A DNA stretch of 38,342 bases from a virus. The notes under the pieces were generated by a model that saw nothing but the letters and a program-made list of their open reading frames with translations, did not search any database and was not told the origin of the DNA. Position numbers and translations under genes: made by a program. The stretch spans positions 1 to 38,342 of IMG/VR virus record IMGVR_UViG_3300037041_000125, one strand, 5' to 3'. This document shows, piece after piece, positions 1 to 38,342 of this stretch (positions are counted from its first letter, which is position 1; the number at the start of each line of letters is the position of its first letter).

Positions 1-1
1 C

Positions 2-1471
2 TTCGACAACAAGGCACGGGCTACTGGCCTGAAGGTGCTTGAGTTCAATATGCGAAGTGACAACATTGAAGACTTACCGTTTAAGGTAGGCACTGAGTTG
101 ACACAAGACCAACTGCCCAAGCTGAAGCAGTACAACGCACATGATGTGTCCCAGACCAAGAAGTTCTACTTCAAGACGCTGGACATGATTCGGTTCCGTG
201 AAGAACTGACCGTCAAGTATGGTCGTGACTTCATGAACCACAACGACACCAAGATCGGTAAAGACTACTTCATTATGAAGTTAGAGGAAGCTGGTGTTTC
301 GACTTATGAGTATGGTCCGATGGGGCGCACACCCAAGCAGAGCAAGCGTTCCAGCATTGCGCTTAGAGATGCCATCCTGCCGTGGATCGACTTCCAGCAG
401 CCTGAGTTCACTCGTATCTTGAACTGGCTCAAGGGTCAGACCATTACTGAAACTAAGGGGATTTTCAATGAAGTTACAGCTACTGTTAACGGGTTTAAGT
501 TTGTGTTTGGGCTTGGTGGCATTCATGGGTCTATTGAATCCGAGATTATCCACTCGGATGAAAGAACTGTTATTGTGGATTTGGATGTCAGCTCTTATTA
601 TCCAAATCTTGCAATTGTTAACGGCTTTCACCCGGCACATTTAGGCGAGACATTCTGCTTAATCTACAAAGACTTGTACGAGCAGCGCAAGAGTTACGCC
701 AAGGGTAGTGCAGAGAACGCCATGCTGAAGCTGGCGCTCAACGGTACATACGGCGACAGCAATAACAAGTTCAGCGTGTTCTATGACCCTCTGTTCACCA
801 TGAGCATCACGCTCAACGGTCAACTGCTTCTGTGCCTACTGGCTGAAGGGTTGATGCACATTGAAGGCTTGAAGCTGATACAGGTGAACACCGATGGTCT
901 GACTGTCAGTGTTCCAAGGGCTAACAAGTGGCTGATCGACATTGCCCGAGTAGCTTGGCAGGATCGCACCGGGTTACAGCTTGAAGAAGCCATTTACAAG
1001 ACCATGATGATCCGGGATGTAAATAACTATATCGCTGTATACGAGGATGGGCGTATAAAACGCAAAGGCGCATACGAGCATGACCTAGAGTGGCATCAAA
1101 ACGCTGGTGGCATGGTCATTGCCAAGGTTGCCGAGAAGGTACTGATTGACGATGCACCCATTCGTGAGACTGTGGAGAACTGGCCTGACAAGATGGACTT
1201 TATGCTGCGTACCAAGGTTCCCCGGTCCAGTCACCTTGCATGGGGTGAAACGAAGGTGCAGAACATCTGTCGGTATTACATTGCCAAGGAGGGTAAACCC
1301 TTGATGAAGTGGATGCCACCCCTTGCCAAGAACCCACTCAAGTGGCGTCCGATTGGTATTGAGTCTGGGTGGAATGTTCAAGTATGTAACGACATCAGGG
1401 ATGCAACATTGCCTGTCGATTTCGACTATTACATCCAAGAGATTGAAAAACTTACATTGGGCCTAGCATGA
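2..1471 (+). CDS. Family B DNA polymerase, C-terminal part (5' end cut by window)
   Basis: This is the 3' part of the replicative DNA polymerase. The reading frame is open from base 2 with no start of its own. Exonuclease motif III is visible as YNAHDV near base 131. Motif A is DVSSYYPNL (Asp at about base 584), motif B is KLALNGTYG (about 728), and motif C is VNTDGL (about 887) in place of the classical YxDTDS. These are the hallmarks of family B polymerases, here of the short phage type. Exonuclease motifs I and II lie at the other end of the window (38031-38342), so both pieces belong to one gene. The stop overlaps the next start (ATGA), showing translational coupling. The metal-binding Asp of motifs A and C are present, so the enzyme should be active. 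Confidence 0.93.
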   Translation, partial: FDNKARATGLKVLEFNMRSDNIEDLPFKVGTELTQDQLPKLKQYNAHDVSQTKKFYFKTLDMIRFREELTVKYGRDFMNHNDTKIGKDYFIMKLEEAGVSTYEYGPMGRTPKQSKRSSIALRDAILPWIDFQQPEFTRILNWLKGQTITETKGIFNEVTATVNGFKFVFGLGGIHGSIESEIIHSDERTVIVDLDVSSYYPNLAIVNGFHPAHLGETFCLIYKDLYEQRKSYAKGSAENAMLKLALNGTYGDSNNKFSVFYDPLFTMSITLNGQLLLCLLAEGLMHIEGLKLIQVNTDGLTVSVPRANKWLIDIARVAWQDRTGLQLEEAIYKTMMIRDVNNYIAVYEDGRIKRKGAYEHDLEWHQNAGGMVIAKVAEKVLIDDAPIRETVENWPDKMDFMLRTKVPRSSHLAWGETKVQNICRYYIAKEGKPLMKWMPPLAKNPLKWRPIGIESGWNVQVCNDIRDATLPVDFDYYIQEIEKLTLGLA

Positions 1472-1656
1472 GCAATCCACTTGAAAAACTAGCTGCTGAA
1501 GCATTGACTGCATTGGAAACCTACAACCGTTACTACATTAAAACAGATCGGTATGCACACAGTACCGAATTGATTTATGAGTTGCGTGATGTTTTAAACC
1601 ATAAGCGTGAGCCATTGCGTGAATCACGCAGAACCGAGTTATTCAAAAATGAGTGA
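1468..1656 (+). CDS. Small hypothetical protein, 62 aa
   Basis: I do not recognise this family. The 62-aa product is charged and predicted helical, with no membrane segment. Its start overlaps the polymerase stop (ATGA) and its end overlaps the start of the nuclease gene by 8 bases, so it sits in a coupled operon between the polymerase and VRR-NUC. Its first residues (MSNPLEK) closely match those of the next protein (MSDPLEK), and the first 21 bases of the two genes differ at only two positions. That may reflect a duplicated translation start region. The coupling supports a real gene, but its function is unknown. Confidence 0.7.
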   Translation: MSNPLEKLAAEALTALETYNRYYIKTDRYAHSTELIYELRDVLNHKREPLRESRRTELFKNE

Positions 1657-1942
1657 TCCACTTGAAAAAGACATAGAGGCCAAGGTCTGCCTGTATGCAC
1701 GCGACAAGGGAATGCTGACCTACAAGTTCACCAGTCCCGCCCGTGCCGCTGTACCTGACCGACTGTTCATTGCACCCGATGGTCGTGTGTTCTTCTGCGA
1801 GTTCAAACGAGGTGGGAAGAAGCCCACACCAGCACAGGAGCGTGAGCATGGGAAGTTGCGCCAGCAGAACGTGCTTGTGTTTGTCGTGGACAACGTGGCT
1901 GACGGTAAGTTAATGATTGATGTAATGGGATGGTCAAAATGA
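1649..1942 (+). CDS. VRR-NUC domain nuclease
   Basis: A 97-aa stand-alone VRR-NUC protein of the PD-(D/E)XK nuclease superfamily. The core is visible as PDRLFIAPDG followed by FFCEFKRGGKKP, giving the catalytic D...ExK. After that come the typical Q-x-x-H/L helix (TPAQEREHGKLRQQ) and the strand VLVFVVDN. Phage VRR-NUC proteins of this size are thought to resolve branched replication or recombination intermediates. It sits between the polymerase and an SNF2 helicase, a common phage arrangement. I chose the internal ATG at 1649 (MSDPLEKDIEAK) because the upstream extension overlaps the previous gene and has no family similarity. The stop overlaps the helicase start. Confidence 0.9.
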   Translation: MSDPLEKDIEAKVCLYARDKGMLTYKFTSPARAAVPDRLFIAPDGRVFFCEFKRGGKKPTPAQEREHGKLRQQNVLVFVVDNVADGKLMIDVMGWSK

Positions 1943-3351
1943 AACTGCTTACTCCAAACTTACTACATGAGTACCAGCAAAAAGCTGTCAACTTCCAGTG
2001 CTCTCATCCCAACTCGATGCTGTGGCTGGACATGGGGCTGGGGAAGACTGTCATCACACTGACCACGATTGCCCACCTTATCAGGACTCAGTTCCTTGGT
2101 GCTGTCATCATCGTTGCCCCCATCCGGGTTATCCGTCTGGTGTGGCGACAAGAAGCTGCGAAGTGGGAGCACACCAAGCACCTTAGATTCAGCATGATTA
2201 CAGGCACTAAAGATCAGCGCACCCGTGCTTTACTTCGTCCTGCTGACGTTTATCTGGTGAATTACGAAAACCTGAAGTGGTTAGCGGAGACGCTTCAGAC
2301 CTACTTCATCAAGAAGGACAGACCCCTCCCCTTCAACGGCATCGTGTGGGACGAGATCAGCAAGATGAAAAACTCTGCGACTGATCGGGTGAAGGCCACC
2401 AAGAAGATTCTGGATCACTTCGTCTGGTCTACCGGGTTGACGGGTACACCAGCCAGCAACGGCTACAAAGACCTACATGGTCAGTTTCTGGTGATCGACA
2501 AGGGGGAGCGACTAGGTGTGTCCAAGACTGCGTTCAGGACACGGTTCTACCGCAAGATTGGTCCGTACAAGGAAATTGCATATGATGACACCGAGGACAC
2601 GATCAAAAAGCTGATTGGTGACATCACGCTTGAGATGTCTGCTGAGGACTACAACCCGCTGCCTGATCTGATTGTCAACAACGTCGAGATTGAAATGCCT
2701 CTAGGTCTGCGTGCTCGGTATGACCTGATGGAAAAGGAATTCTTCTTACGCTTGGACAGTGGCGCTGAAGTTGAGGTGTTTAACCAAGCCTCACTGACTA
2801 ACAAGTGTCTCCAGTTCAGCAACGGCGCTATGTACCCGGTGGCAGGGATGCCCATGTGGGAACCGATCCATGACCTCAAGCTGGAGGCACTGGAGGAAAT
2901 TATTGACGAGGCCAACGGTAGCCCTGTGCTGTGCTCGTATGCCTATCGGTCTGACGCTGAACGGATCATGACCAAGTTTAAACACTTGCGCCCGATTAAC
3001 CTGACCGAGTGTAAGTCTGAGGCAAGTTTGATTAACGCCATGCACCGATGGAAGACCAATGACTGTTTACTGATGATCGGTCATCCTGCTTCAATGGGCC
3101 ACGGCATTGACGGGCTTCAAGCCAACGGACACATCGTAGTCTGGTACGGGCTTAACTGGAGCCTTGACCTGTACGAGCAGATGAACGCACGGGTTCGCAG
3201 GCAGGGTCAGGGTGTGCCAGTGATCTGTCACAGGATCATGATGCAGGACACACTTGACCAAGCACAGGGGATTGCACTCGATGCCAAAGCAGAAAACCAG
3301 AGTAGTTTGAGAAATGCGATAAAAGAATACCGACAGGCTAGAAAGCTGTGA
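1939..3351 (+). CDS. SNF2/DEAD-like helicase
   Basis: A superfamily 2 helicase of the compact phage SNF2 type, about 470 aa. Visible motifs are Walker A (DMGLGKT, residues 31-37), motif Ia region (VAPIRV), motif II (WDEISKMKNS, about 137-146), motif III (TGTPASN, about 168-174), and near the C-terminus the arginine-finger motif VI (ARVRRQGQG). Such proteins remodel protein-DNA complexes or branched DNA during replication and recombination. The start at 1939 overlaps the VRR-NUC stop in the ATGA manner, with a GGGATGG stretch upstream. An in-frame ATG at 1930 would add three residues. It is the last gene before a short gap that carries a possible promoter. Confidence 0.92.
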   Translation: MKLLTPNLLHEYQQKAVNFQCSHPNSMLWLDMGLGKTVITLTTIAHLIRTQFLGAVIIVAPIRVIRLVWRQEAAKWEHTKHLRFSMITGTKDQRTRALLRPADVYLVNYENLKWLAETLQTYFIKKDRPLPFNGIVWDEISKMKNSATDRVKATKKILDHFVWSTGLTGTPASNGYKDLHGQFLVIDKGERLGVSKTAFRTRFYRKIGPYKEIAYDDTEDTIKKLIGDITLEMSAEDYNPLPDLIVNNVEIEMPLGLRARYDLMEKEFFLRLDSGAEVEVFNQASLTNKCLQFSNGAMYPVAGMPMWEPIHDLKLEALEEIIDEANGSPVLCSYAYRSDAERIMTKFKHLRPINLTECKSEASLINAMHRWKTNDCLLMIGHPASMGHGIDGLQANGHIVVWYGLNWSLDLYEQMNARVRRQGQGVPVICHRIMMQDTLDQAQGIALDAKAENQSSLRNAIKEYRQARKL

Positions 3352-3386
3352 TACACTGTTGTACACCGTAACCAAAAGGAAATGTA
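3350..3386 (+). promoter_or_regulatory. Possible extended -10 promoter and RBS before the 63-aa gene
   Basis: TGATACACT reads as an extended -10 (TGn + TACACT), but no convincing -35 is present. An AAAGGA ribosome-binding site follows at 3375-3380, 6 bases before the ATG. The string GATACACTGT recurs on the minus strand at 35222-35213, upstream of the primase gene. Confidence 0.35.
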
Positions 3387-3578
3387 ATGTTTAATAAATT
3401 GATTGAAATGTTCAGAGCACCCAGTGCTGAAGTGTTGGCCTTGAGGGAACTAGAACAAGCTGAACGCAGCTTGCTAGAAGCCCAGACAAGCCAAGAATAC
3501 GCTAAACGTATGGCTGAGTACCACAATGACCGCATCAAACGCCTCACAGCTTATCTGCATATCGGGGGAGCAAAATGA
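3387..3578 (+). CDS. Small hypothetical protein, 63 aa, coiled-coil-like
   Basis: An unrecognised protein of 63 aa. Residues about 13-55 are rich in Glu, Leu, Ala and Arg with heptad-like spacing (EVLALRELEQAERSLLEAQ), suggesting one long amphipathic helix or coiled coil. It has a good ribosome-binding site (AAAGGA) and its stop overlaps the next start (ATGA). It is the first gene after a 35-base gap and probably heads a small-gene transcription unit. Function unknown. Confidence 0.75.
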   Translation: MFNKLIEMFRAPSAEVLALRELEQAERSLLEAQTSQEYAKRMAEYHNDRIKRLTAYLHIGGAK

Positions 3579-3871
3579 CCAAGCCTATCGACAAGACTGT
3601 TCGCACTGTTGCTGAACGCACACGCACCATCCTGCGTGAGAATCGCCAGAGCCTGAGCCATGTGTTGCCGCCACTGAGCGATAAGAACCCTAAACGATAT
3701 GTAAGCGGTGGCGCTGTACTGATGCCCAAGTTGCCCGGTGCAGCACTGCCTAACAAATCCAATATTTGGGATCGCACCACTTATCGTACTGGTGACGGTG
3801 AGGTGTTCCAGCAAATGCGTCCGGGTGCTGATGACCACTTGAAGATGAAGTCACGGGGATTTTCGGTATGA
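3575..3871 (+). CDS. Hypothetical protein, 98 aa
   Basis: An unrecognised 98-aa protein. The N-terminal 35 residues are basic and helical (KTVRTVAERTRTILRENRQ). The remainder is Pro/Gly-rich and probably extended. There is no membrane segment or metal motif. It is coupled by ATGA overlaps both to the 63-aa gene before it and to the ribbon-helix-helix-like gene after it, which supports expression. Function unknown. Confidence 0.75.
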   Translation: MTKPIDKTVRTVAERTRTILRENRQSLSHVLPPLSDKNPKRYVSGGAVLMPKLPGAALPNKSNIWDRTTYRTGDGEVFQQMRPGADDHLKMKSRGFSV

Positions 3872-4044
3872 GCACGAAACGAATCACTGTAAGTGTGAAC
3901 CAAGATGTTGACTTGATACGCGAGACCTTAGCCAATCACACAGGTATACGAATGAGCTACATCCAAATCTTCAACTACTTGATTCACTTCTACATCAAGC
4001 ACTCGAATGAGCCGCGTACTGCGTGGACGGGGATAAAAAAATGA
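3868..4044 (+). CDS. Ribbon-helix-helix-like small DNA-binding protein, 58 aa
   Basis: This short gene starts inside the preceding stop (ATGA). The product begins with a basic beta-strand-like segment (KRITVSVN), then a helix (DVDLIRETLANHTG), a turn, and a second helix (MSYIQIFNYLIHFYIK). That is the strand-helix-helix order of Arc/MetJ-type repressors, usually 45-60 aa. The assignment rests on pattern only. The gene ends in ATA AAA AAA TGA. The A-AAA-AAA heptamer sits in the frame that permits a -1 shift into the following winged-helix gene, so a fused product is conceivable. The next start codon overlaps its stop. Confidence 0.65.
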   Translation: MSTKRITVSVNQDVDLIRETLANHTGIRMSYIQIFNYLIHFYIKHSNEPRTAWTGIKK

Positions 4045-4376
4045 ACTACACACCACAAACACGTTGGGTCGGGGGTCACTACCCCGGTGCTTTGCCCGCG
4101 CACTTGCACCACGTTGATGTTGAGCAAAGGATTCGTAACCGAGCGTTTCGGCCCCCAGTGCGGGTGCAGGCCAGCCCAGCAAGGACGCGGATATTCGCCG
4201 CAGTTTGCACACACGGCCCGGTAAGCCTTGCACAACTATCCTCACTACTCGACAGGAACTCCAGCACGATGTATGCCCGTTTACGATCCCTTGAGAGGCT
4301 GGGTTTAGTGACGAAGGAGTCGTGCAAAGGAGAGCACAACAACCGCCGATCCATGTACTACTCCGGGGTTAAATAA
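4041..4376 (+). CDS. Winged helix-turn-helix transcriptional regulator, 111 aa
   Basis: The C-terminal half is a clear winged helix. Its parts are a first helix (TRIFAAVCTHG), then SLAQLSSLLDRN, the recognition helix SSTMYARLRSLERLG, and a wing (LVTKESCKGEHNNRR...YYSG). This resembles MarR/IclR-type DNA-binding domains. The N-terminal ~50 residues are unrelated and Pro/Arg-rich. I chose ATG 4041 because it has a purine-rich ribosome site (ACGGGGAT) and overlaps the preceding stop; a GTG at 4023 is possible. It is probably a phage regulator acting on early or late promoters, an inference from fold and position. Confidence 0.8.
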   Translation: MNYTPQTRWVGGHYPGALPAHLHHVDVEQRIRNRAFRPPVRVQASPARTRIFAAVCTHGPVSLAQLSSLLDRNSSTMYARLRSLERLGLVTKESCKGEHNNRRSMYYSGVK

Positions 4377-4468
4377 TGTGGCCCTTTCCGTTAACACTAC
4401 CCGTGAAGCAGCTCAATGCTCCTTTGCCTAAGTTCAACCCTAACAACTTTGAGGATGCACCGCTATGA
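4376..4468 (+). CDS. Microprotein, 30 aa
   Basis: A tiny gene that fills the gap exactly. Its ATG overlaps the previous stop (TAATG), with GGGG 8-9 bases upstream. Its TGA overlaps the ATG of the next gene. The product is proline-rich (MWPFPLTLPVKQLNAPLPKF...). Double coupling and the purine-rich site argue for translation, but I recognise no family. It may act mainly to couple translation of the next gene. Confidence 0.5.
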   Translation: MWPFPLTLPVKQLNAPLPKFNPNNFEDAPL

Positions 4469-5325
4469 AAACACCAGAGCAGGAGCCTACTTACAAAGTC
4501 ACTGTAGTGGATGACCAGCACCCCAACGGGATACCTTTGGAGCAGTGGACACCTGAAGACATGGCATATCGTCCCGGTGCATTGGTACGGACTGAGCCTG
4601 ACCCTACACCTAAGCAACTAGCTGCGCTTGGCTGGCAGTCTATTGAGTGTCCATTTTGCGGCACTTCAGGCGCCCAAGCGTTTCCGAAGCCAGAACAGGC
4701 GCTTGCAGAATTTGTAGCAGAACCGCGAACTGAAGAAGACATTAAGACATTCGGTTTTATGGGCAAGGAACCAGAGTGCGATTGGGAAGGCATAGCAGCA
4801 GATCAGGCTATGACGATTGCGCTGATGAAGTCGGAGCAGGAACCTGTGGCTTGGGTTGACTTAGAGACAAGTTCAATATATTCCGTTGGTTCGCACGATA
4901 AATTTGGTTCTGGGGATATACCTCTCTATATTGCCCCACCAAAGCGCGAGTTGAAATCAACGGCAGACATGATGATGGAGTTGGCTGACCGATTGGGTGA
5001 GTTGCCTGATGACGTAGACCCCCGAGCTTGGGAGCACTTGTTGGTGTATGCACCAAAGCGCCATCCGCTGACGGATGAGCAGATCATCGCCATTCGTGTG
5101 GCAACACCGACCTTGCCTGTGAAGTGGGGAAACACGGTTCCATTCGCCCGAGCCGTTCTTGCCGCTGATGCCTCACCAAAGCGCAAGTGGGTTGAACTGA
5201 CGGATAGAAAGATAGACGCAGTAACAAAAGTGCAATGGGGAGGATCGTCGGGCCAGCCGCTTGCCGCGCACCGAGCGTATGCCAGAGCCGTTGAAACAGA
5301 ACTGAAGGAACTCAATCATGACTAA
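4465..5325 (+). CDS. Hypothetical phage protein with CxxC motif, 286 aa
   Basis: A modular 286-aa protein. It has an N-terminal charged region, an isolated zinc-knuckle-like CPFCG near residue 63, a middle module with EPVAW...PLYIAPPKRE (about 126-163), and a C-terminal module (RKWVELTDRKIDAV). The EPVAW...PLYxAPP and W-x-x-LTD blocks are familiar in variable small phage proteins of Burkholderiales and enterobacteria, where they appear as shuffled units of unknown role. The start overlaps the 30-aa gene. GAGGA lies upstream. The stop overlaps the next start by 8 bases. Function unknown. Confidence 0.8.
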   Translation: MKTPEQEPTYKVTVVDDQHPNGIPLEQWTPEDMAYRPGALVRTEPDPTPKQLAALGWQSIECPFCGTSGAQAFPKPEQALAEFVAEPRTEEDIKTFGFMGKEPECDWEGIAADQAMTIALMKSEQEPVAWVDLETSSIYSVGSHDKFGSGDIPLYIAPPKRELKSTADMMMELADRLGELPDDVDPRAWEHLLVYAPKRHPLTDEQIIAIRVATPTLPVKWGNTVPFARAVLAADASPKRKWVELTDRKIDAVTKVQWGGSSGQPLAAHRAYARAVETELKELNHD

Positions 5326-5512
5326 AGACGATGCATTCAAGCTAGGTTATGACGCTGGTGTGCTTGAAACACAGCTAGACCAAGCCAAAGAGCGCAACTT
5401 CTGCCCACGCTGCGGTAAGCGGCTTATGAGTGCGCTTGGTCCGGTCAGTCTTCACACTTGTTGCCCACCACAAGGACGAACATTCGATGACTACGGAAAC
5501 AAAATCGTATGA
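5318..5512 (+). CDS. Small zinc-ribbon-like protein, 64 aa
   Basis: A 64-aa protein with CPRCGKR at about residues 29-35 and a second cysteine/histidine cluster (HTCCPP) about 18 residues later, consistent with one zinc-binding ribbon. It has a good AAGGA site 8 bases before its ATG, and its start lies inside the end of the previous gene. The family is not known to me. Small zinc-ribbon proteins in phage early regions often bind nucleic acid or host proteins, but nothing here shows which. Confidence 0.75.
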   Translation: MTKDDAFKLGYDAGVLETQLDQAKERNFCPRCGKRLMSALGPVSLHTCCPPQGRTFDDYGNKIV

Positions 5513-5718
5513 CCCCCGAGTACAAGCTAACAGCCTACGGCGCTGCGGTAGTCGCTCCAAGCTGTCACTGGATAAAGATCGACGAATACACCCCTCGTGG
5601 CGTCTCAATGTGGCTCATCAACAAGCGGTCAGGCGTGGCTCAAAAAGGCCAGCACACAACGGACGATAAGTTTTTCGATTACTGGTTCCCGTTGCCCACA
5701 TTCAGGAAAGAAAAATGA
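5509..5718 (+). CDS. Small hypothetical protein, 69 aa
   Basis: An unrecognised 69-aa protein. It is aromatic-rich with a mixed strand pattern and no obvious motif. It is coupled by ATGA to the previous gene and overlaps the next start at its own stop. Its place in an unbroken chain of overlapping genes is the main support. Confidence 0.65.
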   Translation: MTPEYKLTAYGAAVVAPSCHWIKIDEYTPRGVSMWLINKRSGVAQKGQHTTDDKFFDYWFPLPTFRKEK

Positions 5719-6185
5719 GATTAAAAACTTACTCGATGCTGGACGCTATGCTTGCCAGCCCCACCGAGCCGATGAGCGAGAAGCAACGCCGACACCAGTT
5801 GACGCGAATGTGGGAGGGATTGATTGCTATGGAAACGTCACCCGAACCCACTCGTGATGACTGGGCGGTGTGCTCTGATGCTGTAAACCTGATGGAGACC
5901 CTGATAGAACTGGGCCACGTCGAGGACACCAATAATTTATTGTTCGACGCCATGAGCACTTTGGCGCAAGCTGGTAAACGTAGCTTTGACGGCAAACCAA
6001 TTCGATTGTGTGGTGTTGGTATACAGGCGGTGCGGGCTATCTTGGAAGACTACGCGATGGTGCTTGAGTCGCTGCCTGCCAGGACCATGATTCACTGCCA
6101 CCGCCTGACTGAGAAACGGCTACACAAGATACTGGATGGGAAACCCCGTTCACACGATATTCAATTAACCAAGGAGATGAAATGA
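5715..6185 (+). CDS. Conserved phage hypothetical protein, 156 aa
   Basis: A largely helical 156-aa protein. Its layout (MRLKTYSMLDAML..., DDWAVCSDAVNLMETL, IQAVRAILEDYAMVLESLP, MIHCHRLTEKR) matches a conserved hypothetical protein I recall from phages of Pseudomonas and Burkholderiales, with no assigned function. It has a good AGGAAAG ribosome site. Its stop overlaps the DUF3310 start. The absence of membrane segments suggests a soluble cytoplasmic early protein. Confidence 0.8.
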   Translation: MRLKTYSMLDAMLASPTEPMSEKQRRHQLTRMWEGLIAMETSPEPTRDDWAVCSDAVNLMETLIELGHVEDTNNLLFDAMSTLAQAGKRSFDGKPIRLCGVGIQAVRAILEDYAMVLESLPARTMIHCHRLTEKRLHKILDGKPRSHDIQLTKEMK

Positions 6186-6424
6186 GTGCAAATGAGTTAC
6201 AAGTCGGTGGAGATCATTACAAGAACAAGAAGGTGCAGCCTTGGGATGCAATGGAGTCATGGATGAGTCCAGAACAGTTTGAAGGCTTCCTGCGTGGCAA
6301 CGTCATCAAGTACATTGCTCGGTACAAGGACAAGGATGGTCTCAAAGATGTGCAGAAAGCACGCCACTACCTCGACAAGCTGCTGGAGTGCTTGGAAGCT
6401 CGATCAGGGCTTCGCAACGAGTAG
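6182..6424 (+). CDS. DUF3310 family protein (SaV-like)
   Basis: An 80-aa DUF3310 protein. The diagnostic order is the N-terminal VGGDHYKNKKVQPWD, then FEGFLRGNVIKYIARYKDKDG, then KARHYLDKLLE. Members are common in phages and are sometimes labelled nucleotide-kinase-like because larger homologues are fused to such domains. A direct activity is unproven. A strong AAGGAGAT site precedes the start. It is the last rightward gene of this block. Its end overlaps the convergent holin gene by 21 bases, with no terminator visible between them. Confidence 0.9.
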   Translation: MSANELQVGGDHYKNKKVQPWDAMESWMSPEQFEGFLRGNVIKYIARYKDKDGLKDVQKARHYLDKLLECLEARSGLRNE

Positions 6425-6919
6425 TTCAGTCTTCATAGCCGATCCGTTTGTCGTGCCGTACCAGTAACTAAGGACGAGCATGGCAACGGCATCCATCAAA
6501 CCCAGTACACGACCCACCACCAATGGGTCAGTACCCTCGGGATAACCCTTAAACAGCACCATACACTCTGTGCCAAGGGTAATAGATAGCAGCAGCAGGC
6601 TTAACCAGAACAAGGGCTTTTGAGTACCGCCTGACACGTTGGCTGTGCGTGCTGAGTCACGATCCTTGAAGCTGAGTTCAGCGTACTTGAACCCACGTTC
6701 CTTCTCGTTGTTCTGATACTCCAGTTCGAGTTCACGCAGCTTGCCAATCTGCTCTGGTGTCATCTGTCCAGTTAAGATAATATCGCTTATCTTATCTTTT
6801 GTGGCATCGGACACGCCCAACAATTCCCCAACGGATGCCACGGCGACTGCACCGAGAGGCCCGAACAGGGCTGCGGCAACCGTTGGGGCCACTGACTTAA
6901 GGGTAGCCAGCCAGTCCAT
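6404..6919 (-). CDS. GTA-type 3-TM holin
   Basis: A 171-aa protein resembling the three-TM holin family described for gene transfer agent release. It has an N-terminal hydrophobic segment (AAALFGPLGAVAVASVGELL), a charged linker with the family-typical KDRDSARTAN, then two membrane segments (LFWLSLLLLSITLG and LGLMDAVAMLVLSYWYG). It would form lesions in the inner membrane so that the lysozyme reaches the peptidoglycan. ATG 6919 overlaps the lysozyme stop (TAATG), so I prefer it to a TTG at 6928. It is the last gene of the late block. Confidence 0.82.
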   Translation of the reverse strand: MDWLATLKSVAPTVAAALFGPLGAVAVASVGELLGVSDATKDKISDIILTGQMTPEQIGKLRELELEYQNNEKERGFKYAELSFKDRDSARTANVSGGTQKPLFWLSLLLLSITLGTECMVLFKGYPEGTDPLVVGRVLGLMDAVAMLVLSYWYGTTNGSAMKTELLVAKP

Positions 6920-7344
6920 TATTGCCAAACCCCAGTACGCATTTGTTTGGCGAGGCGTTCACATCGTGCGGGTGTCTGACTGTGCCATTTGCTGAGAATC
7001 ATGTTCTCTGCGGCTTTGTCGTAATTGCCACCTTGGATCAGAGCGAGTGTGTTCTTGAAGGCCAGCAGACCCTCTGTACCCAACTGGAACGCCATGTTAA
7101 TCAGGACGTTGAGCCTGATCTGGTCTAAGTCCTTGACCCAAGGCAGGGCTGCAAAGACTTCGGCGGTCTTACGCTTGATGTCGTTGTTCAGCAAGTATGC
7201 CGATTCTTCTGGGGTAATGCCACCGTTACGGCGCTTGTCTATGAGCCTGCCAACACCGATAGTTAAATAACCAAGGCTGTCAGGGTAAGCCGATAAGACT
7301 TCACCCTCATCCCTGCGAAGTTGCTCGTTAAGGCTTGTAACCAT
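6919..7344 (-). CDS. Phage lysozyme (endolysin), T4-type GH24
   Basis: A 141-aa muramidase that cleaves the glycan strand of peptidoglycan. The catalytic triad of T4-type lysozyme is visible as Glu13 (RRDEGE), Asp22 (YPDSLGY) and Thr28 (LTIGVG). Downstream are the usual helical blocks (LNVLINMAFQLG, FKNTLALI, SKWHSQTPARCERLAKQM). No signal peptide or signal-anchor is visible, so export should depend on a holin. It lies between a one-TM protein and the 3-TM holin, forming the lysis cassette at the end of the late operon. Confidence 0.93.
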   Translation of the reverse strand: MVTSLNEQLRRDEGEVLSAYPDSLGYLTIGVGRLIDKRRNGGITPEESAYLLNNDIKRKTAEVFAALPWVKDLDQIRLNVLINMAFQLGTEGLLAFKNTLALIQGGNYDKAAENMILSKWHSQTPARCERLAKQMRTGVWQ

Positions 7345-7576
7345 GATTCGTAGCCCATCCCAGAACGATGTAACCGAGACCCACCATACCAGCCCAAATC
7401 AGACTGAGTAGGGTTTTCTCAATCACGGTTTTTCTAAACTCTAATTTCTGCCCCTCGACTTGAATTGCCAGACGAACCCACCGTTGTTCTTCCTCTGATA
7501 ACCCTGTGTCGGTACTTCGGATTCGGATCGCTGCTGCTATTTCTGCTGCAAATTCGGCACGTTCATCTGGTGTCAT
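7328..7576 (-). CDS. One-TM small protein, lysis-cassette member (holin-like or accessory)
   Basis: An 82-aa protein with a charged N-terminal helix (SEEEQRWVRLAIQVEGQKLEFRK) and one membrane segment near the C-terminus (LLSLIWAGMVGLGYIVLGW). It overlaps the lysozyme start by 17 bases. Similar proteins sit beside endolysins in many phages and are often called putative holins, but one TM also fits an accessory or anchor role. ATG 7576 is chosen over a TTG at 7588; neither has a strong ribosome site. Confidence 0.7.
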   Translation of the reverse strand: MTPDERAEFAAEIAAAIRIRSTDTGLSEEEQRWVRLAIQVEGQKLEFRKTVIEKTLLSLIWAGMVGLGYIVLGWATNHGYKP

Positions 7577-7614
7577 GATGTGGGTCAATTAGTGATTTTT
7601 GACATTTTAGACTA

Positions 7615-10101
7615 TTACGGGGCCAGTGCGTTGGTTGATGGGTTAACTGCTGAAGGGTTTAACTGATTGCGAATGAAATCGCGTGTCTTTGGTCCCTGAG
7701 TAGTTCCCGACACTGGACGAGGTGGACGCAGTGTTTCTTCCAATGTCATCAATGTGTCTGCCAATTTGTCACGGGCCACAACTGCTGCACGAATAGCGTC
7801 TGCACCTTGAGCACGTTTACCAATCTCATCAAATGCAGCAATTTTCTCTTTAATTTTCACGATTGCGTCAGCAACCCATTGGCGATCCATCATCTTGGAT
7901 GACAGTTCTTTGGATGTCAGTGACTTGTACTCGGGTGCAACCGATGCCAGATCGACACGGGTCTTGTCCCATGCAACCTTCTCTGCTGCTGACATTGCAA
8001 ACTGTTGGCCTGCTGCAACCTTGTCGGTAGCCGACTTGAGTGACGCACCTGTATCAGCTTGGAACACCTCGGGAGTTGCACCACGGACACCAGCACTTGT
8101 CGGAACTAACCTACCTGTGACTGGATCGAGATCAAACTGGATACCGCCTGTTGCAGGTTGTCTTGGGGCAGCAGCAGCCTGAGCAGCCTGAGCAGCTTCA
8201 GCTTGTTGACCCAGTGTGCGAGACATTTCACCAGCACGAGCTTGTTCGGTACGAAGTGCATTCATTGTGCCTTGAGCACTTGGTGCAGCCAGTTGAGCAG
8301 GCCCACCTTGAGGCATACCAGCAGTAACTTGTGCTTCCGGACGTCCAAATACAAAGTTTGGTTGCTCACCCGGCATTACAACTGATTGAGCGTAGTTGTA
8401 CGGAACCAAGCCATTTGTTACAACACTTGGCTCCACAGGGCGCAGCATATTGACAGGTGGACGATAATCCTTTGGCATGGCGTGAGCAGCTTGATACGCT
8501 GGCGTACCAATTCGTTTAGCGGCTAATCCGCCAGCTATTGCACCAGCACCTGTACCCGCAGCTAATCCAGTAGCAGCACCCATTGGGCCAAGTGGTGCAC
8601 CAAGGGCAGCACCCAAAGCACCACCGAATCCAGCACGGGATAATCGTGGAAGCGCACCTTCCGCAGCAGGGGTTAATGTGAACACCGATGGGAAAACTGA
8701 AGCGGCTTTTCCAATGTCTGCACCGACACCAGTCATACTCCCCTTGCGCTCATCGTACATTTTGGCATACGCTTGGGGATCAATCTTTTGCTGTCCGTAG
8801 TCGAGGGCACGCTCATGGTCATAAATTTGAGCCATTTTTGTACGAGCTGCTTGCAGATCACCCAATGTTTTGGGGTCTGTCACATTCGAGTCAATCAGTT
8901 GCTCATACGCTTTGGCGATACCTGTACGGGTGTCAGCTTCGGCAATTTCAGCAGCAGTGGGAACGTTCAAACCCTTATCACGGCGCTTGTAAATGCTATT
9001 GGCTTCAGCACGAAGTTGACGGATGTCGGTGAGAATGTCTGCACCACTCCGCCCTTGTCGCACTTCCTCAAGCATATTGTTAATCAGCGCATTACTTGCC
9101 TCAACCTTACCTTTGGCAACAGCCGATGCAGGTTTCCTCAATGCCTCAATCGACTTGATTACACTGCTATCTGGAACCAGTATGGGCATTTGACGCACTA
9201 CGTCATATGGTTTACTGGCAGTATCTAACGCCGTTTCAATTGCTGCTTTATCGAGGGGCTTATTGGCGGGAACACCTAAATCTTCCCTAACCTTGTTTGT
9301 TACAGCAACTATATTACCCTTTGCCAATTTTTCCTCAACGACCACAGGGCCAGCCATTGCACCCTTGGCACGATTGGCAAGAGTTGGGTTTGACACAGCA
9401 GGATTGACAGCAGCACCGATACGTTGGGCTGCTTGAGTTGCTTCGATGGTGGGGGCATTTGCGTAACTTTGAGCAGCACGTCCCTCTTGGATTCGGGCAG
9501 CACGAGCTTCCAGTGGTGCAGCAATTGCACCCTTGACCAATGATCCCTCACTACGAGCAACATCACCAATTGCACGAGTAACTGGGGCAGTAGCACGCCC
9601 AAGATCACCCAGTGTACCCATTGGTACACCGACCATTGGGGCCATGAACTCACCGACTGCTTGCACATTTCGTTGTGCTTCTGGAGTGCGGGGTTGATAA
9701 AACTGACCAGACACTTGTTGTCCAAACTTGGCAGCAGCAGCCTTACCTTCTGGGGTAAACGCTTGACCACCCATCATTTCATGACCGAGTTGGGCAATTG
9801 GTGAAACCAGTCCACCTACAGCACCGCCAGCCAAGGCAGGCAACGTTTCGATGTTCCCCATTGCACGCTCGAACATGGATCGTGGTTGATATGTAGTTGG
9901 TGTCAGATTAGCACCAGCTTCCGTTGGGATTCCGGCAGCGCCCTTGGGTGCAGTTGTTACACCATTAAGCCCAATCTTGGTATTAAATTCAGCTTGTGGC
10001 ATATCCGCATAAAACTTCTTATGCACTGCACCTGCAAGGTCAGCATCTGACATATCCGAATATTGCGGATACTTTGCGCGAATGTCGGTAATAGTCGCCA
10101 T
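7615..10101 (-). CDS. Internal virion / DNA ejection protein, 828 aa
   Basis: A large Ala/Gly/Gln-rich protein. Its N-terminus (DIRAKYPQYSDMSDADLAGAVHKKFY) is a short module seen at the start of many phage internal virion proteins. The middle is helical, and a hydrophobic Gly/Ala stretch at about residues 500-530 (GGALGAALGAPLGPMG onward) could insert in a membrane. The C-terminal third is Gln/Ala-rich and helical. By position (last and largest of three consecutive proteins after the tail genes) it corresponds to P22 gp16, which enters the cell with the DNA. No lytic transglycosylase motif is evident. The start overlaps the previous stop (TAATG). Confidence 0.75.
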   Translation of the reverse strand: MATITDIRAKYPQYSDMSDADLAGAVHKKFYADMPQAEFNTKIGLNGVTTAPKGAAGIPTEAGANLTPTTYQPRSMFERAMGNIETLPALAGGAVGGLVSPIAQLGHEMMGGQAFTPEGKAAAAKFGQQVSGQFYQPRTPEAQRNVQAVGEFMAPMVGVPMGTLGDLGRATAPVTRAIGDVARSEGSLVKGAIAAPLEARAARIQEGRAAQSYANAPTIEATQAAQRIGAAVNPAVSNPTLANRAKGAMAGPVVVEEKLAKGNIVAVTNKVREDLGVPANKPLDKAAIETALDTASKPYDVVRQMPILVPDSSVIKSIEALRKPASAVAKGKVEASNALINNMLEEVRQGRSGADILTDIRQLRAEANSIYKRRDKGLNVPTAAEIAEADTRTGIAKAYEQLIDSNVTDPKTLGDLQAARTKMAQIYDHERALDYGQQKIDPQAYAKMYDERKGSMTGVGADIGKAASVFPSVFTLTPAAEGALPRLSRAGFGGALGAALGAPLGPMGAATGLAAGTGAGAIAGGLAAKRIGTPAYQAAHAMPKDYRPPVNMLRPVEPSVVTNGLVPYNYAQSVVMPGEQPNFVFGRPEAQVTAGMPQGGPAQLAAPSAQGTMNALRTEQARAGEMSRTLGQQAEAAQAAQAAAAPRQPATGGIQFDLDPVTGRLVPTSAGVRGATPEVFQADTGASLKSATDKVAAGQQFAMSAAEKVAWDKTRVDLASVAPEYKSLTSKELSSKMMDRQWVADAIVKIKEKIAAFDEIGKRAQGADAIRAAVVARDKLADTLMTLEETLRPPRPVSGTTQGPKTRDFIRNQLNPSAVNPSTNALAP

Positions 10102-11411
10102 TATCGGATTCCCAATGGGTCTTCTCTACCAGCAGCAGGTGTTTTACCTTGTTTGTAATCGTAGGTCATATCGTAAGCCTCCTTCATCCGAACCTTGGAA
10201 CCTTTGATGCTTTCAATCAGTTCATTGATGCCTGCTTTAACATCTTCCACGTTCTGAGTACGATCGAGGCCACCAACAATCGAGCGTTCGAGGCGTTCAC
10301 CCTCTTGGTTTGACACGTTACCCAATGCACCACCTGTTTTAGACGCATCGCGCATATCCTGCAATGCTTGAAATCCACCCTTGGCAAATACTTTATTGTA
10401 TTGGGATTGTGCCCTGCTACCCTCGCGTGACAAGCTAGGTGTACGACCGAAAACCGAACCCGTGATCTGGTTAAGTCCGGGATCGTCACGCAGCTTCTCA
10501 AGGTCTTTGATAAATGATTCCGACTTGGCATCAAACCCCTTCATGGACGATGTGGCTTGCGGAAATGCAGCCTCACGTTTCTGAATCTCTTTCGGTGGCA
10601 AACTCTCCATTGATGCAGCAGGAGTCATTCGACCCCTTAGTGCTTCTTCACGGGAAACAAACACTTGCTTACCCGTCACTGGATCAACCACTGCAACTGG
10701 TGGTTGCTCTGGTCGAGGTTGGGCAGGAGCACGACCAGCTTGTGCCAATCGAATTGCTTGTGCTTCCTCTGCTGGAGTCTTCAATTGATCTGCTCGTGGT
10801 GCTTGGGTAAAGGTTCCTGCTTGTGGGTTGTACACAGAACTACCAGCAGCTACTGTTAATGGTTTCATGCTGTCAAGCAACTGACTAACACTCTGCATTG
10901 ACTTCATACGCAAATCATTAAATTTTCCAGTTTGCAATGCTTCCTGCAATGTAGCAATACCTTTTTCCGATGTTGCACCCATGCTATTAAGCCAAGGACC
11001 AAGCACAGGGTCTGAGTGAACAGACTTATGCAATTGAAAATACGCTTCAGGGGTGTCTGCCATACGGTACGCATCAGGAAGAAGTGCCAGCTTGTCAGCT
11101 ATTAACTTCGTATCCTTAATCTGCCCCTCAGTACCTGCGGTCTTAGCTTCTTGTTTTAGCTTACCGAAGGTAAATCCCTTTTCAGGACTAATCTTCATTA
11201 CCTCGTTTAAATACGTTGGTGAGGATGGGTCAAGGCGACGAAGGGCGTTAGTTTCCTCCATGCCGCGTTGATATTCTTGCATCTTCATCTGGTTCAACTG
11301 ATTAGCTTGCTGACCCTGTTGCATCTGCTGCATCTGAGCAAACTGAGCAAAAGGATCAGGTGGTGCTTTGAACTGAGCACCCTGAGCGATTAGAGCATTA
11401 AGATCAGCCAT
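10101..11411 (-). CDS. Internal virion / DNA ejection protein, 436 aa (P22 gp20 position)
   Basis: A Gln/Met-rich helical protein (QFAQMQQMQQGQQ near residues 23-35) with no membrane segment or enzyme motif. It lies between the 268-aa and 828-aa proteins, the position of gp20 in the P22 ejection-protein trio. That role is inferred from order and composition, not from recognised sequence identity. It is translationally coupled to the 828-aa gene. Confidence 0.7.
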   Translation of the reverse strand: MADLNALIAQGAQFKAPPDPFAQFAQMQQMQQGQQANQLNQMKMQEYQRGMEETNALRRLDPSSPTYLNEVMKISPEKGFTFGKLKQEAKTAGTEGQIKDTKLIADKLALLPDAYRMADTPEAYFQLHKSVHSDPVLGPWLNSMGATSEKGIATLQEALQTGKFNDLRMKSMQSVSQLLDSMKPLTVAAGSSVYNPQAGTFTQAPRADQLKTPAEEAQAIRLAQAGRAPAQPRPEQPPVAVVDPVTGKQVFVSREEALRGRMTPAASMESLPPKEIQKREAAFPQATSSMKGFDAKSESFIKDLEKLRDDPGLNQITGSVFGRTPSLSREGSRAQSQYNKVFAKGGFQALQDMRDASKTGGALGNVSNQEGERLERSIVGGLDRTQNVEDVKAGINELIESIKGSKVRMKEAYDMTYDYKQGKTPAAGREDPLGIR

Positions 11412-11413
11412 GA

Positions 11414-12220
11414 TTAGAATGTTCCTGCCATTGGTGTGTACCCTGTACCCATTGGTGAGCTAAGGTAGTTGGTTGTCTGAGGGGTGTAGAAGCCAGTCAT
11501 GTTAGTGCCACCACCTTGATTGCCCATCATGCCCATCATGGCGCTGAAGTTTTGCTGGTTTCCGTAAGCACTTGCACCAGCATTGAGTGCGTTACTCAAA
11601 CTGTTTGCGGAACCCATTTGACCAGCAGCGATTGCTTGACCACCTTGAGTAATAGCATTTCCACCAGCAGTACCGTAAGCACCAGCAGCAGACCCCTGAT
11701 TACTAGCAGCAGATTGACCCGAGGCCATCAAGTTACCAAGTGGTTGCAGTTGGTTTGTTCGATTGGTTTGGTAGCGGTTAAACGCATTCTGGTATTCCTG
11801 TGAACCCATCTCTTGACCGTACTGTGTAGCAGCTTTGAGAGCACCGCCGGAAATCAGACCGCCACGAGCAGCAGCACTTCGATCCAGTCCCTTTAAACCC
11901 TCGGACAGACGAAAAGCGTAACCGGGATCAGCTTGGTAGTCTGCCATGCCGAAGTCTTTGGCGTATTTACCGTAACCAGCAGCGCCAGCGTTACCACCAA
12001 GACCCATCAGTTCCATCAATCGGTTCTGACCCGTTAAACCAGCTTGACGATATGGTTCTTGCAAAGCCATCTGCTGATCGAACATTTGCTTTTGCAAGTC
12101 AGCAGAACGATTGGCGGCTTCTGCTTGTGTGGAGGCAGCACTAGACGCACCCCTAGATGCCATTGCACCACCAAGTAATGCCGCACCACCCCCGATTAAC
12201 GCTGCTGTAATAAAACTCAT
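11414..12220 (-). CDS. Internal virion / DNA ejection protein, 268 aa (P22 gp7 position)
   Basis: The N-terminus is hydrophobic and Gly/Ala-rich (ITAALIGGGAALLGGAMASRG), followed by a helical Ala/Gln region (AANRSADLQKQMFDQQMALQEPYRQAG). The C-terminal half is Gly/Ser/Asn/Gln-rich. This layout is widespread among phage ejection or tail-assembly proteins, and DQQ...QEPYRQAG is a familiar block there. It is the first of three consecutive proteins matching the P22 gp7-gp20-gp16 order. The start overlaps the cupin gene stop. Confidence 0.75.
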   Translation of the reverse strand: MSFITAALIGGGAALLGGAMASRGASSAASTQAEAANRSADLQKQMFDQQMALQEPYRQAGLTGQNRLMELMGLGGNAGAAGYGKYAKDFGMADYQADPGYAFRLSEGLKGLDRSAAARGGLISGGALKAATQYGQEMGSQEYQNAFNRYQTNRTNQLQPLGNLMASGQSAASNQGSAAGAYGTAGGNAITQGGQAIAAGQMGSANSLSNALNAGASAYGNQQNFSAMMGMMGNQGGGTNMTGFYTPQTTNYLSSPMGTGYTPMAGTF

Positions 12221-12681
12221 GGTGACACCTCAATGGATTGATTTTTAATCTTATTTCCCACAGTAAACATGGATTGTGGGTCATCCTCAACTAGTTCTGA
12301 TTCTACATCTTCGACCGTATCAGCATCAACGCGATGGAAAGTCATACAGAGAGCATCCGTTTCAGCATATACGGCACGCTTTGTACCGGGTTTACTACAA
12401 ATTAGTTGTGGGCCTGTAATGTGTTGAACCCCATCGTCTGTGGTAATGGCAACTGTACCCGACACCACCATGTAGAAGTGTTCCTTCTTATGAACCTTGC
12501 CAATGATTAGACATCCTGCTGGACGCCACACCTGACGGCAGTACATCCCACCGTGGAAGACGTGTTGAGTAGGAGGTTCGTATTGCTCATGTTTCGACAC
12601 CTCGACCTGAAGCGCCTCAACCCGTGATCGCATATCCACGGGGGCAGCAACATTAAATTCAGGCCCGTAAGTGACTTGCAT
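12217..12681 (-). CDS. Cupin-fold protein, 154 aa
   Basis: A single cupin domain. Motif 1 reads VHKKEHFYMVVSGTVAIT and motif 2 reads KPGTKRAVYAETDALCMTFH. The usual HxH metal pair is altered to H-x3-EH, so metal binding is uncertain. A charged tail follows. Cupin proteins occur among virion genes of several freshwater and marine podoviruses with no proven role. Here it sits between the needle region and the ejection proteins, overlapping both neighbours, and could be a minor virion or assembly protein. Confidence 0.8.
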   Translation of the reverse strand: MQVTYGPEFNVAAPVDMRSRVEALQVEVSKHEQYEPPTQHVFHGGMYCRQVWRPAGCLIIGKVHKKEHFYMVVSGTVAITTDDGVQHITGPQLICSKPGTKRAVYAETDALCMTFHRVDADTVEDVESELVEDDPQSMFTVGNKIKNQSIEVSP

Positions 12682-13016
12682 TAGCTGACCTCACGCCCAC
12701 TGGCACGAATGTTAATAGCTGTAGCCGTACCAGCAATCGTGCTGATAAACCCACTTGCCATAAGCACCTGACCTACCAGTTCAGGGAACGTGTAGACCTC
12801 TGCTGGCTGGAGTGTCTTGGTCTTGGTAATCAAGTTCTGGTTGCCAGCAGTGTCAGCAGCAGTCACCAAGTTCACCGAGATCGTGGCAGCACTGGCGCTG
12901 TAGTTGGTTGCTGTGAACTTGTCGATGATGGTAGTGACACCAGTAGCGGTGTACTGAGTGACTTGGGTTGCTTCTGCAATCTTTGCAGGGATGAGGACTT
13001 TGACGGTGACTGTCAT
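12681..13016 (-). CDS. Small beta-rich virion protein, 111 aa
   Basis: A Thr/Ala/Val-rich, probably all-beta protein (KFTATNYSASAATISVNLVTA, QPAEVYTFPELVGQVLMASG), with no catalytic motif. Similar small proteins occur among tail and head-completion genes of podoviruses. Its stop overlaps the cupin start, and it starts 4 bases after the needle-like gene ends. It is probably structural, from composition and context. Confidence 0.7.
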   Translation of the reverse strand: MTVTVKVLIPAKIAEATQVTQYTATGVTTIIDKFTATNYSASAATISVNLVTAADTAGNQNLITKTKTLQPAEVYTFPELVGQVLMASGFISTIAGTATAINIRASGREVS

Positions 13017-13019
13017 GGG

Positions 13020-14000
13020 TTACTCCAGAAGAAGGATGTTGTTGGGGGCTTGCTGCATGATGACCCAGTTAGTGCCGTCAGATACCATTGTCGCCCAATT
13101 GCCAATAACTGGCAACAAAATAGCGGTTCCAGCAGTGGCGCTATCAATAGGGGCAATGTTGCTGGAGGCTGAGTTGACTGACTGAGTTTGCAGATTCTTG
13201 ACTGTGATGTATCGACCGGGCCAAGCCGATGCTGCTGGAAACGTCAACGTCAGGGCAGAGCCTGATTTGTTGTTGATAATCCAAGTATCGGTGTTGGTAA
13301 TCGTGTAATCAGCAGTCTTGGTCAGCACAGTGGACAGAGGAACATAGTCTGTATTGGCTACAGCCGCACTGATTGCTGTCCCATTGCCCTTCAGAATGCC
13401 CGTAACGCTGGTCGAGAGGGTCAGGGCTGGAGTTGCACCACCACTCGATGTACCAGCTAACCCATTGGCAGATACGACAGAGACAGCAGTTACAGTTCCA
13501 CCAGTGCCTGTAGCTGACAGTGTACCTGACGTAAAACTGACACCTGTGCCGATAGTGACATTGTTAAAGCCACCAGACCCGTTGCCGTACAGAATAGACG
13601 AGTTGGTGGTTAATGCACCCGGTGATACTTGAGGAACCAGTTGTAATGCCTGAAGCTGTTTCCAGACTTCAGCTAGTTCAGATTGAACCTCACTCACATT
13701 CGTGCTGGATGCCAGTGCTTCCAACTGCTTTTGTATCTCAGCAATCTGAGACTCTTGGGCAGACCCAGCAGCGTAGGCAGCAAAGCCAGCGGGTGTCGGG
13801 TCAAGTGGGCCAATGTCAATTTCTTGAACTGGTGGGCCAAGCTGCAAGTCTTCCAGCGAAGTGGGGTTAGACCCCGATCCCGTCAAGACAAACAGGTTCA
13901 ACAGGAACCGATACCACTCACGCGAGATAGTACCCGTGCGCTCATCTATGAGAGCAACACGAGGTGCTGGAATGCTGGTGATATTGAGTAAATTCGCCAT
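13020..14000 (-). CDS. Tail-needle-like / tail fibre-like virion protein, 326 aa
   Basis: The N-terminus (ALIDERTGTISREWYRFL) is a module seen in phage tail proteins. Residues about 85-125 form a coiled coil (IAEIQKQLEALAS, SELAEVWKQLQALQ). The C-terminal half is beta-rich with tail-fibre blocks (GILKGNGTAISAA and SDGTNWVIMQQ). It directly follows the gp10-like gene, where P22 encodes the trimeric coiled-coil tail needle gp26. I therefore infer a needle or plug analogue, although no gp26 sequence similarity is evident. Its stop is 4 bases from the next start. Confidence 0.65.
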   Translation of the reverse strand: MANLLNITSIPAPRVALIDERTGTISREWYRFLLNLFVLTGSGSNPTSLEDLQLGPPVQEIDIGPLDPTPAGFAAYAAGSAQESQIAEIQKQLEALASSTNVSEVQSELAEVWKQLQALQLVPQVSPGALTTNSSILYGNGSGGFNNVTIGTGVSFTSGTLSATGTGGTVTAVSVVSANGLAGTSSGGATPALTLSTSVTGILKGNGTAISAAVANTDYVPLSTVLTKTADYTITNTDTWIINNKSGSALTLTFPAASAWPGRYITVKNLQTQSVNSASSNIAPIDSATAGTAILLPVIGNWATMVSDGTNWVIMQQAPNNILLLE

Positions 14001-15442
14001 TACGCTTTGGTCGGACTCACGATAAGATTCGCACCCATGAGGGCAATCTTGACAGGATCAGTACCTGACACCTCGTACACCCGGTCACGCAGCTTCATGG
14101 TCATACCAAGCCTGCGCCACAGTGTACGAAAGCCATACTGACCAATCTTACCCATTGGCTTCCAGTGCTCATTAGACCAAGTGTGACCACCATCGTCTGA
14201 CCAGCGAAGCATTACCTCGGGGTCAGAACCCTGACCCAGATTCAGACCGACACCAGCCTCGGCATCAAGTTGCAGACTGTGCTGGGCAGTACGGTTCAGG
14301 TTGTTCTGACCCGGTGGCAGCGCACGCCATGACCGCAACCACTTCTGCGATTGACCGTTATCGGCGTACACATCCAAGTCATACGAGTAGATGTTGCCAT
14401 TGGCAAAGTCACCCACGATGGTCGTGTAGCCAAAGTTGCACTGACAGTTGGAACGGTGACGAGTGAACGCACCATTCTCAAATCCCGCACGCTCATGCCA
14501 AACTTGAGTGGACACATCGTAAACCCATGTGGCATTGGCACTGGGGAAAATCAGCACATAGAAGGCGTGACCCTCTTGCTGATAGGTGTACCCAATGGCA
14601 TCCGAGATGTCGGTGTACTGCTGGATTGCGTACTCGATGGCATGGGTGGAAACCCTAACACCCGTGTACCCGTTGTTCTTGTACACGATGCCGTAGCCAC
14701 GAGGGTCAGCACCTACCCAGAACAGAGCATTGTCGAGTTTGGCTACCGAGTATGGGGCAGCACAACCAATCTCGTTGTAGGCTCCCTGAATGCGTGCAAA
14801 GGGGAAACTCGCCAGTCCAGCGTCATACCAGACCTCGATGGTGTCTGTACCGAACACCCACAGTTCCCGATGGTCAACCGCCACAGCGACAACACCATCG
14901 GGTGAACCCTCTGCACTGGCAAAGTCCAATGGGTCAACAGACAAGCCATCTAGCAGGCTCGTGACCCATAGACGCTGACTGTTTGGCTCATTAAATGTGA
15001 AGTAGCCATCAAGGTACTGGACAGTCACAGCACCCGGAAAGTCAGGGTCGGTGATCTGCTGGAATACGTTGGTGACTTCGTTGTAGATGTAGCTGGGGCC
15101 GTTGCAGGCAAAGAACAACTGAGTGCCATTGTCTGCAATCGACACGGGGCCAGTACCCGACACATTGCCAATCTTGACAGGTGTACCCGTCAAGCTGGTG
15201 AGTTTGTACACCTCAGTACCCGACACCACATAGAAGTCGTTGCCGTTGGTCTGGTGTGACCACAGAGCACGGATGGGGCCAACACCTACCGATTGCAGAA
15301 ACTTGAGGCCGGGTGCTCTGTTGAGAAACCCAGCCTCTTTCCCACCTTCGGGGATGGCTTCAGGGAACAAGTTGACACAGCGATTGTCAGCAGCGTTGAC
15401 GCTACGGGCTACATAAGATGCGCCAAGGAAGGGCGTCTTCAT
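14000..15442 (-). CDS. P22 gp10-like tail accessory factor (packaged DNA stabilisation protein)
   Basis: A 480-aa protein of the phage stabilisation family. The N-terminus carries the expected SYVARSVNAADNRCVNLFPE and GFLNRAPGLKFL. Repeated beta-propeller-like blades follow (ALWSHQTNGNDFYVVSGTEVY, DHRELWVFGTDTIEVWYD, WVGADPRGYGIVYKNNGY). In P22, gp10 binds under the gp4 ring and carries the needle and tailspikes. The length is close to that of P22 gp10. It follows gp4-like directly with overlapping coordinates. Confidence 0.9.
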   Translation of the reverse strand: MKTPFLGASYVARSVNAADNRCVNLFPEAIPEGGKEAGFLNRAPGLKFLQSVGVGPIRALWSHQTNGNDFYVVSGTEVYKLTSLTGTPVKIGNVSGTGPVSIADNGTQLFFACNGPSYIYNEVTNVFQQITDPDFPGAVTVQYLDGYFTFNEPNSQRLWVTSLLDGLSVDPLDFASAEGSPDGVVAVAVDHRELWVFGTDTIEVWYDAGLASFPFARIQGAYNEIGCAAPYSVAKLDNALFWVGADPRGYGIVYKNNGYTGVRVSTHAIEYAIQQYTDISDAIGYTYQQEGHAFYVLIFPSANATWVYDVSTQVWHERAGFENGAFTRHRSNCQCNFGYTTIVGDFANGNIYSYDLDVYADNGQSQKWLRSWRALPPGQNNLNRTAQHSLQLDAEAGVGLNLGQGSDPEVMLRWSDDGGHTWSNEHWKPMGKIGQYGFRTLWRRLGMTMKLRDRVYEVSGTDPVKIALMGANLIVSPTKA

Positions 15443-16155
15443 TAGTAGTTACCCGCATACACATTGAACCGCTGACGAGTGGCAACCAGTGCGTAAGGTA
15501 TGGACATCACATCATCTGGATTGTTGATGCGCTTCAGATTGCGCTTGCTGCTCATGGCAATACGAGACACTTGCCGACTTGGTTCTACACCAAACTCAGC
15601 AGCGATCTCACAGGCCAGATTGTATTTAAACGCACGCAGATAACCCGGTGGAAATGACAACTGAGTTGCCAGCGTAGCGGGTTGAGTGAGTTCAGTGACC
15701 GAGACAATGTGCCATTCCAGTTCCCGAGTGGGCTTTGGGTAGACGGTCATTGTGGCGTTCGGGTACTCCATGTTCACCCAGCAGACTTGAGGGTAGGTGG
15801 ACGTTACAGTTTTTACTGCAATGCCGTTGTACTGCTGCTGGTTAATGAACTTTATGCCAAACGACACGTTGGTGCTTGGGTCACGGTAGTACGTTGAATC
15901 GTCAAACAAGACTGGACGATTGCCAGGGAACGTACCTGTTGGGCCGATAGTCTGGGTCAGAACATCAGCGGGCCAGATGTAAGTTTGATCTTGGGTTGCA
16001 AAGACGGAAAGACGCTCAGTATTCCACGAATCAATCATCTGATTCATAGCTGTCAATGCGTCCTGTGAAGTTTCGGCAGATGGGACTTCTCCCTCAGCCA
16101 GCATACCGATGAGGCGTAAAGCGCCGTTGATCTGGTCTCCTGCTGACACTGCCAT
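15442..16155 (-). CDS. P22 gp4-like head-tail adaptor / tail accessory factor
   Basis: A 237-aa helical adaptor. The family N-terminus is visible (AGDQINGALRLIGMLAEGE, then DALTAMNQMIDSWNTERLSVF), followed by the beta insert and C-terminal helices (YLRAFKYNLACEIAAEFG). In P22 the protein forms the ring that closes the portal after packaging. This copy is longer than P22 gp4, and no muramidase motif is clear. It lies between a 65-aa gene and the gp10-like gene. Confidence 0.9.
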   Translation of the reverse strand: MAVSAGDQINGALRLIGMLAEGEVPSAETSQDALTAMNQMIDSWNTERLSVFATQDQTYIWPADVLTQTIGPTGTFPGNRPVLFDDSTYYRDPSTNVSFGIKFINQQQYNGIAVKTVTSTYPQVCWVNMEYPNATMTVYPKPTRELEWHIVSVTELTQPATLATQLSFPPGYLRAFKYNLACEIAAEFGVEPSRQVSRIAMSSKRNLKRINNPDDVMSIPYALVATRQRFNVYAGNY

Positions 16156-16156
16156 A

Positions 16157-16354
16157 TTAAACTCCTTCGGTCACGACCTTGCGTGTGTATTTGCGCTTAA
16201 CTTCCAATGCGTTTACAGGAGCCACCTCGACTGGTTCAGCAGTGGGCGTATCCAGAGTATAACGCACCCATCCATTTTTCTCATCATTCACTGCCTCAAG
16301 TTCCATGTTTGCAACTTTAGTGCCGTAGACGAAGTGTTTTAGATAGATAGTCAT
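16157..16354 (-). CDS. Small hypothetical protein, 65 aa
   Basis: An unrecognised 65-aa protein. The N-terminal half is probably beta-stranded, and the tail is basic (VKRKYTRKVV). It is the first gene after a strong minus-strand terminator and is followed 2 bases later by the gp4-like gene. Its position between coat-associated genes and the connector suggests a head-completion or minor virion role, which is conjecture. Confidence 0.65.
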   Translation of the reverse strand: MTIYLKHFVYGTKVANMELEAVNDEKNGWVRYTLDTPTAEPVEVAPVNALEVKRKYTRKVVTEGV

Positions 16355-16358
16355 AATG

Positions 16359-16380
16359 AAAAAGAGGGCCGAAGCCCTCT
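16359..16380 (-). terminator. Rho-independent terminator with UUCG loop
   Basis: Read on the minus strand, AGAGGGC-TTCG-GCCCTCT forms a 7-bp stem with a very stable tetraloop (16380 to 16363), followed by TTTT. It lies just after the 78-aa gene and just before the 65-aa gene. Confidence 0.9.
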
Positions 16381-16383
16381 ATA

Positions 16384-16620
16384 TTAACCGATGAGCCAGT
16401 TCACACCGTCACAGAAGACAGGGACGATGTAAGCACCACCAGCGGCAACAGCAGCACCAATACCAGCGGTATAAGCTGCATTGGAATTGCTAACAGCAGC
16501 ACGAGTGCCAGCCAGAGCAACAGACGCTGCTGGCAAAGTGCCAACCGTGTACAGTTTGAACTGGGCGTTATCAAGCGAAGGGTCAGCGTATGCAACGCCA
16601 ACTGCTTTTGTATTTGCCAT
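16384..16620 (-). CDS. Small virion protein, 78 aa
   Basis: A 78-aa Ala/Val/Gly-rich beta protein. It has an N-terminal KAVGVAYADPSL and a C-terminal AYIVPVFCDGVNWLIG, an ending of the kind found in fibre and capsid-decoration proteins (V-P-V-x-x-DG-x-NW). Terminator hairpins flank it on both sides. It is probably a minor capsid or decoration component made in proportion to coat protein. Confidence 0.7.
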   Translation of the reverse strand: MANTKAVGVAYADPSLDNAQFKLYTVGTLPAASVALAGTRAAVSNSNAAYTAGIGAAVAAGGAYIVPVFCDGVNWLIG

Positions 16621-16639
16621 GAGTTGTCCTTAGTTAAAC

Positions 16640-16653
16640 GGGGCCGAAGCCCC
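16640..16653 (-). terminator. Short UUCG hairpin, weak terminator
   Basis: On the minus strand GGGGC-TTCG-GCCCC forms a 5-bp GC stem followed by GTTTAA, so the U-tract is poor. It may attenuate transcription or protect mRNA ends between the 130-aa and 78-aa genes. Confidence 0.6.
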
Positions 16654-16661
16654 ATTGAGAT

Positions 16662-17054
16662 TTAGGCCAAGCGGTACGCAGACCAAGTGCCTTCGCCTGT
16701 CTTGACAGCACGCCATGAAGACGATACCAGAGCCAACACAGTAACAACACCAACCAGTGTCCAGCCTGTACCAGCGACAACAGTAGCAGTATTAGTGCCA
16801 CCGATGTTCAAGATGCTGAAGTCGAATGAACTGTTGACCTTGGCGCTGGAAACCAGAGCTTCAGTCAGAGCCACTGTGGGCAAAGTGATGTTGGCAACTG
16901 CACCAGAGTAAGTAACGATGCCGTTTGTGAGTTCAGCAGCGGTCAGGACAGCAGCAGCAGTCTTGGCGACTGGAGTAGCTTGCACAGACATAGCGACTTC
17001 AGCCAAATTACCGTCACCGACTTGATAACCACCAGAACCATTAGGGATAGCCAT
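16662..17054 (-). CDS. Probable capsid decoration / head protein, 130 aa
   Basis: A Thr/Ala/Val-rich protein with no charged helices (MAIPNGSGGYQVGDGN..., TAAAVLTAAELTNGIVTYSG, VALVSSSWRAVKTGEGTWSAY reduced to its key part SWRAVKTGEGTW). The N-terminal GDGN and mid-region TAAELTNG patterns recur in small capsid-associated proteins next to P22-type coat genes. It directly follows coat, between two terminators. A decoration role is inferred. Confidence 0.7.
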   Translation of the reverse strand: MAIPNGSGGYQVGDGNLAEVAMSVQATPVAKTAAAVLTAAELTNGIVTYSGAVANITLPTVALTEALVSSAKVNSSFDFSILNIGGTNTATVVAGTGWTLVGVVTVLALVSSSWRAVKTGEGTWSAYRLA

Positions 17055-17080
17055 GATAAATTCCTTTTAAATTTGAAACG

Positions 17081-17109
17081 AAAAAAGGGTGTGAAATAAC
17101 TTCACACCC
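17081..17109 (-). terminator. Strong rho-independent terminator after the coat gene
   Basis: On the minus strand a 9-bp stem GGGTGTGAA/TTCACACCC with loop GTTAT (17109 to 17087) is followed by six T. It sits between the coat stop (17117) and the next gene, so coat mRNA should be more abundant than downstream late mRNA. Confidence 0.92.
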
Positions 17110-17116
17110 AGTCTAA

Positions 17117-18328
17117 TTATCCCCAAATACGCGCTGCCATTGCAGGGCGAATTGCGGAATAACCGTACAGGACATCGATCCGGCAAGGCATGCGATCATT
17201 ATTAATATCATATTGACGCACGATACGCAACGAGATACCGTTATGCACTTGACGTGAAGCCATGTCAACGCCTTGAGGCAGCAACAAGTCAGCAGTTGCG
17301 AAGGTGATCGCATCTTTGTGGTAAACCAAGTTCTGTGCGAACTGGCTAGAAGCAGCACCGAGGAAGGTCACTGTTTTGCCTGCAACTGGGAAGCTGTCGA
17401 TGGTAGCCAGTGCGTGAGCAGCGGTGTACATGGCAGGCGACACAGTAACAGTCCAAGCACCGCCCACAGCGGTAGCGTCAGCCACAGCGGTGAATTGTTG
17501 CAAAGAACCAGTGGTTTCGCGGGTCTGTGGGTTGACTGCGTAGCAATCAGCAACAGTGAACACGTCACCAGCTTTGATGGTTGTAGTCACAGAGGCTTGA
17601 GTCAAGCCAAGAGTAACGGAACCTTGTGAGCTAATGGTAGCGGTCACAGTGGTGGCAGCGGAAGCATCGCGTGAACCAGTGGTGTGCTGCTTGATCGACT
17701 GAGACATATTGATCTCGTCAAAGCCCAACACGCCAGTGCCCATCATGCCGTTACGGAACTGCTTGCTGATAGTGTCTGTTGGATTGAACAGACCCTTCAT
17801 ACCTTCGACCAAGCCAGCGTTAGCAGCAGGGTTGACGGTAGCGTAACGTGGAGACATACCAGCAGCCGACTCGTTCAGTTTTTGTTGCGCTTGCAACAGA
17901 ACCAAAGAGGTCGATGGTGTAGTACCGGGAGTACCGACAGATTGGTAGATGCTCTTGTAAGCATTTGCAACGTCAGCATCAATGCTGGAAGCCAACTGGC
18001 TAATACGAGGCTTGAGCACACGTTCTGCGAAGTCATCCAATTGCATGGTCAGTTCAGCAGAACTGAAGTTGACACCAATGTGCTTTTGGTTGGACACAGA
18101 GAGAGTGGTGTACTGCTCGTTGTCATCTTGCACTTGCAGGGCAGCGCCATCAGTAACGAGAGCACGGTCAGGCAAACGGATACGCAGAGTGGAGCCGATT
18201 TTAGCGCCTTCAACAGCGAAACTGTCATCATACTGACGGTTCACGTTGCGAGTAAGCACGAGGTTATTTTCCAAGATTTCCAGCGATTTGCGGGTAATCA
18301 TGTCAATGGTTAGGATCGAATTGGACAT
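17117..18328 (-). CDS. Major capsid protein, P22 coat-like
   Basis: A 403-aa coat protein of the P22 family (HK97 fold with an inserted domain). The N-terminus is diagnostic: LTIDMITRKSLEILENNL, then NRQYDDSFAVEGAKIGSTLR and IRLPDRAL. The central Thr/Val/Ala-rich part (about residues 225-310) matches the position of the P22 I-domain. P22 coat needs GroEL/GroES to fold, and this phage carries its own GroES. A good AAGGA site precedes the start. It lies downstream of scaffold and upstream of a strong terminator. Confidence 0.95.
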   Translation of the reverse strand: MSNSILTIDMITRKSLEILENNLVLTRNVNRQYDDSFAVEGAKIGSTLRIRLPDRALVTDGAALQVQDDNEQYTTLSVSNQKHIGVNFSSAELTMQLDDFAERVLKPRISQLASSIDADVANAYKSIYQSVGTPGTTPSTSLVLLQAQQKLNESAAGMSPRYATVNPAANAGLVEGMKGLFNPTDTISKQFRNGMMGTGVLGFDEINMSQSIKQHTTGSRDASAATTVTATISSQGSVTLGLTQASVTTTIKAGDVFTVADCYAVNPQTRETTGSLQQFTAVADATAVGGAWTVTVSPAMYTAAHALATIDSFPVAGKTVTFLGAASSQFAQNLVYHKDAITFATADLLLPQGVDMASRQVHNGISLRIVRQYDINNDRMPCRIDVLYGYSAIRPAMAARIWG

Positions 18329-18353
18329 AAATGTTCCTTAAAGAAGTATAAAA

Positions 18354-19097
18354 CTAGCGGTTACGTTGTGCTTCCCACTTCTTGGCCTGTCGTGCTCTGT
18401 CAGCAGCAATCCAGTCTGACGTACTCATGGTCTTCGTTGAACGAGGATCAGTTGTATCGAAAGCTGCACCGCTAGTGCCACGAGCAGTAACTGGCGCAAT
18501 AGGCGCTGGAGCACTGGACGTTTTCTTTACGGGAGGATTGTCAGCTAATTTAGCTTCGATCTTCCCGATCTCTTTTGCCTGCGAGAAAGGTGACAGACGG
18601 GCAATGCGATCTGCTTCTTTGGGGTTAGTGCCAAGGTAGTAAGCTACATCGGGGCCAACATCAGAGTTCTGGATCGTCTCAGCCATCACGTTGGTAATCG
18701 TCAGCTTGGGGTTATAAGCGACTTGTTCAAAGTCATCATACTTCCCACGGGCTTCCTCTTCACGCTCGTGATAACTCTCAAGAATGTCGCTTTGTTGCCG
18801 TTGCTGTTCACGCTGTTCGATTAACTTGACTGCCCGTGCTTCGGCGTAAGCCTCAACGGAATCAAACTGATCGACAGGTGGAATATCAACGGGTGCTGCG
18901 GGTGCAACCTGACGTTCTCGTTCCCATTTGCGTTGCTCTCGGGCAAGGCGTTTGCCTATGGCAGCATCAAGTTCCTCTTGCGAGAATGTCTTGGGCGCTA
19001 CTTCTGGCGTTTCCGGCGTTGAAACTACAACTTCAGTTGAGGCCGTCTCATCCGATGCTGGCACGGGTAGTGACTCCGCTAATACTTCTTCTGACAT
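18354..19097 (-). CDS. Capsid scaffolding protein
   Basis: A 247-aa acidic then highly charged helical protein. The signature KTFSQEELDAAIGKRLAREQ, followed by a Glu/Arg/Gln-rich coiled coil (RAVKLIEQREQQRQQSDIL), is typical of phage scaffolds. The basic C-terminal end (DRARQAKKWEAQRNR) fits the coat-binding helix-turn-helix of P22 gp8. It lies immediately upstream of coat, as expected. A good AAGGAT ribosome site precedes it, and a perfect TATAAT lies about 50 bases upstream on the same strand. Confidence 0.9.
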   Translation of the reverse strand: MSEEVLAESLPVPASDETASTEVVVSTPETPEVAPKTFSQEELDAAIGKRLAREQRKWERERQVAPAAPVDIPPVDQFDSVEAYAEARAVKLIEQREQQRQQSDILESYHEREEEARGKYDDFEQVAYNPKLTITNVMAETIQNSDVGPDVAYYLGTNPKEADRIARLSPFSQAKEIGKIEAKLADNPPVKKTSSAPAPIAPVTARGTSGAAFDTTDPRSTKTMSTSDWIAADRARQAKKWEAQRNR

Positions 19098-19145
19098 TTT
19101 GAATCCTTCGATTCCCCAGTGAACCTCGCTGGTACGGTTTGTTTA

Positions 19146-19151
19146 ATTATA
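19146..19151 (-). promoter_or_regulatory. Perfect TATAAT upstream of scaffold-coat, possible internal late promoter
   Basis: TATAAT reads on the minus strand at 19151-19146, at the end of the holin-like gene and 49 bases before the scaffold start. No good -35 is found at 16-18 bases spacing, so it would need an activator or be fortuitous. Confidence 0.3.
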
Positions 19152-19154
19152 TGA

Positions 19155-19355
19155 CTATTTATCTGCCAAAGCAGAAGTGGTTACTTCCCGCAGCAAGACC
19201 ATTAAAACAGGCCACAGCAGGATAACGTAATTGCGATATGGCATTGGTATGAACGAACCGAGAAAGCCACTGTTGACCTCCACGGCTGTTAATAGAGCGC
19301 CGATTATTGCAACCCAGTAGGTTTTGGACTTGAGGCGTTGAAGGATGGTGTTCAT
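19155..19355 (-). CDS. Holin-like two-TM protein, 66 aa
   Basis: A small membrane protein with a basic N-terminus (MNTILQRLKSKTYW) and two hydrophobic segments (VAIIGALLTAVEV and YVILLWPVLMVLLREV) separated by a short polar turn. This is the topology of class II holins. It lies outside the lysis cassette, after the tailspike gene and before scaffold. I chose ATG 19355, which has GGTGA upstream. A GTG at 19370 overlaps the spike stop (GTGA) and is the alternative. Confidence 0.7.
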   Translation of the reverse strand: MNTILQRLKSKTYWVAIIGALLTAVEVNSGFLGSFIPMPYRNYVILLWPVLMVLLREVTTSALADK

Positions 19356-19366
19356 GTTGTTACTAA

Positions 19367-21103
19367 TCACCAGTTATTAAATTGTTTAAGAGATGCCTGA
19401 TTTGGACGAATTCCTGACATGGGAATAATGTATGCCCAGCAAACACCTGCAGCAGTTCCCGGCCACTCCACAGTAATAAATTGTTCAGGATTGCCACCAC
19501 CTGAATAAACAATTTCCTGAGTTCCTGTAGTTAAGCTGCCCCAGAAAATTGTTGGCACTGCTGATTGCACGGCGCTAAAACCGCCTTTGGCATCTTGCAA
19601 TGTTGTTACATTTATTCTTTTCACATCAAAGGGTGCTGAATACTGACCAGTAATAGTCACAAGCGATGTTGCTTGTGATCGGTAAACAGTAGACGCGCCG
19701 CCAACTTGAGCATCACTAACCGTGACAAGCATAAATGAGCAAATATCACGATTTGCAACGGCAGGATCGTAGTCAAAGAAAATTGGAAATAAAACTTTAA
19801 CATTTCCAGCAGTACCAGCAACCGTAGCCATCCTATAGTCGGACGGGACTTCCCAAGGGAAAGTTGTTTTGTATTTGGAGGTTTGCGTTGTTGTGTCGTA
19901 GTAAAACGGCATCAACTTTGGATCAATCAAGTTACCAAGGTTTGTAGTGTAAACATTGTTCTGCGACATACGAGTGGCTTCATCAACCATGATGACGTGG
20001 TTTGTGATGCTATATGTTGAACCAATTGCGGTGCTTGGTTTTGGATAAGTGCTGTTTCCTGCATCGACACCAACGATGAAAGGGGCCGATAAGATTTTGC
20101 AGTTTTTCAGATTAACACTGCCCGGATACCCGGTTTTGTAAGTGATAACGGGCGCACCACCAGTTCCACCAACGGCGCTATCCTCAATCGTAATTGAAGG
20201 GTTGGCGTATGGTTGTGTTGGGAGCGTATTTGAGTATGTCCAAATAAATGGACGTGCGCTTTCTAATGAATTTCTGCAACCGCGAATGTTTAAACATTTT
20301 ACGCTGCCATCACTTGCTGTGCTTTGAGCACTATCGGAAACAAAGTCAATCCAACGTGCGTTTTGCGGGTTAGGGATTTGGTTGCCATGCGGGATGAAGA
20401 AGTTGTCATACATATTGACGTTCCCATCGCCTGACAAATACAGCAGTGCGTCGTAGGAATCCTTCTTTGCGTAAATCCAGCAATCACGAATTGTCATTTT
20501 ATCGGTGTAATGTTTAACAAATACACCAGTATCGCCGCAGAACGAATTGCGAATGTCGATCATGGTTGATCGTGTGGTTGTATAGCTTACTGTGTCCAAG
20601 AAAGTTCCGTTGGCTTGTGAACGGCAATTGTCCACTTGAAACATGGACTCATTTTTGTTGGTCGTATCAAGGCGAATTGCTGTTGCAAAATTTGCAAAAA
20701 TTAAATTTTGAAATTTGTTGCGGTATCCTCCGCCATTAAAGTTGATACCAATGTTGGTGTTATCGCCAAACAATGCCGCACCACTTTCGTCGGCAGAAAA
20801 AGTAATGCTGGCTTGGACAAAAGTGTTGGGGTCGATGGTCTGGTAGGGAATTTGCACGCCGTTCGCAGCAGCAATCTTGTATTTACCAATGGGAAAATAT
20901 AAAACCAAATTTGGGTTGGCTGTAAATGTCGCTTCAGCCGGGGAGCCACCAACTTGCAATGTTGGAGCAATTGAAATAAGGTAGTCAACTCCAGCTTGAA
21001 TTGCAGCAGTGCTGTCAGCAACACCTGTGGGGTCTGCACCATAATCCAATATATTAACGGACGCGCCGTTAATCATAGAAAAACTTGTTTTTGTAAGAGA
21101 CAT
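19367..21103 (-). CDS. Tailspike, right-handed beta-helix (pectate lyase-like), 578 aa
   Basis: A receptor-binding or depolymerase spike. After a short leader (MSLTKTSFSMINGA) comes the typical beta-helix entry VNILDYGADPTGVADST (about residues 16-32). Then follow many short beta coils rich in Asn, Gly and Asp (NCRSQANGTF, IRDCWIYAKKDSYDAL), and a beta-sandwich-like end. There is no P22-type head-binding domain, so it probably attaches through another spike or a short adaptor. Catalytic residues cannot be named from sequence alone. Its composition is more AT-rich than the assembly genes, suggesting exchange. Confidence 0.85.
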   Translation of the reverse strand: MSLTKTSFSMINGASVNILDYGADPTGVADSTAAIQAGVDYLISIAPTLQVGGSPAEATFTANPNLVLYFPIGKYKIAAANGVQIPYQTIDPNTFVQASITFSADESGAALFGDNTNIGINFNGGGYRNKFQNLIFANFATAIRLDTTNKNESMFQVDNCRSQANGTFLDTVSYTTTRSTMIDIRNSFCGDTGVFVKHYTDKMTIRDCWIYAKKDSYDALLYLSGDGNVNMYDNFFIPHGNQIPNPQNARWIDFVSDSAQSTASDGSVKCLNIRGCRNSLESARPFIWTYSNTLPTQPYANPSITIEDSAVGGTGGAPVITYKTGYPGSVNLKNCKILSAPFIVGVDAGNSTYPKPSTAIGSTYSITNHVIMVDEATRMSQNNVYTTNLGNLIDPKLMPFYYDTTTQTSKYKTTFPWEVPSDYRMATVAGTAGNVKVLFPIFFDYDPAVANRDICSFMLVTVSDAQVGGASTVYRSQATSLVTITGQYSAPFDVKRINVTTLQDAKGGFSAVQSAVPTIFWGSLTTGTQEIVYSGGGNPEQFITVEWPGTAAGVCWAYIIPMSGIRPNQASLKQFNNW

Positions 21104-21111
21104 AAATTTCC

Positions 21112-21999
21112 TTAAACTTGATAAGTGCCTGTAATAATTAGGTTGTTGCTAGCATAAGTCTGAAAATTTGCATTGGTGACATTTGCTTGCCCGGAGGTTG
21201 CTGTTTGATAGAGGTTAATCGTTGAAGCATTAAAGGGAAGCAAACCGTGTGGCGCACCCGTTAACAGCGCACTGTTTTGCAAAACAACAGGAATGACATA
21301 GTAACGATCATTCGTATTAGAAGAAACAAAGGGTAATCCTCCAACAGCAGCAGATCCTGTGGATGAACCAACTTGTTGAATTTGTATAAAGAGTGTGAAT
21401 TGAACACAATTTCCAATTCGTTTGTACCAGCCACTTTGCCCGTTATAAACTAGACCTGTTGATCCACCGCCAAAAGTTAATGTCGGTGTGAAAGTCCCCT
21501 CCTCATACCAGTTCAACAACTGCGAGGTCATCCCTGCTGCTGGTGTGTTGGCGGTGAAATTGATGCCTTTGGCTGCTGTGCCTTGGACAAAGTTCCCAAG
21601 AGTGGCTTTTATATCTTGCGAAGACGTGATGTTTAAAGCCTCGCCATTATTGGTATAAACAATAAATGGATTAGCACCATATACATAAGTTATGTAGCCT
21701 GTACCTGAACCAAGGGCGGCAGAAGTATCGCCCAAAAACCATGCTGCCGAACTGTTGCGCTGGCCTTGAATATACGCACCGTTTGCTGCGTTACTTGTAC
21801 CATTTAAAACAATACCTGTGGCAAAACTAGTAGTGCCACCAATGCCAATAGTTGCATTACTCATAGCAACTGTTCTGCCAGCGGTTAAATTGGCAACACT
21901 AACTTGTTTTGTGACGCTGCCTTGAACAATAGGCAAAACTTCTGTACCCACCAGCGGCGTGGCAGAGGAAGTTAGTGATGATATTTTCGTGTTAGCCAT
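21112..21999 (-). CDS. Tail fibre-like protein, 295 aa
   Basis: The N-terminus (MANTKISSLTSSATPLVGTE, then VLPIVQG) is a common adaptor of phage fibres. The middle is Gly/Ser/Thr-rich. The C-terminus carries the fibre block YEEGTFTPTLTFGG...GWYKRIGNCVQF found at the ends of many tail fibres. It lies between two beta-helix spikes and is probably a third host-recognition protein. The ribosome site is weak. Confidence 0.8.
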   Translation of the reverse strand: MANTKISSLTSSATPLVGTEVLPIVQGSVTKQVSVANLTAGRTVAMSNATIGIGGTTSFATGIVLNGTSNAANGAYIQGQRNSSAAWFLGDTSAALGSGTGYITYVYGANPFIVYTNNGEALNITSSQDIKATLGNFVQGTAAKGINFTANTPAAGMTSQLLNWYEEGTFTPTLTFGGGSTGLVYNGQSGWYKRIGNCVQFTLFIQIQQVGSSTGSAAVGGLPFVSSNTNDRYYVIPVVLQNSALLTGAPHGLLPFNASTINLYQTATSGQANVTNANFQTYASNNLIITGTYQV

Positions 22000-22003
22000 A
22001 CAC

Positions 22004-23920
22004 TTAGATTGCGCTTAACCGCAGAGTGCTGGTGCTAGATGTGGTTACGCCTCCGGGTGGCGTATATTGAAATTGCAACAAACCGCCACTACTTACCCAC
22101 ACAATAGTGCCACCAGCCGCAGTGCCACCAGACGCAGATTTCAATGCAATCTGAGTAACAGACTTAGGATCGCTTGCTTGACTAACTACAACAGTGCCTG
22201 AAAACACATAATTTCCATCATTATTGTCGTGATAAAAAACCCAATTAAATGTGGAATTACGGTCGCAATATTGATTTGTTAGTGCGGTAACTTGTACTCC
22301 AGCACCCGCAGGGCCAAGTGCAAGTAATTTTGTCGGGGAACGATAAGTAATTCCTAAACCGCCAACATTTTTTTCAAAATCAAAATAGTTGTTATCAAGA
22401 ACAGTTCCGATTGGGACATCACCGTAAAATGAACCAGCGGATGTGTAAATAAAATTATTTCTAAATGTGCAATTAATAATAGATGTTCCTGCACCAACAG
22501 TACTTACTGCAACTTTTGTAGCAGATGACGAAAATATATAACAGTTTTCTACGGTAAGATTAATTAAATTTGTCGTACCAGCATTAAACTGAAAATCAGT
22601 TCCATCACTTTCAAAATACATCCCATCAAAAGATATGCCAAACTTTTCAGTTGTGCCACCAAAGACAACACCCGCTACCGAATTAAACTCAATCACACCG
22701 CCGACAAATTTAACGCCATAGCATGAACCATCAATTACAACACCTTGTGCGTTGCTGGCAAATCGGCATCCTGAAAATAGCAAAGCATTGTTGCCGCCAT
22801 CTGCAAGGCGCAATCCGATATTGCAACCCGCAACATCAAGATCGGTAAAGTTGGTAGAAAATCCTCCATTAGCGCCAGCAGTTGCCGAACCCCAGTAAAT
22901 GCCAACATCGAAATCTAAAATTTGAATACCTTGAAAACAAGATTGACCTGAGTATTGACCCACACCGGGTTTAGCATAAATGGCCGTTCCCACACCCGCA
23001 GTATTGGAAAGAAGATATAGGTTATAAAACGCCGTATTTCCACAGGCGCTTAAATCAAGCAAATATCCAGTTCCGTAAAAGACAATTTGAGCCTTGTTGC
23101 CTTGAACTAAACCTTGTCGAGTTGTCCAAGCTGAAGTCATTGTCAAAGTGCTTGTTACTTTGTAAATTGAATTACTTACAAATGAAAGTTGACGAAATGG
23201 TCCATTACCAAGCCAATTAAAAGCGGTTTGAATAGCAGCCGTATCATCAGTAACCCCATCACCCACTGCACCAAAGTCCTTAACACTCACAGACTCTCTT
23301 AACTTAGTTTGTACCGTAGTGGCTATAGCACCAGTGCTAGCGGGGGTGTAGGTTACCAGTGAAGCATCGGTCACACCAGTAGAGAGTGTCTGAGCAGTTG
23401 TGAACTTGACCAGTGCCCCGACATGAAGTCCAGCAGTAAACGTAATCACGGTGGAACTGGTTTCAACGTAACTGTATGTCGCCCCGTCAATCTGGTTCAC
23501 ACCATCAACATACACTGTTAGGTTGTTTGTGTCCGGCTGGTACTGCATTGTGGTCAGCGTGAACACGGTCTGGCTGGCTGTGGCTGTCTGCACCTCAGTC
23601 TCGGTCAGGAAGTTGACAAAGTTGGAATTGATACCCACGATATTGTCGTAAGTGCCGATCAGCACATCGGTAGATGTCTTCAGGACAAACTTGTACTGAA
23701 ACCCGTCAGTCAGCCAAATTTCACCACCGGGTACACGCCCACCCGAGTCAAGGACGATGGGGTTGGAGTGTGCTGTGGAACCAGCAGCACTGGTGTAGGT
23801 AGCTTGTGGGGTAGTTGTACCAGCCACATAGGTGTACATCTTGCCACCTGAAAGGGGAGCGCCATTGTTGTCGAAGAATTGACCAGCGACACCGCCGACA
23901 GGGGAAAGAAGGACAGCCAT
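22004..23920 (-). CDS. Tailspike with P22-like head-binding N-terminus, 638 aa
   Basis: Residues 1-100 form a particle-binding domain of the P22 tailspike kind (GGVAGQFFDNNGAPLSGGKM, SNPIVLDSGGRVPGGEIWL, DGFQYKFVLK). A beta linker follows (TVYVDGVNQID, about 135-145). The beta-helix begins at about 212 (SVKDFGAVGDGVTDDTAAI) and continues to near the end. It should bind the gp4/gp10 tail hub and recognise or cleave host polysaccharide. DNA composition shifts to more AT-rich right where the helix begins (about base 23290), a sign of domain exchange. A GGAG ribosome site precedes the start. Confidence 0.9.
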   Translation of the reverse strand: MAVLLSPVGGVAGQFFDNNGAPLSGGKMYTYVAGTTTPQATYTSAAGSTAHSNPIVLDSGGRVPGGEIWLTDGFQYKFVLKTSTDVLIGTYDNIVGINSNFVNFLTETEVQTATASQTVFTLTTMQYQPDTNNLTVYVDGVNQIDGATYSYVETSSTVITFTAGLHVGALVKFTTAQTLSTGVTDASLVTYTPASTGAIATTVQTKLRESVSVKDFGAVGDGVTDDTAAIQTAFNWLGNGPFRQLSFVSNSIYKVTSTLTMTSAWTTRQGLVQGNKAQIVFYGTGYLLDLSACGNTAFYNLYLLSNTAGVGTAIYAKPGVGQYSGQSCFQGIQILDFDVGIYWGSATAGANGGFSTNFTDLDVAGCNIGLRLADGGNNALLFSGCRFASNAQGVVIDGSCYGVKFVGGVIEFNSVAGVVFGGTTEKFGISFDGMYFESDGTDFQFNAGTTNLINLTVENCYIFSSSATKVAVSTVGAGTSIINCTFRNNFIYTSAGSFYGDVPIGTVLDNNYFDFEKNVGGLGITYRSPTKLLALGPAGAGVQVTALTNQYCDRNSTFNWVFYHDNNDGNYVFSGTVVVSQASDPKSVTQIALKSASGGTAAGGTIVWVSSGGLLQFQYTPPGGVTTSSTSTLRLSAI

Positions 23921-23933
23921 TTATTGCTCCAGA

Positions 23934-24203
23934 TTAGTCGTAAACAACCGTAAATTCAGCAGATGTGCCGCCAAGTACGATGTACAGACCCTTATTGAAA
24001 AAGATTCCTGCTGGGAAACTCAGGTACTGAGAGCCAGCCGCTACGGTGATTGTATTGGAAATCTTCGGATCGCTGGTACTTCCAGCGCCTGTATCGTAAA
24101 CAGTCAGAGTGCCGCTAGAACTAGCTGACACAAAGATTCCAAACAGTTTGCCAGCACCCACCTTGACTTGGGTGGTAGCTGCGAGTTGCATATAGTTTGC
24201 CAT
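23934..24203 (-). CDS. Small beta-rich virion protein, 89 aa
   Basis: An 89-aa Gly/Ser/Thr-rich protein of likely immunoglobulin or jelly-roll type (VGAGKLFGIFVSASSSGTL, FFNKGLYIVLGGTSAEFTVV). Similar short proteins follow the 247-aa type in other podoviruses. There is no catalytic motif. It is two bases downstream of the 247-aa gene stop and is probably a structural partner of it. Confidence 0.7.
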   Translation of the reverse strand: MANYMQLAATTQVKVGAGKLFGIFVSASSSGTLTVYDTGAGSTSDPKISNTITVAAGSQYLSFPAGIFFNKGLYIVLGGTSAEFTVVYD

Positions 24204-24205
24204 GA

Positions 24206-24949
24206 TTAATCCGTAAAGTTCTTGATGAGCACGCCTTCAAAGATAGTGCCGATACCTAAACCCGCACCACTCGATTTGAATTGAAACTGCACATCCGTCT
24301 TTTCAGTAAAGGTCAGCGGGAAGTTTGCAGCAAACTCAAACGTGTTCAAGAATGGGGCTTGTGAAACAATGTACTTTGTACCAGCAGGGGAAAGCGTTTG
24401 AGCGCGAAACGTAGCATAGACACCCGATGTAACAGAGGTGGATGACCATGCACCAACGTGATTCCCGTACAGCGTGTAGCCAGCAGGAACCGTGTAAATG
24501 GACATATTGCTCTGACCTGTGTCCACAGCGATCTGACCGTAAGTGACGCCACCGTTCTTGGCAGTAATCACACCAACTGGGTTAACGCTATCTGGCAGCA
24601 CATCGAGTTGATTTACACGGAAGAACAGGGCCGTTGTGACAACAGGGGTTGTGCCCGTCAACGTCACAGTTTCGCTGATTCGGTGGTAGTTGGCATCCAA
24701 GCCAAACACAATGATCTGCACAGCAGTATCGGACGCAGAGGTGCTGACGATGCTCATGGCAACAGCAGAGGCTGGGTAAGTGTATGCAGCAGTGTTCTCC
24801 CATGCAGGAATAAACGCTGCATTGGTGATGCTGGCACTGTAGCCAAACAGGAACACGGACTGGTGTCCGGGAATTTGACCCCGACCAACCTGAAGGTCAA
24901 ACTGTTCAGTTTTACCGTACTGTGTCTGGGAAACGTACTTGGTGCTCAT
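24206..24949 (-). CDS. Virion structural protein, 247 aa
   Basis: A beta-rich protein with two similar-looking halves (TNAAFIPAWENTAAYTYP; FDLQVGRGQIPGHQSVFLFG; YTVPAGYTLYGNHVGAW; FPLTFTEKTDVQFQ). Proteins of this kind, with the YTVPAGYT block, are found among capsid and tail proteins of environmental podoviruses, with no defined role. It is coupled to the DUF5856 gene (ATGA) and has an AAGG ribosome site. Confidence 0.75.
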   Translation of the reverse strand: MSTKYVSQTQYGKTEQFDLQVGRGQIPGHQSVFLFGYSASITNAAFIPAWENTAAYTYPASAVAMSIVSTSASDTAVQIIVFGLDANYHRISETVTLTGTTPVVTTALFFRVNQLDVLPDSVNPVGVITAKNGGVTYGQIAVDTGQSNMSIYTVPAGYTLYGNHVGAWSSTSVTSGVYATFRAQTLSPAGTKYIVSQAPFLNTFEFAANFPLTFTEKTDVQFQFKSSGAGLGIGTIFEGVLIKNFTD

Positions 24950-25308
24950 GATAGAAACCTTAATTTATAGAGGGTCGAGAGATAAAGTTCAACAATGCCG
25001 TCAATCAGATTCTGCAACGGCGTGTCCGTTTTATCAACCATCTCGTAGCGGCATTTCTCAATTTCCTCAAGCTGACCCTGAAGAAACTCGGTGACATTGG
25101 TTGTCTTTTTAGCAGAGACAAGGGAGATAGGCCCGATTAGACCATGCCGCCCTTGGTAGGCTTCAGCAAACCCATCGGCTAGGCCAATGACGTCATCGTA
25201 GAAATGACGCAGGGCTTTGTGCTTTGAGTAAGACCGGGTATTCAAGTGCACAGAATGGGTGACATCCCGTGCCAAGAACAACATTCCGATGAAGTCAGCG
25301 CATTTCAT
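24946..25308 (-). CDS. DUF5856 family protein, ferritin/Dps-like helical bundle
   Basis: A 120-aa helical protein with the family pattern FLARDVTHSVHLNTRSYSKHKAL, then FYDDVIGLADGFAEAYQGRHG, and a C-terminal DTPLQNLIDGIVELYLSTLYKL. Repeated His/Glu/Asp residues in the first two helices resemble Dps-like four-helix bundles, but metal binding is not shown. Homologues are common beside portal genes in environmental phages. It overlaps the portal stop (ATGA) and has a strong AGGAGAT site. Confidence 0.8.
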   Translation of the reverse strand: MKCADFIGMLFLARDVTHSVHLNTRSYSKHKALRHFYDDVIGLADGFAEAYQGRHGLIGPISLVSAKKTTNVTEFLQGQLEEIEKCRYEMVDKTDTPLQNLIDGIVELYLSTLYKLRFLS

Positions 25309-27503
25309 TGGGGCATCTCCTGCATTGGTGGTTGCATCTGTTCTGGCATCTGTTCTGGCATCTCACCCATGTTCTCTTCAGGTGACTCACGCATCTCAGG
25401 CATACCGCTCATCATGTTGTTGGACTCCATAGCCGCTGCAACCACACCCATCGCAATATCCTGAATCTGCTCTTCGCTCATGCCAGCTTGTACTGCTGAG
25501 ATACGCTTGGTCTCAGCATCAAACATCTTGATCTGGTTGGCCTGTTCCTTGATCTCCATGTCACGCACTTCCATCGACTTGCTGACATTCTGGAGCATCT
25601 GGTGCATCTGTTCCATCTCTTTACCCATCGCTTCCATCTGCTGATTGGCAGCTTGGAGGGCTGGATCATCTTGGTCAGACAGCAGTTTGGGGTCAATGGT
25701 CTTGGCAAAGCGTGCCGACATTTCTTGTGCACCGGGCCAGTCCATGTTCTTGATGAACAAGTCGCCAGCGACAGCCCAGAGTTCGGGATTACCCTGAAGC
25801 AACTGGCTCATGGCTTCCAAAGACTCTTGGCGCTTGGTCATGTAACCGGGGCCAGTGGTGACGCACACATCGTACTTGCCAACACCGAGGTTATAGATTT
25901 TCTCAATCACGATACCGTCTTGATTGATGATCTTGTTGACTGGTTCAGCTTGGTCAGGGTTTGTCTTGACCATTGTGGATGTACCGTCTTCACCAATGAT
26001 TCGGGCAACACGCTCGGTGTCGTAAATCTTGGGAATCATGTCCACGCACTGACGAGTGATGTAACGAACAGCACGGGCCAAGTTGTCAACGAAGTGGTAA
26101 GTGCCTGTATCGCCCTGCTTCTCACGGGCCAAGATCGCTTTACCCGAACGCTCGTTGCTGGTGGCTCCAAGACTTGAGTCATACTGACCCGTAGTGCTCT
26201 TGATGTCATCAGAGGCTCCAGCCTTAGCCTGAAGCAGTCCAGATGAGGCCATAGGGGGCTGCGCACGCTGTGGCAAGGGCAATGTGGCACCAGCACCGTC
26301 TGTAACGTCTGGGTTGACCTCAAGATAGGGCCAGTTGGTCGTGTTTGCTGTCTTCCACTGGTTCTCGTAGCCTTCAAACTGACCACCGTAGCCAATGAAG
26401 GGGGCTTTAGGGGCCAAGGCAAGCATCTCAGCTTCTTGGCTCACCCAGTAGTTGTACATCCGTTGGGCGTCTTTGGCGTTACGAACCAAGCCTGAAACGA
26501 ACAGTTTACCGTCCACCTCGAACTCATTTCCGACCACACGCACCACAGGAATCCACTTTCCAGCCCAATCCTGCTCTTCCAGCATCTCGTAGCCATTGGT
26601 TTTGCACCATTTGACCTTTTTCACGTCCACATCACGGGTACGCTTTGGTTTGCCGTAAATCTGCTTGAGATTCTTGTCTTCAGGTGAGCCATCCACAGCA
26701 GTAATGTTGCCTGTGTACAGGTTCAGCTTCTCTTTGCTGTGCTCGTAGTAGAAATACTCAGCGATACGCACAGTATCCTCACTCACCCACTGTGCCAGCG
26801 ACTGATCGCCAACACCAAGAGAGTTTAGTGACGAAATAGGCACTGCATCGGGAAACATACGGGAATAATCAGCCTTCAGCACGTCTTCGGTGATGAAGCA
26901 CCATGCAGCATCAGAGCCGCAGGGGTCTTGGATCATCGGATCCATGTAAACACTGAAAGAATTGCGAATCCGACCAATTTTGATGTCCTGATCGAATGAA
27001 TCGTCAGTGCAATACTCGGTCAAAAGACGAATATACCCCTCACCATAGGCCACTTGGTTCTCACAGGCCGTATCATAGGCAACATCAGCATCGGAGATGT
27101 ACTCAATATGACGAACCATGCCATCAAAGATTTCAGCAACGGCTACATCGGCCTTGTCATCGGCAGGGATTACCTTGCCACTGGGACGGTTCTGACGCTG
27201 GTCGTTGGTAACTTGACGGACGTGCTGAGGCAGCTTGTTGATAGTGAGACAAGGGCGTGCATTGATGGTCTGACCCTGAACAGCGCCACGGGTAGCCAAG
27301 ACATCAGCAGGCCACTGCCAATGGTTATCAGGAGAGCCTGCAAAGAATCGCAAGTCATCCAACTCATCTTCACGAGACTCGGACAGCGCGGAGATCGCCA
27401 TCGTCAAACGTGACCGCATGGTGGTCAAAATGTCTGCTTTATCACCAGACTTGACGCTACCAGCAGCGACTTTCGCCACATCGTACATTGAAGAGTTATT
27501 CAT
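25305..27503 (-). CDS. Portal protein, P22-like
   Basis: A 732-aa portal of the P22 family, matching the ~725-aa length. Family blocks include DDLRFFAGSPDNHWQWP, PCLTINKLPQHVRQVTNDQR, DVAYDTACENQVAYGEGYIR, SVYMDPMIQDPCGSDAAW and SGKAILAREKQGDTGTY. The last 130 residues are Gln/Met/Glu-rich coiled coil (the P22 barrel region), ending in a Met/Pro/Gln repeat (EQMPEQMQPPMQEMPQ). It forms the dodecameric DNA channel. ATG 27503, with GGAAT 8 bases upstream, overlaps the GroES stop; a TTG at 27515 is less likely. Confidence 0.95.
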   Translation of the reverse strand: MNNSSMYDVAKVAAGSVKSGDKADILTTMRSRLTMAISALSESREDELDDLRFFAGSPDNHWQWPADVLATRGAVQGQTINARPCLTINKLPQHVRQVTNDQRQNRPSGKVIPADDKADVAVAEIFDGMVRHIEYISDADVAYDTACENQVAYGEGYIRLLTEYCTDDSFDQDIKIGRIRNSFSVYMDPMIQDPCGSDAAWCFITEDVLKADYSRMFPDAVPISSLNSLGVGDQSLAQWVSEDTVRIAEYFYYEHSKEKLNLYTGNITAVDGSPEDKNLKQIYGKPKRTRDVDVKKVKWCKTNGYEMLEEQDWAGKWIPVVRVVGNEFEVDGKLFVSGLVRNAKDAQRMYNYWVSQEAEMLALAPKAPFIGYGGQFEGYENQWKTANTTNWPYLEVNPDVTDGAGATLPLPQRAQPPMASSGLLQAKAGASDDIKSTTGQYDSSLGATSNERSGKAILAREKQGDTGTYHFVDNLARAVRYITRQCVDMIPKIYDTERVARIIGEDGTSTMVKTNPDQAEPVNKIINQDGIVIEKIYNLGVGKYDVCVTTGPGYMTKRQESLEAMSQLLQGNPELWAVAGDLFIKNMDWPGAQEMSARFAKTIDPKLLSDQDDPALQAANQQMEAMGKEMEQMHQMLQNVSKSMEVRDMEIKEQANQIKMFDAETKRISAVQAGMSEEQIQDIAMGVVAAAMESNNMMSGMPEMRESPEENMGEMPEQMPEQMQPPMQEMPQ

Positions 27504-27741
27504 TGAAGATTCCAATTACGTCTTTTTCACGCATCATCAGGTAGTCATTACCCTCGTGAGTAACCTTCTGACCCGAGTGTTCACCGAACAGCACATTGTC
27601 ACCTACTGTAACATCAGTGGCCTTTTTGCCAGCAGCAACGATGATGCCAGAGTACATTTTGCTCTCAGGCAGTAGGATAAGTCCCTGTTTGGCAACATTT
27701 TGCTTAATCAGGATGCAATCGCTCAGTGGAACAAGATTCAT
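27496..27741 (-). CDS. GroES-like co-chaperonin
   Basis: An 81-aa Cpn10. The N-terminal strand (NLVPLSDCILIKQN), a shortened mobile loop with the hydrophobic GroEL-binding tripeptide (KQGLILLPESK), and the core (YSGIIVAAGKKATDVTVGDNVLF...VTHEGNDYLMMREKDVIGI) are all visible. It is shorter than host GroES (~97 aa), mainly in the mobile and roof loops. It should cap host GroEL and help fold phage proteins. P22-type coat is a known GroEL substrate. It is coupled to the 48-aa gene before and to the portal after. Confidence 0.93.
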   Translation of the reverse strand: MNLVPLSDCILIKQNVAKQGLILLPESKMYSGIIVAAGKKATDVTVGDNVLFGEHSGQKVTHEGNDYLMMREKDVIGIFNE

Positions 27742-27884
27742 TTTTTCTTCGGTGTTGGTTTAGCGGCTTCGCGCTTGACTGAATACGCTATGGCAACTGC
27801 TTGCTTCACGGGTTTGCCGGATTTTACTTCAGCAGCCACATTTTTACGAAATGCAGCGGGGCTGGCAGATTTTTTAAGTGGCAT
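27738..27884 (-). CDS. Small basic conserved phage protein, 48 aa
   Basis: A Lys/Ala-rich protein (SASPAAFRKNVAAEVKSGKP, then VKQAVAIAYSVKREA) of a type very common near terminase and portal genes in phages. Its function is unproven, and the QAVAIAYS core is diagnostic. ATG 27884 overlaps the terminase stop (TAATG). A longer reading from 27992 would lie inside terminase and is rejected. The end overlaps the GroES start. Confidence 0.85.
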   Translation of the reverse strand: MPLKKSASPAAFRKNVAAEVKSGKPVKQAVAIAYSVKREAAKPTPKKK

Positions 27885-29410
27885 TATGACCCCATCCATG
27901 AAGTGGTTGCGCCGCCAGATTGTGCATTTACCCGGCGTGTAGTTGCTTGATTGTAATCCCGATGGGCCACCGGGAACGCAAATGTTACGCAAAGAGCATC
28001 GGCAGCATCCGGCGAGGCTAGTCCACGGGCCTTCATCTCCTTCTTACTCTCCAGCAAAATAGACCCGCTGGAGTTGGTTTTCCGCATGGGGCCAGTCAGG
28101 TCTGCCTTCAGTTGTCGGTCAGTCGGTATGCTGGCAGTCTTGAGCCAGTCCTTCATCGCACCCCACATCTCAGCCCGTTTATTCTGGTACATCACAGGAC
28201 TCTTGGCTTTCCATCCGAAGTTCACACCACGCACCTTGTAACGCTGCTCAGTCAACCTGTCCAGAATCCCGTAGCCCAGCCCACCCTCGTCAATCACGGT
28301 CAGCGTAGGCTTATATTCCTCAATCGCCTCAATGACGTGACCCACCACGCTCATGGTGTCCTCACCCTTGTACCGTTTGATCGCAATGATGTCACGACCC
28401 TGACGAACCAGTATCACCGTACTATCCATGCCCCCACGGGCCGGGTCAACGCCTATAACGATGGGGGCAGTCAAGTCTTTGTACTTCGCCCGTTTAAACG
28501 CATCCTCGACAGTCACAGGCGAGATGAACTGGTCTTCCCCCGAGGCGGGAAACTCACCGTACACCTCGACTCGTGCCTGTATGGAGTCTTCCCCGTACTC
28601 CGCAATGATCTGGTCATAGATCGACTTGTCCGTGCCTTCTACGGTACGCGCATCAATGATGCTACCGTTCCAAAACTCCCGCTTCCCGTTAAACGTTTCA
28701 AAGAAGTACCCGTTGTTTCGCCGGGGATTACTAAACGCAAACCAGTACCTGTCCAGAATCTTCTCGGTAAAGAATCCAGCCGCCACCGACCAAATCCCAT
28801 CAGGGATACCCGATGCCTCATCGAAGATCACCATCATCCCATCCATGTTGTGCACACCCGCATAACTGTCTGGGTTCTCTTCACTCCACAGCTTCCCCTC
28901 AGCAGCCCAATACCGGGTACCCTTTTTAAGGTCACGCTCCACAAGGTCAGTCAACCACTGTGCAGGAACGAGTTTGGTCGCGCTCACCTCCCACCAGTGA
29001 GCATTGATACTCATCGTGGCCCACTTGGTCAACTCACCCCAAGTAACCGTGCGTAACTGGTTCTCACTGTTAGCCGAGACAATCACAGTTGACCCGATGC
29101 GGGTGGACAGCATCCACAAGATCAGCCAGCTAACCAGTGCTGACTTCCCGATCCCCCGACCACTAGATACAGCAGCCCTCAGCGCCTCCATGTCCAGTTG
29201 ACCGCGATTAGCCTTGATGTGTGCACTCACCGAACGAAGTATCTTCCGCTGCCATGCCCGTGGGCCTTTGAAGTTCGCCAGTGGGGTATTCGCCACTCCC
29301 CACGGGAAACTGAACAGAACGAAGCTCTCAGGGTCATCGGCAAGCTGTGTGCTCCACAACTGACTCATCAACTGCTGCTCCTCAGCAGGCGCGTAAAGTG
29401 GCTTCTGCAA
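27884..29410 (-). CDS. Terminase large subunit
   Basis: The DNA packaging motor, 508 aa. ATPase: Walker A SGRGIGKS (83-90) and Walker B MMVIFDEAS (Asp197, Glu198). Nuclease: VDPARGG with Asp322, VIDEGGLG with Asp374, and SPDAADAL near 467-473, the three acidic clusters of the RNase H-like fold. The reading starts with TTG, supported by a strong GGGGAG site 7 bases upstream. The first in-frame ATG (29368) would remove 14 residues. It immediately follows the small subunit. Circular permutation of the sequence is consistent with headful packaging, but the sequence does not prove this. Confidence 0.95.
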   Translation of the reverse strand: MQKPLYAPAEEQQLMSQLWSTQLADDPESFVLFSFPWGVANTPLANFKGPRAWQRKILRSVSAHIKANRGQLDMEALRAAVSSGRGIGKSALVSWLILWMLSTRIGSTVIVSANSENQLRTVTWGELTKWATMSINAHWWEVSATKLVPAQWLTDLVERDLKKGTRYWAAEGKLWSEENPDSYAGVHNMDGMMVIFDEASGIPDGIWSVAAGFFTEKILDRYWFAFSNPRRNNGYFFETFNGKREFWNGSIIDARTVEGTDKSIYDQIIAEYGEDSIQARVEVYGEFPASGEDQFISPVTVEDAFKRAKYKDLTAPIVIGVDPARGGMDSTVILVRQGRDIIAIKRYKGEDTMSVVGHVIEAIEEYKPTLTVIDEGGLGYGILDRLTEQRYKVRGVNFGWKAKSPVMYQNKRAEMWGAMKDWLKTASIPTDRQLKADLTGPMRKTNSSGSILLESKKEMKARGLASPDAADALCVTFAFPVAHRDYNQATTRRVNAQSGGATTSWMGS

Positions 29411-29411
29411 T

Positions 29412-29969
29412 CTAGTTCTCCCCGATCAGTGGTACATCTGTTACATCGTCTATCAGGTCAATCGTGCGACTGTTGGCAGCAGCCAGCGCACCCAATATAC
29501 TGATCTGTCCACCAATGTCGATGGTCTTGGTATCGCCATAGGTCTTACGATTGTCCGATGCAATGATCCACTTCCGAGTGTCGATCTTGAGCCGTGACCG
29601 CTGAACGTCCTCCATCGAGTCATCAGCATCGGCAATGTCGATCAAGTCACTCACCCACAGTTCACTACGCATCTCCTTGGCGCTGACGTACCTACTGTAT
29701 AGATCACCCGTCTTCTTCATCCACTGGATAAACATCCCAGCTTCGAATTGCCGAAAGTCCTCCTCCAGAGCCTTCTTTAATGAGTAGCCCGAGGCCACCT
29801 TATCGAGAATACCCTCGAAGGCATTGGCGAACTTCATGTAGATGAGTTCCCGATTGCTCTTGGCATTGGCAACGGACAGCGGGGTGGAGGGTAAAGGCAG
29901 ATCGCCAGCACTGAGCCAGTCAGGTAGTTCGAGTGGTGTATCAATCTCGCCTATGGTTTGATTATTCAT
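29412..29969 (-). CDS. Terminase small subunit
   Basis: About 185 aa. The N-terminal part is disordered, then come helices (ELIYMKFANAFEGILDKVASG, SLKKALEEDFRQFEAGMFIQW). A conserved block matches Sf6/P22-type small terminases (LYSRYVSAKEMRSELW, DLIDIADADDSMEDVQRSRL, KIDTRKWIIASDNRKTYGD). It should recognise the pac site and start packaging. It is the first gene of the late block. ATG 29969 is preferred; a GTG at 29987 is possible, and neither has a strong ribosome site. The upstream region carries tandem repeats that might contain its target. Confidence 0.85.
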   Translation of the reverse strand: MNNQTIGEIDTPLELPDWLSAGDLPLPSTPLSVANAKSNRELIYMKFANAFEGILDKVASGYSLKKALEEDFRQFEAGMFIQWMKKTGDLYSRYVSAKEMRSELWVSDLIDIADADDSMEDVQRSRLKIDTRKWIIASDNRKTYGDTKTIDIGGQISILGALAAANSRTIDLIDDVTDVPLIGEN

Positions 29970-30000
29970 AGTGTCTTGATTATGCACGAGGGGTGGGTAA

Positions 30001-30040
30001 GTGTGTCAGATGTGTGGTGTGTCAGATGTGTGGTGTGTCA
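30001..30040. repeat. 16-bp tandem repeat, 2.5 copies
   Basis: GTGTGTCAGATGTGTG occurs twice perfectly (30001-30016 and 30017-30032), followed by the first eight bases of a third unit. It lies 32 bases upstream of the terminase small subunit start and could be a protein-binding site, for example for terminase or a late activator. Confidence 0.9.
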
Positions 30041-30148
30041 ACTGGGGGGGATGTGACTCGGAACCCATTGGGTTATACATCATGACAAATTTGAAAAATA
30101 AAAAAATTGTGTCTCAGCCCTCCGTAACCGTAGCCACATGGCGCAGGG

Positions 30149-30176
30149 CCCTCCCTCCCCCCACCCCCGGCCCCCC
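30149..30176 (-). other. G-quadruplex motif on the minus strand
   Basis: The plus strand has C runs of 3, 3, 6, 5 and 6 separated by only 1, 1, 1 and 2 bases. The minus strand therefore carries five G runs with very short loops, a textbook stable G-quadruplex motif. It is non-coding and lies about 180 bases upstream of the first late gene. Confidence 0.8.
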
Positions 30177-30231
30177 GTCGGCCATTTTTTCATGAGTCAT
30201 ATCAATCACCTAATCCAATAACCCAATGGGT

Positions 30232-30251
30232 CACTGTATAAATGTACAGTA
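30232..30251. promoter_or_regulatory. LexA (SOS) box-like operator
   Basis: CACTGTATAAATGTACAGTA fits CTGT-N8-ACAG exactly and matches 17 of 20 positions of the E. coli LexA consensus TACTGTATATATATACAGTA. It contains TATAAA, so it could overlap a promoter. Gamma- and betaproteobacterial LexA share this site. Confidence 0.7.
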
Positions 30252-30511
30252 AAACTTTCAGTCACAGTTGTCACACTAACCCATTTAACCCGTTGGGTTG
30301 CGTTAACCCGTTGGGTTGCGTTAACCCGTTGGGTTTCAACCCGTTGGGCTAAGTGTTGCATAGAAACAACACTTTTCGGTTCAATTGTGACAACGAGTGA
30401 GGTAACGTGACAAAAAAACCTCCGCGCCCGCGGTTTATATTTCAAACACCTTTTTTTAAACGAACTGATTTTTCAGTTTTCCTAAATCTCATATCCATTT
30501 ATAAAGTCACA

Positions 30512-30540
30512 TTGTCACAGTCTGGCAAAATAGTCATAAT
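30512..30540 (+). promoter_or_regulatory. Sigma70 promoter of the early small-gene operon
   Basis: TTGTCA (30512-30517), 17 bases, CATAAT (30535-30540): five of six matches in each hexamer at ideal spacing. The predicted start point falls at about 30547, inside the palindrome 30546-30558, so a bound repressor would block it. Another TATACT lies at 30607-30612, directly after the last palindrome. Confidence 0.7.
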
Positions 30541-30616
30541 CAATCAACCCAGTGGGTTCAATAGAATTATTTATCGTTTAAACCGTAAAACATGAACCCA
30601 TTGGGTTATACTAGAC

Positions 30617-30653
30617 ACATGGCAAAGTCGCCATGTAACGTAAGGTAAACAAA
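30617..30653 (+). promoter_or_regulatory. 5' leader hairpin and TGTAACGT-AGG ribosome site of the early operon
   Basis: ACATGGC-AAAGTC-GCCATGT forms a 7-bp stem (30617-30636), near the start of a transcript from the TATACT at 30607. The following TGTAACGTAAGG (30634-30645) with its ribosome-binding AAGG resembles the TGTAACGTTAGG leaders at about 31191 and 31543. Confidence 0.6.
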
Positions 30654-30764
30654 ATGATCCGCTCTCTCGCTCTCCCCCTGATCTTCACGTTCATCACGCT
30701 AGCCGCTAGCCTCTGCCTGATGCTTGCTTATTTCGACTGTTTAACTCAATCTTGGAATCTGTAA
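30654..30764 (+). CDS. One-TM microprotein, 36 aa
   Basis: This is the first gene of the early operon. The product is nearly all one hydrophobic segment (LALPLIFTFITLAASLCLML) with a basic residue before it and a short polar tail, so it should sit in the inner membrane. It has an AAGG ribosome site in a structured leader, and the next gene starts one base after its stop. I recognise no family. Early one-TM phage peptides may inhibit host functions or superinfection, but nothing shows that here. Confidence 0.6.
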   Translation: MIRSLALPLIFTFITLAASLCLMLAYFDCLTQSWNL

Positions 30765-30765
30765 C

Positions 30766-30924
30766 ATGAATACAATTTTTGCATCACTCCCAATCGGCAC
30801 TCGCTTCACCTGTAACGGTAACGAGTGCGTGAAGCAGTCCACACGCACCGCGCTACTGGTCAACGTTGACCGCGTTTTTTACTTTGCACGCACTGACCGG
30901 GTGCGGATTATGGGAACTAAATAA
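30766..30924 (+). CDS. Small conserved phage protein, 52 aa
   Basis: The pattern FASLPIGTRFTCNGNECVKQ followed by STRTALLV...RVFYFARTDRVRI resembles a conserved small phage protein seen in Burkholderiales and enterobacterial phages (L-P-x-G-x-x-F...N-G-N...K-x-S-x-x-T-A). It is predicted to be a small beta barrel. A GGAAT site precedes the start, and the previous stop is one base upstream. Function unknown. Confidence 0.75.
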   Translation: MNTIFASLPIGTRFTCNGNECVKQSTRTALLVNVDRVFYFARTDRVRIMGTK

Positions 30925-30925
30925 C

Positions 30926-31138
30926 ATGAAAACTCCACGCTACTACGCTCTGCGCTGCTACCCCTCGCATGGCTTCCCTAAATTTATTGATAGCTTCAAA
31001 ACTTTGGCATTGGCCCGTAGTTGGGCGGCTCAAGCTATCCGTGACGGGTATTGTTCCGTTGAAATTCTCAGGGATCAATCCATGCCATCAGGTTATTTTG
31101 GAATCCAACGCGACTTAATTGACACTATCCGCGCTTAA
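30926..31138 (+). CDS. Small hypothetical protein, 70 aa
   Basis: A 70-aa mixed alpha/beta protein (RYYALRCYPSHGFPKFIDSF, LARSWAAQAIRDGYCSVEIL). Alternation of strand and helix suggests a compact globular fold, with no catalytic motif. I chose ATG 30926, one base after the previous stop with GGGAA upstream, over an earlier in-frame ATG lying inside the 52-aa gene. Its stop lies within the first copy of the repeated leader. Function unknown. Confidence 0.7.
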   Translation: MKTPRYYALRCYPSHGFPKFIDSFKTLALARSWAAQAIRDGYCSVEILRDQSMPSGYFGIQRDLIDTIRA

Positions 31139-31212
31139 GATTTCCACTGTAAGCCCCTATCGGGGGTTTACGGGGTCAATTTTGGCTCACTGTAACGTTA
31201 GGACAATTTATT
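31135..31212 (+). repeat. Structured leader repeat, copy 1
   Basis: A conserved 14-base head (from TTAAGATTTCCACT) is followed by a 9-bp hairpin (31149-31157 with 31163-31171, loop TATCG). Then comes a 40-base block identical to copy 2, ending in a TTAGGA ribosome site before the 92-aa gene. The stem differs from copy 2 by paired changes, so the RNA structure is probably selected. Confidence 0.88.
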
Positions 31213-31491
31213 ATGCGCAAAATCGAAACTCAAATGTTAAACGCCGTTTCAACATGCTCAACATGGCATGGATCAAATACCACGGTGTCATCAATCGACG
31301 GGGTAAATTGTGCAGTGTATCTACACAATAATCATATCGCTGACGTAAACAGTCAAACCGGATTTGTGATGGTCAACAAATACACGTTGCGCAAGTGGCC
31401 TAGCGTCACCACTAAATCGCGCTTGCGTGCACTGGGTGCAAAGGTTAGCACTTTCAAGGGTGTCACCTACTTGGACAATGTAGCCGTTTAA
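31213..31491 (+). CDS. Conserved phage hypothetical protein, 92 aa
   Basis: The layout (RKIETQMLNAVSTCSTWHGS, NTTVSS, CAVYLHNNHIADV, then TLRKWPSVTTKSRLRALGAK and GVTYLDN) matches a small conserved phage protein family with the W-P-S-x-T-T-K-S-R-L-x-A-L block, function unknown. It is predicted to form a beta-hairpin followed by a helix. Translation is served by leader copy 1, and the stop runs into leader copy 2. Confidence 0.8.
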   Translation: MRKIETQMLNAVSTCSTWHGSNTTVSSIDGVNCAVYLHNNHIADVNSQTGFVMVNKYTLRKWPSVTTKSRLRALGAKVSTFKGVTYLDNVAV

Positions 31492-31562
31492 GATTTCCAC
31501 TGTATACCTTCGATGAGGGTATACGGGGTCAATTTTGGCTCACTGTAACGTTAGGACAATTT
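31488..31562 (+). repeat. Structured leader repeat, copy 2
   Basis: It has the same head and tail as copy 1, around a different 9-bp stem (31502-31510 with 31516-31524, loop CGATG). Stem positions 4 and 9 change from A-T to T-A and from C-G to T-A; positions 5 and 8 change one partner while keeping pairing. It ends in the TTAGGA ribosome site of the 93-aa gene. Confidence 0.88.
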
Positions 31563-31844
31563 ATGCGTATCACTCAAAAGTTTCTCGAAGCTCAAATCAA
31601 AAACCTTAATACCCTAGTTGGCTTGGATGGCGTGCCGATTTATCGTGTTGACGATACGGGCAAAGTTATCGGCGGTAACCCCGGCGTGTATTGCCTATCA
31701 TGCGCATATGGTGGATATGCACTGCACCGAATGAGCGCGTCGGGCGGTACTGGAGTAAACGATATATTCGGCGGTCACGGCCCAGCGCGTGAACTGTCCG
31801 ACAAGATTAGCGCGCTGATGTACGGTATCGGGCTTTCCAAATGA
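31563..31844 (+). CDS. Small hypothetical protein, 93 aa
   Basis: An unrecognised 93-aa protein. The N-terminal helix (ITQKFLEAQIKNLNTLVG) is followed by PIYRVDDTGKVIGGNPGVYC and a Gly-rich middle (CAYGGYALHRMSASGGTGVN). The C-terminus is helical. The N-terminal pattern recalls small phage proteins with a Q-I-x-x-L-N block. It is served by leader copy 2, and its stop overlaps the next start (ATGA). Function unknown. Confidence 0.75.
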   Translation: MRITQKFLEAQIKNLNTLVGLDGVPIYRVDDTGKVIGGNPGVYCLSCAYGGYALHRMSASGGTGVNDIFGGHGPARELSDKISALMYGIGLSK

Positions 31845-32002
31845 TCCAAGCTCAACTATTGGCATCCCTGCGTGCTGTCAGGGATGAGCACGACCTATTG
31901 GCCTGCCTGAATGCACTGTCCAATTGGTTCCCTCAGAATGAAAAGATAGGGGATGCCCTACTCGACTGCATCCTGATACTTGATGACCGTTTGAACAATT
32001 AA
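31841..32002 (+). CDS. Small hypothetical protein, 53 aa
   Basis: A Leu-rich helical 53-aa protein (QLLASLRAVRDEHDLLACLN, ALLDCILILDDRL), soluble by charge pattern. It overlaps the previous stop (ATGA), and the next gene follows 9 bases later with its own AAGGA site. It is not recognised. Confidence 0.6.
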   Translation: MIQAQLLASLRAVRDEHDLLACLNALSNWFPQNEKIGDALLDCILILDDRLNN

Positions 32003-32011
32003 AGGATGACT

Positions 32012-32182
32012 ATGTTTAAAGTAATTGAAAAGTTAAACCCGTTAGCGGTTCACTGTATAGCCGCAACCCGTGACCGGGCAGAGCACTGGATCAAGGTACT
32101 AGCCCCTGACTATTGCGCCAAAGGTTACCTCATGGATAAAACGCTAACCCCTGACAGCTTCACAATTAAGGAATCAAAATGA
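32012..32182 (+). CDS. Small hypothetical protein, 56 aa
   Basis: An unrecognised 56-aa protein with an N-terminal basic helix (FKVIEKLNPLAVHCIAATRD) and a Thr/Lys-rich end. An AAAGGA site lies 4-9 bases before ATG 32012; an in-frame ATG at 32006 would start inside that site. Its stop overlaps the next start. Confidence 0.6.
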   Translation: MFKVIEKLNPLAVHCIAATRDRAEHWIKVLAPDYCAKGYLMDKTLTPDSFTIKESK

Positions 32183-32358
32183 GTATTGAAATGACTGATA
32201 CCGAAATTGAAGCCGTACATTACACAATCGGCAATTTGCAGATAGCTGGGTTGTTTGCCCGACTCGTTGATATGCAAACTGAAGTTGACGCGTTGATTTG
32301 CGAAGTTGAGGACTTGAAGGCCCATATTGCACGCCTAGAGGGTAACGGCCCATGCTGA
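32179..32358 (+). CDS. Small coiled-coil protein, 59 aa
   Basis: A 59-aa protein whose C-terminal two thirds form a heptad-like helix (LFARLVDMQTEVDALICEVE, DLKAHIARLEG), probably dimerising. It is coupled to the previous gene by ATGA, and a 19-aa reading starts inside its end. Function unknown. Confidence 0.6.
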   Translation: MSIEMTDTEIEAVHYTIGNLQIAGLFARLVDMQTEVDALICEVEDLKAHIARLEGNGPC

Positions 32359-32411
32359 CGCTATTTGTGGCCCTTATAGCGGCACTTGCAGCCCTTGTTT
32401 TCAACCTTTAA
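32352..32411 (+). CDS. Possible 19-aa membrane peptide
   Basis: MLTLFVALIAALAALVFNL is a single uninterrupted hydrophobic segment. It starts inside the end of the 59-aa gene and ends 12 bases before the XRE gene. The membrane character and tight fit are suggestive, but there is no clear ribosome site. It is too short to be confident. Confidence 0.3.
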   Translation: MLTLFVALIAALAALVFNL

Positions 32412-32423
32412 CCCCTACACACT

Positions 32424-32663
32424 ATGACAACCACAAAACCCCTTAAAACACCCGCTATAAACCGCATCAAGGAATTGCGCACCCGGTTAAGCCTAAGCGT
32501 TGACCAATGCGCGGATATGCTTAACGTATCAAGTTATGCTGTTATCAAGTGGGAGAACGGAACGCGTGCAGTTTCACCCGCGACTATTCGATTGATTGAC
32601 ATTCTCGAAATGCTAGAAGTGATGGCCCCCGATATGCACGCCCAATTCATGCCTGCGAGATAG
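32424..32663 (+). CDS. XRE-family helix-turn-helix regulator, 79 aa
   Basis: A compact Cro/C1-type HTH: helix 1 (INRIKELRTRLSL), helix 2 (VDQCADMLNV), recognition helix (SYAVIKWENGTRAV), then SPATIRLIDILEML. The W-E-N/G-x-R and preceding V-x-x-x-x-V pattern are typical. With no protease or oligomerisation domain it is Cro-like in size. It is the last gene of the early operon, before a terminator. It is a good candidate to bind the palindromes at 30062-30607, an inference from family and position. Confidence 0.85.
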   Translation: MTTTKPLKTPAINRIKELRTRLSLSVDQCADMLNVSSYAVIKWENGTRAVSPATIRLIDILEMLEVMAPDMHAQFMPAR

Positions 32664-32680
32664 CCCCATGCAGACGTTAG

Positions 32681-32704
32681 AAAGCCCCTTGCGGGCCTTT
32701 TTTT
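32681..32704 (+). terminator. Rho-independent terminator of the early operon
   Basis: AAAGCCC-CTTGC-GGGCCTTT forms a stem of 7 bp with one bulged C, followed by a run of T to 32704. It ends the rightward early operon and overlaps the stop of the convergent primase gene at 32703-32705. Confidence 0.85.
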
Positions 32705-35174
32705 ATGCTTGATAACCCTTCACCTTAGGTTTTTCCTTTGTGCTTAATTTGTATATCTCCTCAAGCCTGCGTTGTTTCGCGTTGATGACTTCGGTTCGAT
32801 AGTCGCTGAACTGGGTTTTGAGTGCCGGGTTAATGGCCCATGTTGCAATATGTTGATGCTCTTTTGATCCATCGTCAACCCTCAACACCCAGCGGCTTTT
32901 CTCAAGTGCGTGCATGGCGCAAACCACCATTTGGTCAGCTTGAAACGAGCTTGTCGTACCTAATTGCCTGCGTGCTGAACGCTTCACTTCGGACAATGTA
33001 AGCGTGTCGAGGTCAGCATTGTGGATAACGTATTCCTTCACCCAAGTGTCGAAGTTGCTCACGTTACCCAGTTCGGCAAGTGCATAACGGAACGCAGGGA
33101 TTAGGTAAGACTTTGCAAGCTGAATGCACCGGGCTGCAAGGTCAGCAGAGACCGTTAAGCTGAAAGGTGACTCTAGGAGGTGGAAAACCAGCATAAGCCG
33201 TCCTGTAAGCCCCTCAACCTTACCAAAGGCTGTCATGAACGAATCGTCAGACTGTAAGAGGCGCTCGTCCTGACGCTGCTTGTCATACCAAAGCTGGAAT
33301 GCTTGAAAGTGCTCTTTGGCTTCAGGGGATAACGTGTAAGTGGCGACTGGCAGGGAATAGATAATCCGTAGGGTTTGATCCCATGCCCCTTCGTTTAGTA
33401 GGTAGTCGGGAATCTCCACGGGTGGACGGGTCAGGTGTCCATTAAGTACGCAGGGGATGAATCGCTGGAGCAAACCATCAGAGGTCAGGTTATTGATGTT
33501 TTCCTTAAAGACGCGGGGCTGGATGTTGCCATAGATAGACACGGCGAGGTTGTCAGCAGTGATTGACCCAGCCCCCACTCGATCCATCTCATAGGTGCTT
33601 GACTCGTAAGCCTGCACCCATGCTGACCGATCCTCACCGCTTGTCTTGTCGGTCAGCTTACGCACCCAGCTATTCATTTCATCAAGGTAGCAGAGCAGGC
33701 CACGGGGACGGTCAGCAGCCAGTCGAACCAGCTTCTGACTGGTGACATCGTTTACCGTGATGCGTAGGTTGACGGGCTGGGGTGGCAGTTCAGCGACTAT
33801 CGGGGCTTGGTCAGCGCCCAGCATACTATCAGCACCACCTGAGAATTCTAGAAACGCTTTCATGCTATTGGTGTGCATGGCCTCAACACCCTGCCAGTCC
33901 AGAAGCTCCTTTTTAAACCTTGGACGATCCTCAAGCTCAATAGCCTTGATGGGTGCCATCATGGGACTAGAGCCGGGGGTTTTCTTGTCAGCGGGTGCGC
34001 CAATCGTCATCAACCAGAGCACGGGCGGCACTTTGAAGCCCTTGATAAGCTCTAACCTAGACTGCGCATCAACTACGCCGCAGACCGCGCTAAGTCCTGC
34101 GAACAAGGGAACCAAAGGGTCACACCCCACAGTCTCGCCAACTTCGGTAGCCCTGCGCGACAGGACAGCAGGCCATAGGGACAAGTCCATGACCGGGGGC
34201 AGGGGCTTGAGGTCAACTAGTAATTCGGTGGGCTTGTCGGGGCTTTCCAATGCAGAGAACAACGATGCGACATCGGGGGCAGGCTTAAACCAGCCGTGTT
34301 GCTTGGCAATGTGGAAAAGCGAACCCAGACGAATAGCCGATGGCTTATTGGTCTTGAACGATTCCCACTGATGCAGCATATCGCGGGGGCCGGGGTACTT
34401 GGTAGCCGATTGTTTGCTCCAATCATTCCAGAGTTGCAGGCCATAGTCGTTCTGGTTTGCCTGAGTAGCTGCCCAGTGGATCGCCATGCCCACTTGAACC
34501 CACTCTTCCCGTGAACAGTCAGCGGGGATATGCTCGACAGCCGATTTGATCTCTTCCCATGATGTCGGGATAGCGTCACCTGAAGGCATGGTGCGTTCTT
34601 TGTCAGTTTCAAGTAAGCCTTGCCAAAGGTCAAGCAGGGACTGGGGAATGGTGGGTAAGCGTGTCCAGTGACCCTTGCCTGCCCAGCGGTAGGGCTGATG
34701 AGTATCTGGGTGAATGCTGGGAGGCAGTACGTCCTGAACTGTCAGATTATTGACAGTGGCGCATCGTAGTTCGTAGGCTGTCACGCCCTTGATAGTGATC
34801 TTCTTCGATGGGAGGATCAGCCCAAACGGGAGGGAGTACAGCAGCTTACCGTGACCAGCACGCCCACTGTCCACGATCACGGCATCGTTGGCATCGTAGA
34901 GTGCCTGTAAATCGACACCCTGTGGTGTCAGTTCTTCGACAGTCATCTCCCACTCGTCAATATCAAATGCCATCGTGCCTGAGTAAGCATGAGCCAGACC
35001 GATACCGTAGCCAGCAGGCAGATCAGCCTGTGACTTGATAGCGTTCTCCTTGAGGTTCCAACCGGGTGTGCGTGGCCCTTTGGTTCCATTGGGGATAGGT
35101 ACAAGTGACCACCCGTGGCGTATGTAGGCATCGACTGATGCTGGGTGTTGCGTGACGTGTGGCATTGCGCTCAT
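32703..35174 (-). CDS. Primase-polymerase / DUF3987 replicative helicase-like protein
   Basis: A multidomain protein of about 823 aa. The N-terminal ~190 residues are a primase-polymerase domain (PNGTKGPRTPGW, then GIGLAHAYSGTMAFDIDEWE with the catalytic DxD, and SGRAGHGKLLYSLP). A PriCT_2-like helical domain follows (IPADCSREEWVQVGMAIHWA). The rest is a DUF3987 ATPase (VPLFAGLSAVCGVVDAQSRL, the loop TIGAPADKKTPGSSP, and CYLDEMNSWVRKL as Walker B-like). It should prime and unwind DNA at the fork. I chose ATG 35174 with GGGAAAAT upstream. ATG 35207 has no ribosome site and lies 8 bases from a -10-like element. Confidence 0.9.
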   Translation of the reverse strand: MSAMPHVTQHPASVDAYIRHGWSLVPIPNGTKGPRTPGWNLKENAIKSQADLPAGYGIGLAHAYSGTMAFDIDEWEMTVEELTPQGVDLQALYDANDAVIVDSGRAGHGKLLYSLPFGLILPSKKITIKGVTAYELRCATVNNLTVQDVLPPSIHPDTHQPYRWAGKGHWTRLPTIPQSLLDLWQGLLETDKERTMPSGDAIPTSWEEIKSAVEHIPADCSREEWVQVGMAIHWAATQANQNDYGLQLWNDWSKQSATKYPGPRDMLHQWESFKTNKPSAIRLGSLFHIAKQHGWFKPAPDVASLFSALESPDKPTELLVDLKPLPPVMDLSLWPAVLSRRATEVGETVGCDPLVPLFAGLSAVCGVVDAQSRLELIKGFKVPPVLWLMTIGAPADKKTPGSSPMMAPIKAIELEDRPRFKKELLDWQGVEAMHTNSMKAFLEFSGGADSMLGADQAPIVAELPPQPVNLRITVNDVTSQKLVRLAADRPRGLLCYLDEMNSWVRKLTDKTSGEDRSAWVQAYESSTYEMDRVGAGSITADNLAVSIYGNIQPRVFKENINNLTSDGLLQRFIPCVLNGHLTRPPVEIPDYLLNEGAWDQTLRIIYSLPVATYTLSPEAKEHFQAFQLWYDKQRQDERLLQSDDSFMTAFGKVEGLTGRLMLVFHLLESPFSLTVSADLAARCIQLAKSYLIPAFRYALAELGNVSNFDTWVKEYVIHNADLDTLTLSEVKRSARRQLGTTSSFQADQMVVCAMHALEKSRWVLRVDDGSKEHQHIATWAINPALKTQFSDYRTEVINAKQRRLEEIYKLSTKEKPKVKGYQA

Positions 35175-35208
35175 ATTTTCCCGTTCTGAATTTATTTTGT
35201 TGTCCATG

Positions 35209-35238
35209 TTGCACAGTGTATCCGATGTGTGCTATCAT
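35209..35238 (+). promoter_or_regulatory. Promoter for the RHH-DUF2800-polymerase operon, with divergent -10
   Basis: On the plus strand TTGCAC (35209-35214), 18 bases, TATCAT (35233-35238) with an extended TG (TGCTATCAT). On the minus strand GGATACACT (to 35215) is a -10-like element towards the primase gene. The two promoters would overlap and compete. Confidence 0.5.
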
Positions 35239-35263
35239 TTGGGCAACAAAACGGAATTAAATT

Positions 35264-35455
35264 ATGGCAACTAAACCCCGCACCAAGTTTTTGACCGTCA
35301 GGATTAAACCTGCCGATCACAAGAAATTTCACGACAAGGCTACTAGATACGGTGGTGTATCAGAAGTCTTGCGCGAAATGATAGAAGCGTTCATGGATGA
35401 CCGCCTCTCAGTAAAACCAAACCCTCGTAAAGAAAGTCTATATGTTCAACAATGA
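35264..35455 (+). CDS. Ribbon-helix-helix DNA-binding protein, 63 aa
   Basis: An Arc/CopG-type protein with beta strand KFLTVRIKP, helix A (ADHKKFHDKATRYG) and helix B (VSEVLREMIEAFMDD) after the usual Gly turn. A basic tail follows. It lies first in the rightward replication operon, right after the divergent promoters, so autoregulation is plausible. ACGGAA precedes the start. Its end overlaps the next gene by 14 bases. Confidence 0.82.
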   Translation: MATKPRTKFLTVRIKPADHKKFHDKATRYGGVSEVLREMIEAFMDDRLSVKPNPRKESLYVQQ

Positions 35456-35927
35456 AGTTATCCTCACAATTGCCCAAGCTATCCTCGCCAACACTAAAGT
35501 GATCCAATCACTCGTTGACCATCTTCCTGCTGAAGTGCGTGAAAAGGTTGCAAGTGTAGTCGTTCCTGTGGCTGCTGTGGCTCCTGTTATTCCAACTCCT
35601 GCACCTGTGGTTGTTGCTCTTGTTGTGGAGCCTGCACCAGTGGTTATTCCTGTTGTGGAGTCCAAACCAGTGGTTCAGGCTCCAGTAATGCCAGCCCCAC
35701 CTACCTTCGCGGCTCCTGTGGTTGCTTCAGTTGTACCCGGTACTGCACCATTCAGTGACCCCAAAGGCTTGATCGACTTCGTGATGAGTTCATACAAGGC
35801 GCTGGGTGCTGTAAAGGGTGCTGGCATTCAGGGTGTGTTGACTGGTCTGGGTTATCAGAACATCAACGATGTGAACCCTGCCCACTACGGTGCTCTGTTC
35901 ATCGGCATTGAAGCCCTGAAGGCCTAA
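35442..35927 (+). CDS. Hypothetical protein with Pro/Val/Ala linker, 161 aa
   Basis: It has three parts. A helical N-terminus of ~37 residues (EVILTIAQAILANTKVIQSL) comes first. A low-complexity linker of Pro, Val and Ala, ~65 residues (PVAAVAPVIPTPAPVVVALV and similar), follows. A conserved C-terminal domain ends the protein (DPKGLIDFVMSSYKALGAVK, then GAGIQGVLTGLGYQNINDV and HYGALFIGIEAL). The C-terminal block recurs in phages next to DUF2800/DUF2815 genes. The linker suggests tethering of two binding domains, perhaps at the replication fork. Function unknown. Confidence 0.8.
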   Translation: MFNNEVILTIAQAILANTKVIQSLVDHLPAEVREKVASVVVPVAAVAPVIPTPAPVVVALVVEPAPVVIPVVESKPVVQAPVMPAPPTFAAPVVASVVPGTAPFSDPKGLIDFVMSSYKALGAVKGAGIQGVLTGLGYQNINDVNPAHYGALFIGIEALKA

Positions 35928-35928
35928 G

Positions 35929-37251
35929 ATGACTGCCCACGCTACTCTTTCCCCGAGCAAGCGGGGGCAGTGGAAACGCTGCCCCGGTTCCATCCGGGAA
36001 CAAGCCAAGTTCCCTGATGAGGGTTCCGGCCCTGCTGCTGTAGATGGTACGCACACCCACTCGTTGCTGGAGAAGTGTCTTAAGACTGGCTCCATCTACG
36101 CCTCGGTGCTGATTGGTCAGACCATGACAGATCACGAGGGGGAGTTCACTGTGGATGCTGCCCGTGCTGCCCGTGTACAAGTTGCGCTGGATTACATCAC
36201 TGGACGAACCACAGCTATGGTCAAAGAAGGTCACTTGAACCTGAAGGTGTTGACTGAGTGCCGTGTCGAGCCTGCCTACCTGTTGGGCCGTGATGATATG
36301 GGCGGCACAGTGGACGTGCAGATCATTGGTGGTGACTTGCTTGAACTGATCGACTACAAAGACGGTATGGGCATCGTAAGCGCCAAGGACAACGATCAGC
36401 TTGAGCAGTATGCAATGGGTGTGCTGGCTGGCTTTAAACTGCCTGTAAATGCAGCCTATCCCATCACGCGTATTCGGATGACGATCATTCAGCCTAAGCT
36501 GGCAACAAGAAATCTTCCAACTATTTCATCACACGAGGTCAGCACTAAGGATATTCTTGGTAAGATAGGTCAAATGGTAAAGGAAGCAGCAGCTACCGAT
36601 GCCATAGATGCCCCACTCGTACCGGGTGAAAGTCAATGTAAATTCTGCCGCGCTAAAGGTTCTTGTACCGCGCTGGCAGGTAATGTAATGAAGGAGATCG
36701 GTATCATGTTTCAACCAGTCGCACAACCTCAAGTGCTAGATGTCGCGCAACAGTCAGCCGACAAAGACCCCACCACAATGGACAATGCACAGCTTACCCA
36801 GATCATGGAAGCTGCCCCCCTGATGCGTCAGTTGCTTGAAGCTGTCGAGAAGGAAGCACTGCGCCGTATGAAAGCTGGTCAGTCTGTACCGGGTCTGAAG
36901 CTGGTGAATGGTCGTGGTTCCCGTGCTTGGTCACTGACTGAGGATGAGATCGCACAGAAGCTAATCAAGATGGGTGTTCCCAAGGGCAATGTGTATGAGA
37001 CTAAGCTGGTCAGTCCAGCCAAGGCCGAGAAGCTCACATGGTCTAAGACAGTCGGTGGCGAGGTGGTCACTAAGCAACTGTCAGAACGTCAATTGAAAAC
37101 AATGGAAACTGAGTACGTCACCAAGTTGGCTGGCTCCTTGACCGTTGTTCCCGAATCAGACTCACGGGTTGCCGTGGTCTTGAATGCCGCACCGATGTTC
37201 AGTGCGGTAGAAGCGCCAGTAGTGGAAACACTGCCAGCATGGTTACTGTAA
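35929..37251 (+). CDS. DUF2800 protein, Cas4/RecB-like PD-(D/E)XK nuclease with Fe-S type cysteines
   Basis: A 440-aa DUF2800 protein. N-terminal block SPSKRGQWKRCPGSI with Cys18, then AAVDGTHTHSLLEKCL. The nuclease core is MGGTVDVQIIGGDLLELIDYKDG, giving D...D-x-K, followed by LEQYAMGV. A C-terminal cluster C-x2-C-x5-C (SQCKFCRAKGSC) together with Cys18 resembles the four-cysteine iron-sulfur set of Cas4/AddB nucleases. The last ~170 residues are a helical extension. It probably processes DNA ends in phage recombination or replication. An AAGG site precedes it. Confidence 0.9.
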   Translation: MTAHATLSPSKRGQWKRCPGSIREQAKFPDEGSGPAAVDGTHTHSLLEKCLKTGSIYASVLIGQTMTDHEGEFTVDAARAARVQVALDYITGRTTAMVKEGHLNLKVLTECRVEPAYLLGRDDMGGTVDVQIIGGDLLELIDYKDGMGIVSAKDNDQLEQYAMGVLAGFKLPVNAAYPITRIRMTIIQPKLATRNLPTISSHEVSTKDILGKIGQMVKEAAATDAIDAPLVPGESQCKFCRAKGSCTALAGNVMKEIGIMFQPVAQPQVLDVAQQSADKDPTTMDNAQLTQIMEAAPLMRQLLEAVEKEALRRMKAGQSVPGLKLVNGRGSRAWSLTEDEIAQKLIKMGVPKGNVYETKLVSPAKAEKLTWSKTVGGEVVTKQLSERQLKTMETEYVTKLAGSLTVVPESDSRVAVVLNAAPMFSAVEAPVVETLPAWLL

Positions 37252-37268
37252 ATTAACGAAAGTAAAAA

Positions 37269-37913
37269 ATGTCAGATATTATCTTTTTGTCGAATGTCCG
37301 TTTGTCCTTCCCTCATATCGCTGAACCTCAACGTCAGGTGAACGAGGTCACTGGTAAGGAACGTATCAGTTACAACTGTGAACTGTTAATGCCAGCAGAT
37401 CACCCCGGCTTCGCTCAGTTCATGCAGCGTTACGGTGCTATGGCCTTGGCTAAGTGGCTTGAGCACACCAGCACAGTGATGGGCATGATCCAAGCTGATC
37501 GCAAGCTGCGCTGTTTTGGTGTCGGTGAGGAAAAGGTTAACAAGAAAACCTTTAAGCCTTACGATGGCTATGCTGGCAACGTGTATGTCACTACAGGTCG
37601 TGAGTCACAGCCACAGATCATTGAAGCCAATGGTCAAGCCATTGATCCGAACAACACTATGGCTTACCAGAACCTGACTCGCAAGATGTACGGTGGATGC
37701 CGTGTCAACGCTGCCGTGAAGCCTTGGCTCCAAGTGAACAAGCATGGTAACGGTGTCCGTTGCGATTTGGTTGCTCTCCAGTTCGCTGGTGACGATACTG
37801 CATTCGGTGAAGGTGCTACCGATGCGTCAAGTATGTTTGGCTCTGTTGGTGGTGCGAATCCCTTTGCTCCAGTAGCTGCCGCCATGCCGGGCCTGCCATC
37901 GTTCTTGGCGTAA
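37269..37913 (+). CDS. DUF2815 single-stranded DNA-binding-like protein
   Basis: A 214-aa DUF2815 protein: FLSNVRLSFPHIAEPQRQV, YNCELLMPADHPGFAQFM, DGYAGNVYVTTGRESQPQII, and MYGGCRVNAAVKPWLQVNKH, then VRCDLVALQFAGDDTAFG. The last 30 residues are Gly/Ala/Phe-rich (MFGSVGGANPFAPVAAAMPG), like flexible SSB tails. The family is regarded as an OB-fold ssDNA-binding protein. It sits between the DUF2800 nuclease and the polymerase, the usual phage recombination-replication set. Confidence 0.88.
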   Translation: MSDIIFLSNVRLSFPHIAEPQRQVNEVTGKERISYNCELLMPADHPGFAQFMQRYGAMALAKWLEHTSTVMGMIQADRKLRCFGVGEEKVNKKTFKPYDGYAGNVYVTTGRESQPQIIEANGQAIDPNNTMAYQNLTRKMYGGCRVNAAVKPWLQVNKHGNGVRCDLVALQFAGDDTAFGEGATDASSMFGSVGGANPFAPVAAAMPGLPSFLA

Positions 37914-37932
37914 TGTAATCGGGGGGAAAGCG

Positions 37933-38001
37933 GATTCTGTAGCTTAGTTGGAAAAGCTGCCTTTCGAGGGCGAGTCGTTGGTTCGGATCCAACCAGTGCA
38001 G
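37933..38001 (+). tRNA. tRNA-like element, probably degenerate (anticodon reads TCG)
   Basis: The A box TAGCTTAGTTGG fits consensus perfectly. The D stem is GCTT/AAGC (37942-37945, 37954-37957). The T arm is GTTGG-TTCGGAT-CCAAC (37977-37993), but with G at the normally invariant A58. The anticodon arm has GCC/GGC around TTTCGAG (TCG at 37964-37966, which would read CGA). The acceptor stem is mostly unpaired (only CTG/CAG) and no CCA follows. Outer GGGGG (37921-37925) and CCCCC (38008-38012) could close an extended stem. It is a relic, an unusual tRNA-like structure, or an RNA element. Confidence 0.45.
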
Positions 38002-38030
38002 CGAGTACCCCCACCTAACTGGTAATCGTA

Positions 38031-38342
38031 ATGAGTAACGACTATGTATGGGATTTGGAAACGTATCCCAACGTGTTCACGATGGCAGTGGAGCACGTTG
38101 ACTACCCGATAACGTGGGCCTTTGAGATTAGCCCTTGGCGAAATGACAGCAAGGAAATCATCTCATTCGTCCAGCACCTCAAAGATACAAACTCGCGCAT
38201 GATTGGCTTTAACAGCCTTGGATTCGATTATCCGATCCTGCATATGCTGATGAAGATGGGCAACAGTGATGCCAACACCCTGTACCAAAAGGCTCAGGCT
38301 ATTATCTTTGGTCAGGATGACGATGACCGATGGATGCACTCA
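38031..38342 (+). CDS. Family B DNA polymerase, N-terminal part (3' end cut by window)
   Basis: The first 104 residues of the polymerase, with 3'-5' exonuclease motif I (VWDLETYPN, Asp8 and Glu10) and motif II (GFNSLGFDYP, Asn61 and Asp66). The gene runs off the window, and its remainder starts at base 2. The joint is out of phase. From the pattern of related proteins I infer that about 15-20 residues are missing between WMHS here and FDNKAR at base 2. The start follows the tRNA-like element by about 30 bases. Confidence 0.9.
   Translation, partial: MSNDYVWDLETYPNVFTMAVEHVDYPITWAFEISPWRNDSKEIISFVQHLKDTNSRMIGFNSLGFDYPILHMLMKMGNSDANTLYQKAQAIIFGQDDDDRWMHS

Follow-up and report, generated by a model that had tools for sequence, protein, structure and literature searches.

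RNase III sites in the polycistronic mRNA of phage T7 are intergenic hairpins, imperfectly paired over about 20 bp and interrupted by an internal loop. Covarying cis-acting RNAs are also represented among the leader families of Rfam. In T4-type phages, PeSL cassettes (Arbiol 2010; Comeau 2014, as cited in PMC4503421 and PMC5931544) are described as composite promoter–terminator motifs. Ribosome termination structures (RTSs; Chemla et al. 2020) were defined by folding energy across genomes: post-stop structures are enriched at a gene spacing of at least 25 nt, with a maximum close to the terminating ribosome's edge, and in a synthetic Escherichia coli operon a stable structure just after the stop codon lowers re-initiation (PMC7518266). 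Here we describe an apparently undescribed structured RNA from the junctions of small accessory genes in a lineage of uncultured podovirus-like phages; what is new is that a post-stop hairpin forms a conserved family and also marks a joint between gene cassettes.

With 19 pairs and a bulge, this element matches the imperfect intergenic hairpin of about 20 bp with an internal loop seen at T7 RNase III sites, and adds to it a stop-codon register and a nearly invariant core around a bulged A. Like an RTS, it is a stable mRNA structure just 3′ of a stop codon at an operon gene spacing over 25 nt; whereas RTSs are defined by energy, it is a family of homologous sequences that share a nearly invariant core and hold the stop codon within a helix. 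It shares with PeSL cassettes, as the citing papers describe them, repeated intergenic hairpins and the shuffling of phage genes, but two of the three PeSL features examined are absent: the early promoter, since no promoter-like match was found on the + strand between the stop codon and the next gene (sigma-70 consensus only), and the U tract of a terminator, which is displaced in one class of copies (class A) and lacking in the other (class B). The hosts also differ, being T4-type phages for PeSLs and Sf6/P22-type phages for the element. A scan of the analysed DNA and its relatives with all 4,227 models of Rfam release 15 gave nothing above the gathering threshold or with E < 1, in line with an initial annotation of this DNA that had called the structure previously unnamed.

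The analysed DNA (hereafter the window) is a 38,342-base IMG/VR virus record in which a rightward run of small genes is situated between leftward terminase genes and the primase gene (Table 1). Element copies occupy the X/g1 and g1/g2 gaps of this run. The initial annotation had reported two leaders (31135–31212 and 31488–31562) with a common head and tail and a differing 9-bp stem, and sequence, repeat and pattern searches recovered both of them. They form a 91-nt direct repeat, 82% identical, at a spacing of 353; their 40-nt tail gave two exact matches against 0 expected in the pattern search, and leader 1 has 3 nt more than leader 2 ahead of the ATG. Stem 1 is GTAAGCCCC/GGGGTTTAC and stem 2 is GTATACCTT/AGGGTATAC, and they differ by two double changes (A-T to T-A and C-G to T-A) and two wobble changes (G.T to A-T and C-G to T.G), exactly as claimed. 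Folding compared with dinucleotide shuffles gave z scores of −3.6 for copy 1 and −2.8 for copy 2, and the 60 nt counted from the stop codon reach −23.8 and −21.3 kcal/mol, ranks 1 and 3 among the 54 stop codons of the window.

Table 1. Positions of the junction hairpins and neighbouring genes in the window (CM R1, covariance model R1).
Feature	Position	Strand	Basis or remark
Gene W	30766–30924		within rightward small-gene run
Gene X, upstream of copy 1	30926–31138	+	70 aa; without known family
Junction hairpin copy 1, 51 nt	31135–31185	+	CM R1 74.4 bits, E 3e-14 (training member); z −3.6
TAA stop of gene X; AA paired in outer helix	31136–31138	+	
Outer helix 5′ strand AAGAUU	31137–31142	+	partner 31178–31183; compensatory changes across relatives
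CC clamp and bulged A31146	31144–31146	+	clamp partner GG 31174–31175
Apical helix (31147–31157 with 31163–31173) and 5-nt loop	31147–31173	+	includes the 9-bp stem of the initial annotation
Outer helix 3′ strand AAUUUU	31178–31183	+	folding, covariation
AGGA Shine-Dalgarno in conserved tail UGUAACGUUAGGA, outside hairpin	31200–31203	+	
g1, downstream of copy 1	31213–31491	+	92 aa; Kyano_Gp96 / phrog_554
Junction hairpin copy 2, 51 nt	31488–31538	+	CM R1 74.9 bits, E 2.5e-14 (training member)
TAA stop of g1, inside copy 2 outer helix	31489–31491	+	
Bulged A, copy 2	31499	+	folding, alignment
Apical helix and loop, copy 2	31500–31526	+	sequence, folding
AGGA Shine-Dalgarno, copy 2	31553–31556	+	
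g2, downstream of copy 2	31563–31844	+	93 aa; without known family

Several other features of this neighbourhood were recorded. The g1 family has 185 matches in annotated phages, nearly all of them cyanophages, yet g1 is carried here by an Sf6/P22-type phage with a gammaproteobacterial phage relative. Palindromes of the form AACCCNNTGGGTT occupy seven to eight places between 30062 and 30607, in the space that separates the small terminase gene from the rightward operon, against 0.68 matches expected across the whole window; three of the copies form an 18-bp tandem array, and the palindromes are likely repressor operators or origin iterons. A tandem array of GTGTGTCAGATGTGTG with 2.5 perfect copies lies at 30001–30040, and at 30634–30742 the ribosome-site motif TGTAACGTWAGG, as in the leaders, precedes a tiny open reading frame for an apparent membrane peptide.

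The element is about 51 nt long (50–55 nt among copies) and is composed, in order, of an outer 6-bp helix, a 1×2 or 1×3 internal loop, a CC/GG clamp, a bulged A, a U.G plus UA/UA core and an apical helix. Folding of the window copies gives a 1×2 internal loop, pairs AAGAUU on the 5′ side with AAUUUU on the 3′ side in an outer helix that takes in, as its first two pairs, the last two bases (AA or GA) of the upstream stop codon, and places C-G and U.G pairs at the base of the apical helix, below the stem first described. The 9-bp stem of the initial annotation stands, but it is only the top of the hairpin, whose outer helix, clamp and bulged A had been missed; nor does the hairpin begin right after the stop codon, the last two bases of which sit within the outer helix. 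That description also lacked the fixed stop-codon register and the exchange of neighbouring genes. Among 24 aligned copies the bulged A is present in 23; the clamp and the central core are nearly invariant, while the outer and apical helices differ among copies in a covarying manner.

Searches by sequence pattern, by protein and by covariance model together yielded 23 distinct copies in approximately 20 uncultured phage contigs (loci are labelled L plus a number). A broad pattern, CCACTGTA..TACGGGG, was run on viral contigs and read among the matches listed only, and a stricter pattern was used next; exact and gapped patterns gave copies in viral contigs, 15 of which (class A) were used to build covariance model R1, which matches one or two copies per phage record. 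Protein searches for relatives of g2 and of g3, which follows the element in several contigs such as L010 and L088, led to contigs with more diverged hairpins, scoring under R1 34 bits (L209), 29 bits (L208) and 22 bits (L185 and L207). The class B hairpin, TGACAAT-GCC-A-GCT-apical-GGC-GGGA-ATTGTC, keeps the architecture with a sequence largely different from that of class A, and the L207 hairpin is a further variant. Model R2, trained on 19 copies, matched L175, L184, L187, L190 and L194 at 34–46 bits; these lay outside the training set, although several had already been spotted by eye. Decoy loci from the broad pattern scan (845 kb) gave no match above 21 bits, and the antisense strand none above 20 bits with R2.

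Nucleotide searches of annotated phages returned no credible DNA match, and the model found no element in the related phage DSL-LC05 (terminase 77%). When 84,980 prokaryote genomes were scanned with a pattern, four matches emerged; they score 18 bits at most with the model and were judged to be chance. The terminase of the class B phages L184, L187 and L190 is 68% identical to that of the window, and the element family therefore reaches fairly deep within a single phage lineage. The g3 proteins are a small acidic family (phrog_9974) occurring in dozens of phage contigs, with loci in L151, L010, L088, L123, L125 and L175–L195; peptides whose ends (LMLAYFD) resemble that of the apparent membrane peptide at 30634–30742 seem to be placed before g3 relatives in L172, L173 and L182. 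At L171:2900–3005 a different hairpin followed by GGGG (AAAGCCC GTTTA GGGCTTT GGGG) precedes a g3 relative; the model gives no match there, and the hairpin is possibly an additional variant of the element.

The initial annotation had interpreted the stems as a selected RNA structure and had proposed a covariance search, which recovered both further copies and conserved pairing with strong covariation. Across the 23 distinct copies, in an alignment that was fitted to the model and so leans towards structure, 98.8% of cells are paired and 10 of the 19 pairs show double changes; the covariation score is 0.549 against 0.194 ± 0.018 for shuffled alignments (0/500) and at most 0.093 with partners slid, figures that are not probabilities since the shuffles ignore the relatedness of the copies. 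The class A copies alone, aligned plainly with MAFFT, point in the same direction, with 99.3% of cells paired and a score of 0.326 against 0.141 ± 0.018. The pair adjoining the bulged A switches from C-G to G-C between lineages, and in class B a change of the stop codon between TAA and TGA is matched by U or C on the opposite strand. In the sense orientation we counted 46 G.U cells and a single A.C cell; because G.U pairs occur almost solely in this orientation, the mRNA is the folding, selected molecule. These results support the element as a real structured RNA under selection. An integron attC-type site or a DNA cruciform was ruled out on the same strand counts and on the antisense scores, given that a folded-DNA function should not favour the mRNA strand in pairing.

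Of the 24 listed copies, a few of which share identical elements, 21 have the first base of the upstream stop codon at exactly element position 2; the exceptions are L081, with the stop at position 3, and L036 and L066, in which the stop precedes the element by 12 nt. The genes ending in these 21 copies belong to at least eight unrelated-looking families (X, Z, g1, V, which is DUF7227, Y, MTRQKY, MLRSPS and those of L207 and L194), and the downstream genes are of at least five unrelated-looking types. In all 24 copies the next ATG lies 18–27 nt past the element, and 8 nt separate the end of the stop codon from the apical helix. Alternatively, the element could bring its own stop codon and always be joined there, which fails to account for joins at the same base to so many genes unless selection keeps the register. 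Stop readthrough was ruled out, as element length varies and frames are not kept.

Comparison of small-gene orders by tblastn revealed that the same genes recur in different combinations around the element. With S denoting the element, the orders are W-X-S-g1-S-g2 (window), W-Z-S-g1-S-g2 (L002), W-Z-S-g2 (L003), W-Z-S-g1-S-g3 (L109), g1-S-g3 (L010), X-S-g3 (L088), Z-S-g3 (L123), W-Z-Y-S-g3 (L125) and V-S-g2 (L020), with X-S-g3 (L175, L184) and MTRQKY-S-g3 (L185) in class B. Pairwise blastn blocks have their boundaries at the element; between window copy 1 and L003, for example, the element is common (−2 to 76) and the adjoining genes differ. The window terminase shares 97–100% identity with its counterparts in L002, L003 and L125, so the gene exchange is recent. 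The conserved flanks of the element are 94% identical between copies whose neighbour genes are 57–78% identical (39 of 82 same-residue codons differ in this comparison), and the same stem sequences recur at different junctions. Element edges are thus gene-swap points of these phages, at which flanking genes are freely recombined. The joins W-g3 (L151) and g1-g3 (L169) are made without it; the element is therefore dispensable.

From these observations we infer, tentatively and with a little less than even confidence, that the stop-registered junction RNA insulates neighbouring small genes, its apical helix blocking ribosome re-initiation. A terminating ribosome on the stop codon would sit over the outer helix and the clamp, opening the former, and its leading edge would meet the apical helix 8 nt past the stop. 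The apical helix would keep the ribosome from sliding on to re-initiate, and the next gene, the Shine-Dalgarno sequence of which is free outside the hairpin, would be translated solely from its own ribosome site. Every such gene would be insulated by the same junction, which would make the genes exchangeable by recombination at elements and explain the free gene swapping. Insulation fits the position and stability of the element, since post-stop structures cut re-initiation in a synthetic E. coli operon (PMC7518266). Against it stand the copies in L036 and L066, with their displaced stop codons, and the element-free joins of L151 and L169. Moreover, the bulged A and core are nearly invariant beyond the needs of a generic insulating hairpin, which points to a specific binder or nuclease, perhaps as the main function; the core would probably also bind a factor.

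A strong rival to insulation, if on balance a somewhat unlikely one, is an RNase III type processing site at which a double-strand RNase would cut the imperfect hairpin and release the small genes as separate mRNAs with protected ends. Its placement after one gene's stop codon and ahead of the next ribosome site, the 19 pairs with a bulge and an asymmetric internal loop, the conservation of the core around bulge and loop and the folding of the sense strand all agree with processing, which nevertheless needs no exact stop-codon register. We regard it as unlikely, more so than processing, that the element is an operator at which a trans-acting RNA-binding protein of phage or host would recognise the core and switch the small genes together: a nearly invariant core between covarying helices, placed before at least five unrelated-looking gene types, accords with such an operator, but the Shine-Dalgarno sequence lies outside the structure, each phage record holds only one or two copies and no candidate binder was identified. 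Insulation, processing and a protein operator may coexist.

It is very improbable that the element is a PeSL-like recombination joint only, kept as homology for swapping with a hairpin of little RNA role; the shuffling at its edges, the reuse of stem sequences at different junctions and the element-free phage DSL-LC05 accord with such a joint, whereas the strand-specific G.U pairing and the compensatory changes that keep the RNA fold between the L088 and L175 elements, at 55.6% identity, argue against it. An intrinsic terminator or attenuator between genes can hardly be the answer and was rejected: a simple scan flags both window copies because TTTT comes after the stem, but in class A this U run is part of the outer helix, about 6 nt away from the apical stem, and in class B, for example in L175 and L209, it is missing altogether. 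Nor does a promoter-like site occur in the stretch that separates the element from the next gene.

Taken as a whole, the preferred account of insulation with factor binding would define a phage RNA class that reads termination, in which the stop codon pairs within a factor-recognised bulged-A structure and thereby makes interchangeable insulated cassettes, although we consider this full version unlikely. The element is a covarying phage RNA family with no counterpart in Rfam or, as judged by DNA sequence, in annotated phage genomes. It provides a natural case of a stop codon fixed inside a conserved structure and an evolved element on which to test the insulator role proposed for post-stop structures, and it ties RNA structure to modular gene exchange in small phages, beyond the T4-type.
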